A stretch of DNA of 64,000 nt from Adhaeribacter rhizoryzae. Its GTDB lineage: Bacteria; Bacteroidota; Bacteroidia; Cytophagales; Hymenobacteraceae. The translations under genes and the position numbers were made by a program. The stretch lies in the NCBI RefSeq assembly GCF_008629685.1, contig NZ_VWSF01000006.1:1-64000 (forward strand), read 5' to 3'. Below the pieces are notes generated by a model that ran no database searches, was not told the origin of the DNA, and worked only from the letters and a program-made list of their open reading frames with translations. The first letter of the stretch is position 1; each line of letters begins with the position of its first letter. This document shows positions 1 through 64,000 of the stretch, one piece after another.

Positions 1-397
1 TAGCCGCCAACCTTATTTATTTCCTCTTTGCTGCTTGACTACTGATTAGTAATAAGTAGTAGTTGTAAGAAGTAAGAACCTCAAGCCCCGGTACAGCAAT
101 GTAACGGGGCTTTTTGCTTTATAGGGAGATTGGGAAGGTTAAGAGGGGGGGGAAGTGGGTAGCTGTTCTTTTTTACAAAGTTTTTGAATAAATCTGCCTT
201 ATCGTTTTAGTTACTGACATTTTCCTGACAGCAGATTAGATATTATAACAGGCTATAAACATCCTGCCATCTATAAGCTACTTCAGCTTAGTAGGTAAAT
301 AAATGGGCGTTTAGAGCGGGTCTTCAACTTGCATAATAGAATAGCAAAGCGAATAGGTGTGCAATTATTTTAGCAATAAACTACTCGTTTGCGGGTC
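1..397. other. Left-edge intergenic region
   Basis: No convincing coding sequence is visible on either strand. The region holds one hairpin with a T-tract (84-115), listed separately, that would end a plus-strand transcript entering from outside the window. The rest is AT-rich DNA downstream of the minus-strand gene that ends at 398. I see no tRNA, repeat or promoter here. Confidence 0.6.
84..115 (+). terminator. Rho-independent terminator of a gene left of the window
   Basis: The arms AGCCCCG and CGGGGCT enclose TACA-GCAA-TGTA, with one mismatch between the two helices. TTTTT follows directly. The T-tract lies on the plus strand, so it should terminate a plus-strand gene or RNA outside the window. 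Confidence 0.75.
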
Positions 398-1225
398 TTA
401 TAACTTGTAAAATTGTACAGCGTTGCTCCCTAATATTTTCTCCCGTTCCGCTTGCGTTAGCTGGTTTATATAATCTTTTACCAAGTTCATAACTTCTGTA
501 TATGAACCTGCCAGGGTACAAACAGGCCAGTCAGAGCCAATCATCAAACGGTCTGGGCCGAAAGCTTCCATTACTACATCTAAATAGGGTTTAAAATCAG
601 TTGGTTGCCAGTAATGCCAGTCAGCTTCGGTTACCATACCCGAAAGTTTGCAGTACACGTTTGAATGATTAGCTAATTTTTGGATATGTTGTGCCCAAGG
701 TAGCAATTGATGGTTTTTAATAAAAGGTTTGGCAATATGGTCAAGTACAAAAGGCTGATCCGGAAATTTAGATACAAACTCAGTTGCTACCGGCAGGTGC
801 TTGGGATATATGAGAATATCATAAGTAAGGTTGAATTTTTGGAGCAAGCTAATACCACGTAAGAAATCCGGCCGCAATAAAAACTGGTCATCGGGTTCAG
901 CCTGAACAACATGGCGTAAACCTTTCAATTTTAGGTTTTGGGAAAATTTGGCTAATTTGGTTTCAACATCCACAGCCTGTAAATCAGTCCAGCCTACTAC
1001 ACCTTTTATAAAATCATGCTGGGTAGCCAAGTTCAGCAAGAATTCAGTTTCAGCTTCAGTTTGTAAGGCCTGCACCGCTACGGAGCCAGAAAAACCATTT
1101 TGCTGTAGCAGAGGAGCCAAATGTTCGGGCAAAAAATCCTGCTGCAAAGGCTGCATGGTAGCATCAATCCAATCGTATGCGGAGGGGGAATATTGCCAGA
1201 AATGCTGATGCGCGTCTATATGCAT
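398..1225 (-). CDS. Amidohydrolase, L-fuconolactonase-like (COG3618)
   Basis: A 275-residue TIM-barrel metal-dependent hydrolase of the amidohydrolase-2 type. The N-terminal HxH metal motif is His6-Gln-His8, and the C-terminal metal/catalytic motif GSDWPVC lies at 230-236, as in L-fucono-1,5-lactonases. 'LDHIAKP' supplies the central histidine. The family hydrolyses sugar-acid lactones in the cytoplasm, and no signal peptide is seen. The start codon lies only 2 nt after the stop of the upstream phosphatase gene, so the two are probably translationally coupled. An FAH-family hydrolase and an SDR lie further upstream on the same strand and could act in the same L-fucose or L-rhamnose acid pathway. 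The family assignment is secure; the exact lactone substrate is inferred. Confidence 0.85.
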   Translation of the reverse strand: MHIDAHQHFWQYSPSAYDWIDATMQPLQQDFLPEHLAPLLQQNGFSGSVAVQALQTEAETEFLLNLATQHDFIKGVVGWTDLQAVDVETKLAKFSQNLKLKGLRHVVQAEPDDQFLLRPDFLRGISLLQKFNLTYDILIYPKHLPVATEFVSKFPDQPFVLDHIAKPFIKNHQLLPWAQHIQKLANHSNVYCKLSGMVTEADWHYWQPTDFKPYLDVVMEAFGPDRLMIGSDWPVCTLAGSYTEVMNLVKDYINQLTQAEREKILGSNAVQFYKL

Positions 1226-1227
1226 GT

Positions 1228-2568
1228 TTATTTAGTTGGAGCTTTTAGGGTATTGGTAAACCGCCGCTCGGCTTTACTCGCAGTTTTGAGTTCGGTAACG
1301 CGGGCAGCCTCATCTTTTTGCTTTTGCAGCTCAAAGGCATCGTATAATTCGCCGGTTACGGTCATTGATTTGTAAATTAACTTATCTTGCTCAACCGTAA
1401 TAACCTGATACAATTGAGTATTTTCGGCGCCCCGTTCCAGCCATTCCTTATCGCCCAATGTGTACATTTTTGGTCCACTGATAGATACCACATAAACCGG
1501 TGCCGTTTTAAGACAACCATTATTTTCTTTGCTTGCTGAACTAGCGCCCCGGGCATACGTATGGTCGTGACCTTGCAAAACCAAATCTACTTTGTATTTA
1601 TCCAGAATGGGTTGCCAATGTTTTAATAAATTTTCGTTTTCGCGACCAATGGCAGTAGATTGTATTGGGTAATGACAAGTTACTACTGTCCATTTTTTTG
1701 GATTGTTTTTTAAAATTTCTTCCAGCCACTTGGCTTGGGCCGGCACCTTCCAGTAAGAATTCAGGCTAATAACCCGTAAATTCTGGTAATCGGTGTAATA
1801 TACCAGGTCGGGCTCCGATTTAATTCCGTTATCGGGCAAATTAAACTGGGCTGCCCAGTGATGGGTAATACGGGGAAAACCTACAGCATTGCGGGTATAT
1901 TCGTGGTTGCCGGCCACCAAAATATTAGGCACGGTGGCATGTATAAAAGAACCGGCGGCAAACCATTCCTGCCATTCGGTATCATCTTCCGGGTGGTTTA
2001 TTAAATCGCCAACGTACAACATAAATTTAGCTTTAGGCACTTCGGCGTAAGCGGCCCTGATAACCCGCGACCAATGGGAAAATACCTGGTTTTGTACATC
2101 GCCGAAATAAATAAAGGAAAAAGGTTCGGGTTCTTGGCTGGCAGTTCTAAACTGAAACCACTCGCTCCAGTAAGTGCCATCACCTACCCGGTAAGCATAA
2201 AGGGTGTTGGGCAGTAATTGGGTAAAATTAACCGAATGATAGAGCGCCTCGCTCGTTTGGGTTTTAAGCGGCTCGGTTTGAGCTGGCAAAGCTTTAGCGT
2301 AATTAGCAAAATTGGCCGAGGCATCGGCCAGTGCAATTTCCGCCAAAGGCGTCTTAACAGATTTATCGGTGCGCCAGGTAACGGTTTGAGAAGTAGTTGG
2401 ATCGGTTTGCCAGGTTAAAATAATGCGATCAGGTCGGGGCGTTGGCGTGGAGTTTACTTGTTTTACGGCAGTTTGGGCCACCTTTTGGGCCTGCAAATGT
2501 AGCGGCAGCAGACAAGCCGTAATCCAGGAAAAATTTAATAAAACAAATATTAAAAACTTTACCCGCAT
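1228..2568 (-). CDS. Purple acid phosphatase-like metallophosphoesterase
   Basis: A secreted or periplasmic phosphatase of the purple acid phosphatase type. The N-terminal hydrophobic segment (MRVKFLIFVLLNF...) is a signal peptide. It is followed by a fibronectin-III-like PAP domain (TWQTDPTTSQTVTWRT) and a calcineurin-like core with the metal motifs YFGDVQ, YVGDLIN, GNHEY, CHYP and GHDHTY in the expected order. An in-frame ATG at 2583 would add five residues (MRLEH) in front of the signal peptide; I prefer the ATG ending at 2568. The downstream amidohydrolase begins 2 nt after the stop. Family members hydrolyse phosphomonoesters, sometimes phosphodiesters; the substrate here is unknown. Confidence 0.85.
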   Translation of the reverse strand: MRVKFLIFVLLNFSWITACLLPLHLQAQKVAQTAVKQVNSTPTPRPDRIILTWQTDPTTSQTVTWRTDKSVKTPLAEIALADASANFANYAKALPAQTEPLKTQTSEALYHSVNFTQLLPNTLYAYRVGDGTYWSEWFQFRTASQEPEPFSFIYFGDVQNQVFSHWSRVIRAAYAEVPKAKFMLYVGDLINHPEDDTEWQEWFAAGSFIHATVPNILVAGNHEYTRNAVGFPRITHHWAAQFNLPDNGIKSEPDLVYYTDYQNLRVISLNSYWKVPAQAKWLEEILKNNPKKWTVVTCHYPIQSTAIGRENENLLKHWQPILDKYKVDLVLQGHDHTYARGASSASKENNGCLKTAPVYVVSISGPKMYTLGDKEWLERGAENTQLYQVITVEQDKLIYKSMTVTGELYDAFELQKQKDEAARVTELKTASKAERRFTNTLKAPTK

Positions 2569-2831
2569 GTGTTCCAAACGCATTTCTTAAGCCTTAATTG
2601 TTCTGGTTAACTCAGATGTAAAATATTGATATAGCATTAGAGCCAAAACTGTCTAATAAATACGCTAATTAACGGATGCAGGTAGTAGATTCCGGTTATA
2701 ACCTTTCGGATAATTCGGAGGGTTTCTAAAATATCACGGGCTAGTTGGTTAGCTGCTAATATTTTTTACTAATAAATTAGTTTTGTATGCTTACTAAGCT
2801 GTACTTAATCATTACACTTTTTTGTGAAAAC

Positions 2832-2873
2832 AAAACCAGCTTTTTTTAACTTAAATGAAAAAAAGCTGGTTTT
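2832..2873 (-). terminator. Terminator after the FAH-family gene
   Basis: A perfect 16-bp stem (AAAACCAGCTTTTTTT and its complement) with a 10-nt loop, directly downstream of the minus-strand gene ending at 2881. It is T-rich on both sides, so it could work in both directions. Confidence 0.75.
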
Positions 2874-2880
2874 GGAATAT

Positions 2881-3741
2881 TTAAGCTGGGCTATAAGCTT
2901 TTGCCACTTGCCGCGACTCGCCTAGACCTTCAATGCCTAGTTCTACCACATCGCCGGGCTTTAAATATTGCGGGGGCTTAAAGCCTAAACCCACACCCGC
3001 CGGCGTACCCGTAGAAATAACGTCGCCGGGCAGCAACGACATAAACTGGCTTAGATAGCTCACAATAAAAGGAATTTTAAAAATCAGGTTAGCAGAATTG
3101 CCATCCTGCTTGGTTTCGCCGTTTACTTTCAGCCACAAGCGCAGATTGTGTACATCATCAAGTTCGTCGGGGGTAGCCATAAACGGGCCGAGCGGCGCAA
3201 ACGTATCGCAGCTTTTACCTTTCACCCATTGCCCGCCACGTTCCAACTGAAAAGCCCGCTCGCTGTAGTCGTTGTGCAGGGCGTAGCCAGCTACGTAATC
3301 CAACGCTTCTTCTTCTGATACATAAGACGCTTTTTTGCCGATTACCACCGCCAATTCTACTTCCCAGTCAGTTTTTTCGCTGTTCTTCGGAATAATTAAA
3401 TCATCGTTCGGACCAACCAAAGAAGAAGTTGCTTTAAAGAAAACAATCGGTTCGGTGGGTAGCGCCATATTGCTTTCGGCGGCATGGTCGGAGTAGTTCA
3501 GGCCAATGCAAATTATTTTACCCGGTCGGGCAATAGGCGGCCCTAGGCGCTCTTCGGCAGCAACGCGCGGCGCAGATTCCTGGTTTTGCGCCAGCCAGGT
3601 AGCTAAGCGGGTTAAACCATTGTTCTGGAAAAAATCTTCGGTATAATCTTCACCAAATGCGCTCACGTCTAAGCGGCTGCCATCGGGTAATAACAATCCT
3701 GGTTTCTCACTGCCAGGCTGACCAAAACGAATTAATTTCAT
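2881..3741 (-). CDS. Fumarylacetoacetate hydrolase family protein
   Basis: A 286-residue FAH-superfamily hydrolase. It has a short N-terminal domain (1-70) and the catalytic domain with metal-binding acidic residues in DWEVEL (125-130), HNDYSER, KGKSCDTFAPLGP (174-186) and TGTPAGVG near 250. Close relatives are named ureidoglycolate lyase or 2,4-diketo-3-deoxy-L-fuconate hydrolase. The SDR immediately upstream (150 bp away, same strand) and the fuconolactonase-like enzyme downstream favour the sugar-acid role: cleaving the diketo sugar acid made by the dehydrogenase. No allantoin or ureide gene is present nearby. The family is certain; the substrate is inferred from neighbours. Confidence 0.85.
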   Translation of the reverse strand: MKLIRFGQPGSEKPGLLLPDGSRLDVSAFGEDYTEDFFQNNGLTRLATWLAQNQESAPRVAAEERLGPPIARPGKIICIGLNYSDHAAESNMALPTEPIVFFKATSSLVGPNDDLIIPKNSEKTDWEVELAVVIGKKASYVSEEEALDYVAGYALHNDYSERAFQLERGGQWVKGKSCDTFAPLGPFMATPDELDDVHNLRLWLKVNGETKQDGNSANLIFKIPFIVSYLSQFMSLLPGDVISTGTPAGVGLGFKPPQYLKPGDVVELGIEGLGESRQVAKAYSPA

Positions 3742-3766
3742 TTATATAAGTTTTAAATAATTTATA

Positions 3767-3795
3767 GTATCAGGTATCAAGTAGCAGGTATCAGG
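3767..3795. repeat. Short word repeat GTATCAGG/GTATCAAG
   Basis: Four near-copies of an 8-nt word in a row (GTATCAGG, TATCAAG, TAGCAGG, TATCAGG) in the gap between the SDR and FAH genes. It resembles the word arrays seen elsewhere in the window (16098-16198 and 20724-20761). Confidence 0.6.
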
Positions 3796-3893
3796 AATGA
3801 AGAGCCTTGCTTGGTTTGGGTTTTATCGCTGTTTGTTAAGGTTTTGAATTTATAATCTACAGAAACTAGTTTTGCTAAATCGGGCTGAATAAA

Positions 3894-4676
3894 TTAAGTA
3901 TTCAGGGTGATAAAGCCGCCGTCGATGGGGTAATTGGTGCCGGTTATAAAAGCCGCTTCGTCGGAACAGAGGTATAGGGCCAGTGCGGCTATTTCGTCGG
4001 GGGTGCCCATGCGGCCAATAGGTTGGGTTTTCGATAATTTATCGAACATTTCCTGTTCCTGGCCCGGATAATTTTTTTTCAGGAAGCCGTCTACAAAAGG
4101 CGTATGCACCCGGCCGGGCGCAATGCAGTTGCACCGAATGTTATTTTTAATGTAGTCGCGGGCCACGGAGTAGGTCATGGTAAGTACGGCCCCTTTGCTC
4201 ATAGAGTAGGCAAACCTATCCGGAATGCCAATAACCGAAGCTACGGAGGCCAGGTTTAATATTACGCCGCCACCAATTTCCTGCATGTGCTTTACGGCTG
4301 CCAGCATACCGTTGTAAACGCCTTTTACATTTACCTGGTAAATCCGGTCTAAGTCGGCTTCGGTGGTTTGTTCAATATTGCCAATGTGCGCAATGCCGGC
4401 ATTATTTATGACAATATCAATGCGGCCGGTTTGCTGCTTAATATTTTCGAAAACGGCAGTTACTTCTTCTTGGTTGCTTACGTTGCAGGCAAAGGAATCG
4501 GCTTGGCCACCTTGTTCGGCAATATCTTGCAGGGTTTGCGTGGCTGCCTCCGGGTTAAGTTCCAGAATAAAAACGGTAGCCCCCTGGCGGGCAAAAAGTT
4601 TAGAAATGCTACGACCAATGCCGCTGCCGCCACCGGTTATTACAGCCGTTTTACCGGCTAAATTAAATATTGACAT
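3894..4676 (-). CDS. SDR family oxidoreductase (possible 2-keto-3-deoxy-L-fuconate dehydrogenase)
   Basis: A 260-residue classical short-chain dehydrogenase. The nucleotide-binding motif TGGGSGIG lies at 14-21 and NNAG at 91-94. The catalytic tetrad is Asn116, Ser144, Tyr157 and Lys161 (YSMSK). The PG motif and C-terminal substrate loop are intact (CIAPGRVHTPF). It is soluble and cytoplasmic. It precedes the FAH-family gene on the same strand. Together with the fuconolactonase-like protein this matches three of the five enzymes of the non-phosphorylating L-fucose pathway. SDR substrates are hard to read from sequence, so the specific function stays tentative. Confidence 0.8.
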   Translation of the reverse strand: MSIFNLAGKTAVITGGGSGIGRSISKLFARQGATVFILELNPEAATQTLQDIAEQGGQADSFACNVSNQEEVTAVFENIKQQTGRIDIVINNAGIAHIGNIEQTTEADLDRIYQVNVKGVYNGMLAAVKHMQEIGGGVILNLASVASVIGIPDRFAYSMSKGAVLTMTYSVARDYIKNNIRCNCIAPGRVHTPFVDGFLKKNYPGQEQEMFDKLSKTQPIGRMGTPDEIAALALYLCSDEAAFITGTNYPIDGGFITLNT

Positions 4677-4753
4677 AGTGCCTTTGGGTTAATATAATGT
4701 CAGATTTCTGCTAACCAGAACCGAGCATTACAGGTAAACTTTAATATTATTAA

Positions 4754-5536
4754 TTATAATTCGCGCAGCCAAATATTGCGGAAACGTACCGGATTGCCGT
4801 GGTCCTGCAATTGAATAGGGGCTTTGCCGTGCGCTTTATAAGATGGTAAGCCAATATATTCGGTAGCGCCTTTTATTTCGGTATTATGTTGCACCACTAC
4901 CCCGTTATGAATTATAGTTACCCGGGCCGGCATTATTAACGTGCCATTTTCTTTAAAACGAGGAGCCGTGTATAAAATATCGTAGGTATTCCACTCGCCG
5001 GGTTTGCGCATGGCGTTTACCAGGGGCGGCGTTTGCTTGTAAATACTACCGGCCTGGCCGTTGGCGTAAGTACGGTTGTTGTAATTATCCAGCACCTGCA
5101 CTTCGTAACGGTCTTGTAAAAATATACCGCTGTTGCCGCGCCCCTGGCTGTTGCCTACCACTTCGGTTGGCGCCGACCATTCTACGTGTAGTTGAAAATC
5201 TTCGAAGTTTTGCTTGGTGGTAATAGCGCCGGTACCTTTGGTTACAATCATGGCACCATCTTTTACCTGCCACTTAGCGGCACCACCGTCTTTGCCTTTC
5301 CATTGCGACAGATCTTTACCATCGAATAAAATAATAGCATCGGAAGGGGCAGCAGTGCCGGTGCCCGGCGTAATTGTTTTTACTTCGGGTTCCCAGAACT
5401 CGGTCATCTCGGGTACCATTTTGGGAGGCTTGGGTACCGCACCTGGTTGGGTTTGGGCCTTGGCCTGACCAAAAACGAATAAACCGGCCGCCAGGGCAAC
5501 TAAGGCCAACTTATTAAAAGTTATAGCGTGAATCAT
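4754..5536 (-). CDS. DUF1080 (3-keto-disaccharide hydrolase fold) secreted protein
   Basis: A 260-residue exported protein. After a signal peptide ending near AKAQ comes a proline-rich linker (residues 30-50). It is followed by a concanavalin-like DUF1080 domain with the typical opening ILFDGKDLSQWKGKDG, then GNSGIFLQDRYEVQVLD and GPIQL-like strands ending in FRNIWLREL. DUF1080 proteins are abundant in Bacteroidota and Planctomycetota. Some hydrolyse 3-keto-glycosides or bind glycans in the periplasm. Its position between the sugar-acid genes and the sialidase suggests a carbohydrate role, but the substrate is not visible. Confidence 0.85.
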   Translation of the reverse strand: MIHAITFNKLALVALAAGLFVFGQAKAQTQPGAVPKPPKMVPEMTEFWEPEVKTITPGTGTAAPSDAIILFDGKDLSQWKGKDGGAAKWQVKDGAMIVTKGTGAITTKQNFEDFQLHVEWSAPTEVVGNSQGRGNSGIFLQDRYEVQVLDNYNNRTYANGQAGSIYKQTPPLVNAMRKPGEWNTYDILYTAPRFKENGTLIMPARVTIIHNGVVVQHNTEIKGATEYIGLPSYKAHGKAPIQLQDHGNPVRFRNIWLREL

Positions 5537-5780
5537 AATTATTGGTGGTGTTGAATATTTTGCGCGTTTAAATATATTAAATATTCTTTCTCTTATGCAA
5601 AACTATAGCAAGAATAGGAGATAGCGGCTAATATATTCTGTAATAAATTGAATATTTAATAGTAAATAAATTCAAATTGAAGGCTTTGTAAAGATGCTGC
5701 TGGTGGCTAATTGCGTAAGGAACTGCACGGACTTCTATGCAAAAGATTCTTGCTAAATGAGTAATGTGTATTATCATCTA

Positions 5781-5861
5781 AAACCTTAATTTTATATGAA
5801 ACCTTAATTTTTTATGCTAAGGAATATGTGCTTTTTCTTTTTGAAAAGGAATTTGTGCTTT
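5781..5861. repeat. Two adjacent imperfect duplications
   Basis: An 18-bp unit occurs twice back to back (AAACCTTAATTTTATATG at 5781-5798, AAACCTTAATTTTTTATG at 5799-5816). It is followed by a second duplicated word (AAGGAATATGTGCTTTT at 5819-5835 and AAGGAATTTGTGCTTT at 5846-5861). These look like recent local slippage or unequal duplications. Confidence 0.65.
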
Positions 5862-5881
5862 GACAAGTTATATAAAAGCAA

Positions 5882-5904
5882 AAGCCCCGGTTTTGCCGGG
5901 GCTT
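5882..5904 (-). terminator. Terminator after the TPR gene
   Basis: A 9-bp GC-rich stem AAGCCCCGG/CCGGGGCTT with a 5-nt loop, 60 bp downstream of the minus-strand TPR gene. On the minus strand it is followed by a T-rich run. Confidence 0.75.
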
Positions 5905-5963
5905 AAAAGTATTTTAGACGCTATTGCGGTGTAGTTATTCTGGGTAATTAATTATCAGATAGA

Positions 5964-6683
5964 TTATTTGCAGGATTTTGTTTGCAGTTCGCGGGCTTCT
6001 CTGGAGCCCATTTGGGCAGCCTTTTGTAAATCGGTGCAGGCAGCGGTTTTGTTATTAAGCATTAACTGGCTGTAACCGCGGCCATAATAAGCATTAGCAA
6101 GTTTGGGATCTAGTTTAACAGCTTCGCTAAAATCGGCTAAGGCACCTTTGTTATCACGCAAATTCATTTTGGCAAAACCGCGCTCAATGTAAGAATCTAT
6201 GGCATCGGGTTTCATGGTAATACTTTTGTCGAAATCTGCAATTGCATCTTTTTGTTGATTCAGGTAAACTTTGGCGATACCCCGGTTAAAGTAAGCATCG
6301 GCATCATTGGCGCCTAAGGCTACGGCTTTGTCGTAATCGGAGAGCGCGCCAGCATAATCTTGTTTCCGGATTTTTAAGGTAGCGCGGTTGCGGTAAGCTT
6401 CCGCATTTTTTGGCTCCTTGCCAATAACTTTATTAAAATCGGCTAATGCACCAGTAAAGTCGTTTACTTCTAGTTTAGCCAACCCACGGTTGTTATACGC
6501 CTGCATAAAAGAAGGCTCAATGTATATGGTTTTGGAATATTCTGCAATTGCTTCTTTGTAAAGGCCGGCATCATAATATTTATTAGCCTTATCTAACGAT
6601 GGATTAACCAAACTTACTTTTTGGGCAATAACGTTGCTGCTAATGGAAAACAAAAGCGCAATAATAAAGCAAAAATTTTTCAT
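5964..6683 (-). CDS. Secreted tetratricopeptide repeat protein
   Basis: A 239-residue protein with a signal peptide (MKNFCFIIALLFSISSNVIAQ) followed by about six consecutive TPR units. Their consensus is visible as AYNNRGLAKL, AYRNRATLKI, AYFNRGIAKV, SYIERGFAKM and AYYGRGYSQL. TPR solenoids bind peptides or proteins, and this one should act in the periplasm or on the outer membrane. It is monocistronic, with its own terminator. The binding partner is unknown. Confidence 0.8.
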   Translation of the reverse strand: MKNFCFIIALLFSISSNVIAQKVSLVNPSLDKANKYYDAGLYKEAIAEYSKTIYIEPSFMQAYNNRGLAKLEVNDFTGALADFNKVIGKEPKNAEAYRNRATLKIRKQDYAGALSDYDKAVALGANDADAYFNRGIAKVYLNQQKDAIADFDKSITMKPDAIDSYIERGFAKMNLRDNKGALADFSEAVKLDPKLANAYYGRGYSQLMLNNKTAACTDLQKAAQMGSREARELQTKSCK

Positions 6684-6902
6684 GAGTACTGAGTAAGTAA
6701 TTATGCAGGCAAGGTCAAAAAGTGTGCCCGAAGCCCTAACTATTTTCTTTCACGAAAAAGTTTCCGGAAAATTGTTTCGGAAGGGAATATTTTGGTGATA
6801 CAACTGCTTTCTTTGAAAAGGATAAATATTTCTAAATTAGTTCGGAAGCTTTGATTCTGGCTTATTGCTAAGCCTTAATTATTACAAAGGCTAAATATTA
6901 TA

Positions 6903-8069
6903 TCAGGGCTTCCATTTAATCTTTTTAAAAACAATTTGCTTGTAATTATCCCGCTCGTACAACACCCCAATTTCACTTTTAGAAATATTTACCAAATCGG
7001 AATATGCGGTAAAATTGGGTTGGTTGGGGGCGGTACTTTTGTCGATTAATATATTTTTGGGCCAAGATTTACCTTCGTCGTAGCTAATGCGCAAGGTAAG
7101 GTTATCGCGCAGTTTGGTACTGGCGGCATTGCTGAAAGCAATAATATTTTTACCTTTTTTCTTACCTAACGTTAGCAGGCTGCCTTGGTTAACCGGGTCT
7201 ATTAAGGTGTGGTCGAACCAGGTACTATCCCAGGTGGTTCCGCCATTGCTGCTTACCGAAATAATCCGGGCCCGAATATCGCCTTTCTGGTTGCGCGAGT
7301 TCATCAGGAGTTTACCCCCCGAAAGTTCGGTAGCCGTAGATTCGTTGGAGCCGGGCACCTGTACCGTAATTCCCAGTTTAAAGGTTTTGCCGTGGTCGTC
7401 GGTGTAAAAGCAGTGGGCCTGGTAATCCTGGGCTTGCGGCTGCGGATTGCCCGCCGAGTGGTTAGCAGCTACAAAAATGCGGCCTTTGTAAGCACCCGAG
7501 GCAAATTGCATGGCGTGGCCGGGAGTATTGGCATAACTGCGCCAATCTTCTGAAAAATTATAAGCAACGTTTATCTGGGGCTGTTTCGGCCGGTGTACCT
7601 GGGTGGTAATATTTACGGGCTCCGACCAGGACAGGCCGCCGTCAGTGGAAGTTTTGTACCATACTTCGCGCAAGCCGTTTCCTTTTCTTACTTCGTTTTC
7701 GTGGTTATTGCCGGTATTGTAAAACAAAAATATGCGCCCTTTGGGGTAAGCAGGGTCTTTAACATCTACCACCGGCGCCGGATTACCGGCTTGTAAATTA
7801 TTGTAATCTACCACGGTTTGCAGGTTGCTCCAGGTTTTGCCTTTATCGGTGCTACGCTTCAACACAATATTTATGTCGCCGAAATCGCCGGCACCCTGCA
7901 CCCGGCCTTCGGCAAAAGCCAGCAAATGCCCGTTTGGTAATCCAATAATAGCTGGTATGCGGTAAGATTGATGTCCTTCCGTTCCGGATATATAAACCGG
8001 TACAACAGTTTGCGCCCGCAGGACTAAGGCACAAAAAATTAAAGTACAGGCCAAAAATATTCTTTTCAT
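6903..8069 (-). CDS. Exo-alpha-sialidase (BNR-repeat neuraminidase, GH33-like)
   Basis: A 388-residue secreted six-bladed propeller enzyme. The signal peptide ends near residue 19 (LRAQ). The RIP motif (YRIP, 36-39) carries the first catalytic arginine. Five Asp boxes are visible: STDKGKTW (73-80), STDGGLSW (141-148), YTDDHGKTF (222-230), SSNGGTTW (273-280) and SYDEGKSW (329-336). Glu243 in SNESTATE and the Tyr in VLYERDNY near 374 fit the nucleophile pair. It would release terminal sialic acids from glycoconjugates in the periplasm or outside the cell. No sialic-acid uptake or catabolism gene (nanA, nanT) is in the window, so the released sugar may be used through genes elsewhere. Confidence 0.9.
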   Translation of the reverse strand: MKRIFLACTLIFCALVLRAQTVVPVYISGTEGHQSYRIPAIIGLPNGHLLAFAEGRVQGAGDFGDINIVLKRSTDKGKTWSNLQTVVDYNNLQAGNPAPVVDVKDPAYPKGRIFLFYNTGNNHENEVRKGNGLREVWYKTSTDGGLSWSEPVNITTQVHRPKQPQINVAYNFSEDWRSYANTPGHAMQFASGAYKGRIFVAANHSAGNPQPQAQDYQAHCFYTDDHGKTFKLGITVQVPGSNESTATELSGGKLLMNSRNQKGDIRARIISVSSNGGTTWDSTWFDHTLIDPVNQGSLLTLGKKKGKNIIAFSNAASTKLRDNLTLRISYDEGKSWPKNILIDKSTAPNQPNFTAYSDLVNISKSEIGVLYERDNYKQIVFKKIKWKP

Positions 8070-8129
8070 CCGGAAGATTTTATAAGGGTTTATAATTATT
8101 AAGGAGACTAATTTCCGAGGAATATTCGG

Positions 8130-8513
8130 TTACACAACCAGCTTGGCGTAGAGTTTTTCCAGGGTTTCTTTAGGATCGGTACACAGGCCGGGGTGTACCG
8201 CCGAGGTTTGTACCACGGTGCTGCGGGTAGCAGTTAACCAACGAAACCGGGAAGCTATGGGTAATTGCCCAATGGAGCCGCCCTGGCTGCGGCCGGCACA
8301 AATGCGTTCGAAAGCCCGGAGGCGTTCCTGCAGTTCCGGAATATTTAGTTCGGGGTTAAAAGCCCGCAACCGTTCGGCGGGTAAGCTATAAATAGTTTGC
8401 AAAAAGCCCTGGCTGGCGCAATACAGAATTACGCCCACGTTCATAAATTCTTCGCGTTCTACGCAGGGCACCACCCGGATTACGGCGTACTCAAACAAGT
8501 GCTTTTCTGGCAT
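8130..8513 (-). CDS. DUF3037 family protein
   Basis: A 127-residue cytoplasmic protein with the DUF3037 signature: an N-terminal EYAVIRVVPCVEREEFMNVGVILYC segment, then a region ending in HPGLCTDPKETLEKLY. The function of the family is not established. The gene overlaps the 3' end of the HipA-like kinase gene by 23 bp, so the two are one translational unit. This pairing is repeatedly seen in bacteria, and the two proteins probably act together. Confidence 0.8.
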   Translation of the reverse strand: MPEKHLFEYAVIRVVPCVEREEFMNVGVILYCASQGFLQTIYSLPAERLRAFNPELNIPELQERLRAFERICAGRSQGGSIGQLPIASRFRWLTATRSTVVQTSAVHPGLCTDPKETLEKLYAKLVV

Positions 8514-9288
8514 GTTGCGCGGCTTTTACAAATATTTCGGATGCGGCCACCCGGTTAACTAAAAAATGAAAGTAGGCCTGGCGGTATTCTTCCGCGGTTG
8601 CAAACGGCGAATCGCCGGTTAACCAAGCGTCGGGAATAAGGGAAACAATGGCTTGGATGCGTTCGAGGCTTAATATTTGCCGGAATTCAGCATCAACCAG
8701 TTCGAGTTCAGAAGCCTGGGGTAGCAACACGTGGTCTTTTATTTGGGCAAATGGCCGGCGGGCTTGTTCTTCCAATTCGGGCCACGAATGATGAAAGTAA
8801 AACGCTGCGCCGTGGTCAATCAGCCATAATTCTTTGTGCCACATGAGCATGTTGGTGTTGCGGGGCGTGCGGTCTACGTTGGTAATGAGGCAATCGAGCC
8901 AAACAATTTGGGAAGCCAGCCGGGCATCAACGGTATTTACCAAAGAGTCGAAGGTAATAGCGCCCGAAAGATAATGCACGGCCAGGTTCAGGCCTTCGCT
9001 GGCCCGGAGTAAATCCTGAATTTCTTCGTCGGGTTCAGTGCGGCCAAAAGCTTCGTCGAGGTAAGCAAAAACTATTTCGGGTACCCGTAAACCCAAAGCA
9101 CGGGCTAGTTCGCCGGCTACCAGTTCAGCAATTAAAGCTTTTTCGCCTTGGCCGGCTCCCCGGAACTTTAAGGCGTACAAAAAATCATCGTCGGCCTCCA
9201 CAATGGCCGGCAGCGAGCCGCCTTCCCGCAAAGGCGTTACGTACCGCGTTACCTGCACCGTTCTTAACTCGGGTGAGTTATTAATCAT
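8491..9288 (-). CDS. HipA-like kinase family protein
   Basis: A 265-residue protein with the stripped-down HipA kinase fold (HipA_2 type). Seen are a beta-strand lysine in YALKFRG (Lys41), a conserved helix glutamate (EL.AGELA), the catalytic loop NVDRTPRNTN (Asp139, Asn144) and the metal-binding IDHG (Asp158), which replaces DFG. It lacks the long N-terminal domain of classical HipA, and no HipB-like antitoxin HTH gene is adjacent; DUF3037 takes that place. A serine/threonine kinase activity is expected from the motifs. The target is unknown, and a toxin role should not be assumed. Confidence 0.8.
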   Translation of the reverse strand: MINNSPELRTVQVTRYVTPLREGGSLPAIVEADDDFLYALKFRGAGQGEKALIAELVAGELARALGLRVPEIVFAYLDEAFGRTEPDEEIQDLLRASEGLNLAVHYLSGAITFDSLVNTVDARLASQIVWLDCLITNVDRTPRNTNMLMWHKELWLIDHGAAFYFHHSWPELEEQARRPFAQIKDHVLLPQASELELVDAEFRQILSLERIQAIVSLIPDAWLTGDSPFATAEEYRQAYFHFLVNRVAASEIFVKAAQHARKALV

Positions 9289-9501
9289 AATAGAAACCTT
9301 TTCCGGAATTTAGCTTGCCAATGCCCACATAAGCCCAAATTCCCAGCCCAATTCTAATGGGCCGGAGCTTAGTTTAGCAGGGTGCAAATTGCTTAGAATT
9401 TCCGAAGAAAAGTACCACCCGTTTTTTTTTTAGCTTTTATTACTGTACAGTAACCTAAAAAATTTAAGTTGTTATACCAGGACAATGATTAAGGAGTATG
9501 C

Positions 9502-10123
9502 TTAATTCATTTTCTGGTTCTGATTTAGGTTTTTTATATGTTCCAGCAAAATAGCCCAAATGGTAATTAACAGAACCGGCGTGAAAATTATGATATACTT
9601 TGTCTCGAAATCTGTTTGAATAATTATGGTTAGATGAATAGCTGTAAATATTAATATTAAAATAGCTGCCTTTATTTTAGATGATTTTAGTTCTCTAAAA
9701 TCTTTGGCCGCCGGATTGTAAATGCGTAACTGCTGTGAAATCTGCTCGGCAAGCCGGAAAAATGCTTCGTTTTCTTCTGCTAAAATCACCGCTTTAGCGG
9801 CGTTTACTTTTATTACTAATCGTTTGGTGTTGCTGTTGGACGAAAACTGATCTATTCTTTACCATTGAATACTTTCCCAGGCGATAAAAGGATAATGAGG
9901 CAATAGGATGCCTTGCGCATTTAAATAAACCTTGCCAGGTTTTCGGTAGAAAGCAAAAGCCACCGCTGTAACTATGCTCGCACACAGGAATATTCCGATT
10001 AATTGGACGGCCGTTTTAGCCAGGTAAGTGGGAAAAGAATACCAAATATAAGTATAAAGGTCAAGCTTGCTTTTGGATAGTTTTACTGGCCAGTTTGAGG
10101 GAATATTCTGTTGGGGTGTCCAT
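9502..10123 (-). pseudogene. Disrupted PH-like membrane protein gene
   Basis: Read on the minus strand, ATG at 10123 opens a frame that runs only 20 codons (MDTPTEYSLKLASKTIQKQA) to a TGA. The next frame carries a coherent protein from about 10070: a membrane helix (QLIGIFLCASIVTAVAFAF) and KPGKVYLNAQGILLPHYPFI-AWESIQW. A TAA at 9859-9861 then interrupts it. After that stop the same frame continues uninterrupted as RIDQFSSNSNTKRLVIKV, through the 95-codon frame that opens with ATG at 9789, which has two more membrane helices. The 'lNaqGI...IaWesIqw' pattern resembles bacterial PH-like membrane proteins. At least one frameshift and one nonsense change separate the pieces. The C-terminal piece (9502-9789) might still be translated alone. 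Confidence 0.6.
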
Positions 10124-10171
10124 AATTACTTTATAAACTAAATATTTAGCTTATCTATGGTATTAAAGTCA

Positions 10172-10211
10172 AAATTCAGGTAATTCTTAATATATAGAAC
10201 TACCTGAATTT
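10172..10211 (-). terminator. Terminator after the slipin gene
   Basis: An 11-bp perfect stem AAATTCAGGTA/TACCTGAATTT with an 18-nt AT-rich loop, 30 bp downstream of the minus-strand SPFH gene. It is T-rich on the minus-strand exit side. Confidence 0.55.
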
Positions 10212-10241
10212 GTTTTATGCAGCAACCAACCAAAAATAGTT

Positions 10242-11222
10242 TTACCCAGCCGTATTTCTGGTGCTCTTGGGCAGGCCGTTAGTAGGAGCAAAAGCAGGTT
10301 CTTCTTTCATGCGGTTCATAACAGAGGTAATACTGCCTACTACGCCCGAAATATCGGCTAAGTCGGTGGGAATAATCATGGTGTTGTTGGCTTTAGCCAG
10401 TTTACCAAATTCGTTTAAATATTGCTCGGCTACGCGCAGGTTTACCGCATTCATGCCGCCTTCGGCGTTGATGGCCATGGCAATTTCGCGGATGCCCTGG
10501 GCGGTGGCCGAGGCAATGCGTTCTATTTCGGCAGCGCGGCCTTCCGCTTCGTTTATGCGGCGCTGCTTTTCGCCTTCCGAAACGGCAATCATTTGCGATT
10601 TTTCACCTTCGGCGCGGTTAATGCGGGCTTGCTTATCACCCTCCGATTCGGCAATAATAGCCCGTTTCTCGCGTTCGGCGCGCATTTGTTTTTCCATGGC
10701 ATCGCGAATAGTAGCCGGTGGGTTAATATTTTTTACTTCGTAGCGGGTAACTTTTACTCCCCACGGCTCAGAGGCAATATCTACGGCGTTTACAATAGAA
10801 GCATTAATGGTTTCGCGTTCTTCAAAAGTGCGATCCAGTTCGAGTTTACCTACCACGCTGCGCATGGTGGTTTGGGCAATTTGGATGGCGGCAAAACGGT
10901 AATTATCGATGCCGTAAGAAGATTTAGCCGGATCTACTACCTGTAGGTACAAAATGCCATCTACTTCTACGGCAATATTATCGCGGGTAATACAATTCTG
11001 GGGTGGTACATCTATGGCCTGTTCTTTCAGGGTGTGGCGGTAAACAATTTTATCGATAAACGGAATAAGCACGTGAAAACCTGGTTCCAGGCTGGCGTGG
11101 TATTTACCCAATCGCTCTACAATAAAAACTGAGCGCTGCGGTACTACTTTTAGCGCCGATAAAAAAAGAAATACAATAAATATGGCTAAGCCAATTAATA
11201 TGATAGTGGAAGTCATAAGCAA
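10242..11222 (-). CDS. SPFH/Band 7 protein, slipin (QmcA/paraslipin type)
   Basis: A 326-residue stomatin-like membrane protein. One N-terminal transmembrane helix (residues 3-24) is followed by the SPFH domain (VPQRSVFIVERLGKYHASLEPGFH). Next come the CITRDNIAVEVDGILYLQV core and a long heptad-rich coiled coil with repeated RAEREKRAIIAESEGDKQ-type units (about 170-240). Slipins form ring-like oligomers in lipid microdomains and often regulate membrane proteases. The NfeD gene lies 10 bp upstream in the same operon, the standard partner pairing. The C-terminal tail is short and disordered. Confidence 0.92.
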   Translation of the reverse strand: MLMTSTIILIGLAIFIVFLFLSALKVVPQRSVFIVERLGKYHASLEPGFHVLIPFIDKIVYRHTLKEQAIDVPPQNCITRDNIAVEVDGILYLQVVDPAKSSYGIDNYRFAAIQIAQTTMRSVVGKLELDRTFEERETINASIVNAVDIASEPWGVKVTRYEVKNINPPATIRDAMEKQMRAEREKRAIIAESEGDKQARINRAEGEKSQMIAVSEGEKQRRINEAEGRAAEIERIASATAQGIREIAMAINAEGGMNAVNLRVAEQYLNEFGKLAKANNTMIIPTDLADISGVVGSITSVMNRMKEEPAFAPTNGLPKSTRNTAG

Positions 11223-11232
11223 TAATTTAAGT

Positions 11233-11688
11233 TTAAGCTAAAGGTTGTACTACTAAAACAATGCTGTCTTTGGCAATAATCCGGACGGTTTCGCCAGCGG
11301 TTACCGGCACCTGCGAAATGGCTTTCCAGTTGGTGCCCCGGAACTGCACGCGCCCGCCATTGGGGCCGGGCAAAATAGGTTCGCTTACGGTGCAAGTATG
11401 GCCGATAAATTCCTGGTTCAGTTCATTTGAATTTAAGTAAGGCGTAGCCGGGCTTTTATCTTTTACCAGGAAGCGCCGCAGCACGGCCAAACTAACTAAT
11501 GAACTGATGATGAAAATAGATAACTGACCGTTGAAGCCAAAATCAAAGAGCAGGCAAGCCAGCGCAGTTAGCCAGGCACCCACCCCAAAGAATAATATAA
11601 CAAGGCCGGGCAAAGCCAGCTCGGCCAGCAAAAAGGCCAAACCCACGATAAACCAGAGTATAGCCGGATTTTTTATGAGCTCATCCAT
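11233..11688 (-). CDS. NfeD family membrane protein
   Basis: A 151-residue short-form NfeD protein. Two or three membrane helices occupy residues 8-75 (PAILWFIVGLAFLLAELALP...). A C-terminal OB-fold follows, with the signature VSEPILPGPNGGRVQFRGTN and VRIIAKDSIVLVV. The N-terminal ClpP-like protease domain of long NfeD proteins is absent. It is the first gene of the operon with the slipin gene and is thought to anchor or organise the slipin in the membrane. I see no clear promoter box upstream. Confidence 0.9.
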   Translation of the reverse strand: MDELIKNPAILWFIVGLAFLLAELALPGLVILFFGVGAWLTALACLLFDFGFNGQLSIFIISSLVSLAVLRRFLVKDKSPATPYLNSNELNQEFIGHTCTVSEPILPGPNGGRVQFRGTNWKAISQVPVTAGETVRIIAKDSIVLVVQPLA

Positions 11689-12139
11689 AGCGATTTAATA
11701 AAGTATTAATGGTTAAATCTCAATATACAAAAAATAAATGTTTCTGGCAGCATTTAGCCGTGATAAATACCCCAGAGATACGCAATTGTTAGCGTATTAA
11801 GGTTATTTACAGAACCGTGAAAGTTATTAGTAAAAACAACAGTCTTACAAGCGTGGTGTGTTGTACCGTAAATATTGTGCGATTAAGTTTTGGAAGGAAT
11901 TAATTTCAAAGAGTTATTTTTGAAAAAGCCCAGAAAGGGCGTAAATAATCCGCGATGGGTGCAGCCCATTGTTATAAGGAATATTTAAACAAGCCCTGCA
12001 AGGGCGCAATCCGGATAAGGAGATTTAGGATTGCGCCCTTGCAGGTCTTTTACTTTGTATTTTCCAAATACCCAGGACTGCACCCTGGGCTGGAATATTT
12101 CGCCCATTCAGGGCTTAATAAATATTCTTCGGCCCAATA
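11689..12139. other. Intergenic region carrying a palindromic repeat element
   Basis: These 451 bp lie between the nfeD start and the tilS stop. No coding sequence on either strand is convincing. About 190 bp (11926-12116) are taken up by a two-tier inverted repeat described separately. Confidence 0.6.
11926..12116. repeat. Two-tier palindromic (REP-like) element
   Basis: The outer arms at 11926-11967 and 12075-12116 are both 42 nt and match in about 29 of 42 positions when one is reverse-complemented. The inner arms at 11995-12012 and 12028-12045 are an exact 18-bp inverted repeat (CCTGCAAGGGCGCAATCC) around a 15-nt loop. The words 'gggcttaataaatatt' and 'tgcaccctgggctg' recall dispersed intergenic repeats of Bacteroidota genomes. 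No transposase is adjacent. It may be a REP/BIME-like unit mobilised in trans, and could also act as the tilS transcript end. Confidence 0.7.
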
Positions 12140-13465
12140 TTATTGCTGCACTTCTAATTCCAAAACTTGCTCGGTTTTATCGGTTACTTTAAAACGGTTA
12201 TCCAGGCGGTGGCCAATAATCCAGACAACAGATTTATCGGAGGTAAGTACCATAATCTTAGCTTTTAAATTGACGGGTATTTTTTCGTTTATAAAAAAAT
12301 CGCTGAGTTTCTTTTTGCCGTTCATGCCCAGCGGCACAAACCAATCGCCTTCTTTCCAGGGCCGTATTTTCAGCGGGAATTGCAGCAAATTTAAATCCAG
12401 GGCGGCAATATTTCGGCTACGCGGTATTTTGTAGTTTTCGGCGGGTAGCTGATGTATTTTTAGTTTCAGGCCGTTTTGATCGAAATATTCATCTGCCAAA
12501 TTAATTTCGAAAGAGCCGTAAACCCGCAAATCTTTGGAGGTAATTACCAACTGGTCGCGGTCTTTTACCAGCACGTGCGTCGCCGATTGAAAGGTTTTGC
12601 CCGATATTCCTTCGAAGGTTTCCAGAATAGCGCGGGTGTTTTCGTAATTAAAATTATAATCGCGGAGCAATTCAAAAAGCACCACCGGCAATGCAAGGGC
12701 TTCCCGGAGGGGCGTTAAATTCAGGTAAGTAACGCCTGCTTCCTGGCGCAAAGCTTTTGTTTTTATCTCGTTAATATATGCCAGGTAAATTTGTTCGGCG
12801 CCCTGTATTTTTTCTACAGTTTGGTTTAGGGTGGTTTCTAAGCTGGGGTTAATATTTTTCAGAACCGGTATTACTTCGTGCCGGATAAGGTTGCGCTGGT
12901 ATTTGGTGCTTTCGTTTGAGCTGTCTTCGCGCCAGATGAGCTGGTTCTCGGTTACGTATTCGTAAATATCGTCTTTGGTTAAGCAGAGCAGCGGGCGTAT
13001 TAAATATGCTTTTTTAGCCGCAATGCCGTGCAGGCCAGCAATACCAGTGCCTTTGGTCAGGTTTAATAAGATGGTTTCGGCGGCATCGTTCTGGTGGTGC
13101 GCCGTGGCCACGTAGTTGTAGCCGAGTTGTTGCCTAAGCTGTTCGAACCAATTATAGCGCAAGGTGCGGGCCGCCATCTGGGTCGATATTTTTTCCTGCT
13201 GGGCAAACTCCAGGGTATTAAATTGTTCGCTGTAAAACGGTACGTTGTATTTTTTGGCTAGCTTTTTGACAAATATTTCGTCGGCATCGGATTCTTCGGC
13301 GCGCAGCCCAAAATTGGCGTGGGCCACGCAAAAAGAAATTTTTAGTTTATATAAAATATCGCACAGCACTACCGAGTCGATGCCGCCGCTTACCGTTGCT
13401 ATTATTTTATCTGTTAAAGTAAAAAGCGCGTGTTGTTCGGCGTAGGCTAAAACTTTATTTATCAT
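12140..13465 (-). CDS. tilS: tRNA(Ile)-lysidine synthase TilS
   Basis: A 441-residue enzyme that converts C34 of the CAU anticodon of tRNA-Ile2 to lysidine, needed to read AUA codons. The N-type ATP pyrophosphatase PP-loop SGGIDS lies at 26-31. It is followed by the NFGLR.EESDADE and TAHHQNDAAETILLNLTKGTG motifs of TilS, and a C-terminal TilS-C domain with IRPWKEGDWFVPLGMNGKKKLSDFFINEKIP. I chose the ATG ending at 13465 because it gives the normal N-terminus (MINKVLAYAEQ). A TTG at 13498 would add 11 residues and overlap the divergent gene. It is a single-copy essential gene. Confidence 0.93.
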   Translation of the reverse strand: MINKVLAYAEQHALFTLTDKIIATVSGGIDSVVLCDILYKLKISFCVAHANFGLRAEESDADEIFVKKLAKKYNVPFYSEQFNTLEFAQQEKISTQMAARTLRYNWFEQLRQQLGYNYVATAHHQNDAAETILLNLTKGTGIAGLHGIAAKKAYLIRPLLCLTKDDIYEYVTENQLIWREDSSNESTKYQRNLIRHEVIPVLKNINPSLETTLNQTVEKIQGAEQIYLAYINEIKTKALRQEAGVTYLNLTPLREALALPVVLFELLRDYNFNYENTRAILETFEGISGKTFQSATHVLVKDRDQLVITSKDLRVYGSFEINLADEYFDQNGLKLKIHQLPAENYKIPRSRNIAALDLNLLQFPLKIRPWKEGDWFVPLGMNGKKKLSDFFINEKIPVNLKAKIMVLTSDKSVVWIIGHRLDNRFKVTDKTEQVLELEVQQ

Positions 13466-13486
13466 AGAAATAAGATTGGTATTTTG

Positions 13487-13494
13487 TAATTTTG
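13487..13494 (+). promoter_or_regulatory. Predicted -7 box TAATTTTG of the OstA-like gene
   Basis: It matches the Bacteroidota consensus TAnnTTTG and lies 18 nt before the ATG at 13513, placing the transcription start near 13500. No good -33 TTTG is seen at the usual distance, so this is tentative. Confidence 0.4.
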
Positions 13495-13512
13495 CCAATT
13501 ATTCAGATTTTA

Positions 13513-15183
13513 ATGAAAAGAACCAACGTATTTTTTTCGATTCTTTTTTTACTCTTAACAACCCTAACGGTTAAAGCCCAGGACAAAATAGAAATATTGC
13601 CTGGGGTTGGTTCGTTGCAGCGAGGTGAAAAAAATGGCGTGGAATATTACCGGCTGTTGCAAAATGTGCAGTTAAAGCAAAAAGATACTTACCTGTACTG
13701 CGATTCGGCGCACTTTTACCGCGAACAAAACTACGTTGATATTTTCAGTAATGTGCGCGTGGTGCAAAATACTTTAACTGTTACCAGTACCACGGCTACC
13801 TACAACGGCAACCAACGCATTGCTACTTTTAAAGGCGGCGTTACCCTCCGCGACGAAAACCTGACCCTGACTACGCCTTCGCTCATTTACAACATGGCTA
13901 CCCGCGTAGGGCGTTACACCGAAGGCGGGACTATTGTGGAAACCGAAAATACCTTAACCAGCCGGTCGGGTAATTATAACCTCGATTCCAAACTGCTATC
14001 TTTTAAAGGCAATGTGCACGTGGTAGGCAAAGATGCCGATATTAAATCGGACTCGCTGCAATATAATACGATTAATAAAACCGCGTATTTTGTTACGCTT
14101 ACGCACATTAAAAATGAGCAAGGCAACTTAACGGCGCGCGGCGGTTATTATAATACCGTTACCAAAGAATCGCAGTTTTTAAATTCGCAGGTAGAAACCA
14201 CCGATTATACCATTTCGGGCCAGAAGCTGTTCTACGACCGCACCCGGCAATATTTGCACGCCACCGGCAACGTAAAAATGGTATCGAAAGACCAGAAGAA
14301 TAAAACTGTAATAACGGGGCAGGAGGCAAAACACTGGGAAGCTTTAGGCCGATCTAAAATAACGGGTAGCCCGGTTATGCGCTCCCTGGTTTCCGGCGAT
14401 ACCCTGTATATTTCGGCCGATACGTTGGTTTCGGTTGATAACAAGGACCCCAAAAAGAAAGATTTTCTCTACGCTTATTACGGCGTGCGCATTTTTAAAA
14501 CGGATATGCAAGGCAAATGCGACTCGTTGAGTTATAACCTGACCGACTCGCTGATGATGATGAACGGCGACCCGATATTGTGGAGCAACAACAGCCAGTT
14601 GGTATCTAACAGAATGCACATGCAAATGAAAAACCGTACCATCGACCGTATGTATATGTATGCCGATGCCTTTATTGTGTCGGAAGATTCACTTAAAAAC
14701 TTAAACCAAATAAAAGGTCGCGATATGACAGCGTTTTTCCAGGAAGGCGATATTAGAAGGGTAGACGTAAATGGCAACGGCGAAAGTATTTATTTTGCCT
14801 TGGAAGGCGACTCGGTACTAACCGGCATGAACAAAACCGTTTGCAGCGACATGGTGCTGAAGTTTAAAGATAAAAAACTCCAAACCATTTCTTTCCTGAC
14901 CAATCCCGATGCCAGTTTTATTCCGCCGCACGAATTACAAGAGCCCGATAAACGCCTTAAAGGTTTTAAATGGCGGATAGACGAAAAGCCTACCAAAGCC
15001 CAGGTGTTGGCTAAACGCACCAAAAAATCGGCCAGGCCAGCCAAACCCGTTGTTGTAGCCGAAGAAAGCGATGCGCCGCCTAAAGCCACTAAAAAGGCAG
15101 AGCCACCCCGTAGGAAAGCAAGAAATAATGATAAACCCGCCGCTCCTAAAGTTAATGCCCGGCTCCAGCGGAATAATAATTAA
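13513..15183 (+). CDS. OstA-like (LptA/LptD N-domain) envelope protein
   Basis: A 556-residue exported protein. The signal peptide MKRTNVFFSILFLLL.. is followed by repeated beta-jellyroll OstA units with the typical 'YLYCDSAHFYREQNYVDIF', 'YNGNQRIATFKGGVTLRD' and 'LSFKGNVHVVG' strands through residue 440. A lysine/alanine/proline-rich tail (490-556) is probably disordered. The OstA fold binds lipid A chains during LPS transport, but the C-terminal barrel of LptD is absent, so it resembles a long LptA-like bridge protein. The ATG at 13513 gives the signal peptide; a TTG at 13492 lies too close to the divergent tilS. It heads the bamD-rpoZ-coaBC cluster, as in other Bacteroidota. Confidence 0.85.
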   Translation: MKRTNVFFSILFLLLTTLTVKAQDKIEILPGVGSLQRGEKNGVEYYRLLQNVQLKQKDTYLYCDSAHFYREQNYVDIFSNVRVVQNTLTVTSTTATYNGNQRIATFKGGVTLRDENLTLTTPSLIYNMATRVGRYTEGGTIVETENTLTSRSGNYNLDSKLLSFKGNVHVVGKDADIKSDSLQYNTINKTAYFVTLTHIKNEQGNLTARGGYYNTVTKESQFLNSQVETTDYTISGQKLFYDRTRQYLHATGNVKMVSKDQKNKTVITGQEAKHWEALGRSKITGSPVMRSLVSGDTLYISADTLVSVDNKDPKKKDFLYAYYGVRIFKTDMQGKCDSLSYNLTDSLMMMNGDPILWSNNSQLVSNRMHMQMKNRTIDRMYMYADAFIVSEDSLKNLNQIKGRDMTAFFQEGDIRRVDVNGNGESIYFALEGDSVLTGMNKTVCSDMVLKFKDKKLQTISFLTNPDASFIPPHELQEPDKRLKGFKWRIDEKPTKAQVLAKRTKKSARPAKPVVVAEESDAPPKATKKAEPPRRKARNNDKPAAPKVNARLQRNNN

Positions 15184-15220
15184 GCTTTAACAATAGCAGC
15201 TACCAATGGCCGTTAACTTA

Positions 15221-15252
15221 CTTGTATATGGAAAGAAATTTTCCTAATTTTG
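15221..15252 (+). promoter_or_regulatory. Predicted promoter of bamD
   Basis: A -33 element CTTG (15221-15224) and a -7 element TAATTTTG (15245-15252) are separated by 20 nt, a good match to the Bacteroidota promoter. The predicted start is near 15259, at or next to the bamD ATG (15260), so the transcript would be leaderless or nearly so. Confidence 0.5.
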
Positions 15253-15259
15253 CGCGCGC

Positions 15260-16096
15260 ATGAATTCTTTGTTAAAATCGATACTTCTTTTTTTCGCCGG
15301 CATTATGCTGTTAAGCGCTTGCGGCGATTACAATAAAATACTCAAAAGCAACAACGTAGACCAAAAATACGAAGCTGCGTTAAAATATTTCGAAAAGAAA
15401 GATTATTACCGGGCCGGGGTATTATTGGAAGAAGTTCGTCCGTTGCTGGCCGGTCGGGTAGAAGCCGAGAAAGCGGCTTTTTTATATGCCTATACCCAAT
15501 ACTACGAGCGGCTGTATGCTACTAGCTCCGAATTGTTCCGGAACTTTTTCGATACTTATGGCCGAAGCCCTTTCGCTGAAGAAGGCTTGTTTATGCACGC
15601 CAAATCGCTGTACTATGATTCACCGGATTTTAACCTCGACCAAACCAGTACCCAAACCGCTATTGTAGCCATCCAGGATTTCCTGAACCGCTACCCTGAG
15701 AGCAAGTACGAAGAAGAAGCCACCAAAATGTACGACGAGCTGGCTGCAAAATTAGAGCGCAAAGCTTTTGAAAACGCGAAGCTTTACAGCCAGATGCGCT
15801 ATTACCAGGCTGCGGTAACAGCTTTTTCTACTTTTCAGCGCGAATACCCATCATCGACTTTTAACGAAGAAGCGGCTTATTTGAAAATTGTGGCGCAGTT
15901 TAACCTGGCCGAAGAAAGTGTGCCAGAAAAGCAGCGGGAACGTTATTTCGATACCGTTGGTTTTTATCAGGCGTTCGTCGATAAATATCCGAACAGTAAA
16001 TATTTACGTAGTGCCGAAGGACTTTTTGATAAAAGTACCAAGCAACTGGAGCGCTTAAAAGCCCCCACCAACACGGCTAACGTAGAACAAAAATAA
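15260..16096 (+). CDS. bamD: Outer membrane protein assembly factor BamD
   Basis: A 278-residue lipoprotein of the BAM complex, which inserts beta-barrel proteins into the outer membrane. The lipobox LLSAC puts the lipidated Cys at residue 21. The mature protein is a TPR-like helical solenoid, with YEAALKYFEKKDYYRAGVLLEE as its first repeat and the characteristic FLNRYPESKYEEEA, REYPSSTFNEEA and FVDKYPNSKYLRSA repeats. Length is normal for the family. It lies 76 bp downstream of the OstA-like gene but has its own predicted promoter. Confidence 0.9.
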   Translation: MNSLLKSILLFFAGIMLLSACGDYNKILKSNNVDQKYEAALKYFEKKDYYRAGVLLEEVRPLLAGRVEAEKAAFLYAYTQYYERLYATSSELFRNFFDTYGRSPFAEEGLFMHAKSLYYDSPDFNLDQTSTQTAIVAIQDFLNRYPESKYEEEATKMYDELAAKLERKAFENAKLYSQMRYYQAAVTAFSTFQREYPSSTFNEEAAYLKIVAQFNLAEESVPEKQRERYFDTVGFYQAFVDKYPNSKYLRSAEGLFDKSTKQLERLKAPTNTANVEQK

Positions 16097-16097
16097 A

Positions 16098-16220
16098 TAT
16101 TAGACATTAGATGTTGGATATTAGATATTAGACACTAGATACTAGACATTAGAACTTGTATAAGAAAACTAATCCCTAACAACTAATTACTAACAACTTT
16201 AAACGTAAAACTTACAACTT
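16098..16220. repeat. Short-word repeat arrays between bamD and rpoZ
   Basis: At 16098-16153 the word TTAGACA/TTAGATA/CTAGATA recurs about seven times. At 16167-16198 the words CTAATCC, CTAACAA, CTAATTA and CTAACAA follow each other, and 16201-16220 continues with ACGTAAAACTTACAACTT. The arrays fill nearly the whole 131-bp gap. No protein is encoded. Confidence 0.65.
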
Positions 16221-16227
16221 AATAAAT

Positions 16228-16545
16228 ATGGCACAAGTACCTGCATCTATTGTAACCCGTAACATGGCTGATTTTGCCGACGAAACAGGTAACGTTTACG
16301 AATCGGTAGCTATTATTTCGAAGCGGGCCAACCAGATTTCGGTTAAAATAAAAGAAGAGCTGAACTCGAAATTAGCTGAGTTTGCTACTACCGTAGATAA
16401 CCTGGAAGAAGTTTTCGAAAACCGCGAGCAAATCGAAATATCTAAATATTACGAGCGCATGCCGAAGCCTACTAACCTGGCCGTAGAAGAATTTCTGGAA
16501 GGAAAAGTATTCTACCGGATGCCCGACGAAGAAGAGGCTGAATAA
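16228..16545 (+). CDS. rpoZ: RNA polymerase omega subunit (Bacteroidota type)
   Basis: A 105-residue RpoZ/Rpb6-like protein that supports assembly of RNA polymerase through the beta-prime subunit. The core helix pattern NVYESVAIISKRANQISVKIKEELNSKL corresponds to the omega signature of the AxxxARR type. The C-terminus is acidic and Bacteroidota-specific (YYERMPKPTNLAVEEFLEGKVFYRMPDEEEAE). Position between bamD and coaBC is the standard order. coaC starts 8 nt after its stop. Confidence 0.88.
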   Translation: MAQVPASIVTRNMADFADETGNVYESVAIISKRANQISVKIKEELNSKLAEFATTVDNLEEVFENREQIEISKYYERMPKPTNLAVEEFLEGKVFYRMPDEEEAE

Positions 16546-16553
16546 TTTAGCGC

Positions 16554-17120
16554 ATGCTTCGGCAGAAAAAGATTATTCTGGGCGTTTGCGGGAGTATTGC
16601 GGCTTATAAAGCGGCGCTATTAACCCGTTTGCTCGTTAAAGCAGAAGCAGAGGTGCAGGTAATCCTGACCGCCTCTGCTTCTGCTTTTATAACCCCTTTA
16701 ACTTTAAGCACGCTCTCCAAAAAACCGGTATTAACTGAGTTTACCAAAAATGATGGTTCCGGCGAATGGCACAACCACGTAGATTTAGGCCTATGGGCCG
16801 ATGCCCTGGTAATAGCGCCCGCCAGTGCCAATACCCTGGCTAAATTGGCTAACGGCTTTTGCGATAATCTCTTGTCGGCGGTTTATTTATCGGCGCGCTG
16901 TCCGGTTTTTTTGGCACCGGCCATGGACCTGGATATGTATGCCCATCCGGCGGTAACTGCCAACAGGCAAAGACTCCAATCGTACGGCAACACCTTGCTG
17001 GAAGCCGGTTACGGTGAGCTGGCCAGCGGTTTGGTAGGGCAGGGGCGTATGGCCGAACCCGAAGAAATTATCCATGTACTCCAGCAGCACTTCCGCCTTG
17101 CCGACTCCCGCTTCGCTTAA
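16554..17120 (+). CDS. coaC: Phosphopantothenoylcysteine decarboxylase half of CoaBC (CoaC)
   Basis: A 188-residue flavoprotein that decarboxylates 4'-phosphopantothenoylcysteine on the way to CoA. FMN-binding GSIAAYKAA lies at 13-21 and catalytic His75 is in HNHVDL. The two other E. coli Dfp landmarks are changed: Asn125 of PAMN is Asp (APAMDLDMY) and Cys158 of ACGDIG is Ser (LASGLVGQGRM). Those changes may be normal in this phylum. In most bacteria this domain is fused to CoaB. Here a stop at 17118-17120 ends the protein in the linker, and the CoaB half follows in the +1 frame with a 47-bp overlap. Confidence 0.85.
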   Translation: MLRQKKIILGVCGSIAAYKAALLTRLLVKAEAEVQVILTASASAFITPLTLSTLSKKPVLTEFTKNDGSGEWHNHVDLGLWADALVIAPASANTLAKLANGFCDNLLSAVYLSARCPVFLAPAMDLDMYAHPAVTANRQRLQSYGNTLLEAGYGELASGLVGQGRMAEPEEIIHVLQQHFRLADSRFA

Positions 17121-17763
17121 AAACAAAAAAATATTACTTACTGCCGGCCCCACTTACGAGCCGATCGATCCGGTGCGCTTTATTGGGAATCATTCTACCG
17201 GAAAAATGGGTTATGCTTTAGCCGAGGCATTTGCCCGCGCCGGTGGCCAGGTAATATTAGTCAGCGGCCCTACTACTCAAAAAGCCGAGCACCCAGCCAT
17301 TCAGGTTATTCCGGTAACCACCGCCGACCAGATGTATGCCCAGGTAAAACAACACGCCGATGATGCTGATATTTTGGTATTTGCCGCGGCCGTAGCCGAT
17401 TACAAACCCAAAGAAGTTTCGACGGTTAAAGTGAAGAAGAAAGAAGAAACGCTCACGTTGGAACTGGTAAAAAACGTAGATATTGCCAAAACCATTGGCC
17501 AAACCAAAAAGCCGGGGCAGTTTACAGTGGGTTTTGCCCTCGAAACCGATAACGAAGTGGAAAACGCCCGGGCTAAGCTACAGACTAAAAATCTGGATTT
17601 GATCGTTTTAAATTCGTTGCAGGATGTCGGGGCTGGTTTTAAGCACGATACGAATAAAATCACCATCATTCAAAAAGATAAAATAACTATCTTTGATTTA
17701 AAGCCCAAGACCCAGGTAGCGGCCGATATTGTAAATTTTATCTCCGAGAGAATTCATGTTTAA
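17074..17763 (+). CDS. coaB: Phosphopantothenate-cysteine ligase half of CoaBC (CoaB)
   Basis: A 229-residue ligase that joins 4'-phosphopantothenate and cysteine, using CTP in most bacteria. Motifs are complete: ILLTAGPTYEPIDPVRFIG, NHSTGKMGYALAEA, AAAVADYKP, VKKKEETLTLELVKNVDIA and GFALETDNEVENA. The first codon (ATG 17074) lies inside coaC, in the +1 frame, and the first 15 residues (MYSSSTSALPTPASL) make a plausible leader or linker. The frame is also open upstream of this ATG, so a frameshift during translation cannot be excluded. The end overlaps the DUF4835 gene by 8 bp. Confidence 0.85.
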   Translation: MYSSSTSALPTPASLKNKKILLTAGPTYEPIDPVRFIGNHSTGKMGYALAEAFARAGGQVILVSGPTTQKAEHPAIQVIPVTTADQMYAQVKQHADDADILVFAAAVADYKPKEVSTVKVKKKEETLTLELVKNVDIAKTIGQTKKPGQFTVGFALETDNEVENARAKLQTKNLDLIVLNSLQDVGAGFKHDTNKITIIQKDKITIFDLKPKTQVAADIVNFISERIHV

Positions 17764-18661
17764 ATATATATTATGCGGGTTAATATTGTGGTTAGGCTGC
17801 CGGCAAGTGCAAGCCCAGGAACTGCAGTGCGATGTAATTATTAACTCGGATCAGGTGCAAATTCAGGACCGGCGGGTGTTTACCGATATGCGCAACGCGG
17901 TTTCGAATTTTATGAATAACCAGCGCTGGACCAACGAAACTTACCGGCCCGAGGAACGCATTAAATGCCGCCTGCTCATTACTATAACCCAGGCCCCGCA
18001 GATTGGCTCCTACAACGCCATTGCCCAAATTGTAACCAGCCGGCCGGTTTACGGTACCGGGTACGAAACGCCATTGCTGTCGCTCGTAGACCGGAGCTGG
18101 GCGTTTGATTACATCGAGGCGCAGCCGCTGCAATTTTCCGAAAATACTTTTACTTCTAACCTGGCCTCGCTCTTATCTTTTTACGCTTACCTGGTGGTGG
18201 GCATGGACCGCGATAGCTTTGTGCGGCTGGGCGGCTCGCCGTATTACGACCGGGCTTTGCAAATAATGAATAATGCCAGCACCCAGGCGCCGAATACCAC
18301 AGGCTGGAAATCGGCGGACGATACCCGCAGTCGTTACTGGATGCTGAACAATTTGCAGGACCCGCAACTGGAAGGATTCCGGGTGGCGCAATATTTATAT
18401 TACCGGCAAGGCATGGATATTTTTATTCAGAAACCCGAAGATGCCCGGAAGAATATGGTCGAGGCCATAAAAAATATTCAGCAGGTTTTTCAAATCAGGC
18501 CCGGCGCGCCTATTCTGCGTTCTTTCTTCGAAACCAAAGCCGACGAAATTGTATCGGTATTTAAAGGTGCCAACCCACCCGAAAAGCAGGCCGTTTACGC
18601 CATGCTCTCCCAAATAGATCCCACTAATATTACCAAGTACCAAACCATTATCCAGCGCTGA
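17756..18661 (+). CDS. DUF4835 family protein (PorD-like)
   Basis: A 301-residue exported protein. The signal peptide ends near residue 20 (RQVQAQ). The mature part opens with ELQCDVIINSDQVQ and includes the family hallmarks DMRNAVSNFMNNQRWTN and LASLLSFYAYLVVGMDRDSF. It then has a predicted helical C-terminal half. This family is confined to Bacteroidota; some annotations link it to type IX secretion (PorD), which I cannot confirm from sequence. It overlaps coaB by 8 bp and is followed by a nested hairpin region. Confidence 0.85.
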   Translation: MFKYILCGLILWLGCRQVQAQELQCDVIINSDQVQIQDRRVFTDMRNAVSNFMNNQRWTNETYRPEERIKCRLLITITQAPQIGSYNAIAQIVTSRPVYGTGYETPLLSLVDRSWAFDYIEAQPLQFSENTFTSNLASLLSFYAYLVVGMDRDSFVRLGGSPYYDRALQIMNNASTQAPNTTGWKSADDTRSRYWMLNNLQDPQLEGFRVAQYLYYRQGMDIFIQKPEDARKNMVEAIKNIQQVFQIRPGAPILRSFFETKADEIVSVFKGANPPEKQAVYAMLSQIDPTNITKYQTIIQR

Positions 18662-18668
18662 TATTGAT

Positions 18669-18823
18669 AATTATGAATTAGAAATTATGAATTATAAATT
18701 AGGGTTCAGAAAAGAACAAGCCTAAACAATGTGTAATTTTGAACATTGTCTAAACTTAAACTTATTTTTATAGTTCTTCTGAAACAGAGCATAAAATTCA
18801 TTCATAATTTCTAATTCATAATT
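18669..18823. repeat. Nested inverted-repeat element between DUF4835 and the recN operon
   Basis: An exact 24-bp inverted repeat (18669-18692 and 18800-18823; core TTATGAATTAGAAATTATGA) encloses a second pair at 18705-18716 and 18773-18784 (TTCAGAAAAGAAC / GTTCTTCTGAA). Inside that is a third pair (ACAATG near 18726, CATTGT near 18744). The whole 155-bp interval could fold into one long broken hairpin. Confidence 0.7.
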
Positions 18824-18837
18824 CATAATTTAAAGGA

Positions 18838-19065
18838 GTGGGTAAACGGCAGGTAAGAATTTTCCGGAAAGATATTTTGCTCAAAAAAACCGAAATTGAG
18901 GGTGTAACGGGGCACGTAATTATGGCCGATCATGTTGTACACAGCGGGCAAATATTGGCGGTTTCGGATAGTCAATTAGCGTTGCGCGACCCGCGTTTTA
19001 ACAAACATATACTGGAAATTGGTACTATCGAGGAGGTAGTATACGATAAAGAAACTGACTACTAG
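18838..19065 (+). CDS. Small beta-rich conserved protein upstream of recN
   Basis: A 75-residue protein that I do not recognise by name. It opens with basic residues (GKRQVRIFRKDILLKK) and continues with alternating short beta strands (GHVIMADHVVHSGQILAVSDSQLALRDPR..ILEIGTIEEVVYD). This layout recalls small SH3/Sm-like barrels, but no family signature proves it. The likely start is the GTG at 18838, but the purine-rich AAAGGAG directly abuts it, leaving almost no spacing. The start may therefore be leaderless or further downstream. It ends 3 nt before the recN ATG, so it is in the recN operon. Confidence 0.6.
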   Translation: MGKRQVRIFRKDILLKKTEIEGVTGHVIMADHVVHSGQILAVSDSQLALRDPRFNKHILEIGTIEEVVYDKETDY

Positions 19066-19068
19066 TTC

Positions 19069-20721
19069 ATGCTGATTGATCTGAAAATAAAAAACTATGC
19101 TTTAATAGAGCGGCTGGAGATGCAACCTTCGCCGTTGCTGAATATTATTACCGGCGAAACCGGAGCCGGTAAGTCTATTATGCTGGGGGCGATTGGTTTG
19201 CTGCTGGGTAACCGGGCCGATACCAAAATATTGTTTAATAACCAGGAGAAATGCGTGATTGAAGGCGTTTTTGATATTGCCGAATATAACCTCCAGGAGT
19301 TTTTTGCCGAAGCCGATATTGACTTCGACAGTACCTGTATTTTACGCCGCGAAATAACCCCGGCCGGTAAGTCACGCGCTTTTGTAAACGATACCCCCGT
19401 AACCCTCGATACTATCAAATCGCTCGGTTCTAAACTAATGGATATTCACTCGCAGCACGATACCTTGCTGCTGGGCGATACGGGTTACCAGTTAAATTTA
19501 ATTGACTTATACGCAGGCAACACCGCTTTGAAAGAGCAGTACGGCGAGGCTTTCCGGCGGTACCGCAAACTGGAAAGCGACCATAAAAAAATGGAAGCCC
19601 AGCTGGCGCAGTCGCAGAAGGAGCTGGATTATAATGCCTTTTTACTCAACGAGCTAGCCGAAGCCAAACTGCAGCCTGACGAGCAGGAAGAGCTGGAAGA
19701 CCAGCTAAAGCAACTGGAGCACGCCGAAGAAATAAAACTAAAACTTAGCCAGGCCACCCAATATATTTCGGATTCGGAGTTTAATGTGTTGTCGGGATTA
19801 AAAGATGCTACTTACCTGGTGGGGCAACTGACCGAGTACGGCGAGCATTACAGAACCCTGAAAGAACGCCTGGATAGTTGCGCTATTGAACTGGCCGATA
19901 TCTCCGGTGAACTGGAAGATGCCGAACGCATTACTGAAGCTGACCCGGAAAAAACCGAACAGGTGCAGGACCGCCTCAATGTGCTTTACACCCTGCAACG
20001 CAAGCATCAGGCCCATACCAATGCAGAATTATTAGCGATTCAAGCTGATTTGGAAGAAAAAGTAGGCAGCGTACACAGCTTAGACGAAGGATTAGCCGGT
20101 ATTAAAATAGAAATGGAAGCGGCTTTTAAACAGGTCGAAACGCTGGCAACACAATTATCGGAAAGCCGGCAAGCCGTGTTTCGGAAGTTTGAATCGGAGT
20201 TGCATGGTTTATTAGCCGAGTTAGGCATGCCCAATGCGCGCCTGGTTATTCAGCACAATACCGGTGCGCCTACCAATACCGGTATCGATGTAATCAGTAT
20301 TTTATTTAGTGCGAACAAAGGTGCCGCGCCGCAAACCCTAAGCAAAGCCGCTTCGGGTGGGGAGTTTTCGCGGCTGATGCTGTGCGTTAAATATTTATTA
20401 GCCGATAAAACGGCGTTGCCTACCATTATTTTCGATGAGATTGATACGGGTATTTCGGGCGAAGTAGCGGTTAAAGTAGGCCGGATGATGCAGCAAATGG
20501 CAAAGAAACACCAATTGGTAGCTATTTCGCACTTGCCCCAAATGGCCGCCCAAGGCGATGCGCATTATTTTGTTTACAAAGACGATCGCGCCGACCGAAC
20601 CATCAGCCGCATCAAGAAATTATCGGAAGAAGAGCGCATCCGCGAAATTGCCCAGATGATTGCCGGCGCCAACCCCAGCGATACCGCCTACCAGAGCGCC
20701 CGCGAGTTACTGGCCCTTTAG
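19069..20721 (+). CDS. recN: DNA repair protein RecN
   Basis: A 550-residue SMC-like ATPase for double-strand break repair. Walker A GETGAGKS lies at 29-36. A central coiled coil spans roughly 150-370 (KMEAQLAQSQKELD..QEELEDQLKQLEHAEE). The C-terminal signature ASGGEFSRLMLC and Walker B PTIIFDEIDTGISG close the split ATPase head. Length is normal. It shares an operon with the 75-residue protein. A terminator hairpin and gene-border inverted repeats follow. Confidence 0.95.
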   Translation: MLIDLKIKNYALIERLEMQPSPLLNIITGETGAGKSIMLGAIGLLLGNRADTKILFNNQEKCVIEGVFDIAEYNLQEFFAEADIDFDSTCILRREITPAGKSRAFVNDTPVTLDTIKSLGSKLMDIHSQHDTLLLGDTGYQLNLIDLYAGNTALKEQYGEAFRRYRKLESDHKKMEAQLAQSQKELDYNAFLLNELAEAKLQPDEQEELEDQLKQLEHAEEIKLKLSQATQYISDSEFNVLSGLKDATYLVGQLTEYGEHYRTLKERLDSCAIELADISGELEDAERITEADPEKTEQVQDRLNVLYTLQRKHQAHTNAELLAIQADLEEKVGSVHSLDEGLAGIKIEMEAAFKQVETLATQLSESRQAVFRKFESELHGLLAELGMPNARLVIQHNTGAPTNTGIDVISILFSANKGAAPQTLSKAASGGEFSRLMLCVKYLLADKTALPTIIFDEIDTGISGEVAVKVGRMMQQMAKKHQLVAISHLPQMAAQGDAHYFVYKDDRADRTISRIKKLSEEERIREIAQMIAGANPSDTAYQSARELLAL

Positions 20722-20723
20722 GT

Positions 20724-21006
20724 TCGTTATTCGTTGGTCGTTAATCGTTGTTCGGTTTGGGTTAGTGGAGATAGTTTTATACTTTTTAAGGGAAATATTG
20801 GTTAATTAAACCTTATTTCCTTCGGAATATTAAGAGTCTAAAAATCAGATTTAAATTATTTTGGATAATTAAGTAATGCACCTGCTTACCTGGTAGGTGC
20901 ATTTATATTTTTAAGTAACCGGAATATGTTTCAAATTTGGGCATAATTGGTAATATTGTATTTTAAAATCCCAACCGAACAACGGATAACGAACAACGAA
21001 TAACGA
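20724..21006. repeat. Inverted word arrays flanking the recN-fabI gap
   Basis: A 38-nt array (20724-20761, words TCGTTATTCGTTGGTCGTTA..) starts 3 bp after the recN stop. Its reverse complement (20970-21006, with one gap and a few mismatches) ends 4 bp before the fabI ATG. The DNA between holds the recN terminator and presumably the fabI promoter. Confidence 0.75.
20875..20903 (+). terminator. Terminator of the recN operon
   Basis: A 9-bp stem AATGCACCT/AGGTGCATT with an 11-nt loop, followed by TTATATTTTT on the plus strand. Confidence 0.6.
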
Positions 21007-21010
21007 TACT

Positions 21011-21835
21011 ATGGCTTATAACTTATTAAAGGGAAAAAGAGGAATAATATTTGGGGCTCTGGACGAAAAATCTATCGCCTGGAAAGTGGCCCTGCAGGCA
21101 AAAGAAGAAGGCGCTGAATTTGTGTTGAGCAATGCCCCACTGGCCATGCGCATGGGCGAAATAAATAAATTAGCCGAAACCTGTAACGCCCAGGTTATTC
21201 CGGCCGATGCCACCTCGGTAGAAGATTTAGAAAAGCTGTTTACCCAAGCCCAGGAAATATTGGGTGGCAAAATAGATTTTGTTTTGCATTCTATTGGCAT
21301 GAGCCCCAACATCCGGAAAGGCAAAGCTTACGGCGAGTTAAATTACGATTGGTTCCAGAAAACGCTGGATGTATCGGCTTTGTCTTTCCATAAAGTAATG
21401 GCCGTAGCCGAAAAACTGGATGCCATGAACGAGTGGGGTTCTATTGTGGCCTTGTCTTATATTGCCGCTCAACGCGTATTCCCAGATTATACTGATATGG
21501 CCCAAGCCAAAGCTATGCTGGAATCGATTGCCCGCAGCTACGGTTACCGCATGGCCAAGCAGAAAAAAGTACGGGTTAATACTATTTCGCAATCGCCAAC
21601 TAAAACTACGGCCGGCACCGGTGTAGGCGGTTTTGATGTTTTCTATGAGTATTCCGATAAAATGTCGCCGTTAGGTAACGCGCCGGCCGAAGCCTGCGCC
21701 GATTATTGCATTACTTTGTTCTCGGATTTAACCCGCTACGTAACCATGCAAAACCTGCTGCACGACGGCGGCTTCTCCAGCATGGGAATCTCGGAAGATG
21801 TGGTAAACCTGATGACAGCGAACCAGCAAGGATAA
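21011..21835 (+). CDS. fabI: Enoyl-[acyl-carrier-protein] reductase FabI
   Basis: A 274-residue NADH-dependent SDR enzyme of fatty acid elongation. The divergent cofactor loop is GALDEKSIAWKVA. The catalytic pattern Tyr150...Tyr160...Lys167 (SYIAAQRVFPDYTDMAQAK) has the same spacing as Tyr146/Tyr156/Lys163 of E. coli FabI, and SPTKTTAGTGV follows. It reduces enoyl-ACP and is the last step of each elongation cycle. It is probably monocistronic, with a terminator at 21879. Confidence 0.95.
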   Translation: MAYNLLKGKRGIIFGALDEKSIAWKVALQAKEEGAEFVLSNAPLAMRMGEINKLAETCNAQVIPADATSVEDLEKLFTQAQEILGGKIDFVLHSIGMSPNIRKGKAYGELNYDWFQKTLDVSALSFHKVMAVAEKLDAMNEWGSIVALSYIAAQRVFPDYTDMAQAKAMLESIARSYGYRMAKQKKVRVNTISQSPTKTTAGTGVGGFDVFYEYSDKMSPLGNAPAEACADYCITLFSDLTRYVTMQNLLHDGGFSSMGISEDVVNLMTANQQG

Positions 21836-21878
21836 ACAGCTTGTAATTAAGGGTTCCGGAAGTAATTTGCTATTTATT

Positions 21879-21919
21879 AGCAGCCAATATTTAAAAAGTA
21901 TTTTAAAATATTGGCTGCT
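21879..21919 (+). terminator. Terminator after fabI
   Basis: A 14-bp stem AGCAGCCAATATTT/AAATATTGGCTGCT with an AT-rich loop, 44 bp after the fabI stop, followed by TTTAAG. A poly-A run follows on the plus strand. Confidence 0.65.
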
Positions 21920-22113
21920 TTAAGAAATGGTGTTAAGCAAAAAAAAAAGTTTAAGTAATCCATTCGTGTTATTCAGGAAGAATCTAGGTAGTGGACTTGC
22001 TAAATAGGTTCTTCCGGAATAACACGAGTTATTACTAGCAAGCAACTAAGTAAGCTATTAAAAATATAGGATTTAGGTGTTTTTTACAATCAATATTTTT
22101 GACCTTGCCCGGA

Positions 22114-23247
22114 TTATATGGCTGGTGGCTGCCACCAACGCTTAGCTGGTAATTTTTGGTTTAAAATAATGGGTTCTCCAATCTGAGGGGTAGTTACTTG
22201 TACTTGTAAAGCCTTAGCTTTTGCTTGAAGTCTTTCCACGGGTTCGGTCCAGCTATGCATGGCTAAAGTAAAGGCACCCCAATGAATGGGCATCAATATT
22301 TTACCTTTCAGGTCCAGGTGCGCTTGTACCGTTTCTTCGGGCATCATGTGAATATTAGACCATAATTCGTTGTATTGTCCGCACTCCAGCAGTGTAATAT
22401 CAAAGGGGCCGTATTTATTGCCAATTTGTTTAAAGCCCGGAAAATAACCCGAGTCGCCGCTGAAAAATATTGAATCTTGGTGGCCCTGAATAACCCAGGA
22501 GGTCCATAGGGTTTGCATGCGGTCGGTTAAACCCCGGCCAGAGAAATGACGGGCCGGCGTTGATACTAATTTAATTCCCTGCAGCTCGGTTTCCTGCCAC
22601 CACTCCAGTTCAGTAATTTTAGCAGCGGGTATACCCCAGGCTTCTAAGTGCGCGCCAATGCCCAAGGGTACGTAAAAATGGCCTGTTTTCTCTTTTAATT
22701 GCTGTATAGAGCCATAATCCAAATGATCGTAGTGGTCATGCGAAATCAGGATGGCATCAATGGCTGGCAAATCTGCGATAGCAATAGGCAAGGTTTTGCT
22801 GAAACGTTGCGTACCTACAAAAGAAATAGGAGAAGGTGCCTGACCCAGCATGGGATCGAGTAATAAGCGTTTGCCATCAATTTCTATTAAAAAAGCAGAG
22901 TGGCCAAACCAGGTAATGCGGGTAAGGGAATCATTTTTAGCCGCAAACGCCTGCGGGTCTATTTTTTGCACCGGAATAGACCAATTGGGCTGTTGGTTCT
23001 CGTCTTTGTTAAACATGTTGGCGAAAACCTTTACGTATCCGGAGAAATCTAAATCCATGGTAGTTTCTAACTGGTTCTGGAACCGGCCATCTTCGTAGAG
23101 CGCAGAATGTTGGATAGCTGCCAGCCGTTTTCCGGTTGCCTTACCGCCAAACTGAGGAGAACTATTTACAAATATTAGTCCTCCTAAAACTAATAATATA
23201 ATTAAGCCGGCTAAAGTATAAAGTAACACCTTGATAATGCTTTTCAT
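22114..23247 (-). CDS. MBL-fold metallo-hydrolase (UlaG/NAPE-PLD-like)
   Basis: A 377-residue membrane-anchored metallo-beta-lactamase-fold hydrolase. An N-terminal helix (SIIKVLLYTLAGLIILLVLGG) anchors it. The metal ligands appear as SHDHYDHLD, ARHFSGRG and FFSGDSGYFPGF, with LMPIHWGAFTLA near the end. A lipid or phosphoester substrate is typical for the RomA/NAPE-PLD-like branch, but none can be assigned. It is the last gene in the run of minus-strand genes behind the efflux operon. Confidence 0.85.
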   Translation of the reverse strand: MKSIIKVLLYTLAGLIILLVLGGLIFVNSSPQFGGKATGKRLAAIQHSALYEDGRFQNQLETTMDLDFSGYVKVFANMFNKDENQQPNWSIPVQKIDPQAFAAKNDSLTRITWFGHSAFLIEIDGKRLLLDPMLGQAPSPISFVGTQRFSKTLPIAIADLPAIDAILISHDHYDHLDYGSIQQLKEKTGHFYVPLGIGAHLEAWGIPAAKITELEWWQETELQGIKLVSTPARHFSGRGLTDRMQTLWTSWVIQGHQDSIFFSGDSGYFPGFKQIGNKYGPFDITLLECGQYNELWSNIHMMPEETVQAHLDLKGKILMPIHWGAFTLAMHSWTEPVERLQAKAKALQVQVTTPQIGEPIILNQKLPAKRWWQPPAI

Positions 23248-23304
23248 GGATAATACGCCATTAAGCAGGTTGCCTTGGCTATTTAATAGAAGTAATGAAA
23301 TTTG

Positions 23305-23568
23305 TTAAACTTGTGCCACAACAGGGTTCGGAACACTTTTGCCCAGAATAAAATAAACAAAATCGTTTACTGAATTTAAAGGCACTTCATCCGGAATCGT
23401 AATTTTATATTTCTTCTCCACCGCCAATATTATATCAATCAAATCAACTAAATCTAAACCTAATTGATCGAACGATTTGGTTAATAAGCGGGAAACCCGT
23501 ATACCTTTTTGCGCATAAATAAGCTGCGCAACTTCTTGGTAAATAGAACTATAGTTATTTGGATGCAT
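23305..23568 (-). CDS. Acyl-carrier-protein-like protein lacking the Ser attachment site
   Basis: An 87-residue protein with the four-helix acyl carrier pattern (YSSIYQEVAQLIYAQKGI, LGLDLVDLIDIILAVEKKY, ITIPDE). In true ACPs the second helix begins with DSL, and the serine carries 4'-phosphopantetheine. Here the position is Leu40 (LGLDLVD), so the prosthetic group cannot be attached there. It may therefore be a non-modified structural or partner protein. It lies between tetR and the MBL gene on the same strand. The fold assignment is fairly sure; the function is unknown. Confidence 0.65.
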   Translation of the reverse strand: MHPNNYSSIYQEVAQLIYAQKGIRVSRLLTKSFDQLGLDLVDLIDIILAVEKKYKITIPDEVPLNSVNDFVYFILGKSVPNPVVAQV

Positions 23569-23676
23569 GTAAGCTAAAAATAAGAATTTGATGGTATTAA
23601 CTTTTAAGATTTACAAAAGCATACAGACTGGTGAGTTTTAATATTTATAAAGTAAAAGCCAGTATACCTTTTGTAT

Positions 23677-24318
23677 TTATGAATCACCAGCATATTTGAG
23701 GTTGTCTGGGCAATGCTGCTGGCACAAATAATCCAGTATTTTGTGGCCTTCGGCCGAAGCCACCCCCATAATAAAGTTCTTTAGCGTTTGCCGGTAAGTT
23801 TCTTGTAGGTTAAATTTTCCGGCCGGAAATAATTCCGAATCAAAAATAGTTTCTAATTGCCCGGTATACAGGCGCGCAGTAATATCGGCATCTACATCCG
23901 GACGATATAAGCCCGCTGAAATTCCTTGAGCTAAATTGGCTTTAAGATGCTGAATAATGTGTTGTTGCTTGTACGACTGCCATATTAGATAAGCCTGATT
24001 ATGATATTTTTTTAAATCATAAAAAAAAGAAGTATGAAATTGGAGTAACTTCTTGATGATGTTATTTAATTCCAGGCAAAATTCTTCAATGGCATTGGAA
24101 TTACTGGGGGTACATTCAATTTTTATTTCGTTTAGGTAGGTAGTCAACGCTTCTTCTACCAATTGATCTTTGTTTTCGAACCACCTGTAAATAGTTTTTT
24201 TAGACATGCCCAGGTTTAGGGCAATATCATCCATAGAAATAGTTTTGATACCGTATTTTTTAAAAAGCTCAAAAGCTTGCTTTAATATGCGCTCCTTCAC
24301 CACTGTGTTTGTGTCCAT
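23677..24318 (-). CDS. TetR/AcrR family transcriptional regulator
   Basis: A 213-residue regulator. The N-terminal HTH is clear (IKTISMDDIALNLGMSKKTIYRWFENKDQLVEEAL, about 20-55), followed by an all-helical ligand-binding domain with no recognisable subfamily. It sits 3' of the RND operon on the same strand, with a terminator between, so it has its own promoter. It might control the efflux operon or the ACP-like/MBL genes next to it; the sequence does not decide this. Confidence 0.88.
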   Translation of the reverse strand: MDTNTVVKERILKQAFELFKKYGIKTISMDDIALNLGMSKKTIYRWFENKDQLVEEALTTYLNEIKIECTPSNSNAIEEFCLELNNIIKKLLQFHTSFFYDLKKYHNQAYLIWQSYKQQHIIQHLKANLAQGISAGLYRPDVDADITARLYTGQLETIFDSELFPAGKFNLQETYRQTLKNFIMGVASAEGHKILDYLCQQHCPDNLKYAGDS

Positions 24319-24366
24319 GCTGCTTTAAAACTTTTTTATTAGTTGAGTTGCCAAGGTTAGAACTAA

Positions 24367-24408
24367 AAAAACGGGTGCCAATCCTGATAGATTATTGCAC
24401 CCGTTTTT
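24367..24408 (-). terminator. Terminator of the RND efflux operon
   Basis: A 12-bp stem AAAAACGGGTGC/GCACCCGTTTTT with an 18-nt loop and T-tracts, 15 bp after the stop of the permease gene. Confidence 0.8.
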
Positions 24409-24422
24409 AGTTCCGGAATGGC

Positions 24423-27400
24423 TTAATAACTATGGGCCATTTTTTGTTCTTCCAGCATAGCAGTTTCGTGCTCCAGTTCTTCCATGGTTTTCTCTTCTAG
24501 CTCAATTTTGGTGCTCTTATCTAAACCAAACTTGGCCAATACGCGGTCGAAGAGGTAATAAATAATAGGCACTACAATCAGGGTTAAGAACATAGAAGAA
24601 CTTAAACCACCAATCAAGGCCCAGGCCAAACCATTTTTAGAAGCAGCTACGGCCCCACCGGCTAATGCAATCGGCAACATACCAATCACCATCGCCAGCG
24701 TGGTCATCAAAATCGGACGGAAACGAATCCGGATGGCTTCTACTAAGGCATCTTTAACGTAAACACCTTCCGATTTCAACTTGTTCGTAAAGTCAACCAC
24801 CATAATCGCGTTCTTCGCTACCAGACCAATCATCATAATAATACCCAGGATAGAGAAGATACTCAGGGTTTCGGATGACAAAGCCAAAGCTAATAAGGCC
24901 CCGATAATCGCCAGCGGAATAGAGAACAATACCACAAACGGATACACATAACTGTCGTACAAGCCCACCATAATCAGGTACATGAAAATAATAGAGGCTA
25001 ATAAAGCAACTCCCAATGTACCAAAACCTTCGGACTGGTTTTTCAGGTTACCTTCGTACGTAATACCTACGCCCTGCGGCATTTTAATAGCCGCCAACCG
25101 CTGCTGAATCTCGGCACCTACCGAACCAGACGGACGACCCACTACCTGCGAATTTACGTTAACGGAAGTTACCCGGTTGGTACGCTCTAGTTTAGATGGG
25201 CCCGATGATTGTTTAATATCAGCAAACTGTCCTAAACGAATGGTTTGTCCGGTATTATTTACGAATGATAAATTCGCAATATCCGTTACGTTACGGCGGT
25301 CGAATTCATCTAAGCGGATGTTAATATCGTAGTTGTTGGTTCCTTCGCGGTATTCGGCATCGGTGTTACCACTAAAAGCAATCTGCATACCGGCACCCAC
25401 GCTTTCCAGGGTTAAGCCCAGGCTCGCCATTTTGTCGCGGTCTACCTGCACTTCAATTTCGGGGTTACCACCTTCTACCGAAGTTTCTACGTCGGAAGTA
25501 CCCGGCACCTGCACTACTTCGTTCATTACGCGTTGGGAGAAAGAAAGTAAAGTATCGAGGTTCGGACCAGACAATACAATCTGGATAGGTGCTTGCGCAC
25601 TACCCACCATACCAACCGGAACCGGCGTAACTTTAACCCCGGTAATCAGACCTTCGACTTCGGCCTTTACTAATCGGCTAAACTTCTCGGTGCTGAAATC
25701 ACGTTTTTCTACCGGCACCAAAGCCACAAACACCTCCGACTCATAAGCCGTACCCTGGCCTTGCTGCGAGGCAGCAGTAGCACCTACCGTAGTAAATACC
25801 CGGGTTACTTCAGGATATTTTCCTAAGTATTTTTCAAACTGCATCGTAGCCTGATTGGTTTGTTCAACCGTGGCATTTTTAGGTAATTCTAACTGGAAGT
25901 TAACCTCACCGCGGTCACCGTTACCAATAAATTCACTACCAATAAATCCGCCTGGTATCAGCATTACCGAACCAATAAAAGCCGCTACAGTTAATACTAT
26001 TACTATAATTTTATGATTAAAAGACCATTTCAGCGTTGCTGTAAATCCATCGATTACACGGTCTAAGAAGCGCTCAAAAGCCAGAATAAAACGGCCAAAT
26101 AAGTTCTTGTCTGATACGTGCTCTAACTTAGAAAAACGGCTGGCCAATAACGGAATTAAAGTAAAGGCTACGAACAAACTGATTAAGGTTGCAACGGCTA
26201 CCACCACGGCAAACTGCCGCAAAATATCCGAAACCAGACCAGTTGAAAGCGCTAGCGGCACAAACACTACTACAATTACCAAAGTAATAGAAGTTACGGT
26301 AGCACTAATTTCCCGGATACCATCGTAGGCCGCCTGCGCCGGTTTTTTACCCATTTCCATGTGGCGGTAAATATTTTCAATTACCACAATGGCATCATCC
26401 ACCAAGATACCTACTACCAGCGAAATCGCCATCAAGGACATCAGGTTAAGGGAGAAACCAAATAAATAAATGGCAATAAAGGTAGCCACCAACGAGGCCG
26501 GAATAGACACCATTACAATAATCGCGTTCCGTAAACTGTGCAGGAACAACAACATTACCACGGCTACTAATATTACCGCCAGGAACAAATCGTGCATAAC
26601 GGAATCGGCAGCCTCTAGCGTAAAGATGGAAGTATCGTTGGCAATATTAAATTTCAGGCCAACATTCGCATAAGTTTTTTCCAGTTGAGTTAATGTAGCG
26701 CGGGTTTGCTCACTTACTTCCACGGCGTTGGCATCCGATTGCTTCTGAATGGTAATACCTACCGAAGGTTTCGAATTTACCCGGTTTAATACGTCAATAT
26801 CTTTTTGCGAATCCTGCACCTCGGCTAAATCGCTTAAGCGCACAACGCCCCGGTTATCCTGACGAACCACCAGGTTTTGCAATTGGTTTAAAGACTGGAA
26901 TTTACCAGCCAGACGAATTTGGGTTTGGCCATTCGCATCTTTTATTTCGCCGGTCGGGAAGTCTAAGTTAGAAGTACGGATAGCTTGCATTACCTGCAGC
27001 GCCGAAATACCATATGCTTCCAGCTTATTGGCGTTCATGTTAACTTTAATCTCACGTTCCTGACCACCTAGTACTTTAATCTGGGCAACACCTTGCGCCC
27101 GCGATAACTGCGGTTTAATCTGCTTATCAATCAAATCAAAGAATTCGGTAGCGGGCATGTTGGCCGTAGCACCCAGGTTCATGATAGGTAAATCGTCAAA
27201 GTCGAATTTTCCCAAGGCAGGGGCATCGGCATCTTCGGGCAAACGGGCCAGCATGGCGTTTACTTTCCGCTGCGCATCCTGTAAACTTAAGTCTACGTTG
27301 GTACCTTGTTTTAAATTAACAACAATAATTGAGAAGCTTTCCTGCGACGTACTTTTAATATTGTCTACGTTTTCCAGGGAAGAAATCGCATCTTCAATTT

Positions 27401-27596
27401 CCTTTGTTACTGAGTTCTCCACCTCAGAAGGCGAAGCACCCGGATACAAGGTCGTAATGGTAAGCACCGGGGGGCTGAACTTAGGCAGCAACTCGTAGTT
27501 TAACGAGTTGTAAGACACTACCCCCAGTAAGGTTAGAACGGTAAACACTACCACCACCAGGGTAGACCGTTGTATAGATACTTTTGTAATATTCAT
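24423..27596 (-). CDS. RND efflux transporter permease (AcrB/HAE-1 type)
   Basis: A 1057-residue inner-membrane proton-driven exporter. TM1 is at the N-terminus (STLVVVVFTVLTLLGVVSY), followed by the porter loop (about 35-335), TM2-6, a second porter loop (about 555-865) and TM7-12. The proton-relay aspartates are in VGILVDDAIVVIENI of TM4. The AcrB-type motifs PTVP/YPGASPSEVEN and FVPLALSTGLVSDI are present. It is the last gene of the operon regulator-tolC-adaptor-permease. The family exports drugs, bile acids or metabolites; the substrate is not visible. Confidence 0.93.
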   Translation of the reverse strand: MNITKVSIQRSTLVVVVFTVLTLLGVVSYNSLNYELLPKFSPPVLTITTLYPGASPSEVENSVTKEIEDAISSLENVDNIKSTSQESFSIIVVNLKQGTNVDLSLQDAQRKVNAMLARLPEDADAPALGKFDFDDLPIMNLGATANMPATEFFDLIDKQIKPQLSRAQGVAQIKVLGGQEREIKVNMNANKLEAYGISALQVMQAIRTSNLDFPTGEIKDANGQTQIRLAGKFQSLNQLQNLVVRQDNRGVVRLSDLAEVQDSQKDIDVLNRVNSKPSVGITIQKQSDANAVEVSEQTRATLTQLEKTYANVGLKFNIANDTSIFTLEAADSVMHDLFLAVILVAVVMLLFLHSLRNAIIVMVSIPASLVATFIAIYLFGFSLNLMSLMAISLVVGILVDDAIVVIENIYRHMEMGKKPAQAAYDGIREISATVTSITLVIVVVFVPLALSTGLVSDILRQFAVVVAVATLISLFVAFTLIPLLASRFSKLEHVSDKNLFGRFILAFERFLDRVIDGFTATLKWSFNHKIIVIVLTVAAFIGSVMLIPGGFIGSEFIGNGDRGEVNFQLELPKNATVEQTNQATMQFEKYLGKYPEVTRVFTTVGATAASQQGQGTAYESEVFVALVPVEKRDFSTEKFSRLVKAEVEGLITGVKVTPVPVGMVGSAQAPIQIVLSGPNLDTLLSFSQRVMNEVVQVPGTSDVETSVEGGNPEIEVQVDRDKMASLGLTLESVGAGMQIAFSGNTDAEYREGTNNYDINIRLDEFDRRNVTDIANLSFVNNTGQTIRLGQFADIKQSSGPSKLERTNRVTSVNVNSQVVGRPSGSVGAEIQQRLAAIKMPQGVGITYEGNLKNQSEGFGTLGVALLASIIFMYLIMVGLYDSYVYPFVVLFSIPLAIIGALLALALSSETLSIFSILGIIMMIGLVAKNAIMVVDFTNKLKSEGVYVKDALVEAIRIRFRPILMTTLAMVIGMLPIALAGGAVAASKNGLAWALIGGLSSSMFLTLIVVPIIYYLFDRVLAKFGLDKSTKIELEEKTMEELEHETAMLEEQKMAHSY

Positions 27597-27635
27597 CTTG
27601 TTTTATTTCTCTTGATATTGGGTTTAAAACCCAGC

Positions 27636-28685
27636 TTACAGAATACTCACTTTTAAGCCATCGCGCAGGTTAATCTGGCCGCTTTGTACAACCTTTTCGC
27701 CGGCGGTTAAGCCTTCCAGAACTTCAACTTTATCCTGGGTAATTTTTCCGATTTTAATTTTCTTCAGTTTGGCTACGTTATTTTCAACCACATAAACGGC
27801 CGGGTCTTGTACGCTACCCACTAAAGCTGCACGGGCTAATAAAAGGGCATCGCGGGAATCGGCAATATCGAAAGAAGCGGTACCGTACATACCAGCGCGC
27901 AGGCTGTTATTAGCCGGGTTTTTCACTTCAATTTCCACGTCGTATTTCAAAGAATTATCGGCTTGGGCAGCAATAGCGGTTACGGTACCTTGTACTTCGC
28001 CGGCTCCCGCATTGGCTTTCACGTTTACTTTATCACCTTTTTTAATCAGCAATACCTGGGCTTCGTCTACTTTTACATTCAGCTTCAGGCGGTCTACGTT
28101 TACAATATCGTACAGCTTGGTAGCCATACCCAGGTAAGAACCTACTTCCACGTATATTTCATTAATCTCACCGTTAATAGGCGAGGTAATGCGGGTTTTG
28201 TTTACGCGTTGTTTAGCCGCTACTAACTGGGCTTGCGTGACTTTTACATTTAAGCGGGCATCTTCTAACTGCCGTTTGGTAATGGCTTCGCCGGCGGCTA
28301 AATTCTCGAACCGGCCTAAGTCGCGCTGTGCTTTCTCGAAATTGGCTTGCGCCGTAGCTAAATCGGCACTCATGGTATTGGCTTCTACCTGCAACAACAA
28401 TTCGCCGGCTCTTACGCGGTCGCCTTTGCGTTTTAGCACGCGTTGCACCTGGCCCGAAGTCTCTGACATTAGAGCCAAAGTCTGGATAGGTTCGAAATTA
28501 CCTTGGGCAATAAAAGAACGGTCTAGTTTATCAATTGCGGGCTGCGTTACCTGCACCGATATAGCTTCGCTTTTTATCTCGGCTACAGCAGCTTCGGCGG
28601 CCATTTCTTTTTTATTATTTACCAGCGTGTAAGCTCCAAATCCGATAATGGCTACAGCAATGATGATATAAATAATCTTTTTCAT
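27636..28685 (-). CDS. RND efflux periplasmic adaptor subunit (membrane fusion protein)
   Basis: A 349-residue adaptor. An N-terminal anchor helix (IIYIIIAVAIIGFGAYTLV) is followed by a biotinyl-lipoyl hairpin half (ALMSETSGQVQRVLKRKGDRVRAGELL). Then come a helical hairpin (about 85-150), the second lipoyl half (TRITSPINGEINEIYVEVGS) and a beta-barrel plus membrane-proximal domain. It bridges the permease and the TolC protein. It lies 39 bp from the permease and 13 bp from the TolC gene, inside one transcript. Confidence 0.92.
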   Translation of the reverse strand: MKKIIYIIIAVAIIGFGAYTLVNNKKEMAAEAAVAEIKSEAISVQVTQPAIDKLDRSFIAQGNFEPIQTLALMSETSGQVQRVLKRKGDRVRAGELLLQVEANTMSADLATAQANFEKAQRDLGRFENLAAGEAITKRQLEDARLNVKVTQAQLVAAKQRVNKTRITSPINGEINEIYVEVGSYLGMATKLYDIVNVDRLKLNVKVDEAQVLLIKKGDKVNVKANAGAGEVQGTVTAIAAQADNSLKYDVEIEVKNPANNSLRAGMYGTASFDIADSRDALLLARAALVGSVQDPAVYVVENNVAKLKKIKIGKITQDKVEVLEGLTAGEKVVQSGQINLRDGLKVSIL

Positions 28686-28698
28686 TTTGAGTTTTATA

Positions 28699-30051
28699 CT
28701 ACTTTATTAATGTTCTTAAATTTCCTTTTGCTTGTAAATAAGTTAGCTGGGCTAACTGGTATTTTAATCTTTCATTGTTTAGGTTGGTTTGGGCTTCGCG
28801 TAAGCTAACTTCGGTATCTAGTAACTCAGTCAGCGGCGATAAACCTTCTTTGTACAATTCATTGGTATTGCGGTAAACTTCCTGTGCCAGTTCCACATTG
28901 CGTTCCTGAGCCCGAATAGACGATAAGCTGGTTTTCATTTGGGTATTGGCATTCAGCAGTTCCATTTGGGTATTGCGGGTTAGTAACTGAATATCCTGGT
29001 CTACTTTATCTACTTCTATCTGGGCCTGACGCATCTGGTTGCGGCGCTGGAAGCCATCGAAAATGGGAATATTTAAACGGATTCCCAGGGTAACGGCTTT
29101 AAACCAAGGCTGGCTGTTATCAAAAAAGTTAAACTCGTTGCGTTGCGCGTTGGTGCTGAAATTGCCAAAGCCCGATAACGATGGGTAGTACCGCGACTGA
29201 ATATTCTTTACATTTAATTTATATAGCGATTTCTGCGTAGTCAGCAATTTAAAGTCAATGCGGTCGGCTAAAATAGCGTTGGCATCGTCCTGTACCGGTA
29301 CTGCTTCATCCAGTACGTTAGCCGAGTCCGCCAGCTGAATATCCTGGTTCATGGGCAATCCCATGAAAAATTTCAGGGCATTCTTCTGTTGATCATAAGC
29401 AGCCGTAAGCGTCTGGCGCTGATTTTCCAGGTTGGTTTTGCTAACCGTAACCCGGTTTACCTGTACTTTGGTAGCTACATCGTTTTTGTATTGCAGGGTT
29501 AATATTTTTTCCAGTTGTTCCAGCCGTTTAGTGTTGGCATCAATGGTATTAAACTGCTCTTTTGTTTGCAGCATCTGCAAATACGCCGAGCCCACGTTGT
29601 AAATAATTTGCTCTTCGCTTAACTGCTTGCGCAAAGCATACAACTCGCGGGTAGTATTGGCTGCTTCCAGGCCCACAAAAAAAGATTTACTAAAAAGTAA
29701 TTGCTGCAGTTCCAGGCCACCCGAAACATTGTATTTAGTACCAAACTGCACCGGAATAAGCGTACCCGGCTGGCCGGCTAATTCGCCGGGTAATAATTGG
29801 GTAGCCAAAGCCGGAAAAGTATTTAACTGACCAGTTCCGCTTACCTGGGGCAAGCCAGAACCTTTCGTTTCCTTTATTTTATATTCAGCGCTTTGCTCGT
29901 CCAGAGCCGCTTTTTTAATATTCTCGTTGTTAGACAGGGCAAACTTAATTGCTTCCTGTAAGGTAAGTTGGCCGGCTGGCGGCACGTTTTGCGAAAAGGC
30001 CGGCCAAAAAGAAAGAAGCGTTAAGGCCAGCAACAAAAGTTTTTTGTTCAC
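28699..30051 (-). CDS. TolC family outer membrane efflux protein
   Basis: A 450-residue outer-membrane channel. The signal peptide ends near SFWPAFSQ, and two OEP repeats follow. Each has a long helical hairpin (LQEAIKFALSNNENIKKAA... and the mirrored LSPLTELLDTEVSLREAQTNLNNERLKYQLAQ), with beta segments between. It forms the exit duct of the tripartite pump. A candidate operator (30084-30103) lies 33 bp before its start codon. Confidence 0.92.
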   Translation of the reverse strand: MNKKLLLLALTLLSFWPAFSQNVPPAGQLTLQEAIKFALSNNENIKKAALDEQSAEYKIKETKGSGLPQVSGTGQLNTFPALATQLLPGELAGQPGTLIPVQFGTKYNVSGGLELQQLLFSKSFFVGLEAANTTRELYALRKQLSEEQIIYNVGSAYLQMLQTKEQFNTIDANTKRLEQLEKILTLQYKNDVATKVQVNRVTVSKTNLENQRQTLTAAYDQQKNALKFFMGLPMNQDIQLADSANVLDEAVPVQDDANAILADRIDFKLLTTQKSLYKLNVKNIQSRYYPSLSGFGNFSTNAQRNEFNFFDNSQPWFKAVTLGIRLNIPIFDGFQRRNQMRQAQIEVDKVDQDIQLLTRNTQMELLNANTQMKTSLSSIRAQERNVELAQEVYRNTNELYKEGLSPLTELLDTEVSLREAQTNLNNERLKYQLAQLTYLQAKGNLRTLIK

Positions 30052-30083
30052 GGTAATTATTAATGGTTTAGTTATTTATGATA

Positions 30084-30103
30084 AGTTCAGAATTAAAAGA
30101 ACT
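30084..30103. promoter_or_regulatory. Second candidate GbsR/MarR operator (between regulator and tolC)
   Basis: AGTTCAGAATTAAAAGAACT, 20 bp, matches the operator upstream of the regulator gene (30674-30693) in 16 of 20 positions and keeps both outer half-sites AGTTC and GAACT. It lies in the 68-bp gap before tolC. Confidence 0.5.
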
Positions 30104-30119
30104 AAAAAGAGAAAAAATA

Positions 30120-30614
30120 TTAGGATTTTCGAGTTTTTTCCTGATCCCATTGCTGCAATAAAAGAGGCAATTGCTGGAAAACATAGTCCAGGAAATCTGC
30201 TAATTCTTTAATGCGTTCATTGTATTCTGGGGTTTCTTTGGTGCGTAATGCCAGTACTTCTCGCATAAGCGAATTAAAACCAGCCATAACTTCAATTTTA
30301 TGTTTAAATTCTTCGCGCCAGTTAGATACTTTTAACCGAAAATAGCGTCTTCTGTCTCCAGAAAAGGTTATATATTCGATGCGTTGCATTTGCAGCAACA
30401 GGTTAATGCCATTACTAGTAGCACTTTTACTTATTTGTAGGGCTTCAGTTATTTCGTCGAAAGTAAGATGTGGGTTATCTGAGACGTACAAAAGACCAAG
30501 AATACGCCCTGCCACAGGTTGTAAACCCTCGCTTTCATAACTGATGCCAATTTTCTCGATTAATGTTTTTTGCTTATCCGTCAACACTAATTTGGGCTTA
30601 CAACTAAAAATCAT
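30120..30614 (-). CDS. GbsR/MarR family regulator of the efflux operon
   Basis: A 164-residue winged-helix regulator. The DNA-binding core reads GRILGLLYVSDNPHLTFDEITEALQISKSATSNGINLLL, followed by the wing (RIEYITFSGDRRRYFRL). GbsR-type proteins are larger MarR-like dimers. The gene is first in the efflux operon, and a predicted -7 box (30651-30658) plus a perfect 20-bp palindrome (30674-30693) lie directly upstream. Autoregulation and control of the pump is a reasonable inference. Confidence 0.88.
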   Translation of the reverse strand: MIFSCKPKLVLTDKQKTLIEKIGISYESEGLQPVAGRILGLLYVSDNPHLTFDEITEALQISKSATSNGINLLLQMQRIEYITFSGDRRRYFRLKVSNWREEFKHKIEVMAGFNSLMREVLALRTKETPEYNERIKELADFLDYVFQQLPLLLQQWDQEKTRKS

Positions 30615-30650
30615 CTTTCTTGCTTATTGTATTTCCCTTCTTTAACGCTG

Positions 30651-30658
30651 CAAAGGTA
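30651..30658 (-). promoter_or_regulatory. Predicted -7 box TACCTTTG of the efflux operon
   Basis: On the minus strand the sequence TACCTTTG fits TAnnTTTG, with the start expected near 30644, 30 nt before the regulator ATG. The palindrome at 30674-30693 covers the -33 region, so a bound repressor would block the promoter. Confidence 0.5.
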
Positions 30659-30673
30659 ATATAGAGTTCATTA

Positions 30674-30693
30674 AGTTCATAATTTTATGAACT
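30674..30693. promoter_or_regulatory. Candidate GbsR/MarR operator upstream of the regulator
   Basis: AGTTCATAATTTTATGAACT has perfect 9-bp arms around a central TT. A further half-site AGTTCA lies at 30665-30670. It overlaps the expected -33 position of the operon promoter. Confidence 0.6.
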
Positions 30694-30915
30694 AAAAAAA
30701 TAATAAATCTTTGTGTAGAAGGTAACTAAAAGTATATCAGGTTTTTATCTGGAATTTAAGGGGGATATATTTACTTAATAGGTATAAATTACCTGCAAGT
30801 AAATGCCTATTTGGTTGGTTGCAAAATAATTTATTTATTGCTTCAGCTACTAGAAACCCATATTTTAAGGCTGAGAAATTCACCTGAAAAATATTGTTTA
30901 CGTGGGTATAACTAA

Positions 30916-30957
30916 AAACCAGAAGAGACACATTCTAAAATGTGCCTCTTCTGGTTT
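30916..30957 (-). terminator. Terminator after the cupin gene
   Basis: A long stem with arms AAACCAGAAGAG-ACACATT and AATGTG-CTCTTCTGGTTT (small internal mismatch), 33 bp downstream of the minus-strand cupin gene. Confidence 0.75.
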
Positions 30958-30990
30958 ATAGCAAAGCAGCCGAATTAATCTGGCAGCAGT

Positions 30991-31362
30991 TTATTCATCT
31001 TCGCGGTTAACGGTATTAATATCGAAAGCCGGCACGCACACCGACCAATATTCTGTTTCTTCGTCGAAAGGGTTAGAATATTTTACGCGGGCTCCGCTTT
31101 TAACCAGTAAGGTCTCGCCGGCTTGCAATATTATTTCTTCGCCGTCTACTTCGGCCATTTTCCGGCCCCGGATTACAATGGTTATTTCGTCGAACTCTGG
31201 TTGCTGGTGTGGCTCCGACCAATGCGGTGGGGCTATCATGTGGGCAATGCTATAGGCTGGGGTGCGGGTAGTGGCTAAACCCAAGTGCTCTTCTATTAAT
31301 TTGCCATCGGTGGTGGGTACCCGAAACGGTTTAACTTGTTTAAAGTATTTTTTATCTGTCAT
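30991..31362 (-). CDS. Cupin-domain protein
   Basis: A 123-residue single-domain cupin. The metal-binding motif 1 is HWSEPHQQPEFDEITIVIRG, and motif 2 includes LQAGETLLVKSGARVKYSNPF. No fused DNA-binding domain is seen. Cupins of this size are dioxygenases, isomerases or small-molecule sensors, and the substrate is unknown. It follows the Kazal-domain gene by 30 bp and likely shares its transcript. Confidence 0.75.
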   Translation of the reverse strand: MTDKKYFKQVKPFRVPTTDGKLIEEHLGLATTRTPAYSIAHMIAPPHWSEPHQQPEFDEITIVIRGRKMAEVDGEEIILQAGETLLVKSGARVKYSNPFDEETEYWSVCVPAFDINTVNREDE

Positions 31363-31392
31363 GTTTTTACAAGGGTATAAGCAAAAAACAAA

Positions 31393-31608
31393 TTATTCTG
31401 GGCAGGCGCCTTTGGTAAAAGAAATTACTCCGGCATTTTCGGCCAGGCACGCATTGCTGTAAGTTTGGTTGTTGCAACCGCAAACCGGGTCGTACTGCAT
31501 GGTGCATAAAGCCTCGGAATTAATTTTTGCCGGATCTATACACAAGGGTTGGGCCGCTTTACAGGTTATTAGCAACAGACTTAAGCAGCCATATAAATAA
31601 TGCTTCAT
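31393..31608 (-). CDS. Kazal-domain putative lipoprotein
   Basis: A 71-residue exported protein. It begins with a hydrophobic signal and LLLITC, which could be a lipobox, although Thr before Cys is unusual. The mature part contains a Kazal-type serine-protease-inhibitor module, CTMQYDPVCGCNNQTYSNAC..ENAG..F..GAC, with the six cysteines and the CGxNNxTYxNxC core. Such domains inhibit subtilisin- or trypsin-like proteases. It would sit on the cell surface or in the periplasm, probably protecting against secreted or host proteases; this is inferred. Confidence 0.75.
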   Translation of the reverse strand: MKHYLYGCLSLLLITCKAAQPLCIDPAKINSEALCTMQYDPVCGCNNQTYSNACLAENAGVISFTKGACPE

Positions 31609-32060
31609 GCCCCAATTATTACAGTTTTTTTTACCAGATGCAAAAGGTATTTTCTAAAGGCTGTGCATTTAACTAAATATTGCGGTATTATGTTTAGCTA
31701 AATAGTAAGGTAAGAGCTAATTATAATTAAATAATTTTTAATAGTATTTCTTATAAGAAAGCAGCCCTTTTACTAATTTTTTCTTTTCTGCTTAAGTAAG
31801 CCGCCTTGGTAATTATTAAATGCTTAGGCCGTGCCATAAGGTTAAATATTTAAAAGCACTAGCCTTAACTAGCTAAGATTTTCCGGTAGCAAAGATTCAG
31901 ATATATATATAATTTAGGTAACTAACTTAACTATTACTACCTGCCTTCGTATAAAAAAATTATTGCAGTGGCCTAAATATGAATGCCTTTCTTTTATTAG
32001 AAGCGTATTTACAGGCAAACGCATACATCGTAATGAATTTAACCTTTAAAGAAGAAACAA
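31609..32060. other. Intergenic region between Kazal and YtxH genes
   Basis: These 452 AT-rich bp separate divergent genes and should hold both promoters. I see no coding sequence, no strong hairpin and no convincing complete promoter. Confidence 0.5.
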
Positions 32061-32462
32061 ATGTTAGGTAATGTAAACGACAACAATGGCAAAGTTTTGT
32101 TGGCTTTGCTGGCAGGCGCAAGTGCTGGTATTATAGCGGGTTTACTAATGGCTCCCGAAGCAGGTAAAGGTACCCGCGACAGCATTAAGCGTAAAGCGCA
32201 GGACTGGACCGATGAACTGGACCAAGTAGCTCGGAAGTATATGCGCAAGCTGGAAGACTTAAATATTACCGGCACCGGCAGCAGTTTAAAAATGCAAGGC
32301 TCCTGGGATGAAGTTAAGGGCCGTTTAAGAAGCCAGTACGGCGACTTAACCGATGAAGACTTAACTTATACAGAAGGCCAGGCCGACCAGTTAGTGGGCC
32401 GTTTAGAAACGAAGCTGGGTAAAACAAAAGCCGAAATCAGACGCTTAATATCCGAAATTTAA
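32061..32462 (+). CDS. YtxH-like protein with CsbD-like C-terminus
   Basis: A 133-residue protein. A glycine/alanine-rich membrane-like helix near the N-terminus (KVLLALLAGASAGIIAGLLMAP) defines the YtxH domain. Residues 80-133 (KMQGSWDEVKGRLRSQYGDLTDEDL..EGQADQLVGRLETKLGKTKAEIRRLI) match the CsbD general-stress family. The two are usually separate small proteins, so this looks like a fusion. A tandem relative follows at 32654. Both families are linked to stress or stationary-phase responses. Confidence 0.8.
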   Translation: MLGNVNDNNGKVLLALLAGASAGIIAGLLMAPEAGKGTRDSIKRKAQDWTDELDQVARKYMRKLEDLNITGTGSSLKMQGSWDEVKGRLRSQYGDLTDEDLTYTEGQADQLVGRLETKLGKTKAEIRRLISEI

Positions 32463-32522
32463 GGCAATATTTTCTGTTAGAGATATAACTGCAATTTAGT
32501 TATGATATTATCTAAAGCTTTT

Positions 32523-32530
32523 TACCTTTG
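32523..32530 (+). promoter_or_regulatory. Predicted -7 box TACCTTTG before the second YtxH gene
   Basis: It fits TAnnTTTG. If used, it leaves a 5' leader of about 115 nt before the ATG at 32654. No clear -33 element is seen. Confidence 0.35.
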
Positions 32531-32653
32531 CAACCAAAGCTATAAGTTAAAGATATAGCTATAACTTAATGTAATTAATGCCGTTATATCTGCAAGCAGA
32601 AATTAACAGGCCTTTTTTAGGAAACCTTAAAAATTAAAACAAAATCTACAACT

Positions 32654-33085
32654 ATGAAAGACAACAGCGGAAAAATTATTTTGGCATTATTAGCTGGTGC
32701 TAGTGCCGGTATTGTAGCAGGCTTATTAATGGCCCCCGACAGTGGCACAGTATCGAGAGATAATCTGAAGAAATATGCTGGTAAATTAAGCAAAGACCTG
32801 GAAAAAACTTTTCAGGAAAACATTAACAAATTAAGCAGTTTAGATACCGGGGCTTTATTAGGCAGCCTGGGCTTAGGTGGTAAAGCTGAAAACGGTGGCA
32901 GTGCAGCCGGAGGCGCTACTGGTGGTGGCAGTACTACCACTACTGGTTCAAACCCGAATGCATCTGGTAGTGTAGCCGGTGCTTCTGGTTCTGATGCCAG
33001 TGCAGGCGGCCCACCAAGAGGCGGCAGAGCAGCCGGCGGAACTAACCCAACGGGTGCCGGTCCGGAAGTTGGCGAAGATGCCTAG
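32654..33085 (+). CDS. YtxH-like protein with Gly/Ser-rich tail
   Basis: A 143-residue paralogue of the preceding gene. The N-terminal 30 residues (GKIILALLAGASAGIVAGLLMAP) are nearly identical to it. The CsbD part is replaced by a long disordered tail rich in Gly, Ala, Ser and Thr (from residue 80, ending EVGEDA). It is followed by a strong terminator. Function is unknown beyond the YtxH link to stress. Confidence 0.75.
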   Translation: MKDNSGKIILALLAGASAGIVAGLLMAPDSGTVSRDNLKKYAGKLSKDLEKTFQENINKLSSLDTGALLGSLGLGGKAENGGSAAGGATGGGSTTTTGSNPNASGSVAGASGSDASAGGPPRGGRAAGGTNPTGAGPEVGEDA

Positions 33086-33103
33086 AATATTTTAGTTTAA
33101 AGC

Positions 33104-33138
33104 AAAAGCGCTTCCTGGTTTTACCAGGAAGCGCTTTT
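33104..33138 (+). terminator. Terminator after the YtxH pair
   Basis: A perfect 15-bp stem AAAAGCGCTTCCTGG/CCAGGAAGCGCTTTT with a 5-nt loop and following T-rich sequence. Confidence 0.85.
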
Positions 33139-33196
33139 GTTTTCATAAAGGTGATATTTAAACTTTGCTGATTTGTATAAAGCTGCTGCAAAAATA

Positions 33197-33228
33197 AAAC
33201 CTCACAGGTTTTAGGGCCTGTGAGGTTT
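33197..33228 (-). terminator. Terminator after lysS
   Basis: A perfect 12-bp stem AAACCTCACAGG/CCTGTGAGGTTT with an 8-nt loop, 33 bp downstream of the minus-strand lysS stop, with T-rich flank. Confidence 0.75.
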
Positions 33229-33260
33229 ACTAAAATATTGCCAGATATTAATTACAACTA

Positions 33261-34784
33261 TTATTCTGGCCTTTCGGGTTTCATTTGCGGAAAGAACAGC
33301 ACATCCTGAATAGAGTTGGAATTGGTCATGATCATGCTCAGGCGGTCGATGCCAATACCTAAACCGGCGGTAGGCGGCATGCCGTATTCTAAAGCCCGTA
33401 AAAAGTCTTCGTCCAACACCATGGCTTCGGTATCGCCGCGACGGCCCAGTTCCAGTTGCTCTTCAAAACGGGCGCGCTGGTCTATGGGATCATTTAATTC
33501 CGAGAAGGCGTTGCAAATTTCTTTGCCGTTACAGATTGCTTCAAACCGTTCAACCAAGCCTTCTTTACTGCGGTGGCGCTTGGCCAGCGGCGACATTTCT
33601 ACCGGATAATCGGTAATAAATGTGGGCTGAATAAGGTGTGGCTCGCACATTTCACCGAATATTTCGTCAATAATTTTGCCTTTGCCAATTTTCGGATCGA
33701 GGCGGATGCCCAATTTTTCAGCGGTATTGCGCAGTTCAGGCTCGTCCATCTCCGAAATATCTATTTTGGTAAAATGCTCGATGGCTTCGAACATGGTAAA
33801 GCGTTTCCAGGGGCGGGCAAAGTTAATTTTGTTTTCGCCTACCTGCACTTCGGTGGTGCCGTGTAAATCCAAGGCCACTTTTTCTACCATTTCTTCTACC
33901 AAATCCATCATCCAGTAATAATCTTTGTAGGCTACGTATAGTTCTACCTGGGTAAATTCGGGGTTATGGAAACGGCTCATGCCTTCGTTCCGGAAATCTT
34001 TCGCAAACTCGTACACGCCGTCAAAGCCCCCTACAATCAGGCGCTTCAGGTACAGTTCGTTCGCAATCCGCAGGTACAAAGTCATGTCCAGGGTATTGTG
34101 GTGCGTTTTAAACGGCCGGGCTGCCGCGCCACCGTATAAAGGCTGCAGAATAGGCGTTTCAACTTCTAAATAACCTTTGGCATTTAAAAACTGGCGCATG
34201 GAGTTGGTTAGCTGGGTGCGCTTCATAAAAGTTTCGCGCACCTGCGGGTTTACCACCAAATCTACGTACCGCTGGCGGTAACGCATTTCGGGGTCGGTAA
34301 AGGCATCGTAGGTAGTTTTGTTGCCCTGCTCATCTACGGTTTCTTTTACAATAGGCAAGGGCCGCAACGATTTGGTTAATAATTTAAGCTCCGTAACGTG
34401 TACCGATATTTCGCCAACCTGGGTAACAAAAGCATAGCCGCGGATACCAATAAAATCGCCGATATCCAGCATTTTTTTAAATACCTCGTTGTACAAAGCT
34501 TTATCGTCGCTGGGGGCAATATCGTCGCGCGAAACGTATATTTGAATGCGTCCGGTGCTATCCATCAGCTCGGCAAACGAGGCCTTACCCATAATGCGGC
34601 GGCTCATGAGGCGCCCTGCCAGGTAAACATCCTGGTATTCACCAGATTCGGGTTTAAAATTTTCTTTTATGTCTTTGGCAAAGGCCGATACGGGAAACAA
34701 CTCCGAAGGGTAGGGGTTAATGCCTTTACTCTGAAGTTGTTCGCGCTCGTGGCGCCTGCGTATTTCCTGTTCGCTTAATTGCAT
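33261..34784 (-). CDS. lysS: Lysine-tRNA ligase LysS (class II)
   Basis: A 507-residue class II synthetase that charges tRNA-Lys. The N-terminal OB-fold anticodon domain spans about 55-160 ([22 protein letters not shown]). Class II motif 2 is in [20 protein letters not shown], and motif 3 is in [12 protein letters not shown] near the C-terminus. Length matches the bacterial enzyme. It starts with ATG at 34784 and is monocistronic. Confidence 0.96.
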
Positions 34785-35176
34785 GCGGATTATTTTTTAT
34801 TTCTTTTGAGAAGCGCAAATTTCATAAATATTTTGCCAGTAATCTAACTTTTCGCGTAACTTCTCTTAACCCGAACCATTATAGCCGAATTTTATTACCG
34901 CAGCATGTAATATATAAATGAAAGAAATTAACCAATATTTTACCTGCCGTGTGCCTAATATATACTGGCGTTTACGGAGGACGCCAATTAATGTGATTTA
35001 TCTGATTAGCGTGATTTTAATTGCGTATTGCTGCGGTATTTTAATTAGTGAAGAAAAATAAACAGGCTAAATAACTGGTTTGTAAGGCTAAAAAACATTA
35101 TATTAGATAGAAATATTTAAAATTATACCTTTTTCCGGCAGTTCACGTTTATTGTGTAAACACCCCTGGAATTTGG
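34785..35176. other. Intergenic region with a possible small ORF
   Basis: These 392 bp are AT-rich and hold the upstream region of lysS and of the plus-strand gene at 35177. The only candidate gene is the 47-codon membrane ORF at 34918-35061, listed separately. Confidence 0.45.
34918..35061 (+). CDS. Possible small single-TM protein
   Basis: ATG at 34918 opens a 47-codon frame ending with TAA at 35059-35061. The product begins basic (MKEINQYFTCRVPNIYWRLR), followed by one hydrophobic helix (NVIYLISVILIAYCCGILI) and an acidic end SEEK. That layout is that of a small membrane protein. There is no Shine-Dalgarno sequence, and I recognise no family. A chance ORF is possible. Confidence 0.4.
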   Translation: MKEINQYFTCRVPNIYWRLRRTPINVIYLISVILIAYCCGILISEEK

Positions 35177-35644
35177 ATGAAGTGCGAGGTAACGCTGGTT
35201 TTTGAAGAACATGATGGAACGCTTAAGTGGCTATTTAATATTATTACTTACGCCCACCATATAAGTGAGCCGCGGGTGCAAAAAATGTTGGAGCCTATGC
35301 TGAAAGAGTTTTTGCACGCAAAGAGTTACCAGCAGTTAATTAAACTGGCACAGCAGCAAATATCAGAAGAAGAATTGGTGCAAAAACACCTCCGGAATGG
35401 CCTGATAAAATTTAACAGCCCTTTGGTTAAAGTACGGGACGCTAAAATAAAGGCCATGTGTTACATGATAGTACAGGCCGGTGCTATGCAGGCCGCCGCC
35501 GAAGGGGAAGAAGTACCGGATTATATTTTAAATCTTTTTCAGGGCCACGAACATATCCTGAACAGCATAAAAGAAGCAGTAACCGAAGCGCTGGTACTAT
35601 CCGGGGCTAAAGGCGTACAAATAGAAGAATTTAACAGTCAGTAA
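35177..35644 (+). CDS. Hypothetical protein (155 residues)
   Basis: Not recognised. The protein is predominantly helical, soluble, with no signal peptide: MKCEVTLVFEEHDGTLKWLF begins with a short beta strand. It is followed by helices such as EPRVQKMLEPMLKEFLHAKS and ISEEELVQKHLRNGLIKF. A small hairpin with T-tract (35689-35721) follows its stop, supporting a real transcript. Function unknown. Confidence 0.6.
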   Translation: MKCEVTLVFEEHDGTLKWLFNIITYAHHISEPRVQKMLEPMLKEFLHAKSYQQLIKLAQQQISEEELVQKHLRNGLIKFNSPLVKVRDAKIKAMCYMIVQAGAMQAAAEGEEVPDYILNLFQGHEHILNSIKEAVTEALVLSGAKGVQIEEFNSQ

Positions 35645-35688
35645 AAGTAGCTTTCCTTTTCTATACCACGACGAGAGAGACTAAGAGG

Positions 35689-35721
35689 CTATGAATATCA
35701 TTGCATATTCGTAGTCTTTTT
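35689..35721 (+). terminator. Terminator after the 155-residue protein gene
   Basis: Stem CTATGAATAT/ATATTCGTAG (one G-T pair), loop of 6 nt, followed by TTTTT on the plus strand. Confidence 0.55.
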
Positions 35722-35750
35722 GTTTATAGGGGCTTTACAATTTGGGTAGC

Positions 35751-35990
35751 TTAGTACATTGGTTTTATTAAGAAGGAATTTTCGAACGTAACTATTCTTT
35801 CTCCTACTTTGAGTTTAAAATCTAAACTATCAACCACAATTCTTGTTAAGCCTCCGTCTAAGGCTGAAGGAGAATTTATCTTCCTGATAATATTCCTAAG
35901 CGTAATAATAATTTTATCTTCTGGATTCTGCCTGATTGCCATATCTAATTCGGATAATAAATTGGCCTTGACGGCTTCAAAATCTTTCAT
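35751..35990 (-). CDS. Small hypothetical protein (79 residues)
   Basis: Not recognised. From ATG ending at 35990 the product is MKDFEAVKANLLSELDMAIR... with a helical start and a beta-rich end (TRIVVDSLDFKLKVGERIVTFENSFL). The frame stays open upstream without stop into the nicotinamidase gene, so the start is uncertain (TTG at 36002 also possible). It lies just downstream of pncA on the same strand. Confidence 0.45.
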   Translation of the reverse strand: MKDFEAVKANLLSELDMAIRQNPEDKIIITLRNIIRKINSPSALDGGLTRIVVDSLDFKLKVGERIVTFENSFLIKPMY

Positions 35991-36025
35991 GGAATTACCC
36001 AAACTTCTTATCTCTGAGTAATGAT

Positions 36026-36634
36026 CTATAATAAAGATTGGCTGTGAATTACCTGGCCACCTAAGTTTAATATATCGCTTTTAGCCTTTTCAAATTCGTC
36101 TGGATTAATAGATTTAATACCATCTTCAATCAGAAAAGTTTGAAATTCTAAAGCCAGTGCATCTTTAGCAGTATAGTAAACGCAATAATCGCCGGCTAAA
36201 CCCATAATATACACCTGGCTTACTTGTTTGCCGCGCAGATAATCGGCCAGGGCCGTAGTTTTCCGGTGGCCATTATCGAAAAAGCCGCTGTAACTATCTA
36301 TTTCGGAATCAGTTCCTTTCCGGAAAATAGCTTCTACTTTGTTTAGGTTCAGGACTTCGAAAAAGTTAGCGCCGGCGGTACCGTGCACACAATGGTCGGG
36401 CCACAACACTTGTTCCAGGCCATTTAAGTCTATTTTTTCGAATACTGTTTTACCCGCATGGTTAGAAGCAAAGCTCTTGTGGTGGGGCGGGTGCCAATCT
36501 TGGGTAGCCACCACCACATCAAAAAGCGGTTGCAACTGATTAGCCAGGGGCACTACTAAATCACCTTCGGGCACCGCCAAAGCGCCACCCGGAATAAAAT
36601 CGTTTTGAATATCTATAAGCAATAAAGCTCTCAT
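36026..36634 (-). CDS. pncA: Nicotinamidase/pyrazinamidase
   Basis: A 202-residue isochorismatase-fold hydrolase that converts nicotinamide to nicotinate in NAD salvage. The catalytic triad is visible: Asp8 in LLIDIQNDF, Lys in FRKGTDSE and Cys in GLAGDYCVYYTA. The metal site is in DWHPPHHKSFA. Length fits the PncA family. It has its own upstream region and no partner gene. Confidence 0.92.
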   Translation of the reverse strand: MRALLLIDIQNDFIPGGALAVPEGDLVVPLANQLQPLFDVVVATQDWHPPHHKSFASNHAGKTVFEKIDLNGLEQVLWPDHCVHGTAGANFFEVLNLNKVEAIFRKGTDSEIDSYSGFFDNGHRKTTALADYLRGKQVSQVYIMGLAGDYCVYYTAKDALALEFQTFLIEDGIKSINPDEFEKAKSDILNLGGQVIHSQSLL

Positions 36635-36855
36635 GCTCTTTTAAGGTAATATTTTGTGTTTCCAGGAAGAAAGTTGTGCTAAGTTACTTCTAAATTTAAC
36701 CTATGTGGTAATCTATTTATTGCGCCTGATTATTATGCAGCAAAGCCTTTAGTTAGCGTTTGAATGAGCGGTTATACTGCAGGTAATTTTAGAACGGAAA
36801 TAATAGTAAAAGGATTAGCCGGTAAGGCAAGAGTAGGCAGGCGTATAAAATAAAA

Positions 36856-36887
36856 AAGCATCGTTTTCTTAAGTGAAAACGATGCTT
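36856..36887 (-). terminator. Terminator after the 343-residue protein gene
   Basis: A perfect 13-bp stem AAGCATCGTTTTC/GAAAACGATGCTT with a 6-nt loop, followed by TTTTTT on the minus strand. Confidence 0.8.
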
Positions 36888-36910
36888 AGAACAATAGAAA
36901 GAAAATATAT

Positions 36911-37942
36911 TTAAGCTGCTGTGCTTAACTGGTAAGATTTACCTTCGCCAAATATTGGTTCAATGGTATCTTGCAAGCGGGCAGTCACAAAGCTATTATG
37001 CAGGTGTACAGGCAGCTCTTCCACAATTCGCTGATATTTTTCCAGGCCAATAGCTTGCGCCACGTAGCTCTCATGTATGCCATTCAGATAACTTACAATA
37101 TCTAACAACGATTCGTGGAATAATTTAAAGTCAATGTCGGCTTCTACAAACCGGTCAATTTCTTTGTGGCTCGACGAGATACGTAAGCGGCTAAGTAAGT
37201 CGAATAAGGTCGTATAGCCCATCCGCCAGGTTATCTGACTCCAATGCTGGGTGTTCCACTTCTCTAATACTTTGCCTGTTTTGGGGCTTCGCAAAGCCGT
37301 TTGGCTATTGTTTTGCACCTGGTTCCGGATCGTCTGCGCCCGCAGCTTTCGTGTAGTGCGTAAGAACTGGCCAATCTGCGCCTGAGCATCTATTCCCTTT
37401 TCCGGAATTTGCAGCGTAGGTTTATAGCCGGCCAACGGTAACCGGTGCATTGTAAAATCAGGGTAAGGCCCGGCCGCATAATACCCAACCGCTCGCGGAT
37501 AAGCATTGCGTACCACCAAGCGTCCTACTTCCCGGCTAATTAGTTCGGCACTATTGGTTTTAATATTCAGGGTATACAGAAAAGCCTGCAAACCGGCAAA
37601 AATGGTATAGTAAGCCTGCGGGAAAGTCCAGTGCAAAGCATGACGCAAATAATCTTCGCTGCCCAACTCTGCCGTAGCCCGCAAGGCATATTCGGTACTC
37701 CAACTAGTTAGCAATATTTTGCCGACAGCTTCCAAATCCTTTTCATCTAGGTTGGCGTGATGCTCCCGGAAGAAAGTAAGATTTTCTAAACTGTTGTCAT
37801 CGGTATGCTGAATATGGTAATTAATTGCAAAGAAGTAATTCAGAAATACCTGAGCCGGAATAGACTTGCGCCAGGTTTCTTCTGGCTTTATTTGCTCTTG
37901 GGCAAAGAGCGGAATTACGTTTTCGTTTGTCACCTTTTTCAT
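36911..37942 (-). CDS. Hypothetical protein (343 residues)
   Basis: I do not recognise this protein. It is soluble and mostly helical, without signal peptide or membrane helix. Conserved-looking parts are TEYALRATAELGSEDYLRHALHWTFPQAYYTIFAGLQAFLYTL (about 85-130), a basic linker (LRTTRKLRAQTIRNQVQ) and YTTLFDLLSRLRISSSHKEIDRFVEADIDF. It has its own terminator and a 533-bp gap upstream, so it is likely monocistronic and possibly accessory. Confidence 0.65.
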   Translation of the reverse strand: MKKVTNENVIPLFAQEQIKPEETWRKSIPAQVFLNYFFAINYHIQHTDDNSLENLTFFREHHANLDEKDLEAVGKILLTSWSTEYALRATAELGSEDYLRHALHWTFPQAYYTIFAGLQAFLYTLNIKTNSAELISREVGRLVVRNAYPRAVGYYAAGPYPDFTMHRLPLAGYKPTLQIPEKGIDAQAQIGQFLRTTRKLRAQTIRNQVQNNSQTALRSPKTGKVLEKWNTQHWSQITWRMGYTTLFDLLSRLRISSSHKEIDRFVEADIDFKLFHESLLDIVSYLNGIHESYVAQAIGLEKYQRIVEELPVHLHNSFVTARLQDTIEPIFGEGKSYQLSTAA

Positions 37943-38475
37943 ATTAAAGAAACAAAATATAGGTAGGGTTTAGTTGCAAATATATTTAGTATTTCGTACT
38001 AAAAATAAAAATAAATAGGCTGTAAAACAACATTTTAAGCATAATAATTATATGCTAATATTTTTAGTATTAAGAAATTTGGTGTTCTTCTAAGCGCGTA
38101 TTTACGCTATTTCTGGCTGTATAAGAAGGGGAAATATTACAAATCGGGTTAGGTACCTATTAAAAAACCAAAAATTTTAGCTTAGCTACGTTTATTTAAT
38201 TATAGCTACTTTGTGCAGAAATAATGTTAATAAGATATAATGCAATAATTACTGCTGGGTTGTAAGGGTTTGTGCTAAAACTTATTATTGGTAAATTTAA
38301 AATTATCTTTTCTTGTAGTATGTGTTTTAATGTGCTTATTTAGTGGTAAATAGTTGTAAAATATTGCTGATGGTTATTTATGGTAAAGAAAAAATATTTA
38401 AAAAATTATAATTTAATTGTGTAAATATGATTAATATTGCAGTACTTTAATTATTGAAAAATTAATATAGAGCGC
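37943..38475. other. Long AT-rich intergenic region upstream of the PorP/SprF gene
   Basis: These 533 bp between divergent genes are very AT-rich, with no coding sequence, strong hairpin or repeat that I can support. They must contain promoters of the two flanking genes. A weak -7-like TTAATATTGC lies about 40 bp before the porP-like ATG. Confidence 0.5.
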
Positions 38476-39390
38476 ATGCGCATTTTTACTCTACTTTCTT
38501 TACTTGTATTATCTTCTTTAACCAGCTTGCGCGCGCAGGAAATACCGGTTATTAAAATCAGAACTATAATACCGCAGCAATACCAGCACAATTTTGTTTT
38601 TTTTAATCCGGCATTTGCCGGCTCCGAGAATAAACGGGAAATTGGCATTACCGGACACAAATTATCGATGCAGGAGCCGGGTGGACCAACTAATGCTTTG
38701 GTTTATTATCATGCGCCATCGGGCGCCCGCGAATTGCAGACTGGTATTGGTGTAGTAGCTTCTTTAGAAAAGTTTAATCCTTATACCCGCGGCAGATTTG
38801 GGTTTGTTTATGCCCGTGGTTTACAGCTTACCAAAAATTTGAGGGTAGCGGGTGGCGTGCAGGTTAATGGCAAATTTTTGAATATTAGTTATGAAGATTA
38901 TCGCCGTTTAGATCCAAATGGGCAGAACTTAACTTCCGACGATAGTGATGTATGGCCGGATTTAGATGCCGGAATCTGGATTAATGCCCATCCTTTTTTT
39001 CTGGGTGGTTCTATTATGAACCTGATGAGCCGGACGTTTGAATTTAAGGGTGATGCTTCGCGTCAGGAAATGCGGGAAGCGCTGATTACGGGCGGTTTTA
39101 AGATTCGGTTTGGCGAGCATTTTAATTTAACGCCTTCGGTGTTGATGCAAAAAGGCCTGGATGCTGCTGATAAATCGGAATTAACTTATAATGCTACGGC
39201 GGTGCTGAAGTTTTTAGTTTTGGGCGCTTCTTACCGCGGCGAACATAATACCCAAATGCCCTGGTCTTTTAACGGCGGCTTAAATTTCGGCGAAAAGGTA
39301 TACTTAGTATTAGCCGCCTCTGTGCCCCAAAACACTTATAAGGAGTTCTATAAACACGAACTGGAAGCTAATTTGCGGGTGCGGTTTTAA
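38476..39390 (+). CDS. PorP/SprF family type IX secretion outer-membrane protein
   Basis: A 304-residue barrel protein. The signal peptide MRIFTLLSLLVLSSLTSLRA is followed by the family opener FFNPAFAGSENKREIGITGHK. Amphipathic strands with the GIGVVAS and RFGFVYARGL patterns continue to the C-terminal strand ending in VRF. PorP/SprF proteins are found only in Bacteroidota and are associated with the type IX secretion system and gliding. They often occur in many copies, each next to a cargo gene; no such cargo gene is adjacent here. Confidence 0.88.
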   Translation: MRIFTLLSLLVLSSLTSLRAQEIPVIKIRTIIPQQYQHNFVFFNPAFAGSENKREIGITGHKLSMQEPGGPTNALVYYHAPSGARELQTGIGVVASLEKFNPYTRGRFGFVYARGLQLTKNLRVAGGVQVNGKFLNISYEDYRRLDPNGQNLTSDDSDVWPDLDAGIWINAHPFFLGGSIMNLMSRTFEFKGDASRQEMREALITGGFKIRFGEHFNLTPSVLMQKGLDAADKSELTYNATAVLKFLVLGASYRGEHNTQMPWSFNGGLNFGEKVYLVLAASVPQNTYKEFYKHELEANLRVRF

Positions 39391-39801
39391 TTATTCCTAA
39401 AGGATGATCTTCAGTTATTTACTGCTTTTACGCAACAGCCAAAAATAAAAATTGGCGTAATCCTGGCCGGCTCATGCTGAGAATACAATATTCCGGCAGG
39501 AAATTATTTGGCTGCCTGCTGTATAGTTTCTTTCTGAATGACGAATGAGAACACCATGGCCTTCTAAATAATATGCGAGCAGATAGGGCTTAATATTATT
39601 TATTAAGCAGGACTTAAGACCGGTAATAATTAAGAAGGGTGCCCGCACTAAATATTAAGATTTTGTTTGGCGTTAACAGCACAATGAGTAAAGATTAGAT
39701 TTAAGATAATTACACTTTAATTTTAGCGTTAAGTTTGGTGATTAAAACAAAAAAGCCATCTGTTTAAACAGATGGCTTTTTTGTTTCTAAGAAGCAGTTT
39801 C
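39391..39801. other. Convergent intergenic region with a palindromic terminator
   Basis: These 411 bp separate two converging genes. The only structure is the 40-bp palindrome at 39746-39785. I see no gene. Confidence 0.5.
39746..39785. terminator. Bidirectional terminator (40-bp perfect palindrome)
   Basis: Two 20-nt halves are exact reverse complements (core AAAAGCCATCTGTTTAAACA), with T-tracts in both orientations. It can serve the porP-like gene (+) and the S41 protease gene (-). Confidence 0.85.
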
Positions 39802-41928
39802 TTATAACTGGTCTTTTACAATGGCTACAGCTTCGTGCACGTAAATATCTTTCTGAATATTCTTTGCAAACTTGTTATACCGGCCAACCTTAATGGTGTC
39901 GGATTTAGCTGTAGCTAAGTCGGTGGCCAGCGCCGAGGTTTTCAGGCTTGGCATTGATTTTTCTAAACTTTCGTAACGCTTGGTTTCTTCCCGGTTCTTT
40001 TTCAAATCGGCCCGGAAAGTAGCTAATTTTAAAGATTGCGAAGAAGCTTCAATGCGTTTTTTCATCCGTTCGGCCTGCTGGGTAACTTGCTTAAAGCTTT
40101 GGTTTGTAGCCAGGCGTTGTTGGCTTTTTGCTTTCAGCGATTGCATATTCCAGTTAGGCGTCCAGGGTTTAAAACGAGCTGGTTTAATTTCATCCCAAGG
40201 CAACGGATAATCCTGGTCTTTTTCGCCTTGCTCTAAATAGCTGTAAAAATCGGGCAAGGTAATATCCGGCGTAACACCGCGTAACTGGGTGGCGCCGCCA
40301 TTAATGCGGTAAAACTTCTGGGTGGTAAGTTTAAGCGAACCAAATGGTTTTAAAGCGCTGTACGGGCCACCTTGTAAAGCCTGATCCAAGTCGAATACCT
40401 GTTGTACGGTGCCTTTGCCATAAGTGGGGCTACCTACAATTACCGCGCGGTTATAATCCTGCAAAGCAGCAGCTACAATTTCGGAGGCCGAAGCACTAAA
40501 GGAGTTTACCATTACAACCAATGGGCCATCGAACTGCACGGCCGGATCTTTATCTTCCAGAACCTGCGGCTGCGAACCACTGGTTTCTACCTGAACAATC
40601 GGGCCCTGCGGAATAAATAATCCCGACATTTCTACGGCATCAGATAAGGAACCGCCACCATTGGTACGTAAATCCAGGATAATACCTTTGGCACCTTCGC
40701 GTTTTAGTTTCTCTACTTCTTTGCGTACGTCCTCGCCACTGTTGCGGCCACCAGAGCGTTTAAAGTCGGCGTAAAACTTAGGTAACCGAATATAACCTAC
40801 TTTGGCATCTTCGTTAATTAAGGCCGATTGCGCGTAAGTTTCTTCCAGAATTACTACTTCCCGGATAATCGGAACAATTTTTATAGTGCCGTCTGGTTTT
40901 TTAACGGTTAAACGTACTTCGGTGCCTTTTTTACCCCGAATCATTTTAATCGCATTATCCAGGCGCATACCTTCTACGCTTACCGGTTCCTGGTTGGCTT
41001 GAGCTACTTTTAATATAACGTCGCCGGCCTTTAATTCGCCCTGGCGGTAAGAAGCACTACCCGGTACAATTTCGGCTACTTTAATCTGTCCTTCGCGTTC
41101 CTGCAACGAAGCACCAATACCTTCTAACCGGCCGGTCATTTCAATATCGAAAGAAGCTTTATCTTCCGGCGCAAAATATTCGGTGTGCGGGTCGTAAGTG
41201 TTGGTAATGGCATTCATGTACAAAGAAAACTGGTCTTCTTTGGTTGCCTGGTTCTGACGACGGTAAAAATCATCGTAAGTTTTGGTTACTTTTTTGCGGG
41301 CTTCTTCTTCTAATTGGGCAAAGGTTTTGCCGGCCTCTTTAGCGTCGCCTCTTTCTTTAGCTTTTTCCTGAATATCCATCATTTCGGATAATTGCCCTAA
41401 AGTTTGATATTTCAGGTATTTGCGCCAGGCTTCTTTTAAAGCAGCTTTGTCTGTGGGCCGGGTAACTTTATCCGGGTCTGTTTCAATGGTTTCTTCTTTA
41501 TCAAAGTCGAAAGGCTTAGCTAATATTTCTTTGTAATAAGCTTCGGTTTCTTTTACCCGGTCGGTGTATAATTTACTGGCTTGTTCAAAGAAATCGTGCG
41601 TGCCTAATTTTACCTGGTCGTCGATAGCCAGCTGGTGTTTTTTTAAGGCGGTTACGTCGGCTTCCGTTAAAAATTTCTTGTTCACGTCCAGCCGCTTCAT
41701 GTAAAGATCAAAAACCTTTTTCGAGAAATTATCATCTACCTTCTCGGGCTGAAAATGCGCACTGTTCAGGCCTTGCATTACTACTTTTAATAACACCGTA
41801 TTTTTATCGACCGTGCCGGTGGGCGTATCAATAGCAAACGGTGATTTGTGCAGCTTAAGCGAAGCCAAAACGCCTACAGCTAACAACACAGTTATATAAA
41901 TTAATATTTTTGATCTATAGGAGAACAT
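39802..41928 (-). CDS. Carboxy-terminal processing peptidase (S41, Tsp/Prc type)
   Basis: A 708-residue periplasmic protease that trims C-termini. A signal or anchor helix (SKILIYITVLLAVGVLASL) is followed by the Prc N-terminal helical domain. The PDZ domain is visible at IEMTGRLEGIGASLQ..IVPGSASYRQGELKAGD, and the Ser/Lys active site is at VNSFSASASEIVAAALQD and GSPTYGKGTVQQ. The DUF3340 tail is rich in KKR helices (from about 590). Length is typical of Prc/Tsp. It may process envelope proteins or lipoproteins. Confidence 0.93.
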   Translation of the reverse strand: MFSYRSKILIYITVLLAVGVLASLKLHKSPFAIDTPTGTVDKNTVLLKVVMQGLNSAHFQPEKVDDNFSKKVFDLYMKRLDVNKKFLTEADVTALKKHQLAIDDQVKLGTHDFFEQASKLYTDRVKETEAYYKEILAKPFDFDKEETIETDPDKVTRPTDKAALKEAWRKYLKYQTLGQLSEMMDIQEKAKERGDAKEAGKTFAQLEEEARKKVTKTYDDFYRRQNQATKEDQFSLYMNAITNTYDPHTEYFAPEDKASFDIEMTGRLEGIGASLQEREGQIKVAEIVPGSASYRQGELKAGDVILKVAQANQEPVSVEGMRLDNAIKMIRGKKGTEVRLTVKKPDGTIKIVPIIREVVILEETYAQSALINEDAKVGYIRLPKFYADFKRSGGRNSGEDVRKEVEKLKREGAKGIILDLRTNGGGSLSDAVEMSGLFIPQGPIVQVETSGSQPQVLEDKDPAVQFDGPLVVMVNSFSASASEIVAAALQDYNRAVIVGSPTYGKGTVQQVFDLDQALQGGPYSALKPFGSLKLTTQKFYRINGGATQLRGVTPDITLPDFYSYLEQGEKDQDYPLPWDEIKPARFKPWTPNWNMQSLKAKSQQRLATNQSFKQVTQQAERMKKRIEASSQSLKLATFRADLKKNREETKRYESLEKSMPSLKTSALATDLATAKSDTIKVGRYNKFAKNIQKDIYVHEAVAIVKDQL

Positions 41929-42204
41929 ACTGTTAAAAAATTATAATTTGTGTTTAACTCTAATCAAAAGTAGTGCCTAATATTTAAACGGCATTTACCC
42001 AATAATGTACGGTAATTTTAGAAAGATGGGGGTATTTCCATCATTTTCTTATCGAATAAAATAAGTACTAATTTATAAGGCAAGCCCATAAATATAAATT
42101 TAGGTAATTGCCTGCAAATTAGCCTGGCGCAGCCGGTTACTCGTTTATTCCGGAGTAAGGTAGAAAAAAATATTTAGTTTATTTAGCTCCGGATTAGAAT
42201 AACT

Positions 42205-42891
42205 TTATTTCGATAACTGGAACGGAATAGATATTGTTTTATTTTGAGTAATTGGTGTTCCGGAACGCTGGGCTGGTACCCAAACCGGACCCTCTTTTAG
42301 TAAGCGCAAAGCTTCGGCATTTAGTTCCGGCGTTAAGCCCCGCACCACCCGTAAATTACTCAGGCTGCTATCGGGGTTAACGGTAAAACTAAGTACAACT
42401 TCGCCTGATATGCCAAGTTGGCGGGCTTGTGCCGGATAGCGGCTATTTTGCTGCAAATATTGCTGGTAAGCGGGTAGGCCGTTCAGGGGCTGCGCCGGCG
42501 TTAGGGTGGTTTCGGTTACAGCAGGGTTAGGCGTGCTACCCGGAGCTGCTTTTTTTGCCTGATACCACACCATTAATGCTGCCAGTAAAACTAAAAACAA
42601 AATGGCCGTAGTTAGCCCCCAGTTTTTTAAGTGCTGCAGTATGGTATTGGGGTGCCGGTGCACGGCACGGCTTTTCAGGTGGTAATTTATTTCGAAAAGC
42701 TGGCGTTCGGTTTGGGCTTTTGTAGAGGTACTTAGGCCATCCAGCGCATCGGCACAAAGGTTACATTCAAGTAAATGGCGTTCTACTTCGTGCCTTTCTT
42801 CGGGCAATAATTCATTATGCAAATATTGGTACATAATATCCGCCGACAAATGTTTATCTGGTAAAGCCGATACTGATAATTTATTATTCAT
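42205..42891 (-). CDS. Anti-sigma factor fused to a TonB C-terminal domain
   Basis: A 228-residue protein with three parts. The zinc-finger-like anti-sigma segment is HxxxCxxC in RHLLECNLCADALDGL (about 40-60). One transmembrane helix lies at about 93-113 (TAILFLVLLAALMVWY). A proline-rich linker follows, and then a TonB_C domain (GISGEVVLSFTVNPDSSL..VWVPAQRSG) faces the periplasm. It overlaps the sigma factor gene by 8 bp. The layout suggests a membrane regulator that could link TonB contact with outer-membrane receptors to the sigma factor. That link is inferred. Confidence 0.8.
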   Translation of the reverse strand: MNNKLSVSALPDKHLSADIMYQYLHNELLPEERHEVERHLLECNLCADALDGLSTSTKAQTERQLFEINYHLKSRAVHRHPNTILQHLKNWGLTTAILFLVLLAALMVWYQAKKAAPGSTPNPAVTETTLTPAQPLNGLPAYQQYLQQNSRYPAQARQLGISGEVVLSFTVNPDSSLSNLRVVRGLTPELNAEALRLLKEGPVWVPAQRSGTPITQNKTISIPFQLSK

Positions 42892-43465
42892 GGTGCTTTT
42901 GCAGGTAAATTTTTAAGTTTCGCTTGCCGTTCTGAATATAGCTCTTCACTTTATTTAAATCGTAACCCGTTAGCTCAGAAATTTCCTGATAGCATTTTTT
43001 ATGCAGGTAAAAAAGCTCCACGCAACGGCGCTGTTCTTCCGGAATATGGTTGAGGCCTTCTGCTAATTGGTTTAACTGGTTTTCCTGGTGTAAAGCTGCT
43101 TCCGGCGATATTTCTTCGGCGGCAATTTCGAGTTCCGATAAATCTTGCCTGATTACTTTGCCGGCCCGGGTTTTACGGGCGCGCAAAACCATGAGGCAAT
43201 AATTTTTGGCGGTTACATACAGCCAGCTTTCAAATTTTTGTACCGGTTGGTTTTGCAAGCCCTGCAATATTTTTTCGAATAACTGCATTACCGCGTCTTT
43301 GCTGTCTTCTTCGTCTTTCAGGTACTTCAGGCAAATACCATAAACCAGGTGCGTATAGCGTTGGTAAAGCTCCGCCGCAAAAGTTAGATCAGACGTAGCC
43401 CGGTACAAACGAATCAGTTCGTCGTCGGAATGATAAGATTGCGGTTTTTTACGGCGGTTAAACAT
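42884..43465 (-). CDS. ECF-type RNA polymerase sigma factor
   Basis: A 193-residue sigma-70-family factor of the extracytoplasmic-function group. Region 2 is LYQRYTHLVYGICLKYLKDEEDSKDAVMQLFEKIL. Region 4 is EEQRRCVELFYLHKKCYQEISELTGYDLNKVKSYIQNGKRNLK. Regions 1.1 and 3 are missing, as in ECF factors. It is co-transcribed with the anti-sigma/TonB fusion (8-bp overlap) and divergent from the TonB gene at 43624. Confidence 0.92.
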   Translation of the reverse strand: MFNRRKKPQSYHSDDELIRLYRATSDLTFAAELYQRYTHLVYGICLKYLKDEEDSKDAVMQLFEKILQGLQNQPVQKFESWLYVTAKNYCLMVLRARKTRAGKVIRQDLSELEIAAEEISPEAALHQENQLNQLAEGLNHIPEEQRRCVELFYLHKKCYQEISELTGYDLNKVKSYIQNGKRNLKIYLQKHHE

Positions 43466-43623
43466 ATTTAATTAAGAGATGCAAAAAAGCTAAAATTCCA
43501 TAATTAAATAAATTTTAGCGCCTTTTGTGGAATCTAAATTACCCGTGCATCCTCTAAGTAATGAAGCTTTTCTGCAGAGAATCCTTCCGCCTTATTTTTT
43601 ATTCTTAAAATAAACGAACAATC

Positions 43624-44442
43624 ATGAACACTGGATTCTTTTCTGTGGCCTCCCTGGACGATATTGTCTTTGAGGGCCGAAATAAAGCTTATGGCGCGTA
43701 TGTACTCCGGCAGGAATATCCGTTACGGGTAGTAAAAGCCACCAGCATTTCGCTGTTAACCTTATTTTTATTTATTATGGGGTTAGTTTTGTGGGGGCAG
43801 CAAACGCAATTTACAACTGCTACAGAAAGTAGCAAAATAAAAGACAGAACCCTTACTTTAATGCCGGAACCAATATTGCCGAAACCACCAGCAGAGCCAA
43901 TTGTGCCGGCGCCCGTAACGGCCCCGCCAACAGCAGCAACCAAAGCCTTCCGGGAAATTAAGATTGTATCGGACTTAACTCCCGTAACCGCTAATATTCC
44001 GGAACAAAACAGTTTTAGCCACGCCGAGCCAGGTTTAGTAACTACGGCCGGTGATTTACCCGGAACCATTACGACCGTTATTACGGATGAGCCCGGTACT
44101 GCAATAGGTACAGCTACCGAAAGCAGCAGTCCGTTTGAAGTGGTAGAAAAAATGCCGGAATTTCCGGATGGGTTAGCCGCTATGTATAAATTTATTGGCA
44201 AGCATTTGCGCTATCCCGCCGAAGCCCAAAGCCGTGGGCTAGAGGGTAATGTAATATTAACGTTTGTGGTGAGTGCCACCGGCCAAATATCAGATATTAA
44301 AATATTGCAGGATATTGGGGGCGGAGCCGGCGAAGAAGCAAAAAGGGTAGTAGGGTTAATGCCCCAATGGCGACCGGGTTTGCAGCACAACCGGGCAGTA
44401 CCGGTAAGATTTACTTTGCCGGTCCGGTTCCGGATAAATTAA
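43624..44442 (+). CDS. Energy transducer TonB
   Basis: A 272-residue TonB. The cytoplasmic start (MNTGFFSVASLDDIVFEGRNKAYGAYVLRQEYP) is typical of Bacteroidota TonB proteins. It is followed by one membrane helix (SLLTLFLFIMGLVLW), a proline-rich spacer (PEPILPKPPAEPIVPAPV) and a C-terminal TonB domain with HLRYPAEAQSRGLEGNVILTFVV and VPVRFTLPVRF. It would couple the proton motive force to TonB-dependent receptors. It is divergent from the sigma/anti-sigma-TonB pair and shares that regulatory region. Confidence 0.88.
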   Translation: MNTGFFSVASLDDIVFEGRNKAYGAYVLRQEYPLRVVKATSISLLTLFLFIMGLVLWGQQTQFTTATESSKIKDRTLTLMPEPILPKPPAEPIVPAPVTAPPTAATKAFREIKIVSDLTPVTANIPEQNSFSHAEPGLVTTAGDLPGTITTVITDEPGTAIGTATESSSPFEVVEKMPEFPDGLAAMYKFIGKHLRYPAEAQSRGLEGNVILTFVVSATGQISDIKILQDIGGGAGEEAKRVVGLMPQWRPGLQHNRAVPVRFTLPVRFRIN

Positions 44443-44451
44443 GGTTCTGTA

Positions 44452-44496
44452 TAAAAGCAAAAGCCCGGTTTTAATAAAACCGGGCTTTTGCTTTTA
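44452..44496. terminator. Bidirectional terminator between tonB and the stress gene
   Basis: A perfect 21-bp stem (core AAAGCAAAAGCCCGG) with a 3-nt loop AAT; T-tracts lie on both exits. It serves the plus-strand TonB and the minus-strand stress gene. Confidence 0.85.
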
Positions 44497-44510
44497 TATA
44501 TTATTATGAA

Positions 44511-45242
44511 TTAACGGTAAATGCTTTCGCCGTTGCTGTTCCGCCATTCATTTTCCAGGTAAGTAGCATCGTCATCGTTGCGAGGATGCACGCCCATAAC
44601 AATGCCGCCTTCTTTTACGCCGTGTTCGTATTCTTTAGCGCGATCTTCGGGAATACCAGAGCCAACCAAAGCGCCCAGTAAACCACCAGTTAAGCCACCC
44701 GCACCGGCACCAGCTAAACCAGCCGCCAACGGACCAGCTACTACTAAACCTAAGCCCGGAATAGCTACGGAAGTACCAATAGCGGCTACCGCGCCCACAA
44801 TAGCTCCTAAAGTACCGCCAATTGCTGAACCAGCGCCGGCACCTTCCAAAGCTTTATCGCCTAAATCAGTATTAGCGGTATCTTCACCAAAGTGTTTTTT
44901 CCGGGTATCATCCGACATAATTAAGTTAACATCGTCTTTGGTATAGCCTCGGCTATGTAACGAATTGTAAGCCCGTTCGGCACTTGAGCGATCCCGGAAC
45001 ATGCCGGTCATTATACGCGAAGAACCAGTGTGGCCTGACATGGAGCTGCCGGAACTCATACCGGAATCAGACATAGAACTGCCGGAATTTAGGTTACTGT
45101 CGTTGTCTAAACCGGCTCTGCTGCTACCCGATAGGTTATTTAAGGAAGAACCGGAAGTATTATTTAAATTATTGTTATTAGCGTTGTTTTGATTATCAAA
45201 ATCGCGGCCTGAGTTAGCATTATTACCTGTGATATTTTCCAT
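44511..45242 (-). CDS. General stress protein 17M-like protein
   Basis: A 243-residue protein. The first 80 residues are a low-complexity Asn/Ser/Gly tract. The middle carries the 17M-like domain (SRIMTGMFRDRSSAERAYNSLHSRGYTKDDVNLIMSDDTRKK). A glycine/alanine-rich hydrophobic segment (SAIGGTLGAIVGAVAAIGTS, and GLAGAGAGGLTGGLLGALVG) then resembles membrane-inserting stress proteins. It ends with HPRNDDDATYLENEWR. No enzyme activity is known. Likely induced by stress; no promoter was assigned. Confidence 0.8.
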   Translation of the reverse strand: MENITGNNANSGRDFDNQNNANNNNLNNTSGSSLNNLSGSSRAGLDNDSNLNSGSSMSDSGMSSGSSMSGHTGSSRIMTGMFRDRSSAERAYNSLHSRGYTKDDVNLIMSDDTRKKHFGEDTANTDLGDKALEGAGAGSAIGGTLGAIVGAVAAIGTSVAIPGLGLVVAGPLAAGLAGAGAGGLTGGLLGALVGSGIPEDRAKEYEHGVKEGGIVMGVHPRNDDDATYLENEWRNSNGESIYR

Positions 45243-45549
45243 AGTTGTTAAGTTTTTAATTTTATATTGGTTTGCAATAAGTAACAGTTTTAAAACCGGT
45301 ACCTAATTTAAACTAAACGATACGACCAGGAATTAGTTACAAATACGGGTAACCACAAGTAGCAACCTATTGGTTTTGGGCTTTAAAATTTTTTTAACGA
45401 AAAACAATATTTCTGCATCTTTTTGAAGATGTAGGCTATATTGAACCAATATTTTAAATATTAATAAAAGGCTTTAATTTAGTCTGCAGATTTTAGCTTA
45501 AATCTGACCATGACGGGTGTGCGGTATAAGCAAAGAGCCTTCCGTATTT
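45243..45549. other. Intergenic region upstream of the stress gene
   Basis: These 307 bp lie between the stress-protein start and the stop of the proline dehydrogenase gene. No gene, repeat or hairpin is clear; the DNA is AT-rich. Confidence 0.45.
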
Positions 45550-46740
45550 TTACTTAGCCTTTGCTTTTTTGCGCCGGTTCATTTCTTTTTTTATCAGGTT
45601 AAATTCCCGGCTGCTTTGGCCGGCTATAGCGGTATTTTCATCGGCCCGCCGCAGTAAGTAAGGCATAACCGCTTCTACTGGTCCGTAGGGTACGTACTTG
45701 GCTACGTTGTAGCCGGCGTTTGCCAGGTTATAAGATAAATTATCGCTCATGCCATACAACTGCGCAAAATATACCCGGGTATCGTTCGGCGCAATATTAT
45801 ATTCAGCCATTAATTTTACCAGCAAATAACAACTTTCTTCGTTGTGGGTACCGGCGCAAAAAGCTATTCTATCTAAATGCTCCAGGCAAAAAACCATGGC
45901 ATCGTTAAATAATTTATCGGTAGCGGCTTTGTTGGGGTTTATGGGGTTCGGATAACCTTTTTCCTGCGCTACCCGGGCTTCTTTTTCGAGGTAAGCACCC
46001 CGCACCAATTTAGCGCCCAGCATATAGCTGCCGGCTACGGCATCCTGGTAATCTTGCTGCAATACATCTAAGCGATCTTGCCGGTAAAGCTGGTACGTAT
46101 TGTAAACAATTACCTGTTCCTGGTTATAGCGGGCCATCATGTCTATGGCTAAGCGGTCAATGGTTTCCTGAAACCAGCTCTCTTCGGCATCAATAAAAAT
46201 CCGGACCTGATAACGATGCGCTCTTTCGCAAATAGTGTTTACCCGGTTGTAAGCCCGTTGAAAAGCTTGTTCTTCGGCCGGCGTTAAAGCTTCCTTACCC
46301 TGTACTTTCTTCAGGAGGGTGCCATCGCCGATGCCGGTAACTTTAAAAACCGAAAACGGAATATTTTGGGAGCGATGCGCCTTCTCAATGGTAGCCAGAA
46401 TTTCTTTGTAAGTCGCATCAAAGCTGTTTTCGTCGTTTTCGCCTTCTACCGAATAATCCAGGATGGTGCCAATATTGCCTTCGGCCAGTTTCTGAATGGC
46501 TTCGTTGCACTCCAGCAAATTTTCGCCGCCGCAAAAATGGCTGAAAATGGTAGGCTTAATTAAAAATTTAACCGGTAAGTTCCACCGGAAAGCCTTACTT
46601 ACCAGTTTGCCACCCGTTTTCACCAGAAAATTATTGTTCATGGTGGCGAAAAGCGTATACATTTTAAAAAGTTCTGCGTCCGATTTAGAAGCAAAGGCAA
46701 TAGCGGTATTATCAAAAGAAACTGGATTAGCCGGATTCAT
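45550..46740 (-). CDS. Proline dehydrogenase
   Basis: A 396-residue FAD-dependent PRODH with the alpha8-beta8 barrel, oxidising proline to pyrroline-5-carboxylate. Recognisable parts are GTILDYSVEGENDE, VKVTGIGDG, DAEESWFQETIDRLAIDMM, LGAKLVRGAYLEKEARVAQEKG, FCAGTHNEESC and the C-terminal YVPYGPVEAVMPYLLRRADENT. The fused aldehyde dehydrogenase half of PutA is absent, as in other Bacteroidota. Divergent from aroB. Confidence 0.92.
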   Translation of the reverse strand: MNPANPVSFDNTAIAFASKSDAELFKMYTLFATMNNNFLVKTGGKLVSKAFRWNLPVKFLIKPTIFSHFCGGENLLECNEAIQKLAEGNIGTILDYSVEGENDENSFDATYKEILATIEKAHRSQNIPFSVFKVTGIGDGTLLKKVQGKEALTPAEEQAFQRAYNRVNTICERAHRYQVRIFIDAEESWFQETIDRLAIDMMARYNQEQVIVYNTYQLYRQDRLDVLQQDYQDAVAGSYMLGAKLVRGAYLEKEARVAQEKGYPNPINPNKAATDKLFNDAMVFCLEHLDRIAFCAGTHNEESCYLLVKLMAEYNIAPNDTRVYFAQLYGMSDNLSYNLANAGYNVAKYVPYGPVEAVMPYLLRRADENTAIAGQSSREFNLIKKEMNRRKKAKAK

Positions 46741-46887
46741 GAAGTATATATGGTTGAATGCCTAAGCAATATTTTGCAAATTTAACCGCCAATTAAGGTA
46801 AAGTAATACTTAAATGGCATGTATCTTTTTGTTTAACTTAAACCTGCCCAGGCTACAAGATGTTTCAAAACCCCAAACGATTAATAT

Positions 46888-47979
46888 TTGCGTAGCGTTT
46901 ATTTTAGTATTTACTTTGAGCACACTAAAGCAAAGCTGATTTTGTTCGAAAATATTCATATTGGGAAAGATTCTTTAACAGAACTAGGCGAATTTTTAAA
47001 GAACCGGGCTTTTGATAAAATTGTGGTTCTGACCGATGAGAATACCTACAACCACTGTTACCCCCACGTAGAACCAATTTTACCGCCGCACCATTTAATA
47101 AAAGTTAAAAGCGGCGAAATTCATAAGAACCTGCAAACCTGCGAGCAAATTTGGGAAGAACTAACCGAACAGCAATTAAGCCGCTGGTCGGTGCTGGTAA
47201 ATTTGGGCGGAGGCGTTATTGGCGATATGGGCGGTTTCTGCGCCGGCGTGTTTAAACGCGGTATTTATTTTGTACAGGTGCCCACCACGTTGCTGTCGCA
47301 GGTAGATGCCAGCGTGGGCGGCAAAACCGGCGTCGATTTTCGGGGCTTTAAAAATCATTTGGGGGTTTTTCAGGAGCCGCTTAAAGTATTTATTTACCCG
47401 GATTTTCTGCAAACGTTGCCCTTAGCCGAACTAAAATCGGGCTACGCCGAAATTATTAAGCACTGGCTCATCCGGAAAAAAGAATCTTTCGAAACCCAGA
47501 AAAATATTGGTTTGCTGACCGAGGATTGGACCGGTTTAATTACCGAATCTGTAGGAATAAAAGCCGAAGTAGTAGCCGCCGACCCTTTGGAAAGAGGGCT
47601 TCGTAAAATATTAAACTTTGGGCATACGGTGGGGCACGCCCTGGAAACTTACCGGCTGGAAAAACCCGGACAAGCTTTACTCCACGGCGAAGCCATTGCG
47701 GTGGGTATAATTTGCGAAAGCTACCTCTCGCAACAACGCGGGTTGTTAACTTCGGAAGAGGTAACTCAAATCGAATTATTTATTACCTCGATTTACGAAA
47801 AAGTAGAAATAACCGCCGACAGTGTACCGGCTATTGCGGCTCTGGCTTTGCAGGATAAAAAAAATACCGGTTCAGTTATTAAATGTACGCTGCTGCAGGG
47901 CATTGGTAACGCGGTTTACGACCAGGTTATTACGTTAGCAGATATTCAGGATTCTCTTAATTATTACCGTTCTTTATGA
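46888..47979 (+). CDS. aroB: 3-dehydroquinate synthase AroB
   Basis: A 363-residue enzyme of the shikimate pathway converting DAHP to 3-dehydroquinate with NAD and a metal. Motifs are GGGVIGDMGGFCAGVFKRG, PTTLLSQVDASVGGKTGVDF, the SGYAEIIKH lysine segment and NFGHTVGHALE. The frame opens with TTG at 46888 and no in-frame ATG precedes the conserved part, so the true start is uncertain. It may lie further in, at a non-ATG codon. It overlaps aroA by 4 bp (ATGA), a coupled two-gene operon. Confidence 0.9.
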   Translation: MRSVYFSIYFEHTKAKLILFENIHIGKDSLTELGEFLKNRAFDKIVVLTDENTYNHCYPHVEPILPPHHLIKVKSGEIHKNLQTCEQIWEELTEQQLSRWSVLVNLGGGVIGDMGGFCAGVFKRGIYFVQVPTTLLSQVDASVGGKTGVDFRGFKNHLGVFQEPLKVFIYPDFLQTLPLAELKSGYAEIIKHWLIRKKESFETQKNIGLLTEDWTGLITESVGIKAEVVAADPLERGLRKILNFGHTVGHALETYRLEKPGQALLHGEAIAVGIICESYLSQQRGLLTSEEVTQIELFITSIYEKVEITADSVPAIAALALQDKKNTGSVIKCTLLQGIGNAVYDQVITLADIQDSLNYYRSL

Positions 47980-49223
47980 GTGCTACAGGTTCATCCTTAT
48001 TATATATATACCATCCTACGCAAATTTTAGCTGGTACTGTAACGTTACCGGCTTCTAAAAGCGAAAGCAACCGGGCTTTAATTATTGAAGCTTTATCCGG
48101 AGCCGGTTCTAAACTAGATAATCTATCGGAAGCAAACGATACGCGGGTAATTACCCGGCTATTGCAAGAAACCGCCACTGAATTAAACGCCGAAGATGCT
48201 GGCACCGTGATGCGTTTTATGACGGCCTACCTGGCGGTAACTGGCCAGCAAAAAACCATAACCGGCACTCCCCGCATGCTGCAACGGCCCATTGGCGTGC
48301 TGGTAGATGCCTTACGGGAACTGGGTGCCCAAATAGATTATTTAGGGCAGGAGGGATACCCGCCATTGGCTTTCCGGGGCATTGATCGCAACCACAACTA
48401 CCCGGCTACCTTACAAGTGCGCGGCGATATTAGCAGCCAATATATTTCGGCATTGCTTATGGTAGCGCCTTTGTTTCCGAACGGCCTGACGCTGGAACTA
48501 ACCGGTAAAGTTGGTTCCCGGCCCTACATTCAGATGACGCTGGCCCTCATGAAGCATTTTGGCGTGGAAGGTCATTTTGAAGGTAATATTGTGCACGTAC
48601 CGCCTCAAATGTATCAGCCCGCGCACTATATTATTGAATCGGATTGGTCGGGTGCGAGTTACTGGTACAGTATGGTGGCCTTGGCGAAAGAAGCAACAGT
48701 AGAGTTAAAAGGGTTGCGCCGAAATTCGTTTCAGGGCGACAGTGCCATTGCTACTATTATGCAAAATATTGGGGTAGAAACTACTTATAACGAAGGTAGC
48801 GTAACGTTAACCAAAACCGCCAGAACCCGCGTGTTTTCCTATGATTTTTCGGATTGCCCCGATTTGGCCCAAACCATTGCGGTAGTGTGTGCTGCCAAAG
48901 GCATTGCGGCCGAAATGAGTGGCTTAGAAAGTTTACGCATTAAAGAAACCGACCGGATTGCTGCCCTGCAACAGGAGCTGCGCCAAATTGGCGGTGACCT
49001 GGAAGATATTGGCAATGGCGTTTTCCGGGTAAAACCGGCCGTTGCTTTTACTTCGGTACCGGAGTTCCAAACCTACGAAGATCACCGGATGGCGATGGCC
49101 TTTGCGCCATTGGCTTTGCTTTCTAAAGTTGCCATACACGAGCCACACGTAGTCCGGAAATCTTACCCGCGCTTTTGGCAGGATTTAGAAAGTATGGGGT
49201 TTGCCTTAGAAGCTTCTAACTAA
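47976..49223 (+). CDS. aroA: 3-phosphoshikimate 1-carboxyvinyltransferase AroA
   Basis: A 415-residue EPSP synthase that adds enolpyruvyl to shikimate-3-phosphate. Motifs are LPASKSESNRALI, EDAGTVMRFMTAYLA, RGDISSQYISALLM, ESDWSGASYW, LRIKETDRIAAL and YEDHRMAMAFAPLAL. The LPASKSESNR phosphate-binding start and the catalytic loops are complete, and the length is close to the shorter Bacteroidota forms. The start ATG overlaps the aroB stop (ATGA). Confidence 0.93.
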   Translation: MSATGSSLLYIYHPTQILAGTVTLPASKSESNRALIIEALSGAGSKLDNLSEANDTRVITRLLQETATELNAEDAGTVMRFMTAYLAVTGQQKTITGTPRMLQRPIGVLVDALRELGAQIDYLGQEGYPPLAFRGIDRNHNYPATLQVRGDISSQYISALLMVAPLFPNGLTLELTGKVGSRPYIQMTLALMKHFGVEGHFEGNIVHVPPQMYQPAHYIIESDWSGASYWYSMVALAKEATVELKGLRRNSFQGDSAIATIMQNIGVETTYNEGSVTLTKTARTRVFSYDFSDCPDLAQTIAVVCAAKGIAAEMSGLESLRIKETDRIAALQQELRQIGGDLEDIGNGVFRVKPAVAFTSVPEFQTYEDHRMAMAFAPLALLSKVAIHEPHVVRKSYPRFWQDLESMGFALEASN

Positions 49224-49224
49224 G

Positions 49225-50031
49225 CTAATTAAGTAAACTTGCTTCTAATTCTTTTCTTAAATATTGCAGGAACGGCGGTGTTTGTTGCAAACGGCTGCCG
49301 TACCAGCTAAAAAGCTCCCCGTCAACTAACGTTACCAATGCTTGGGGCAATATTTCCTGAATTTCCCGCAGGTGTTTTTCTTTAAAAGGGTAAGGCTCTG
49401 ATGATAAAAAAACAACTTTGGGTGAGGCGCTTTGCAGGTCGTCGGGTGTTATAATGGGGTAGCGGTTTAAACTGCCAAATATATTCTGGAAGCCAGCCGC
49501 AGCCATCATCTCGTGAATAAAAGTATTGTGCCCAACGCTCATGTAAGGATTTCTCCAAATGAAATAGGCGGCTGGAATAAAAGGCCCCGGTTTTAATTGG
49601 GCAAAACCCTCCTTAATATTCTGGATTATTTTTGCGGCCGCTTCGCTGGTTTCGGTTAATAGCGCAATATTCTCCATCATGGCCAGCGCATCGGCTAACA
49701 TAAAAATATCGCTCACCCAAACCGGGTAATCCTGCGCCAGCGCCTGAATACCTTCTGGGTAATTTTCTTCTTTATTGCCAATAATTAAATCGGGCTTTAA
49801 ATCCCGAATAATTTCGAAGTTAAAGTTTTTGGTACCCCCAATTTTTACTTTTTCTTTTACCAGGTTAGCCGGATGCACGCAAAACTTGGTCACTCCAACA
49901 ATTTTATCGGCTAAGCCCAAATCAAATAACAATTCGGTTTGGGATGGTACCAGCGAAATAATTCGTTGCGGAGCCTTTGCCAGTAATATTTGCCGCGATA
50001 ATTGGTCGGTAAAAGTTTGCGGATACGCCAT
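49225..50031 (-). CDS. BtuF-like helical-backbone metal-receptor protein
   Basis: A 268-residue substrate-binding fold protein of the BtuF/FecB type: APQRIISLVPSQTELLFDLGLADKIVGVTKFCVHP, DLKPDLIIGNKEEN and a backbone helix near the middle. It then shows FIHEMMAAAGFQNIFG. The family usually sits in the periplasm and delivers vitamin B12 or iron chelates to an ABC importer. Here no signal peptide or lipobox is visible at MAYPQTFTDQLSRQI, and no transporter gene is adjacent. It may therefore act in the cytoplasm or have an unseen start. Confidence 0.75.
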   Translation of the reverse strand: MAYPQTFTDQLSRQILLAKAPQRIISLVPSQTELLFDLGLADKIVGVTKFCVHPANLVKEKVKIGGTKNFNFEIIRDLKPDLIIGNKEENYPEGIQALAQDYPVWVSDIFMLADALAMMENIALLTETSEAAAKIIQNIKEGFAQLKPGPFIPAAYFIWRNPYMSVGHNTFIHEMMAAAGFQNIFGSLNRYPIITPDDLQSASPKVVFLSSEPYPFKEKHLREIQEILPQALVTLVDGELFSWYGSRLQQTPPFLQYLRKELEASLLN

Positions 50032-50109
50032 GTAAATAAATGCCGGATTTTTTATAAAGGTAAATATAAATGATTAGTCCGCGAAGGCAGAGAAGCCGTG
50101 GAAATAAAA

Positions 50110-50139
50110 AACGCTTCCGGTTTAAAACCAGGAAGCGTT
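50110..50139 (-). terminator. Terminator after the M42 peptidase gene
   Basis: Stem AACGCTTCC/GGAAGCGTT extended by GGTTT/AAACC with one bulged A; T-tract on the minus-strand exit (TTTTTTATTTC). It lies 28 bp after the stop. Confidence 0.75.
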
Positions 50140-50167
50140 AGTAAGGAGTGTAGGTTGTGTGTGTGTG

Positions 50168-51238
50168 TTATTTGAAGTATCGAAAATCGTGACCGGATTC
50201 TAGTTGCACTAAAAATTCGTAAATCAGCTTCGATACATTGTCTACATCTTCTTTATGCACGGTTTCTACGGTGGTGTGCATATATTTTAACGGTAACGAA
50301 ATAAGGGCCGCAGCTACGCCTTCGTGCGAGTAAGCAAAGGCATCGGTGTCGGTGCCGGTGGCACGGGAAGCCGATGCCCGCTGGAACGGGATTTCTTTTT
50401 CCTGGGCCACCCGGATAATCATATCGCGTACATTATTCTGTACCGCCGGCCCGTAAGTAATAACCGGACCTTTGCCACAATGAATGTCGCCGCTGGTTTT
50501 TTTCTCGTACATGGGTGCCTGGGTGTCGTGGGTTACATCGGTAATAATAGCCACATTTGGTTTAATGCGGTGGGCAATCATTTCGGCGCCCCGTAATCCA
50601 ATTTCTTCCTGCACGGCGTTTACGATGTATAAACCAAAGGGAAGTTTTTTCTTGTTTTCGTGCAGCATCCGGGCTACTTCGGCAATCATATAACCACCCA
50701 CGCGGTTATCGAGCGCCCGGCCTACGAGATATTTTTCGTTCATTACCGTTAACTCATCGTCGAAGGTAATAACCGAGCCCACGTGTATACCCATCTCTTC
50801 TACTTCCTGGCGCGAAGAAGCGCCGCAGTCCAGGAATATGGTTTCAATAGTGGGTGCTTTATCTTGTTCTATTTTACGCACGTGAATGGCCGGCCAGCCA
50901 AATACTGCTTTTACAGTTCCTTTGGCCGTATGAATATTTACGCGTTTAGAAGGGGCAATTAAAGCATCGGAACCACCATTGCGGCGAACATAAATATAGC
51001 CTTGGTCGGTAATGTAATTTACAAACCAGGCAATTTCATCGGCGTGGGCTTCGATTACTACTTTGTATTCGGCTTCGGGGTTGATTACGCCAACTACTGT
51101 GCCGTACGTATCTACAAAATATTCATCAATATAGGGCTTAATATACTCCAGCCAAAGTTTCTGACCTTCTGCCTCAAACCCAGTTGGCGAGGCAGTGTTT
51201 AAATACTTCTCTAAAAAAGCAAAGCTTTCCTGTTTCAT
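50168..51238 (-). CDS. M42 family metallopeptidase
   Basis: A 356-residue cytoplasmic aminopeptidase with a dinuclear metal centre (M42 clan MH). Visible are the entry IEAHADEIAWFV, the metal/catalytic RALDNRVGGYM, VQEEIGLRGAEM and the later ITDVTHDTQAP. The ATG ending at 51238 gives the usual start MKQESFAFLEKYL; an upstream ATG at 51277 would add 13 residues and is less likely. Oligomeric peptide-degrading role inferred from the family. Confidence 0.88.
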   Translation of the reverse strand: MKQESFAFLEKYLNTASPTGFEAEGQKLWLEYIKPYIDEYFVDTYGTVVGVINPEAEYKVVIEAHADEIAWFVNYITDQGYIYVRRNGGSDALIAPSKRVNIHTAKGTVKAVFGWPAIHVRKIEQDKAPTIETIFLDCGASSRQEVEEMGIHVGSVITFDDELTVMNEKYLVGRALDNRVGGYMIAEVARMLHENKKKLPFGLYIVNAVQEEIGLRGAEMIAHRIKPNVAIITDVTHDTQAPMYEKKTSGDIHCGKGPVITYGPAVQNNVRDMIIRVAQEKEIPFQRASASRATGTDTDAFAYSHEGVAAALISLPLKYMHTTVETVHKEDVDNVSKLIYEFLVQLESGHDFRYFK

Positions 51239-51406
51239 CTTATTAATTACTAGTCCATGGTTTTGAGCCATGAACATTTTGTTTGTTTGTTGTTTTTAGC
51301 GGTTTAATTGGCTAAGTTGTATTGGGTCTGAGTTCGTTAATTTGTATTTGAATAATTAAAATTATAAATATTTTTCCATATATTCAAATTTTAATATATT
51401 TATTTT

Positions 51407-52966
51407 TTATAGCGGAATATTGCCATGCTTTTTACGGGGTAAAGTAGCTACTTTGTTTTCCAGCATTTTAAAGGCTTTTATTAGTTTTAACCGGGTTTGC
51501 CCCGGCATAATTACTTCGTCTATAAAGCCCCGGTGGGCGGCCCGGTAAGGTGTAGCAAACTTCTGCTGAAACTCCGCAATTTTTTCGGCTAGTTTGGCTT
51601 CCGGGTCTTCGGCGGCGGCTATTTCACGCTTAAATATTATTTCGGCCGCACCTTTGGCACCCATTACGGCAATTTCGGCGGAAGGCCAGGCAAAATTCAA
51701 ATCAGCGCCAATGTGTTTCGAGTTCATAACATCGTAGGCACCGCCGTAAGCTTTGCGGGTAATAACGGTAATGCGAGGCACTGTAGCTTCGCAAAAGGCA
51801 AATAGTAATTTTGCTCCGTTGCTGATAATGCCCCGCCATTCCTGGTCGGTACCCGGTAAAAAGCCCGGTACATCTTCGAGTACCAGCAACGGAATATTAA
51901 AGCAATCGCAGAACCGGACGAAACGCGCAGCTTTGGTACTGGCATTAATATCTAATACACCGGCTAAAACCGCGGGTTGGTTACCTACAATGCCAATGCT
52001 GCGGCCGGCCAGACGCGCAAAACCCACTACTATATTTTCGCCAAAATTTTTATGTACTTCAAAAAAGCTGCCTTCGTCAATAATGCCTTCAATAATTTCG
52101 CGCATATCGTAAGGCTGATTTGGATTTTCCGGAATAATGGCATCCAAAACTTTGCGGTACTCATCGTCGGTAGCTTCGTAAGCTTGGTGCGGCGTGGTAT
52201 CTTCGCAATTTTGCGGAATGTAGCTTAATAGTTTTTTAATGTACTGAATGCATTCCAGCTCGTTGGCGCAGGAAAAATGGGTAACCCCGCTTTTAGTGCT
52301 GTGGGTACTGGCACCGCCTAATTCTTCGGAAGTAACGTTTTCGTGGGTAACTGTTTTTACCACATTGGGTCCCGTTACAAACATGTAAGAGGTATTCTCC
52401 ACCATTAAAATAAAATCGGTAATGGCCGGCGAATAAACGGCCCCACCCGCGCAAGGGCCCATTACAGCCGATATTTGCGGAATTACGCCCGAGGCCAGGG
52501 TGTTCCGGTAAAATATATCGGCATAGCCACCCAACGAAACCACACCTTCTTGTATCCGGGCTCCACCGGAATCGTTCAGGCCAACAACGGGCGCGCCGTT
52601 TTTCATGGCCAGCTCCATAATTTTTACAATTTTTTCGGCGTGTGTTTCAGAAAGCGAACCGCCAAAAACCGTAAAATCCTGCGAGAAGACATAGACCAGC
52701 CTTCCGTTAATAGTACCATATCCGGTTACTACGCCATCGCCTAAGTAATATTCTTTATCCAGTCCAAAATCTTTAGAACGGTGCATGACAAATTTTCCGA
52801 TTTCTTCGAAAGAACCGGCATCCAGCAGTAAATCTAGGCGTTCGCGGGCAGTGAGTTTACCTTTATTGTGCTGGGCATCAATCCGGTCTTGGCCGCCCCC
52901 CAACAAAGCCTCGGCGTTTTTTCGGTTAAGTACTTCTATTTTGCTTCCTGCGCTGGTTTCTGACAT
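51407..52966 (-). CDS. Acyl-CoA carboxylase beta subunit (PccB-like)
   Basis: A 519-residue carboxyltransferase subunit that moves carboxyl groups from carboxybiotin to an acyl-CoA, typically propionyl-CoA. The N-terminal crotonase-like half contains [17 protein letters not shown] and [19 protein letters not shown]. The C-terminal half contains [17 protein letters not shown] and [10 protein letters not shown]. The partner biotin carboxylase and biotin carrier are not in the window. Substrate (propionyl- or acetyl-CoA) is inferred from close similarity of motifs. Confidence 0.9.
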
Positions 52967-53061
52967 ACAAATATTGTATCAACAAGAGTGGTCAAAGTTA
53001 TAAAAAACTCTGCTATAAAAACTTTTAAACGTACTATATTTTGCCTTAAAATAGGCAAAAA

Positions 53062-53087
53062 AAAGGCTGACCTAATGGCCAGCCTTT
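53062..53087 (-). terminator. Terminator after clpC
   Basis: Stem AAAGGCTG/CAGCCTTT with a 10-nt loop, 18 bp downstream of the minus-strand clpC stop; T-tract on the minus-strand side. Confidence 0.65.
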
Positions 53088-53104
53088 ATTATTTAAATCT
53101 AATA

Positions 53105-55678
53105 TTATTCACCAGTCTTTGGATCTGCCGGAGCTGATTCTGATGATTCCTCAGGTAGCTTTGGTTTGCCGCTGCTCTCAGAACGGAAAGTTAATACTTC
53201 TTTTCCTTCTTCGTGGTCGGCAATAATTATGTCACCGTTGGTCACATCGGCCCGCAGAATTTCTTCCGCAATTGGGTCTTCCAGGTATTTCTGAATGGCC
53301 CGGTTCAGAGGACGCGCACCGTATTTGGGATCGTAACCTTTATCCGCTACAAAATCTTTGGCCTTATCGGTCAGTTCAATTTTGTAACCTAAAGTTTCTA
53401 AGCGCTTAAACAGTTTGCTCAAAGAGATATCAATAATTTTATGAATATCTTCGCGACCCAACGAGTTAAAAACGATTACATCATCCAGACGGTTCAGGAA
53501 CTCCGGCGAGAAGGTTTTCTTCAGCGCGTTGGAGATAGTACCCCGCATAATATCATCCAGATTTTCTTGCTTGGCTTTGGTTGAGAAACCAATACCGGCG
53601 CCAAAATCCTGTAAATCGCGGGCCCCAATATTCGAAGTCATGATAATAATGGTGTTCCGGAAGTCAACTTTCCGGCCTAAACCATCGGTCAGCACGCCAT
53701 CGTCGAGTACCTGCAACAACAAGTTATAAATATCCGGGTGCGCTTTCTCAATCTCATCCAGCAAGATTACACTATAAGGCTTCCGACGAATTTTCTCCGT
53801 TAACTGCCCACCTTCTTCATAACCTACGTAGCCCGGAGGCGCTCCTACCAACCGCGATACACTGAATTTCTCCATGTACTCGCTCATGTCAATGCGCACC
53901 AAAGCGTCTTCTTTATCGAAGAGGTAAGTAGCCAATACTTTCGCTAATTCGGTTTTACCAACCCCGGTTGGGCCTAAGAATACAAAAGAACCAATCGGCT
54001 TTTTCGGATCTTTCAGACCCACCCGGGTACGCTGAATAGCTTTTACTAATTGCTTGATGGCTTTTTCCTGGCCAATTACTTTGTCCTGGAGCTCATCGCC
54101 CATGCTCAGTAATTTCTGGCTTTCGTTTTGGGCAATCCGTTTTACCGGAATGCCGGTCATCATGGCAATTACTTCGGCTACGTTTTCTTCTTTAACGGTA
54201 TAGCGTTTTTTCTTGGTTTCGTCTTCCCAGTTCTTTTTAGCTATATCCAGTTGGTCTAGCAGGCGTTTTTCTTTATCGCGCAGTTGGGCCGCTTCTTCGT
54301 ATTTCTGGCTTTTTACTACCCGGTTTTTCTCGGTTTTAATATTCTCAATCTGTTCTTCCAGTTTCAGAATATCTTCCGGTACTACAATATTATTAATGTG
54401 TACGCGGGCACCAGCTTCGTCCAGAATATCAATGGCTTTGTCTGGTAAGAACCGGTCGCTCATGTATCTGTCCGATAATTTAACGCAGGCTTCAATGGCC
54501 TTATCGGTATAAATTACATGGTGGTGATCCTGGTACTTGTCTTTAATGTTGTTCAGAATCTCGATGGTTTCTTCCGGCGTGGTTGGGTCTACCATTACAA
54601 TCTGGAAACGACGGGCCAAAGCACCATCTTTCTCAATGTATTGGCGATACTCATCCAGGGTAGTAGCCCCGATGCATTGAATTTCGCCGCGGGCCAAAGC
54701 CGGTTTAAACATGTTAGAGGCATCCAATGATCCGGAAGCGCCACCGGCGCCCACAATGGTATGCAACTCATCTATAAACAATATTACATCCGGCGATTTT
54801 TCCAGCTCGTTCATAACGGCTTTCATCCGCTCTTCAAACTGACCCCGGTATTTGGTACCAGCTACCAAAGAAGCCAGGTCTAAAGTTACCACTCGCTTGT
54901 TAAACAATACGCGCGATACTTTTTTCTGCACAATGCGCAGCGCCAAGCCTTCGGCAATGGCGGTTTTACCAACACCCGGTTCGCCAATTAATATCGGGTT
55001 GTTTTTCTTACGGCGGCTGAGTACCTGGGCTACCCGCTCAATTTCTTTTTCCCGGCCCACAATAGGGTCAAGTTTATCGTCTTCGGCGAGTTTAGTCAGG
55101 TCGCGGCCAAAATTATCGAGTACCGGAGTACGCGATTTTTCGCCGGGCTTTTTAGCAGTACTGCCTTTGGCAGAACCCGAGCTGCCAAATAATTTATCAT
55201 TATCGTTATCATCATCGGTGTCGGATGACGCCATTGGATTATTATTCTGATAATCCAGTGAATCTCTGATTGCTTCGTAGTTCACGTTGAATTTGGCTAA
55301 AGTTTGTGATGAAATATTATCTTCATCCCGCAGGATGGAAAGCAACAAATGTTCCGTACCGATAATATCACTCTTAAAAATCTTTGCCTCCAGGTACGTA
55401 ATCTTCAATACTTTTTCGGTTTGCTTCGTCAGCGGTATACTGCCGGTAATACTGGTGTTGTGCGAAGCCGTATTACGGGTAGCCTGCTCCAGTGCATATT
55501 TTAATTCGTCGATCGAAACGCCAAGTTTTTTCAACAAGGTTATCGCCGTGCCTTCGCCCTCCCGGATCATGCCCAACAATAAGTGTTCGGTACCTATATA
55601 GTCATGCCCCAGGCGAATAGCTTCTTCACGGCTGAGCGAGATTACCTCCTTCACTCTATTTGAGAATTTAGCTTCCAT
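53105..55678 (-). CDS. clpC: ATP-dependent Clp protease ATP-binding subunit ClpC
   Basis: An 857-residue AAA+ unfoldase that feeds substrates to ClpP. The Clp_N repeats fill residues 1-145, the first AAA module has Walker A GEPGVGKT, and a UVR motif lies near 430-465 ([28 protein letters not shown]). The second AAA module has GPTGVGKT. The tail ends in an acidic stretch ([14 protein letters not shown]). No ctsR/mcsA/mcsB partner genes are adjacent, as is normal in Bacteroidota. The downstream minus-strand region has a terminator. Confidence 0.95.
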
Positions 55679-55765
55679 TTATTAAAAGATAAAATAGTAA
55701 GTAATGTTTAATTTCTGATGCTTGCCTAAACAGCTTTGCCTCTTAGGTAAACAAGCAACAGCTTG

Positions 55766-56389
55766 TTAATGTTCAGGAGCGGCGGGGCTGGCCTGTAAAT
55801 AAAATAGGGCCTCCGGGCCTTGTAAAAACAATACATCAATTATACTCAAGTCAGGTACAAATTGTTTGCCAAAAACCTGATTGTATTGTTTAATGTCCAA
55901 AATGGCAGAGTTTAACTTTGGATGTATTTTGTTGCGAAAATCTGCAACGGCTCCTGTGTATGCCGGAATATACGATTCGGTGAGTAAAATCGGTTTTTTA
56001 ATATTCAGGCATTTCATAAAGAAACGTAAAAGCGCCAGATTTAATTCGAACAAATACGTGTTCTTTCGTTCATAAATCTGTTGCAGGTAATCGCTGTAAT
56101 ACGCAAAGAACGGGGCACTGCCATAAGCCGAGCGGATACTGCGCCAATGCACCTTAATCCAATCCTGGCTGTAGTCTATTTCGAGTTCGGTTATTTTGGT
56201 TTTGCGGTTTCCTTTCTTTACCGGAATAGTTAAATCCTGGGGACCGTGCGACGTTAGAATCCGGCACCGGTTCCGGTAACTTTGTTTTATATAGTGTTCG
56301 TGTTGTTCAATTAAAATACTTTCGGCCCGAAGCACCTGCTGAAAATAGGCAATGCTGGGGTTATATTGTATTTCGGTTAATAAAATCAT
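55766..56389 (-). CDS. WbqC family protein
   Basis: A 207-residue WbqC-like protein. The family hallmarks are ILLTEIQYNPSIAYFQQVLRAE at the start and YRNRCRILTSHGPQDLTIPVKKG. WbqC proteins are linked to O-antigen and surface glycan biosynthesis, perhaps amino-sugar modification, but their chemistry is not established. It lies downstream of clpC's upstream region and next to the divergent lipid acyltransferase, which suits an envelope function. Confidence 0.82.
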   Translation of the reverse strand: MILLTEIQYNPSIAYFQQVLRAESILIEQHEHYIKQSYRNRCRILTSHGPQDLTIPVKKGNRKTKITELEIDYSQDWIKVHWRSIRSAYGSAPFFAYYSDYLQQIYERKNTYLFELNLALLRFFMKCLNIKKPILLTESYIPAYTGAVADFRNKIHPKLNSAILDIKQYNQVFGKQFVPDLSIIDVLFLQGPEALFYLQASPAAPEH

Positions 56390-56487
56390 GTTGGGTAAGC
56401 AGCGGCCTAAGACTTTTGCTATATTAGCATAATTTTATCTTTTAAACCGATTTAAATTACAAATTAGTTATTACACTAACAAATACC

Positions 56488-57387
56488 GTGCTCAAAAAAC
56501 CAGCCTTGCGCAAACGCGATTACCCGTTGTGGTGGCTGCTACAGGGGCTTTCGCATTTACCTTTTGAGTTCTTATACTTGCTGGCCGATTTTGTTTATTT
56601 TTTACTTTTTTATGTGGTACAGTACCGCAAAAAAGTAGTTTACAGCAATCTTAAAAACTCTTTTCCAGATAAAAGTACCGCCGAAATTCACCGGATAGCC
56701 AAACAATTTTACCATAACCTGGCCGATATTATTTTCGAAATATTGAAATTAGGCAGTATTTCGGTGGCCGAGCTGCAGCGGCGGGTTAGTTACCAAAATT
56801 GGGAGTTGCTGCAGGAATATACCAATCAGGGTACTTCGGTTATTGGTTTAAGTTCGCACGCCGGCAACTGGGAATGGGAACTGGCAGCTTCAACTAATAT
56901 ATTTTCGGCGCCCATGGATGGCGTTTACAAACCACTAAGCAATCCTTTTTTTGAAGTGTACATGCGTTTTCTGCGCAGCCGGTTGGGGGCTTACCCGGTT
57001 CGGATGAAAGAAGTATTGCGCCACCTGGTATTGCACCGGCAGGAGCCCCGTATTTTATGCCTGCTCTCCGACCAAATTCCGCCCCGCGGCGAAATACAAT
57101 ATTGGACCAATTTTTTAAACCAGGATACCGCTTTTTACGTGGGAGCCGATAAGCTAGCTGCGGCTTTTAAGTACCCGGTGGTATTTGTGGGAGCCGAACG
57201 TATAAAACGCGGTTATTACCAATTTACGTTTCAATTATTAGCCGAAAAAGGTAGTGTTACCAACCCCGAAGACTACAGTGTAATTGAAGCCTATGCCCGC
57301 GAGTTGGAAAAATGGGTACAACGCTATCCCGCCGATTATTTATGGTCGCACCGGCGCTGGAAGCACAAGCGGCCAGCCGACGCGTAA
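56488..57387 (+). CDS. Lysophospholipid/lipid A acyltransferase (LpxL/HtrB-like)
   Basis: A 299-residue membrane-associated acyltransferase. It has an N-terminal hydrophobic segment (LLQGLSHLPFEFLYLLADFVYFLLFYVVQY) and the HX4E-type catalytic motif SHAGNWEWEL near residue 128. Further conserved parts are RFLRSRLGAYPVRM and LLSDQIPP. It adds secondary acyl chains to lipid A precursors in the inner membrane. The start is GTG at 56488. Close in function to the neighbouring envelope genes. Confidence 0.87.
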   Translation: MLKKPALRKRDYPLWWLLQGLSHLPFEFLYLLADFVYFLLFYVVQYRKKVVYSNLKNSFPDKSTAEIHRIAKQFYHNLADIIFEILKLGSISVAELQRRVSYQNWELLQEYTNQGTSVIGLSSHAGNWEWELAASTNIFSAPMDGVYKPLSNPFFEVYMRFLRSRLGAYPVRMKEVLRHLVLHRQEPRILCLLSDQIPPRGEIQYWTNFLNQDTAFYVGADKLAAAFKYPVVFVGAERIKRGYYQFTFQLLAEKGSVTNPEDYSVIEAYARELEKWVQRYPADYLWSHRRWKHKRPADA

Positions 57388-57544
57388 GCCGCTGATAATT
57401 TAGCTTGGATACTCTTCAACACGCCTTTTAATCGGGAGAAATAGTTTTATTTTCCTAATTTGCCGGTTTCATAAGTTCGTTTGCCCAATTATGGGGTAAA
57501 AGGAGAATTATTATTGCTGTTTTACTCAAAACAAAAGCGCTGAT

Positions 57545-58762
57545 ATGGTAAATACTATTCGTCCTAAATTCTTTAACCGCAAAACTTTTCGCGAATTTTT
57601 AAAGTCTGGTTCTGCCGGCGGAATTATCCTGATTGCCTGCTTAATTTTTTCCTTAATTATTGCTAATTCACCACTAGGTACGGGCTTCGAGCATTTACTT
57701 TCCCGCGAAATAGGTTACCAGTCCAGTAACCTGGAACTACGTTATTCGGTGCTGCTTTGGATTAACGACGGGCTAATGGCCATATTTTTTCTGTTGGTTG
57801 GGTTGGAGATAAAGCGGGAATTGGTAGAAGGGGAGCTTTCTTCTTTTAAACAGGCGGCCTTACCGGTATTTGCAGCAGTAGGGGGTATGTTAGTGCCGGC
57901 CGCTATTTATGCCTTGTTAAATAATGGTACCGATACAGCCAATGGTTGGGGTATACCCATGGCTACCGATATTGCCTTTGCCATTGCGGTGCTTTCCCTT
58001 TTGGGCAAGCAGGTACCGCTTTCTTTAAAAGTATTTTTAACCGCCCTGGCCATTGTCGATGATTTAGGGGCTATTCTGGTAATTGCTTTATTTTATTCCA
58101 CGGAGATGCACCTGAATTATTTATTATACGCCGGCGGAGTTTTTGCCCTGCTGATAGCTTTTAACTTACTCGGCTTCAAAAATTTAGCTTTTTACCTTAT
58201 TCCGGGAGTATTTATGTGGTATTTTATTCATCACTCCGGTATTCATGCCACTATTGCCGGCGTACTTACGGCCCTTACGTTGCCCACCACTCCGGGCGCC
58301 GAAGAATCTCCCCTGGAAAAATTAGAACACGGGTTAACCAAACCGGTAAACTTTTTTATCATGCCCTTATTTGCGTTAGCTAATACCAACATCCGGTTCG
58401 AGGCCGACATGATAGATGGTCTTACCAGCAATTTAGGGTTGGGCATTATTTTGGGCTTATTTATAGGCAAGCCGTTGGGTATTACTTTAATTTCGTGGCT
58501 ATCGGTAAATTTAAGAATCAGCAGTCTACCCAGTGGCGTAAGGTGGTCGCAAATATTGGGGGCCGGCATACTTGCGGGCATCGGTTTTACCATGTCTATA
58601 TTTATTGCTTTGTTGTCTTTTAGCAATCCGCTTCACCAAACTGAAGCCAAGTTTTCTATTCTGATAGCCTCTCTTTTAGCTGGCTTAGTAGGTTTTGTCG
58701 TTCTGAAATGGCTAGGTAAAAAGACTGTTACAGCCGATAAAACAATAATCCAGCATAAATAA
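57545..58762 (+). CDS. nhaA: Na+/H+ antiporter NhaA
   Basis: A 405-residue inner-membrane antiporter with about 12 helices, from IILIACLIFSLIIAN at the N-terminus to the C-terminal SLLAGLVGFVVLKWLG. The key TM motif FAIAVLSLLG-KQVPLSLKVFLTALAIVDDLGAILVI contains the two adjacent aspartates that bind Na+ and H+. It exchanges sodium for protons and is probably induced by salt or alkaline pH. No NhaR-like regulator is adjacent. A 157-bp leader precedes it, in which I see no named riboswitch. Confidence 0.92.
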   Translation: MVNTIRPKFFNRKTFREFLKSGSAGGIILIACLIFSLIIANSPLGTGFEHLLSREIGYQSSNLELRYSVLLWINDGLMAIFFLLVGLEIKRELVEGELSSFKQAALPVFAAVGGMLVPAAIYALLNNGTDTANGWGIPMATDIAFAIAVLSLLGKQVPLSLKVFLTALAIVDDLGAILVIALFYSTEMHLNYLLYAGGVFALLIAFNLLGFKNLAFYLIPGVFMWYFIHHSGIHATIAGVLTALTLPTTPGAEESPLEKLEHGLTKPVNFFIMPLFALANTNIRFEADMIDGLTSNLGLGIILGLFIGKPLGITLISWLSVNLRISSLPSGVRWSQILGAGILAGIGFTMSIFIALLSFSNPLHQTEAKFSILIASLLAGLVGFVVLKWLGKKTVTADKTIIQHK

Positions 58763-58963
58763 ACTTAACAAAAATATTGCTGCTTAATAAATTATGCTGG
58801 GTAGCACTTTTGTAATAACTCAAAAGTTGGCGGATTAAATGCGGCTAATATTTAAGTGCTGCATCACTCTTGGGTGAAGTTTACTGTTTTGGCACCCGAG
58901 AAAAGTCAGGAAAAATTACTTTACTTTTTCAGTAATCGCCGTATTCCCGAATGCCGGATTTCT

Positions 58964-59761
58964 ATGTTGAAGGTTAGTATAATAATGCTTTGCCTGGTAG
59001 CCGGAATATTCCTGATCCTGATGGGCGTAGTTTTTTGGGTGCAGGATAGGTTAATATTTTTTCCGGAGAAGGTACCGGTTGCTTACCGCTACCCGTTTCA
59101 GCAGCCATTTAAAGAAATATATTTAAATACGCCCGATGGTAACCAAATACATGCGCTGCATTTTAAGGCTAAACAACCCAAAGGAGTTATGCTTTATTTT
59201 CATGGCAACGCCGGCAGTTTGCGTTCGTGGGGTTATTTAGCCGAAGAATTGCTGGTTTACGGCTACGATGTGTTTATGCCCGATTACCGCAGCTTTGGTA
59301 AAAGTACCGGAAAATTAAGCCCTGATAATTTATACCAGGATGCGCAATTAACTTATGATTATCTGCGGCAAAGCTTTTCGGAAGAACAAATAATAATATT
59401 TGGCCGCTCTATTGGAACCGGTGTGGCTACCAAACTGGCCTCCGATAATAAACCGAAGCAACTCTTGTTAGAAACACCTTTTTATAATTTTGCCGATGTC
59501 GCCAAAACCCATTATCCTTATTTGCCCGTTTCGGCTTTGTTAAAATATACATTCCGCTCCGATAAATGGATAAAAAAGGTAAGCTGTCAGGTTTATATTT
59601 TCCACGGTACCGCCGATGAAGTTGTACCTTTTAGTTCCGGCAAAAAATTGGCGCAATTGCTAAATAACTCCAATAACCTGGTAGTAATTAAAGGCGGCGG
59701 ACATAATAATTTAAGCAGTTTTCCGGTTTACCGCGAAGCTTTAGCCAGAATTTTAAAGTAA
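58964..59761 (+). CDS. Alpha/beta hydrolase (membrane anchored)
   Basis: A 265-residue serine hydrolase of the 2-hydroxymuconate/BAAT-like fold. An N-terminal helix (IIMLCLVAGIFLILMGVVFW) anchors it, followed by oxyanion-hole LYFHGNAGS and the nucleophile elbow FGRSIGTG. The catalytic aspartate is in HGTADEVVPF and the histidine in GGGHNNL. I chose the ATG at 58964; a GTG at 58856 would put 36 unusual residues ahead of the anchor. Substrate unknown. Confidence 0.82.
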   Translation: MLKVSIIMLCLVAGIFLILMGVVFWVQDRLIFFPEKVPVAYRYPFQQPFKEIYLNTPDGNQIHALHFKAKQPKGVMLYFHGNAGSLRSWGYLAEELLVYGYDVFMPDYRSFGKSTGKLSPDNLYQDAQLTYDYLRQSFSEEQIIIFGRSIGTGVATKLASDNKPKQLLLETPFYNFADVAKTHYPYLPVSALLKYTFRSDKWIKKVSCQVYIFHGTADEVVPFSSGKKLAQLLNNSNNLVVIKGGGHNNLSSFPVYREALARILK

Positions 59762-59815
59762 ATCTGCCATTTAGGTTTAACCAACCAGCGCCGGAATTTT
59801 TTGAATAAATAACCG

Positions 59816-59823
59816 TACCTTTG
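59816..59823 (+). promoter_or_regulatory. Predicted -7 box TACCTTTG of the methyltransferase gene
   Basis: TAnnTTTG 28 nt before the ATG at 59852; the -33 element is at a non-ideal distance (TTTG at 59800-59803), so this is uncertain. Confidence 0.35.
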
Positions 59824-59851
59824 CCGCCGGAAATAATTTAAATTTTTGTAG

Positions 59852-61042
59852 ATGAAAGAATTTGCCCGCGTAATCCTGCACGGCGGAAAAGACCATTCGC
59901 TGAAGCGCCGCCACCCCTGGGTTTTTTCCGGGGCTATTAAAAAAATACAGGGCGAAGTAGCAGAAGGCGAAGCTGTAGAAGTATTTAGTGCCGGCGGCGA
60001 ATATTTGGGCACCGGTCATTACCAACCCGGCGGTTCTATTGCCGTGCGGATATTTTCTTTTGAGCGCGTAGAACTTAATTTTAATTTCTGGAAAGAAAGA
60101 ATAAACCAGGCTTACACCTACCGGCGGGCATTAAATTTTATAGAAAATAACAATACCAATGTGTACCGGCTGGTTTTTGCCGAAGGAGATAGTTTGCCCG
60201 GCCTGGTAGTAGATGTGTATAATAATACCGCCGTAATGCAATGCCACACCATTGGCATGTACCGCATCCGCGAAACCTTAGCCCAGGCCATTGTAGAAGT
60301 AGGTGCGCCCACCATTACAGCCGTTTACGATAAAAGCGCCGAAACCCTGCTGGCCAAAGCTGCCGCCCAAGCAACCAACGGTTACCTGATTGGGGAAGCC
60401 ACCGACAGCCAGGTAGTACAGGAAAATAATAATAAATTTACGGTAGACTGGGTGCACGGACAAAAAACCGGCTTCTTCATCGATCAGCGCGAAAACCGCT
60501 CTTTGCTGGCGCAATATTCCCAAGGCAAATCGGTACTGAATACCTTTTGCTATACCGGCGGGTTTTCTATTTATTCGCTTAATGCCGGGGCAAGTTTGGT
60601 GCATTCCGTGGATAGTTCTAAAAAAGCCATTGAACTCACCGATAAAAATGTTGAACTAAACGGTACTGCCGATCGGCACGAATCTTTTGCGGTTGATACC
60701 TTTTCTTTCCTGAAAGAAAACCCGGCTACGTACGATATAATTATCTTGGACCCACCGGCTTTTGCCAAGCACCAGAACGTGCGGCACAATGCCGTTATGG
60801 GTTATAAACGCCTAAACGTTGAAGGTATAAAACACATTAAACCCAGCGGTATTTTATTTACTTTTTCCTGCTCGCAGGTTGTAGACCGGTATTTATTTAA
60901 CAATACGGTTATGGCCGCTGCTATTGAAGCCGGCCGCAATATTAAAATTATGCACCAACTCAGCCAGCCCGCCGATCACCCGGTAAGCATTTACCATCCC
61001 GAAGGGGAATATTTAAAAGGTTTGGTATTGTATGTAGAGTAG
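59852..61042 (+). CDS. 23S rRNA (cytosine) methyltransferase, RlmI-like
   Basis: A 396-residue enzyme with an N-terminal PUA RNA-binding domain (about 1-75, LHGGKDHSLKRRHPWVFSGAIK) and a Rossmann methyltransferase. SAM motif I is in LNTFCYTGGFSIYSLNAGA, and the catalytic motif is DIIILDPPAFAKHQ. It is followed by the later FTFSCSQVVDRYLF with a conserved Cys. It likely methylates C1962 of 23S rRNA, as RlmI does. Monocistronic, with a terminator at 61079. Confidence 0.88.
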   Translation: MKEFARVILHGGKDHSLKRRHPWVFSGAIKKIQGEVAEGEAVEVFSAGGEYLGTGHYQPGGSIAVRIFSFERVELNFNFWKERINQAYTYRRALNFIENNNTNVYRLVFAEGDSLPGLVVDVYNNTAVMQCHTIGMYRIRETLAQAIVEVGAPTITAVYDKSAETLLAKAAAQATNGYLIGEATDSQVVQENNNKFTVDWVHGQKTGFFIDQRENRSLLAQYSQGKSVLNTFCYTGGFSIYSLNAGASLVHSVDSSKKAIELTDKNVELNGTADRHESFAVDTFSFLKENPATYDIIILDPPAFAKHQNVRHNAVMGYKRLNVEGIKHIKPSGILFTFSCSQVVDRYLFNNTVMAAAIEAGRNIKIMHQLSQPADHPVSIYHPEGEYLKGLVLYVE

Positions 61043-61078
61043 CATGTTTTACCTATTAATTTAAATTTGCTAACATTG

Positions 61079-61112
61079 AAAAAGGCGGACGGTATTAACC
61101 GGCCGCCTTTTT
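61079..61112. terminator. Terminator between the methyltransferase and lipoprotein genes
   Basis: Stem AAAAAGGCGGACGGT/ACCGGCCGCCTTTTTT with one mismatch and a 4-nt loop region; T-tract and A-tract on the two exits make it usable from both sides. Confidence 0.8.
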
Positions 61113-61138
61113 TATTAGTTTATGTTTTATTTACAAGA

Positions 61139-62146
61139 CTATACAATAGGCACAATGGCGCCGCAATGGAACTTTTGTATATAATCGTCTAAAGTTTTGG
61201 CCGCGTTTTTTAAGTTAGTGGTACCAGTATTAAAGGACTTGGTATTAATGTTAGCGGGCGTGGCTAATTTGCCGGTATAAAAAGTATCTATAAAGGCTAA
61301 AGCTTGCGCAACTGAAAGGCCAGTAGTGGAATCAACCCATGATAAATTTACAGCTTTGCCGCTGGCAATACTTAACTTAATGGCACTGGCTTGTAAAAAG
61401 GCCATTTTCGCATCGGTCATACCAGTTTTGGCATTTGAAGTACGGAAAATATCGCGGGCTACTTCTTTGCAATACGTATTAGAACCTAATATTACAGAAC
61501 CGTTAGGGCATTCAAGCGTGCTGTTTGGCCATTCTACATTAGGCTTAGCAAAATAATATCCTAATGAGAAAGAACAACCATCTTCGGTTGGAGGAGGTGT
61601 AGTGCAATCTTTAACAGTATAGGTAAAATAACGGGAGTGCGGGTAGCCGCTTAAATCAAAAGACAAAGTACCGGCCCAAGCTTGTCCATTACCCTGAACA
61701 GTTGCTAAAGCAAAAATATTTAACACATTGCCCGGAACTGCTGCAATATCGCTTAAAGGAACCGTCATCGTAGATAAGCTAATATTGTCAGAGGCTAAGA
61801 AATCTCTATCAAAAGCATATTTTGGCGAAGGATTGATTGCGGTTGGGTCCTCCAAAAAGCCAACCTGCGTCTTAATTAATTTTTCTCCGTTACCGGTTAT
61901 AAAGGTTATATAAATATTGTTTGCATCCTGGCATACCGTTACAGAGCCTACTAAACTTAAACTAGGACTACTTTCGGAACCTGTAATTTTGTTTAAATCT
62001 AGGTTCGTGCATTGGGAGCAATCATCCAAAGAATTTGAGGTACTTGAAACAGGCGCCACACCAGATAGTTGGTCGTCTTTGGAACAGGAGAGGAAGAAAC
62101 AACAAAACAATAGGGTAAAGAGCGAATGTTTGAATAAATTTTTCAT
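61139..62146 (-). CDS. Putative lipoprotein of unknown function
   Basis: A 335-residue exported protein not recognised by family. The ATG ending at 62146 opens a lipoprotein signal (MKNLFKHSLFTLLFCCFFLSC, Cys21); the frame's upstream ATG at 62227 adds an unrelated hydrophobic stretch. The mature part has two cysteine pairs (DDCSQC, PPTEDGC). The first half looks beta-rich, with a helical C-terminal region (TNLKNAAKTLDDYIQKF). It probably lies on the outer membrane. The C-terminal HCGA could form a disulfide. Confidence 0.7.
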   Translation of the reverse strand: MKNLFKHSLFTLLFCCFFLSCSKDDQLSGVAPVSSTSNSLDDCSQCTNLDLNKITGSESSPSLSLVGSVTVCQDANNIYITFITGNGEKLIKTQVGFLEDPTAINPSPKYAFDRDFLASDNISLSTMTVPLSDIAAVPGNVLNIFALATVQGNGQAWAGTLSFDLSGYPHSRYFTYTVKDCTTPPPTEDGCSFSLGYYFAKPNVEWPNSTLECPNGSVILGSNTYCKEVARDIFRTSNAKTGMTDAKMAFLQASAIKLSIASGKAVNLSWVDSTTGLSVAQALAFIDTFYTGKLATPANINTKSFNTGTTNLKNAAKTLDDYIQKFHCGAIVPIV

Positions 62147-62708
62147 TTGTGTGGAGGTTTTGGGGTTTAGAATATGAATAAATAAATAGTTTGTTAAGTA
62201 AACGGCACAGCAAAATAGCGCCAGCATGCTTACGCACTGGGTTTAAAAGCTTACTAAAACAATTTATTTGGTTAAGGGTAGTAATAGAGTCCCAAAGGGG
62301 CTTCTAAAATATAGGGTAGGTTAAATTAGCAGTTTTATAGCTGCTACTTTATTGCTCAAGATAAATAATTAAGCAGAAAAAACAATAATATATAATTAAA
62401 ATATTTTTGGTTATTATTTTATTGATAATATTTAAGCTAATTCATATATTAATATATTTTGATTTATAAAGCCAACATGCGCATTTATCTTTTTATCAAT
62501 TTTTAAATAATATATTATAGATTGGATTTGTAGCCTTACTGAGTAGCCTTTTTGTTACTATTTTGGTTGAAAGTAACTTGCAGAAATATTAAAGACGAAA
62601 TAGTAATTAATTAAGGCGAGTGTAGGTAAAAAATAAACCCTGAAGATTCTAACTCCAGGGTTTACAGAAAATTATTGCTCTTAAAACAACTTAATCAATA
62701 ACTATGTT
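62147..62708. other. Intergenic AT-rich region with a terminator
   Basis: These 562 bp separate the lipoprotein start and the amidohydrolase stop. The region is strongly AT-rich; the hairpin at 62634-62664 is the only structure. No gene is supported. A long AT-rich stretch (62380-62530) has no repeat I can define. Confidence 0.5.
62634..62664 (-). terminator. Terminator after the amidohydrolase gene
   Basis: Stem TAAACCCTG/CAGGGTTTA with a 13-nt loop that itself pairs partly (AGATTCT), 45 bp downstream of the minus-strand stop; T-rich exit. Confidence 0.65.
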
Positions 62709-64000
62709 TTAATGCCGACCGTGGCAACTGCATTGTTCGCCGGCAATGCCCAGCGAATGCACATCCATACCTTCGGTAAACGGAAAGGAGCCACTTACTT
62801 TCGGGTTCTCCCAGTAAAACGGCGTTGGTTTTTTATTGTAATTGCCCGTTTCCTGCATGGTAGCCGCATCGTACAAGCGGCCGTTTACCATGGTATAAAC
62901 CACGCCTTCGGAGTGCTGAATATTTTCCAGCGGATTTTTATCCAGTACAATCAGGTCGGCTAATTTGCCGGTTTCCAATGATCCAATTTCTTTCTCCATG
63001 CCTAAATATTGCGCGCCGTTCAGGGTAGCAGCACGTAAAGCTTCGTGGTTGCTTAGGCCGCCTTGTTGCAGCATCCACAACTCCCAATGCGCACCTAAAC
63101 CTTGTAACTGACCGTGCGCGCCCAAATTAATTTTTACGCCTTGGTCAGCTAATTTTTTACAAGCTTGTGAGGTTAACAAGTGGCCGTTGGCGTATTCTTC
63201 ATCGGGCACTAAGGTAACCCGACGCGAGCGGCTATCGATAAAAGAACGCGGCATAAACCGTTGTAGCCGGTCTTTATCCCAAACGTTGGTTTTCTGGTAC
63301 CAATAATATTCACCGGAGTTGGCGCCGTAATTTACAATCAGGGTAGGCGTGTAAGCCGTATTGCTGGCTTTCCAAAGCGAAACTACATCGTTGTAAAAAG
63401 GGGCAATGGGAATATTATGTTCAATGCCGGTGTGGCCATCCAGAATCATGGTCATGTTATGGAAAAAAGTAGAGCCGCCTTCCGGCACCACGGCCATGCC
63501 CAACTCCCGGGCAGCCTGAATAACCTGCTGGCGCTGTTCCCGCCGGGGCTGGTTATAGCTTTTCACCGAAAAGCCACCCATAGATTTAATGCGGCGTAGG
63601 TGTGAGCGGGCATCGTCCAGGCTGTTGATTACCGCTTTAAAATTACCATCAGCGCCGTACAGTACTGTACCCGTAGAGAAAATGCGGGGGCCAACCATAG
63701 TGCCGGCTTTTACCATTTCGGATTGGTTAAAAACCTGCTCGGTGCTCGAAGAGGGGTCGTGGGTAGTAGTAACGCCATAAGCCAGATTGGCATAATAAGA
63801 CCATTGCTTTTGCGGGCTCATACCGGTCCGGAAAGTACCCAGGTGCGCGTGCACATCTACAAAACCCGGCATAATGGTTTTGCCTTTCGCATCAATGGTT
63901 TTGGTACCGGCTGGTACCGTTACCTGGTCGGCTGGACCAACGGCTACAATCCGGTTCCCTTCTACTACCAACGTGCCGTTCTGAATTACTTCATCGCTTT
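62709..64000 (-). CDS. Amidohydrolase family protein, 5' end missing
   Basis: The reading frame is open to the right edge of the window, so the true start lies outside; at least 430 codons are present. The metal-binding opening GFVDVHAHLGTF gives the HxH site. Later come THDPSSST, GHTGIEHNIPIAP, NLGAHGQLQGLGAHWELWM and LETGKLADLIVLDKNPLENI, the usual end of amidohydrolase-1 enzymes. Many Bacteroidota members with this C-terminal half carry an N-terminal beta-propeller, so the full protein may be much longer. The tail CSCHGRH is unusual. Substrate unknown. Confidence 0.85.
   Translation of the reverse strand, partial: SDEVIQNGTLVVEGNRIVAVGPADQVTVPAGTKTIDAKGKTIMPGFVDVHAHLGTFRTGMSPQKQWSYYANLAYGVTTTHDPSSSTEQVFNQSEMVKAGTMVGPRIFSTGTVLYGADGNFKAVINSLDDARSHLRRIKSMGGFSVKSYNQPRREQRQQVIQAARELGMAVVPEGGSTFFHNMTMILDGHTGIEHNIPIAPFYNDVVSLWKASNTAYTPTLIVNYGANSGEYYWYQKTNVWDKDRLQRFMPRSFIDSRSRRVTLVPDEEYANGHLLTSQACKKLADQGVKINLGAHGQLQGLGAHWELWMLQQGGLSNHEALRAATLNGAQYLGMEKEIGSLETGKLADLIVLDKNPLENIQHSEGVVYTMVNGRLYDAATMQETGNYNKKPTPFYWENPKVSGSFPFTEGMDVHSLGIAGEQCSCHGRH

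Follow-up and report, generated by a model that had tools for sequence, protein, structure and literature searches.

The split coaBC of Hymenobacteraceae: separate coaC and coaB genes, in four genera overlapping with start codons kept in the overlap and probable translational coupling

Fused and separate forms of CoaB and CoaC

CoaB and CoaC are fused in most bacteria into a single protein, CoaBC. For mycobacteria, one report presents this fusion as a requirement for CoaB to dimerise and to function, and states that in CoaBC of M. smegmatis the linker interacts tightly with both domains (PMC7794376). Separate CoaB and CoaC enzymes are known already from Streptococcus and Enterococcus, as stated in the portion of a second report that deals with these organisms (PMC12570885). 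No paper on a coaBC split in Hymenobacteraceae was found in the open-access literature that was searched.

Two described processes provide points of comparison for the junction between such genes. Termination-reinitiation requires overlaps or very short gaps, and the abstract of PMC10666635 discusses overlaps of 4 and 1 nt; in the gene pairs concerned the start lies within about 25 nt of the upstream stop, and these pairs often encode subunits of one complex. The +1 frameshift of prfB has a slippery CTTT and an SD-like element upstream among its features, in the part of PMC12421855 that describes it. The open-access papers on frameshifting that were examined do not name coaBC, and those in which coaBC and frameshift both occur treat other matters to judge by their titles.

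The coaC/coaB locus of Adhaeribacter rhizoryzae

The window, i.e. the whole stretch of DNA analysed (64,000 nucleotides), belongs to a draft genome of 53 contigs. The features of the locus are given below; signed positions (-66, -42, -22 and others) are counted from the first base of the CoaB TAGPT codon.

16228..16545, forward strand: rpoZ-like gene (RNA polymerase omega; PF01192), directly upstream of coaC and present in most relatives
16554..17120, forward strand: coaC, phosphopantothenoylcysteine decarboxylase (flavoprotein half of CoaBC), 188 aa, TAA at 17118-17120
17074..17763, forward strand: coaB, phosphopantothenate-cysteine ligase half of CoaBC, in the +1 frame relative to coaC, TAA at 17761-17763, 229 aa if ATG 17074 is the start
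17074..17120, forward strand: overlap of the coaC and coaB frames, 47 bp
17098..17100, forward strand: TTG, candidate alternative start of CoaB, 20 nt upstream of the CoaC stop, at -42 and thus within the zone from -45 to -27
17115..17120, forward strand: GCT TAA, final CoaC codon and stop; the counterpart bases G at -25 and T at -23 and -22 are found in 76 of 76 genomes
17756..18661, forward strand: porD-like gene (DUF4835, type IX secretion; NF052317, 343.7 bits), downstream of coaB and present in most relatives

The sequence-only reading of this locus had described coaC and coaB as two complete halves in overlapping genes of different frames, had placed the change in the linker, and had left four explanations: a split into two working cistrons linked through their overlap, a change of one base in the linker, a ribosomal frameshift or a sequencing error. 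The description is confirmed with respect to the coordinates, the stop codon and the length of the overlap. Both halves are complete, with Pfam PF02441 (Flavoprotein) covered from 1 to 161 of 162 positions by coaC and PF04127 (DFP) from 1 to 186 of 186 by coaB. On the 392 positions of TIGR00521, CoaC matches 2-179 and CoaB 181-391, so that both domains are homologous end to end and the cut sits in the linker, where it had been presumed.

Compared with bifunctional CoaBC (Dfp, TIGR00521; 6TGV), both halves belong to the same family and have the same neighbours in most relatives, but two reading frames and a cut linker stand in place of one chain. In Streptococcus and Enterococcus, too, the two steps have an enzyme each (CoaB, TIGR02114; CoaC, TIGR02113), although these are of a different lineage. 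The best solved-structure match of CoaC is CoaBC 6tgv, over residues 4-182, and CoaB matches 5int (E 2.2e-48), the E. coli-type CoaB 1u7u (E 1.3e-40) and, at E 3.8e-16, 2gk4, a streptococcal structure. CoaB scores 81.2 bits on TIGR02114 (cut-off 217.2) and CoaC 153 on TIGR02113 (cut-off 261.4), and neither passes. Acquisition of streptococcal-type coaB and coaC genes is ruled out by profiles, PDB matches and synteny.

Genome-wide, each domain has a single match, and a second copy of coaBC sought in the 53 contigs was not found. The predicted structure of CoaC has a mean pLDDT of 92.8 with a last helix at 169-187, the block of residues 181-188 standing at 77. The two proteins would be expected to act as ordinary CoaC and CoaB. 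Profile matches identify bamD, rpoZ, porD and recN near coaC and coaB in the window. The coaB and porD-like frames also overlap, by 8 bp (17756-17763), and coaC, coaB and porD thus overlap in series.

Distribution and origin of the split

All 131 family genomes whose junctions were read at sequence level are split; none is fused, and in none does a single frame span both halves. These junctions comprise the 84 of 84 from the window's genus (g1), g2, Rufibacter (g4), Pontibacter (g5) and g6, and 47 of 120 from Hymenobacter (g3), the latter (43 and 4 more) being a non-random draw from among the best-scoring matches. Several split genomes are given as single-contig assemblies. A CoaB match was obtained in 204 of 204 family genomes, and among the 150 matches listed for these (hand count), the open frames measure 216-354 aa, which is too short for a fusion. 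The comparison with other family genomes proposed at the outset returns a split in every junction read.

Outside the family, the fused form prevails. In a set of 80 named loci, nearly all from Bacteroidota, 79 hold both halves, 67 of them fused, 10 split and all within the family, and 2 split in Bacteroidales MAGs. An order-wide search of 241 genomes gave a match in 202; among the 150 matches listed, 121 are from outside the family (hand count), and 116 of these lie in frames of at least 398 aa. Among the five short non-family frames, that of G218 is a true split, that of G306 meets a contig end and that of G352 is one frame with both motifs. The remaining two, L215 (G399:C1) and L216 (G407:C3), are additional CoaB-like genes whose own frame carries no CoaC motif; each of their genomes has a long-frame copy as well.

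The true split belongs to family f16, of which both genomes are split: in L214 (G218) an in-frame stop is followed by an ATG 6 nt on, and in L221 (G234) the genes overlap in another frame. On a tree of 71 rows, Hymenobacteraceae form one starred clade, with Hymenobacter and g6 beside the other four genera. A common origin of the f16 split and the family split was considered and is not favoured, as f16 does not join the family on this quick tree with long branches; the f16 split is probably a second, separate event. In the two Bacteroidales MAGs (L050, L088), coaBC has a frame offset of 2 next to runs of 10-11 A, and no ATG, GTG or TTG occurs in the open coaB frame before TAGPT; these junctions would reflect assembly error or slippage, unlike the split of the Hymenobacteraceae type.

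The surroundings and the linker bear on the origin of the split. The genes bamD, rpoZ and porD are each near 10 of 10 named split loci and 8 of 8 loci of the window's own genus. Among 47 Hymenobacter loci, rpoZ is found in at least 46, porD in 47 and bamD in at least 34, and among 70 other named loci the numbers are at least 60, at least 64 and at least 58, all counts being minima as some loci end short of the neighbours. Fused and split loci mostly have the same neighbours, from which it follows that the gene was split where it stood. In fused relatives, the linker has a modal length of 21 residues (51 of the 64 parsed among 72 loci scanned). When one base is skipped, the split linker of L156 and L008 likewise has 21 residues by hand count; it is longer by one residue in the Pontibacter examples and by two in the window. 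These lengths fit the proposal of a single-base change in the linker as the origin of the split. Probably, one base was inserted in the interdomain linker, and the simplest account would be a single ancient split in the ancestor of the family.

Two junction layouts

The family exhibits two kinds of junction. In Hymenobacter and g6, coaC and coaB are apart or overlap by 4 bases (ATGA). Hymenobacter CoaC mostly ends soon past its last helix, and coaB may have any relative frame; CoaB starts at -15 (MRVLITAGPT-like) with ATG in 45 of 47 genomes and TTG in 2 of 47. In g6, an ATG occupies -15 in 5 of 8 genomes, and the other 3 of 8 (L148, L151, L155) have the ATGA stop-start overlap.

In the window's genus, g2, Rufibacter and Pontibacter (76 genomes, window included), CoaC extends several residues further than in Hymenobacter, and in 75 of 76 genomes its stop lies at -22, inside the coaB frame, with TAA, TAG and TGA all in use. 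The exception is L129 (G170), with a run of 9 T where four relatives have 8. The extra T places the CoaC TGA on the GTG of coaB (GTGA), so that GTT TAA is no longer read in the CoaC frame; it may be either a genuine change or a homopolymer error.

Start codons kept within the overlap

An open in-frame ATG, GTG or TTG is present from -45 to -27, or 5-23 nt before the stop position at -22, in 76 of 76 genomes across four genera, and the set of start positions changes 22 times on the tree of these genomes. Under a simple null model in which the codon columns of coaC evolve independently at fitted rates, 24.0 of the 76 genomes would be expected to have no start (minimum 6 in 1000 runs), against 0 observed (P<0.001). 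Eight control triplet sets (200 runs each) display no such depletion (P 0.155-1.0); a further control on the remaining frame carries no information, all 76 genomes being without a start, observed and expected alike. The zone, like the CoaC tail examined below, was picked after the sequences had been viewed. With a zone of -39 to -27, two genomes are without a start (L002, which is the window, and L003) against 32.0 expected (P<0.001), and with -54 to -27 there are 0 against 23.3 (P<0.001).

The codon columns replaced an earlier null with single sites (300 runs) and were followed by frequencies specific to each genus, since pooled frequencies can inflate the expectation. On its own codon frequencies, Pontibacter alone has 0 of 50 genomes without a start against null means of 11.3-19.7, with P<=0.001 in all four settings (two windows by two root settings). 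The test is marginal in the window's genus with g2 (P 0.04-0.12). Rufibacter, with a null mean of 0.0 and P 1, carries no information because its TTG at -27 never varies.

The place of the start is variable even within one genus. In Pontibacter, 27 genomes have only GTG at -39, 20 have only NTG at -36, 2 have both and 1 has neither; this last genome holds the sole ATG at -27 of the genus. Overall, ATG is found in the zone in just 3 of 76 genomes, and GTG or TTG elsewhere. A constant presence together with a wandering place looks like the mark of a needed start codon.

In the window, CoaB had been proposed to begin at ATG 17074. The frame is open from there, but this ATG lies at -66, and an ATG at -66 or -69 is confined to four genomes (L002-L005), the window's own and those of three close relatives, each of which also has a GTG or TTG inside the kept zone. 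The start of CoaB in the window may instead be TTG 17098.

Coupling of CoaB to CoaC

The tail of CoaC appears to be kept open as well. Among 217 changes in its codons, 6.0 nonsense changes would be expected under neutrality and 0 are seen (Poisson P 2.5e-3). An early CoaC stop occurs only in L129, by way of the inserted T, and the new stop falls on the start codon. Ribosomes seem to need to reach a stop located 5-23 nt past the CoaB start, and we infer translational coupling of CoaB to CoaC. Among the four explanations initially offered, the split into two working, overlap-coupled cistrons has the best support, from both the kept starts and the nonsense-free tail.

CoaB is most likely begun separately inside the end of coaC, probably by termination-reinitiation, after fission of an ancestral coaBC. 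The fused gene would have been cut in the ancestor of the family, probably once and probably by one base added to the interdomain linker, leaving two genes since then. In the layout of the four genera, CoaC would be translated to a stop inside the coaB frame, a few codons past the ATG, GTG or TTG at which CoaB would initiate, and ribosomes that have just completed CoaC would restart on CoaB; here we infer reinitiation in preference to de novo initiation. The plain starts of Hymenobacter and g6, together with the GTGA overlap of L129, are in agreement with such a restart. As in known overlapping reinitiation pairs, the start is near the upstream stop, and this is conserved in 76 of 76 genomes. 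Such pairs usually overlap by 4 or 1 nt, whereas the overlaps amount here to 8-26 nt (starts at -27 to -45), or to 47 nt from ATG 17074, and the start drifts and is mostly non-ATG.

The restart has weak points. It does not call for the invariant G at -25, and Hymenobacter CoaC mostly ends without the tail that carries it. The T-poor context after the CoaC stop resembles one in which poor termination is favoured. Only 3 of 76 starts are ATG, and the test itself combines a zone chosen post hoc with a simple null.

The last CoaC codon and the question of a +1 frameshift

All 76 genomes have GTT or GCT as the codon before the stop position at -22, and G at -25 and T at -23 and -22 are invariant. 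The G at -25 undergoes zero changes on the tree, against 3-17 changes at each of the other first codon positions in the CoaC end. Position -19, directly after the stop, is T in just 1 of 76 genomes. Codons for N, S or D after the stop end in C 32 times and in T once, in genomes that are related and therefore non-independent; in CoaB overall, the share of C in such codons is 55% (g1 26%, g2 44%, Rufibacter 60%, Pontibacter 58%). T is avoided after the stop as if poor termination were favoured. An invariant GYT and a T-poor stop context would be features of a shift site, and restart does not explain them. Another idea is that Val or Ala at the CoaC C-terminus is a candidate docking residue or degradation signal.

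These features fit the frameshift option of the sequence-only reading, while the kept start codons disfavour it. In a programmed +1 frameshift, slippage at GYU-URR would yield two products at a fixed ratio, CoaC by itself and CoaC fused to CoaB. Besides the unchanging G and T bases, which would give a conserved codon and stop at the shift site, and the avoidance of T, it is favoured by a CoaC stop that stays at -22 in 75 of 76 genomes, also in the 13 of 76 with another stop two codons downstream, by a third-position pattern that is of coaC type up to the stop and of coaB type only beyond, and by the shifted products of L156 and L008, which have the modal linker length of fused relatives (hand count).

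Other observations do not agree with a shift. Start codons kept in 76 of 76 genomes beyond the null would not be needed for it, and this test moved the balance from frameshift to separate start. After a slip of one base, the tRNAs that read GUU and GCU cannot pair again at the first codon position, which counts against a +1 shift. There is no slippery CTTT run (GYTT instead), and no SD-like or purine-rich element common to the genera was found in columns judged by eye. Each third position between -19 and +38 has undergone 11-30 changes, with no constrained downstream stimulator seen, and the folds of four junctions are not clearly above shuffles (z 1.11, 0.23, 0.32 and -1.32). The site would be unusable in L129, if its extra T is real, and in Hymenobacter, in g6 and in L214 of f16 CoaB plainly has a start of its own. 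Whether alone or beside restart, a programmed +1 frameshift is considered unlikely.

With prfB, the junction shares a sense codon and stop at a fixed place, a downstream frame at +1 and a termination context that avoids T. It differs in lacking both the CTTT and a shared SD-like element, in using all three stops and in keeping start codons in the downstream frame. It is rather improbable, yet conceivable, that GYU-URR is a new kind of +1 site in four genera, lacking the prfB-type slippery run and SD-like element; three products would then arise, namely CoaC, some CoaBC fusion and free CoaB from GTG or TTG.

Other explanations

Two separate starts could also exist without coupling, CoaB being initiated de novo and the overlap being a relic. 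The kept start codons would suit this explanation equally, and in Hymenobacter CoaB can start from an ATG well past the CoaC stop. However, an uncoupled tail, absent from Hymenobacter, should gain early stops, of which 6.0 were expected by substitution and none was seen; the one early stop, in L129, comes from an inserted T. Nothing would then require the stop to stay at -22. An uncoupled start is accordingly held to be quite improbable.

An assembly error, pseudogene or strain-specific lesion, for which one could invoke the draft state of the window genome and the single-base T-run difference that L129 displays among the records, has practically no probability left and is refuted by the split in 131 of 131 family genomes read, several of them single-contig, by a third-position excess on either side of the junction and by the lack of another copy found in the genome.

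Significance and annotation

What appears to be new is that a fused essential enzyme has been divided between overlapping and probably coupled genes, with turnover of the start codon inside the overlap, as the 22 changes of position set illustrate. A family without the fusion in every genome read, and with two junction layouts, constitutes a natural experiment on whether the fusion is important and on the way in which an essential gene of this kind can be divided without loss.

The split also affects gene naming. With a cut-off of 219.7 on TIGR00521, the CoaB half passes (224.8) and the CoaC half falls below (195.3). As the 'bifunctional CoaBC' model is passed by the CoaB half alone, such genes may be misnamed.
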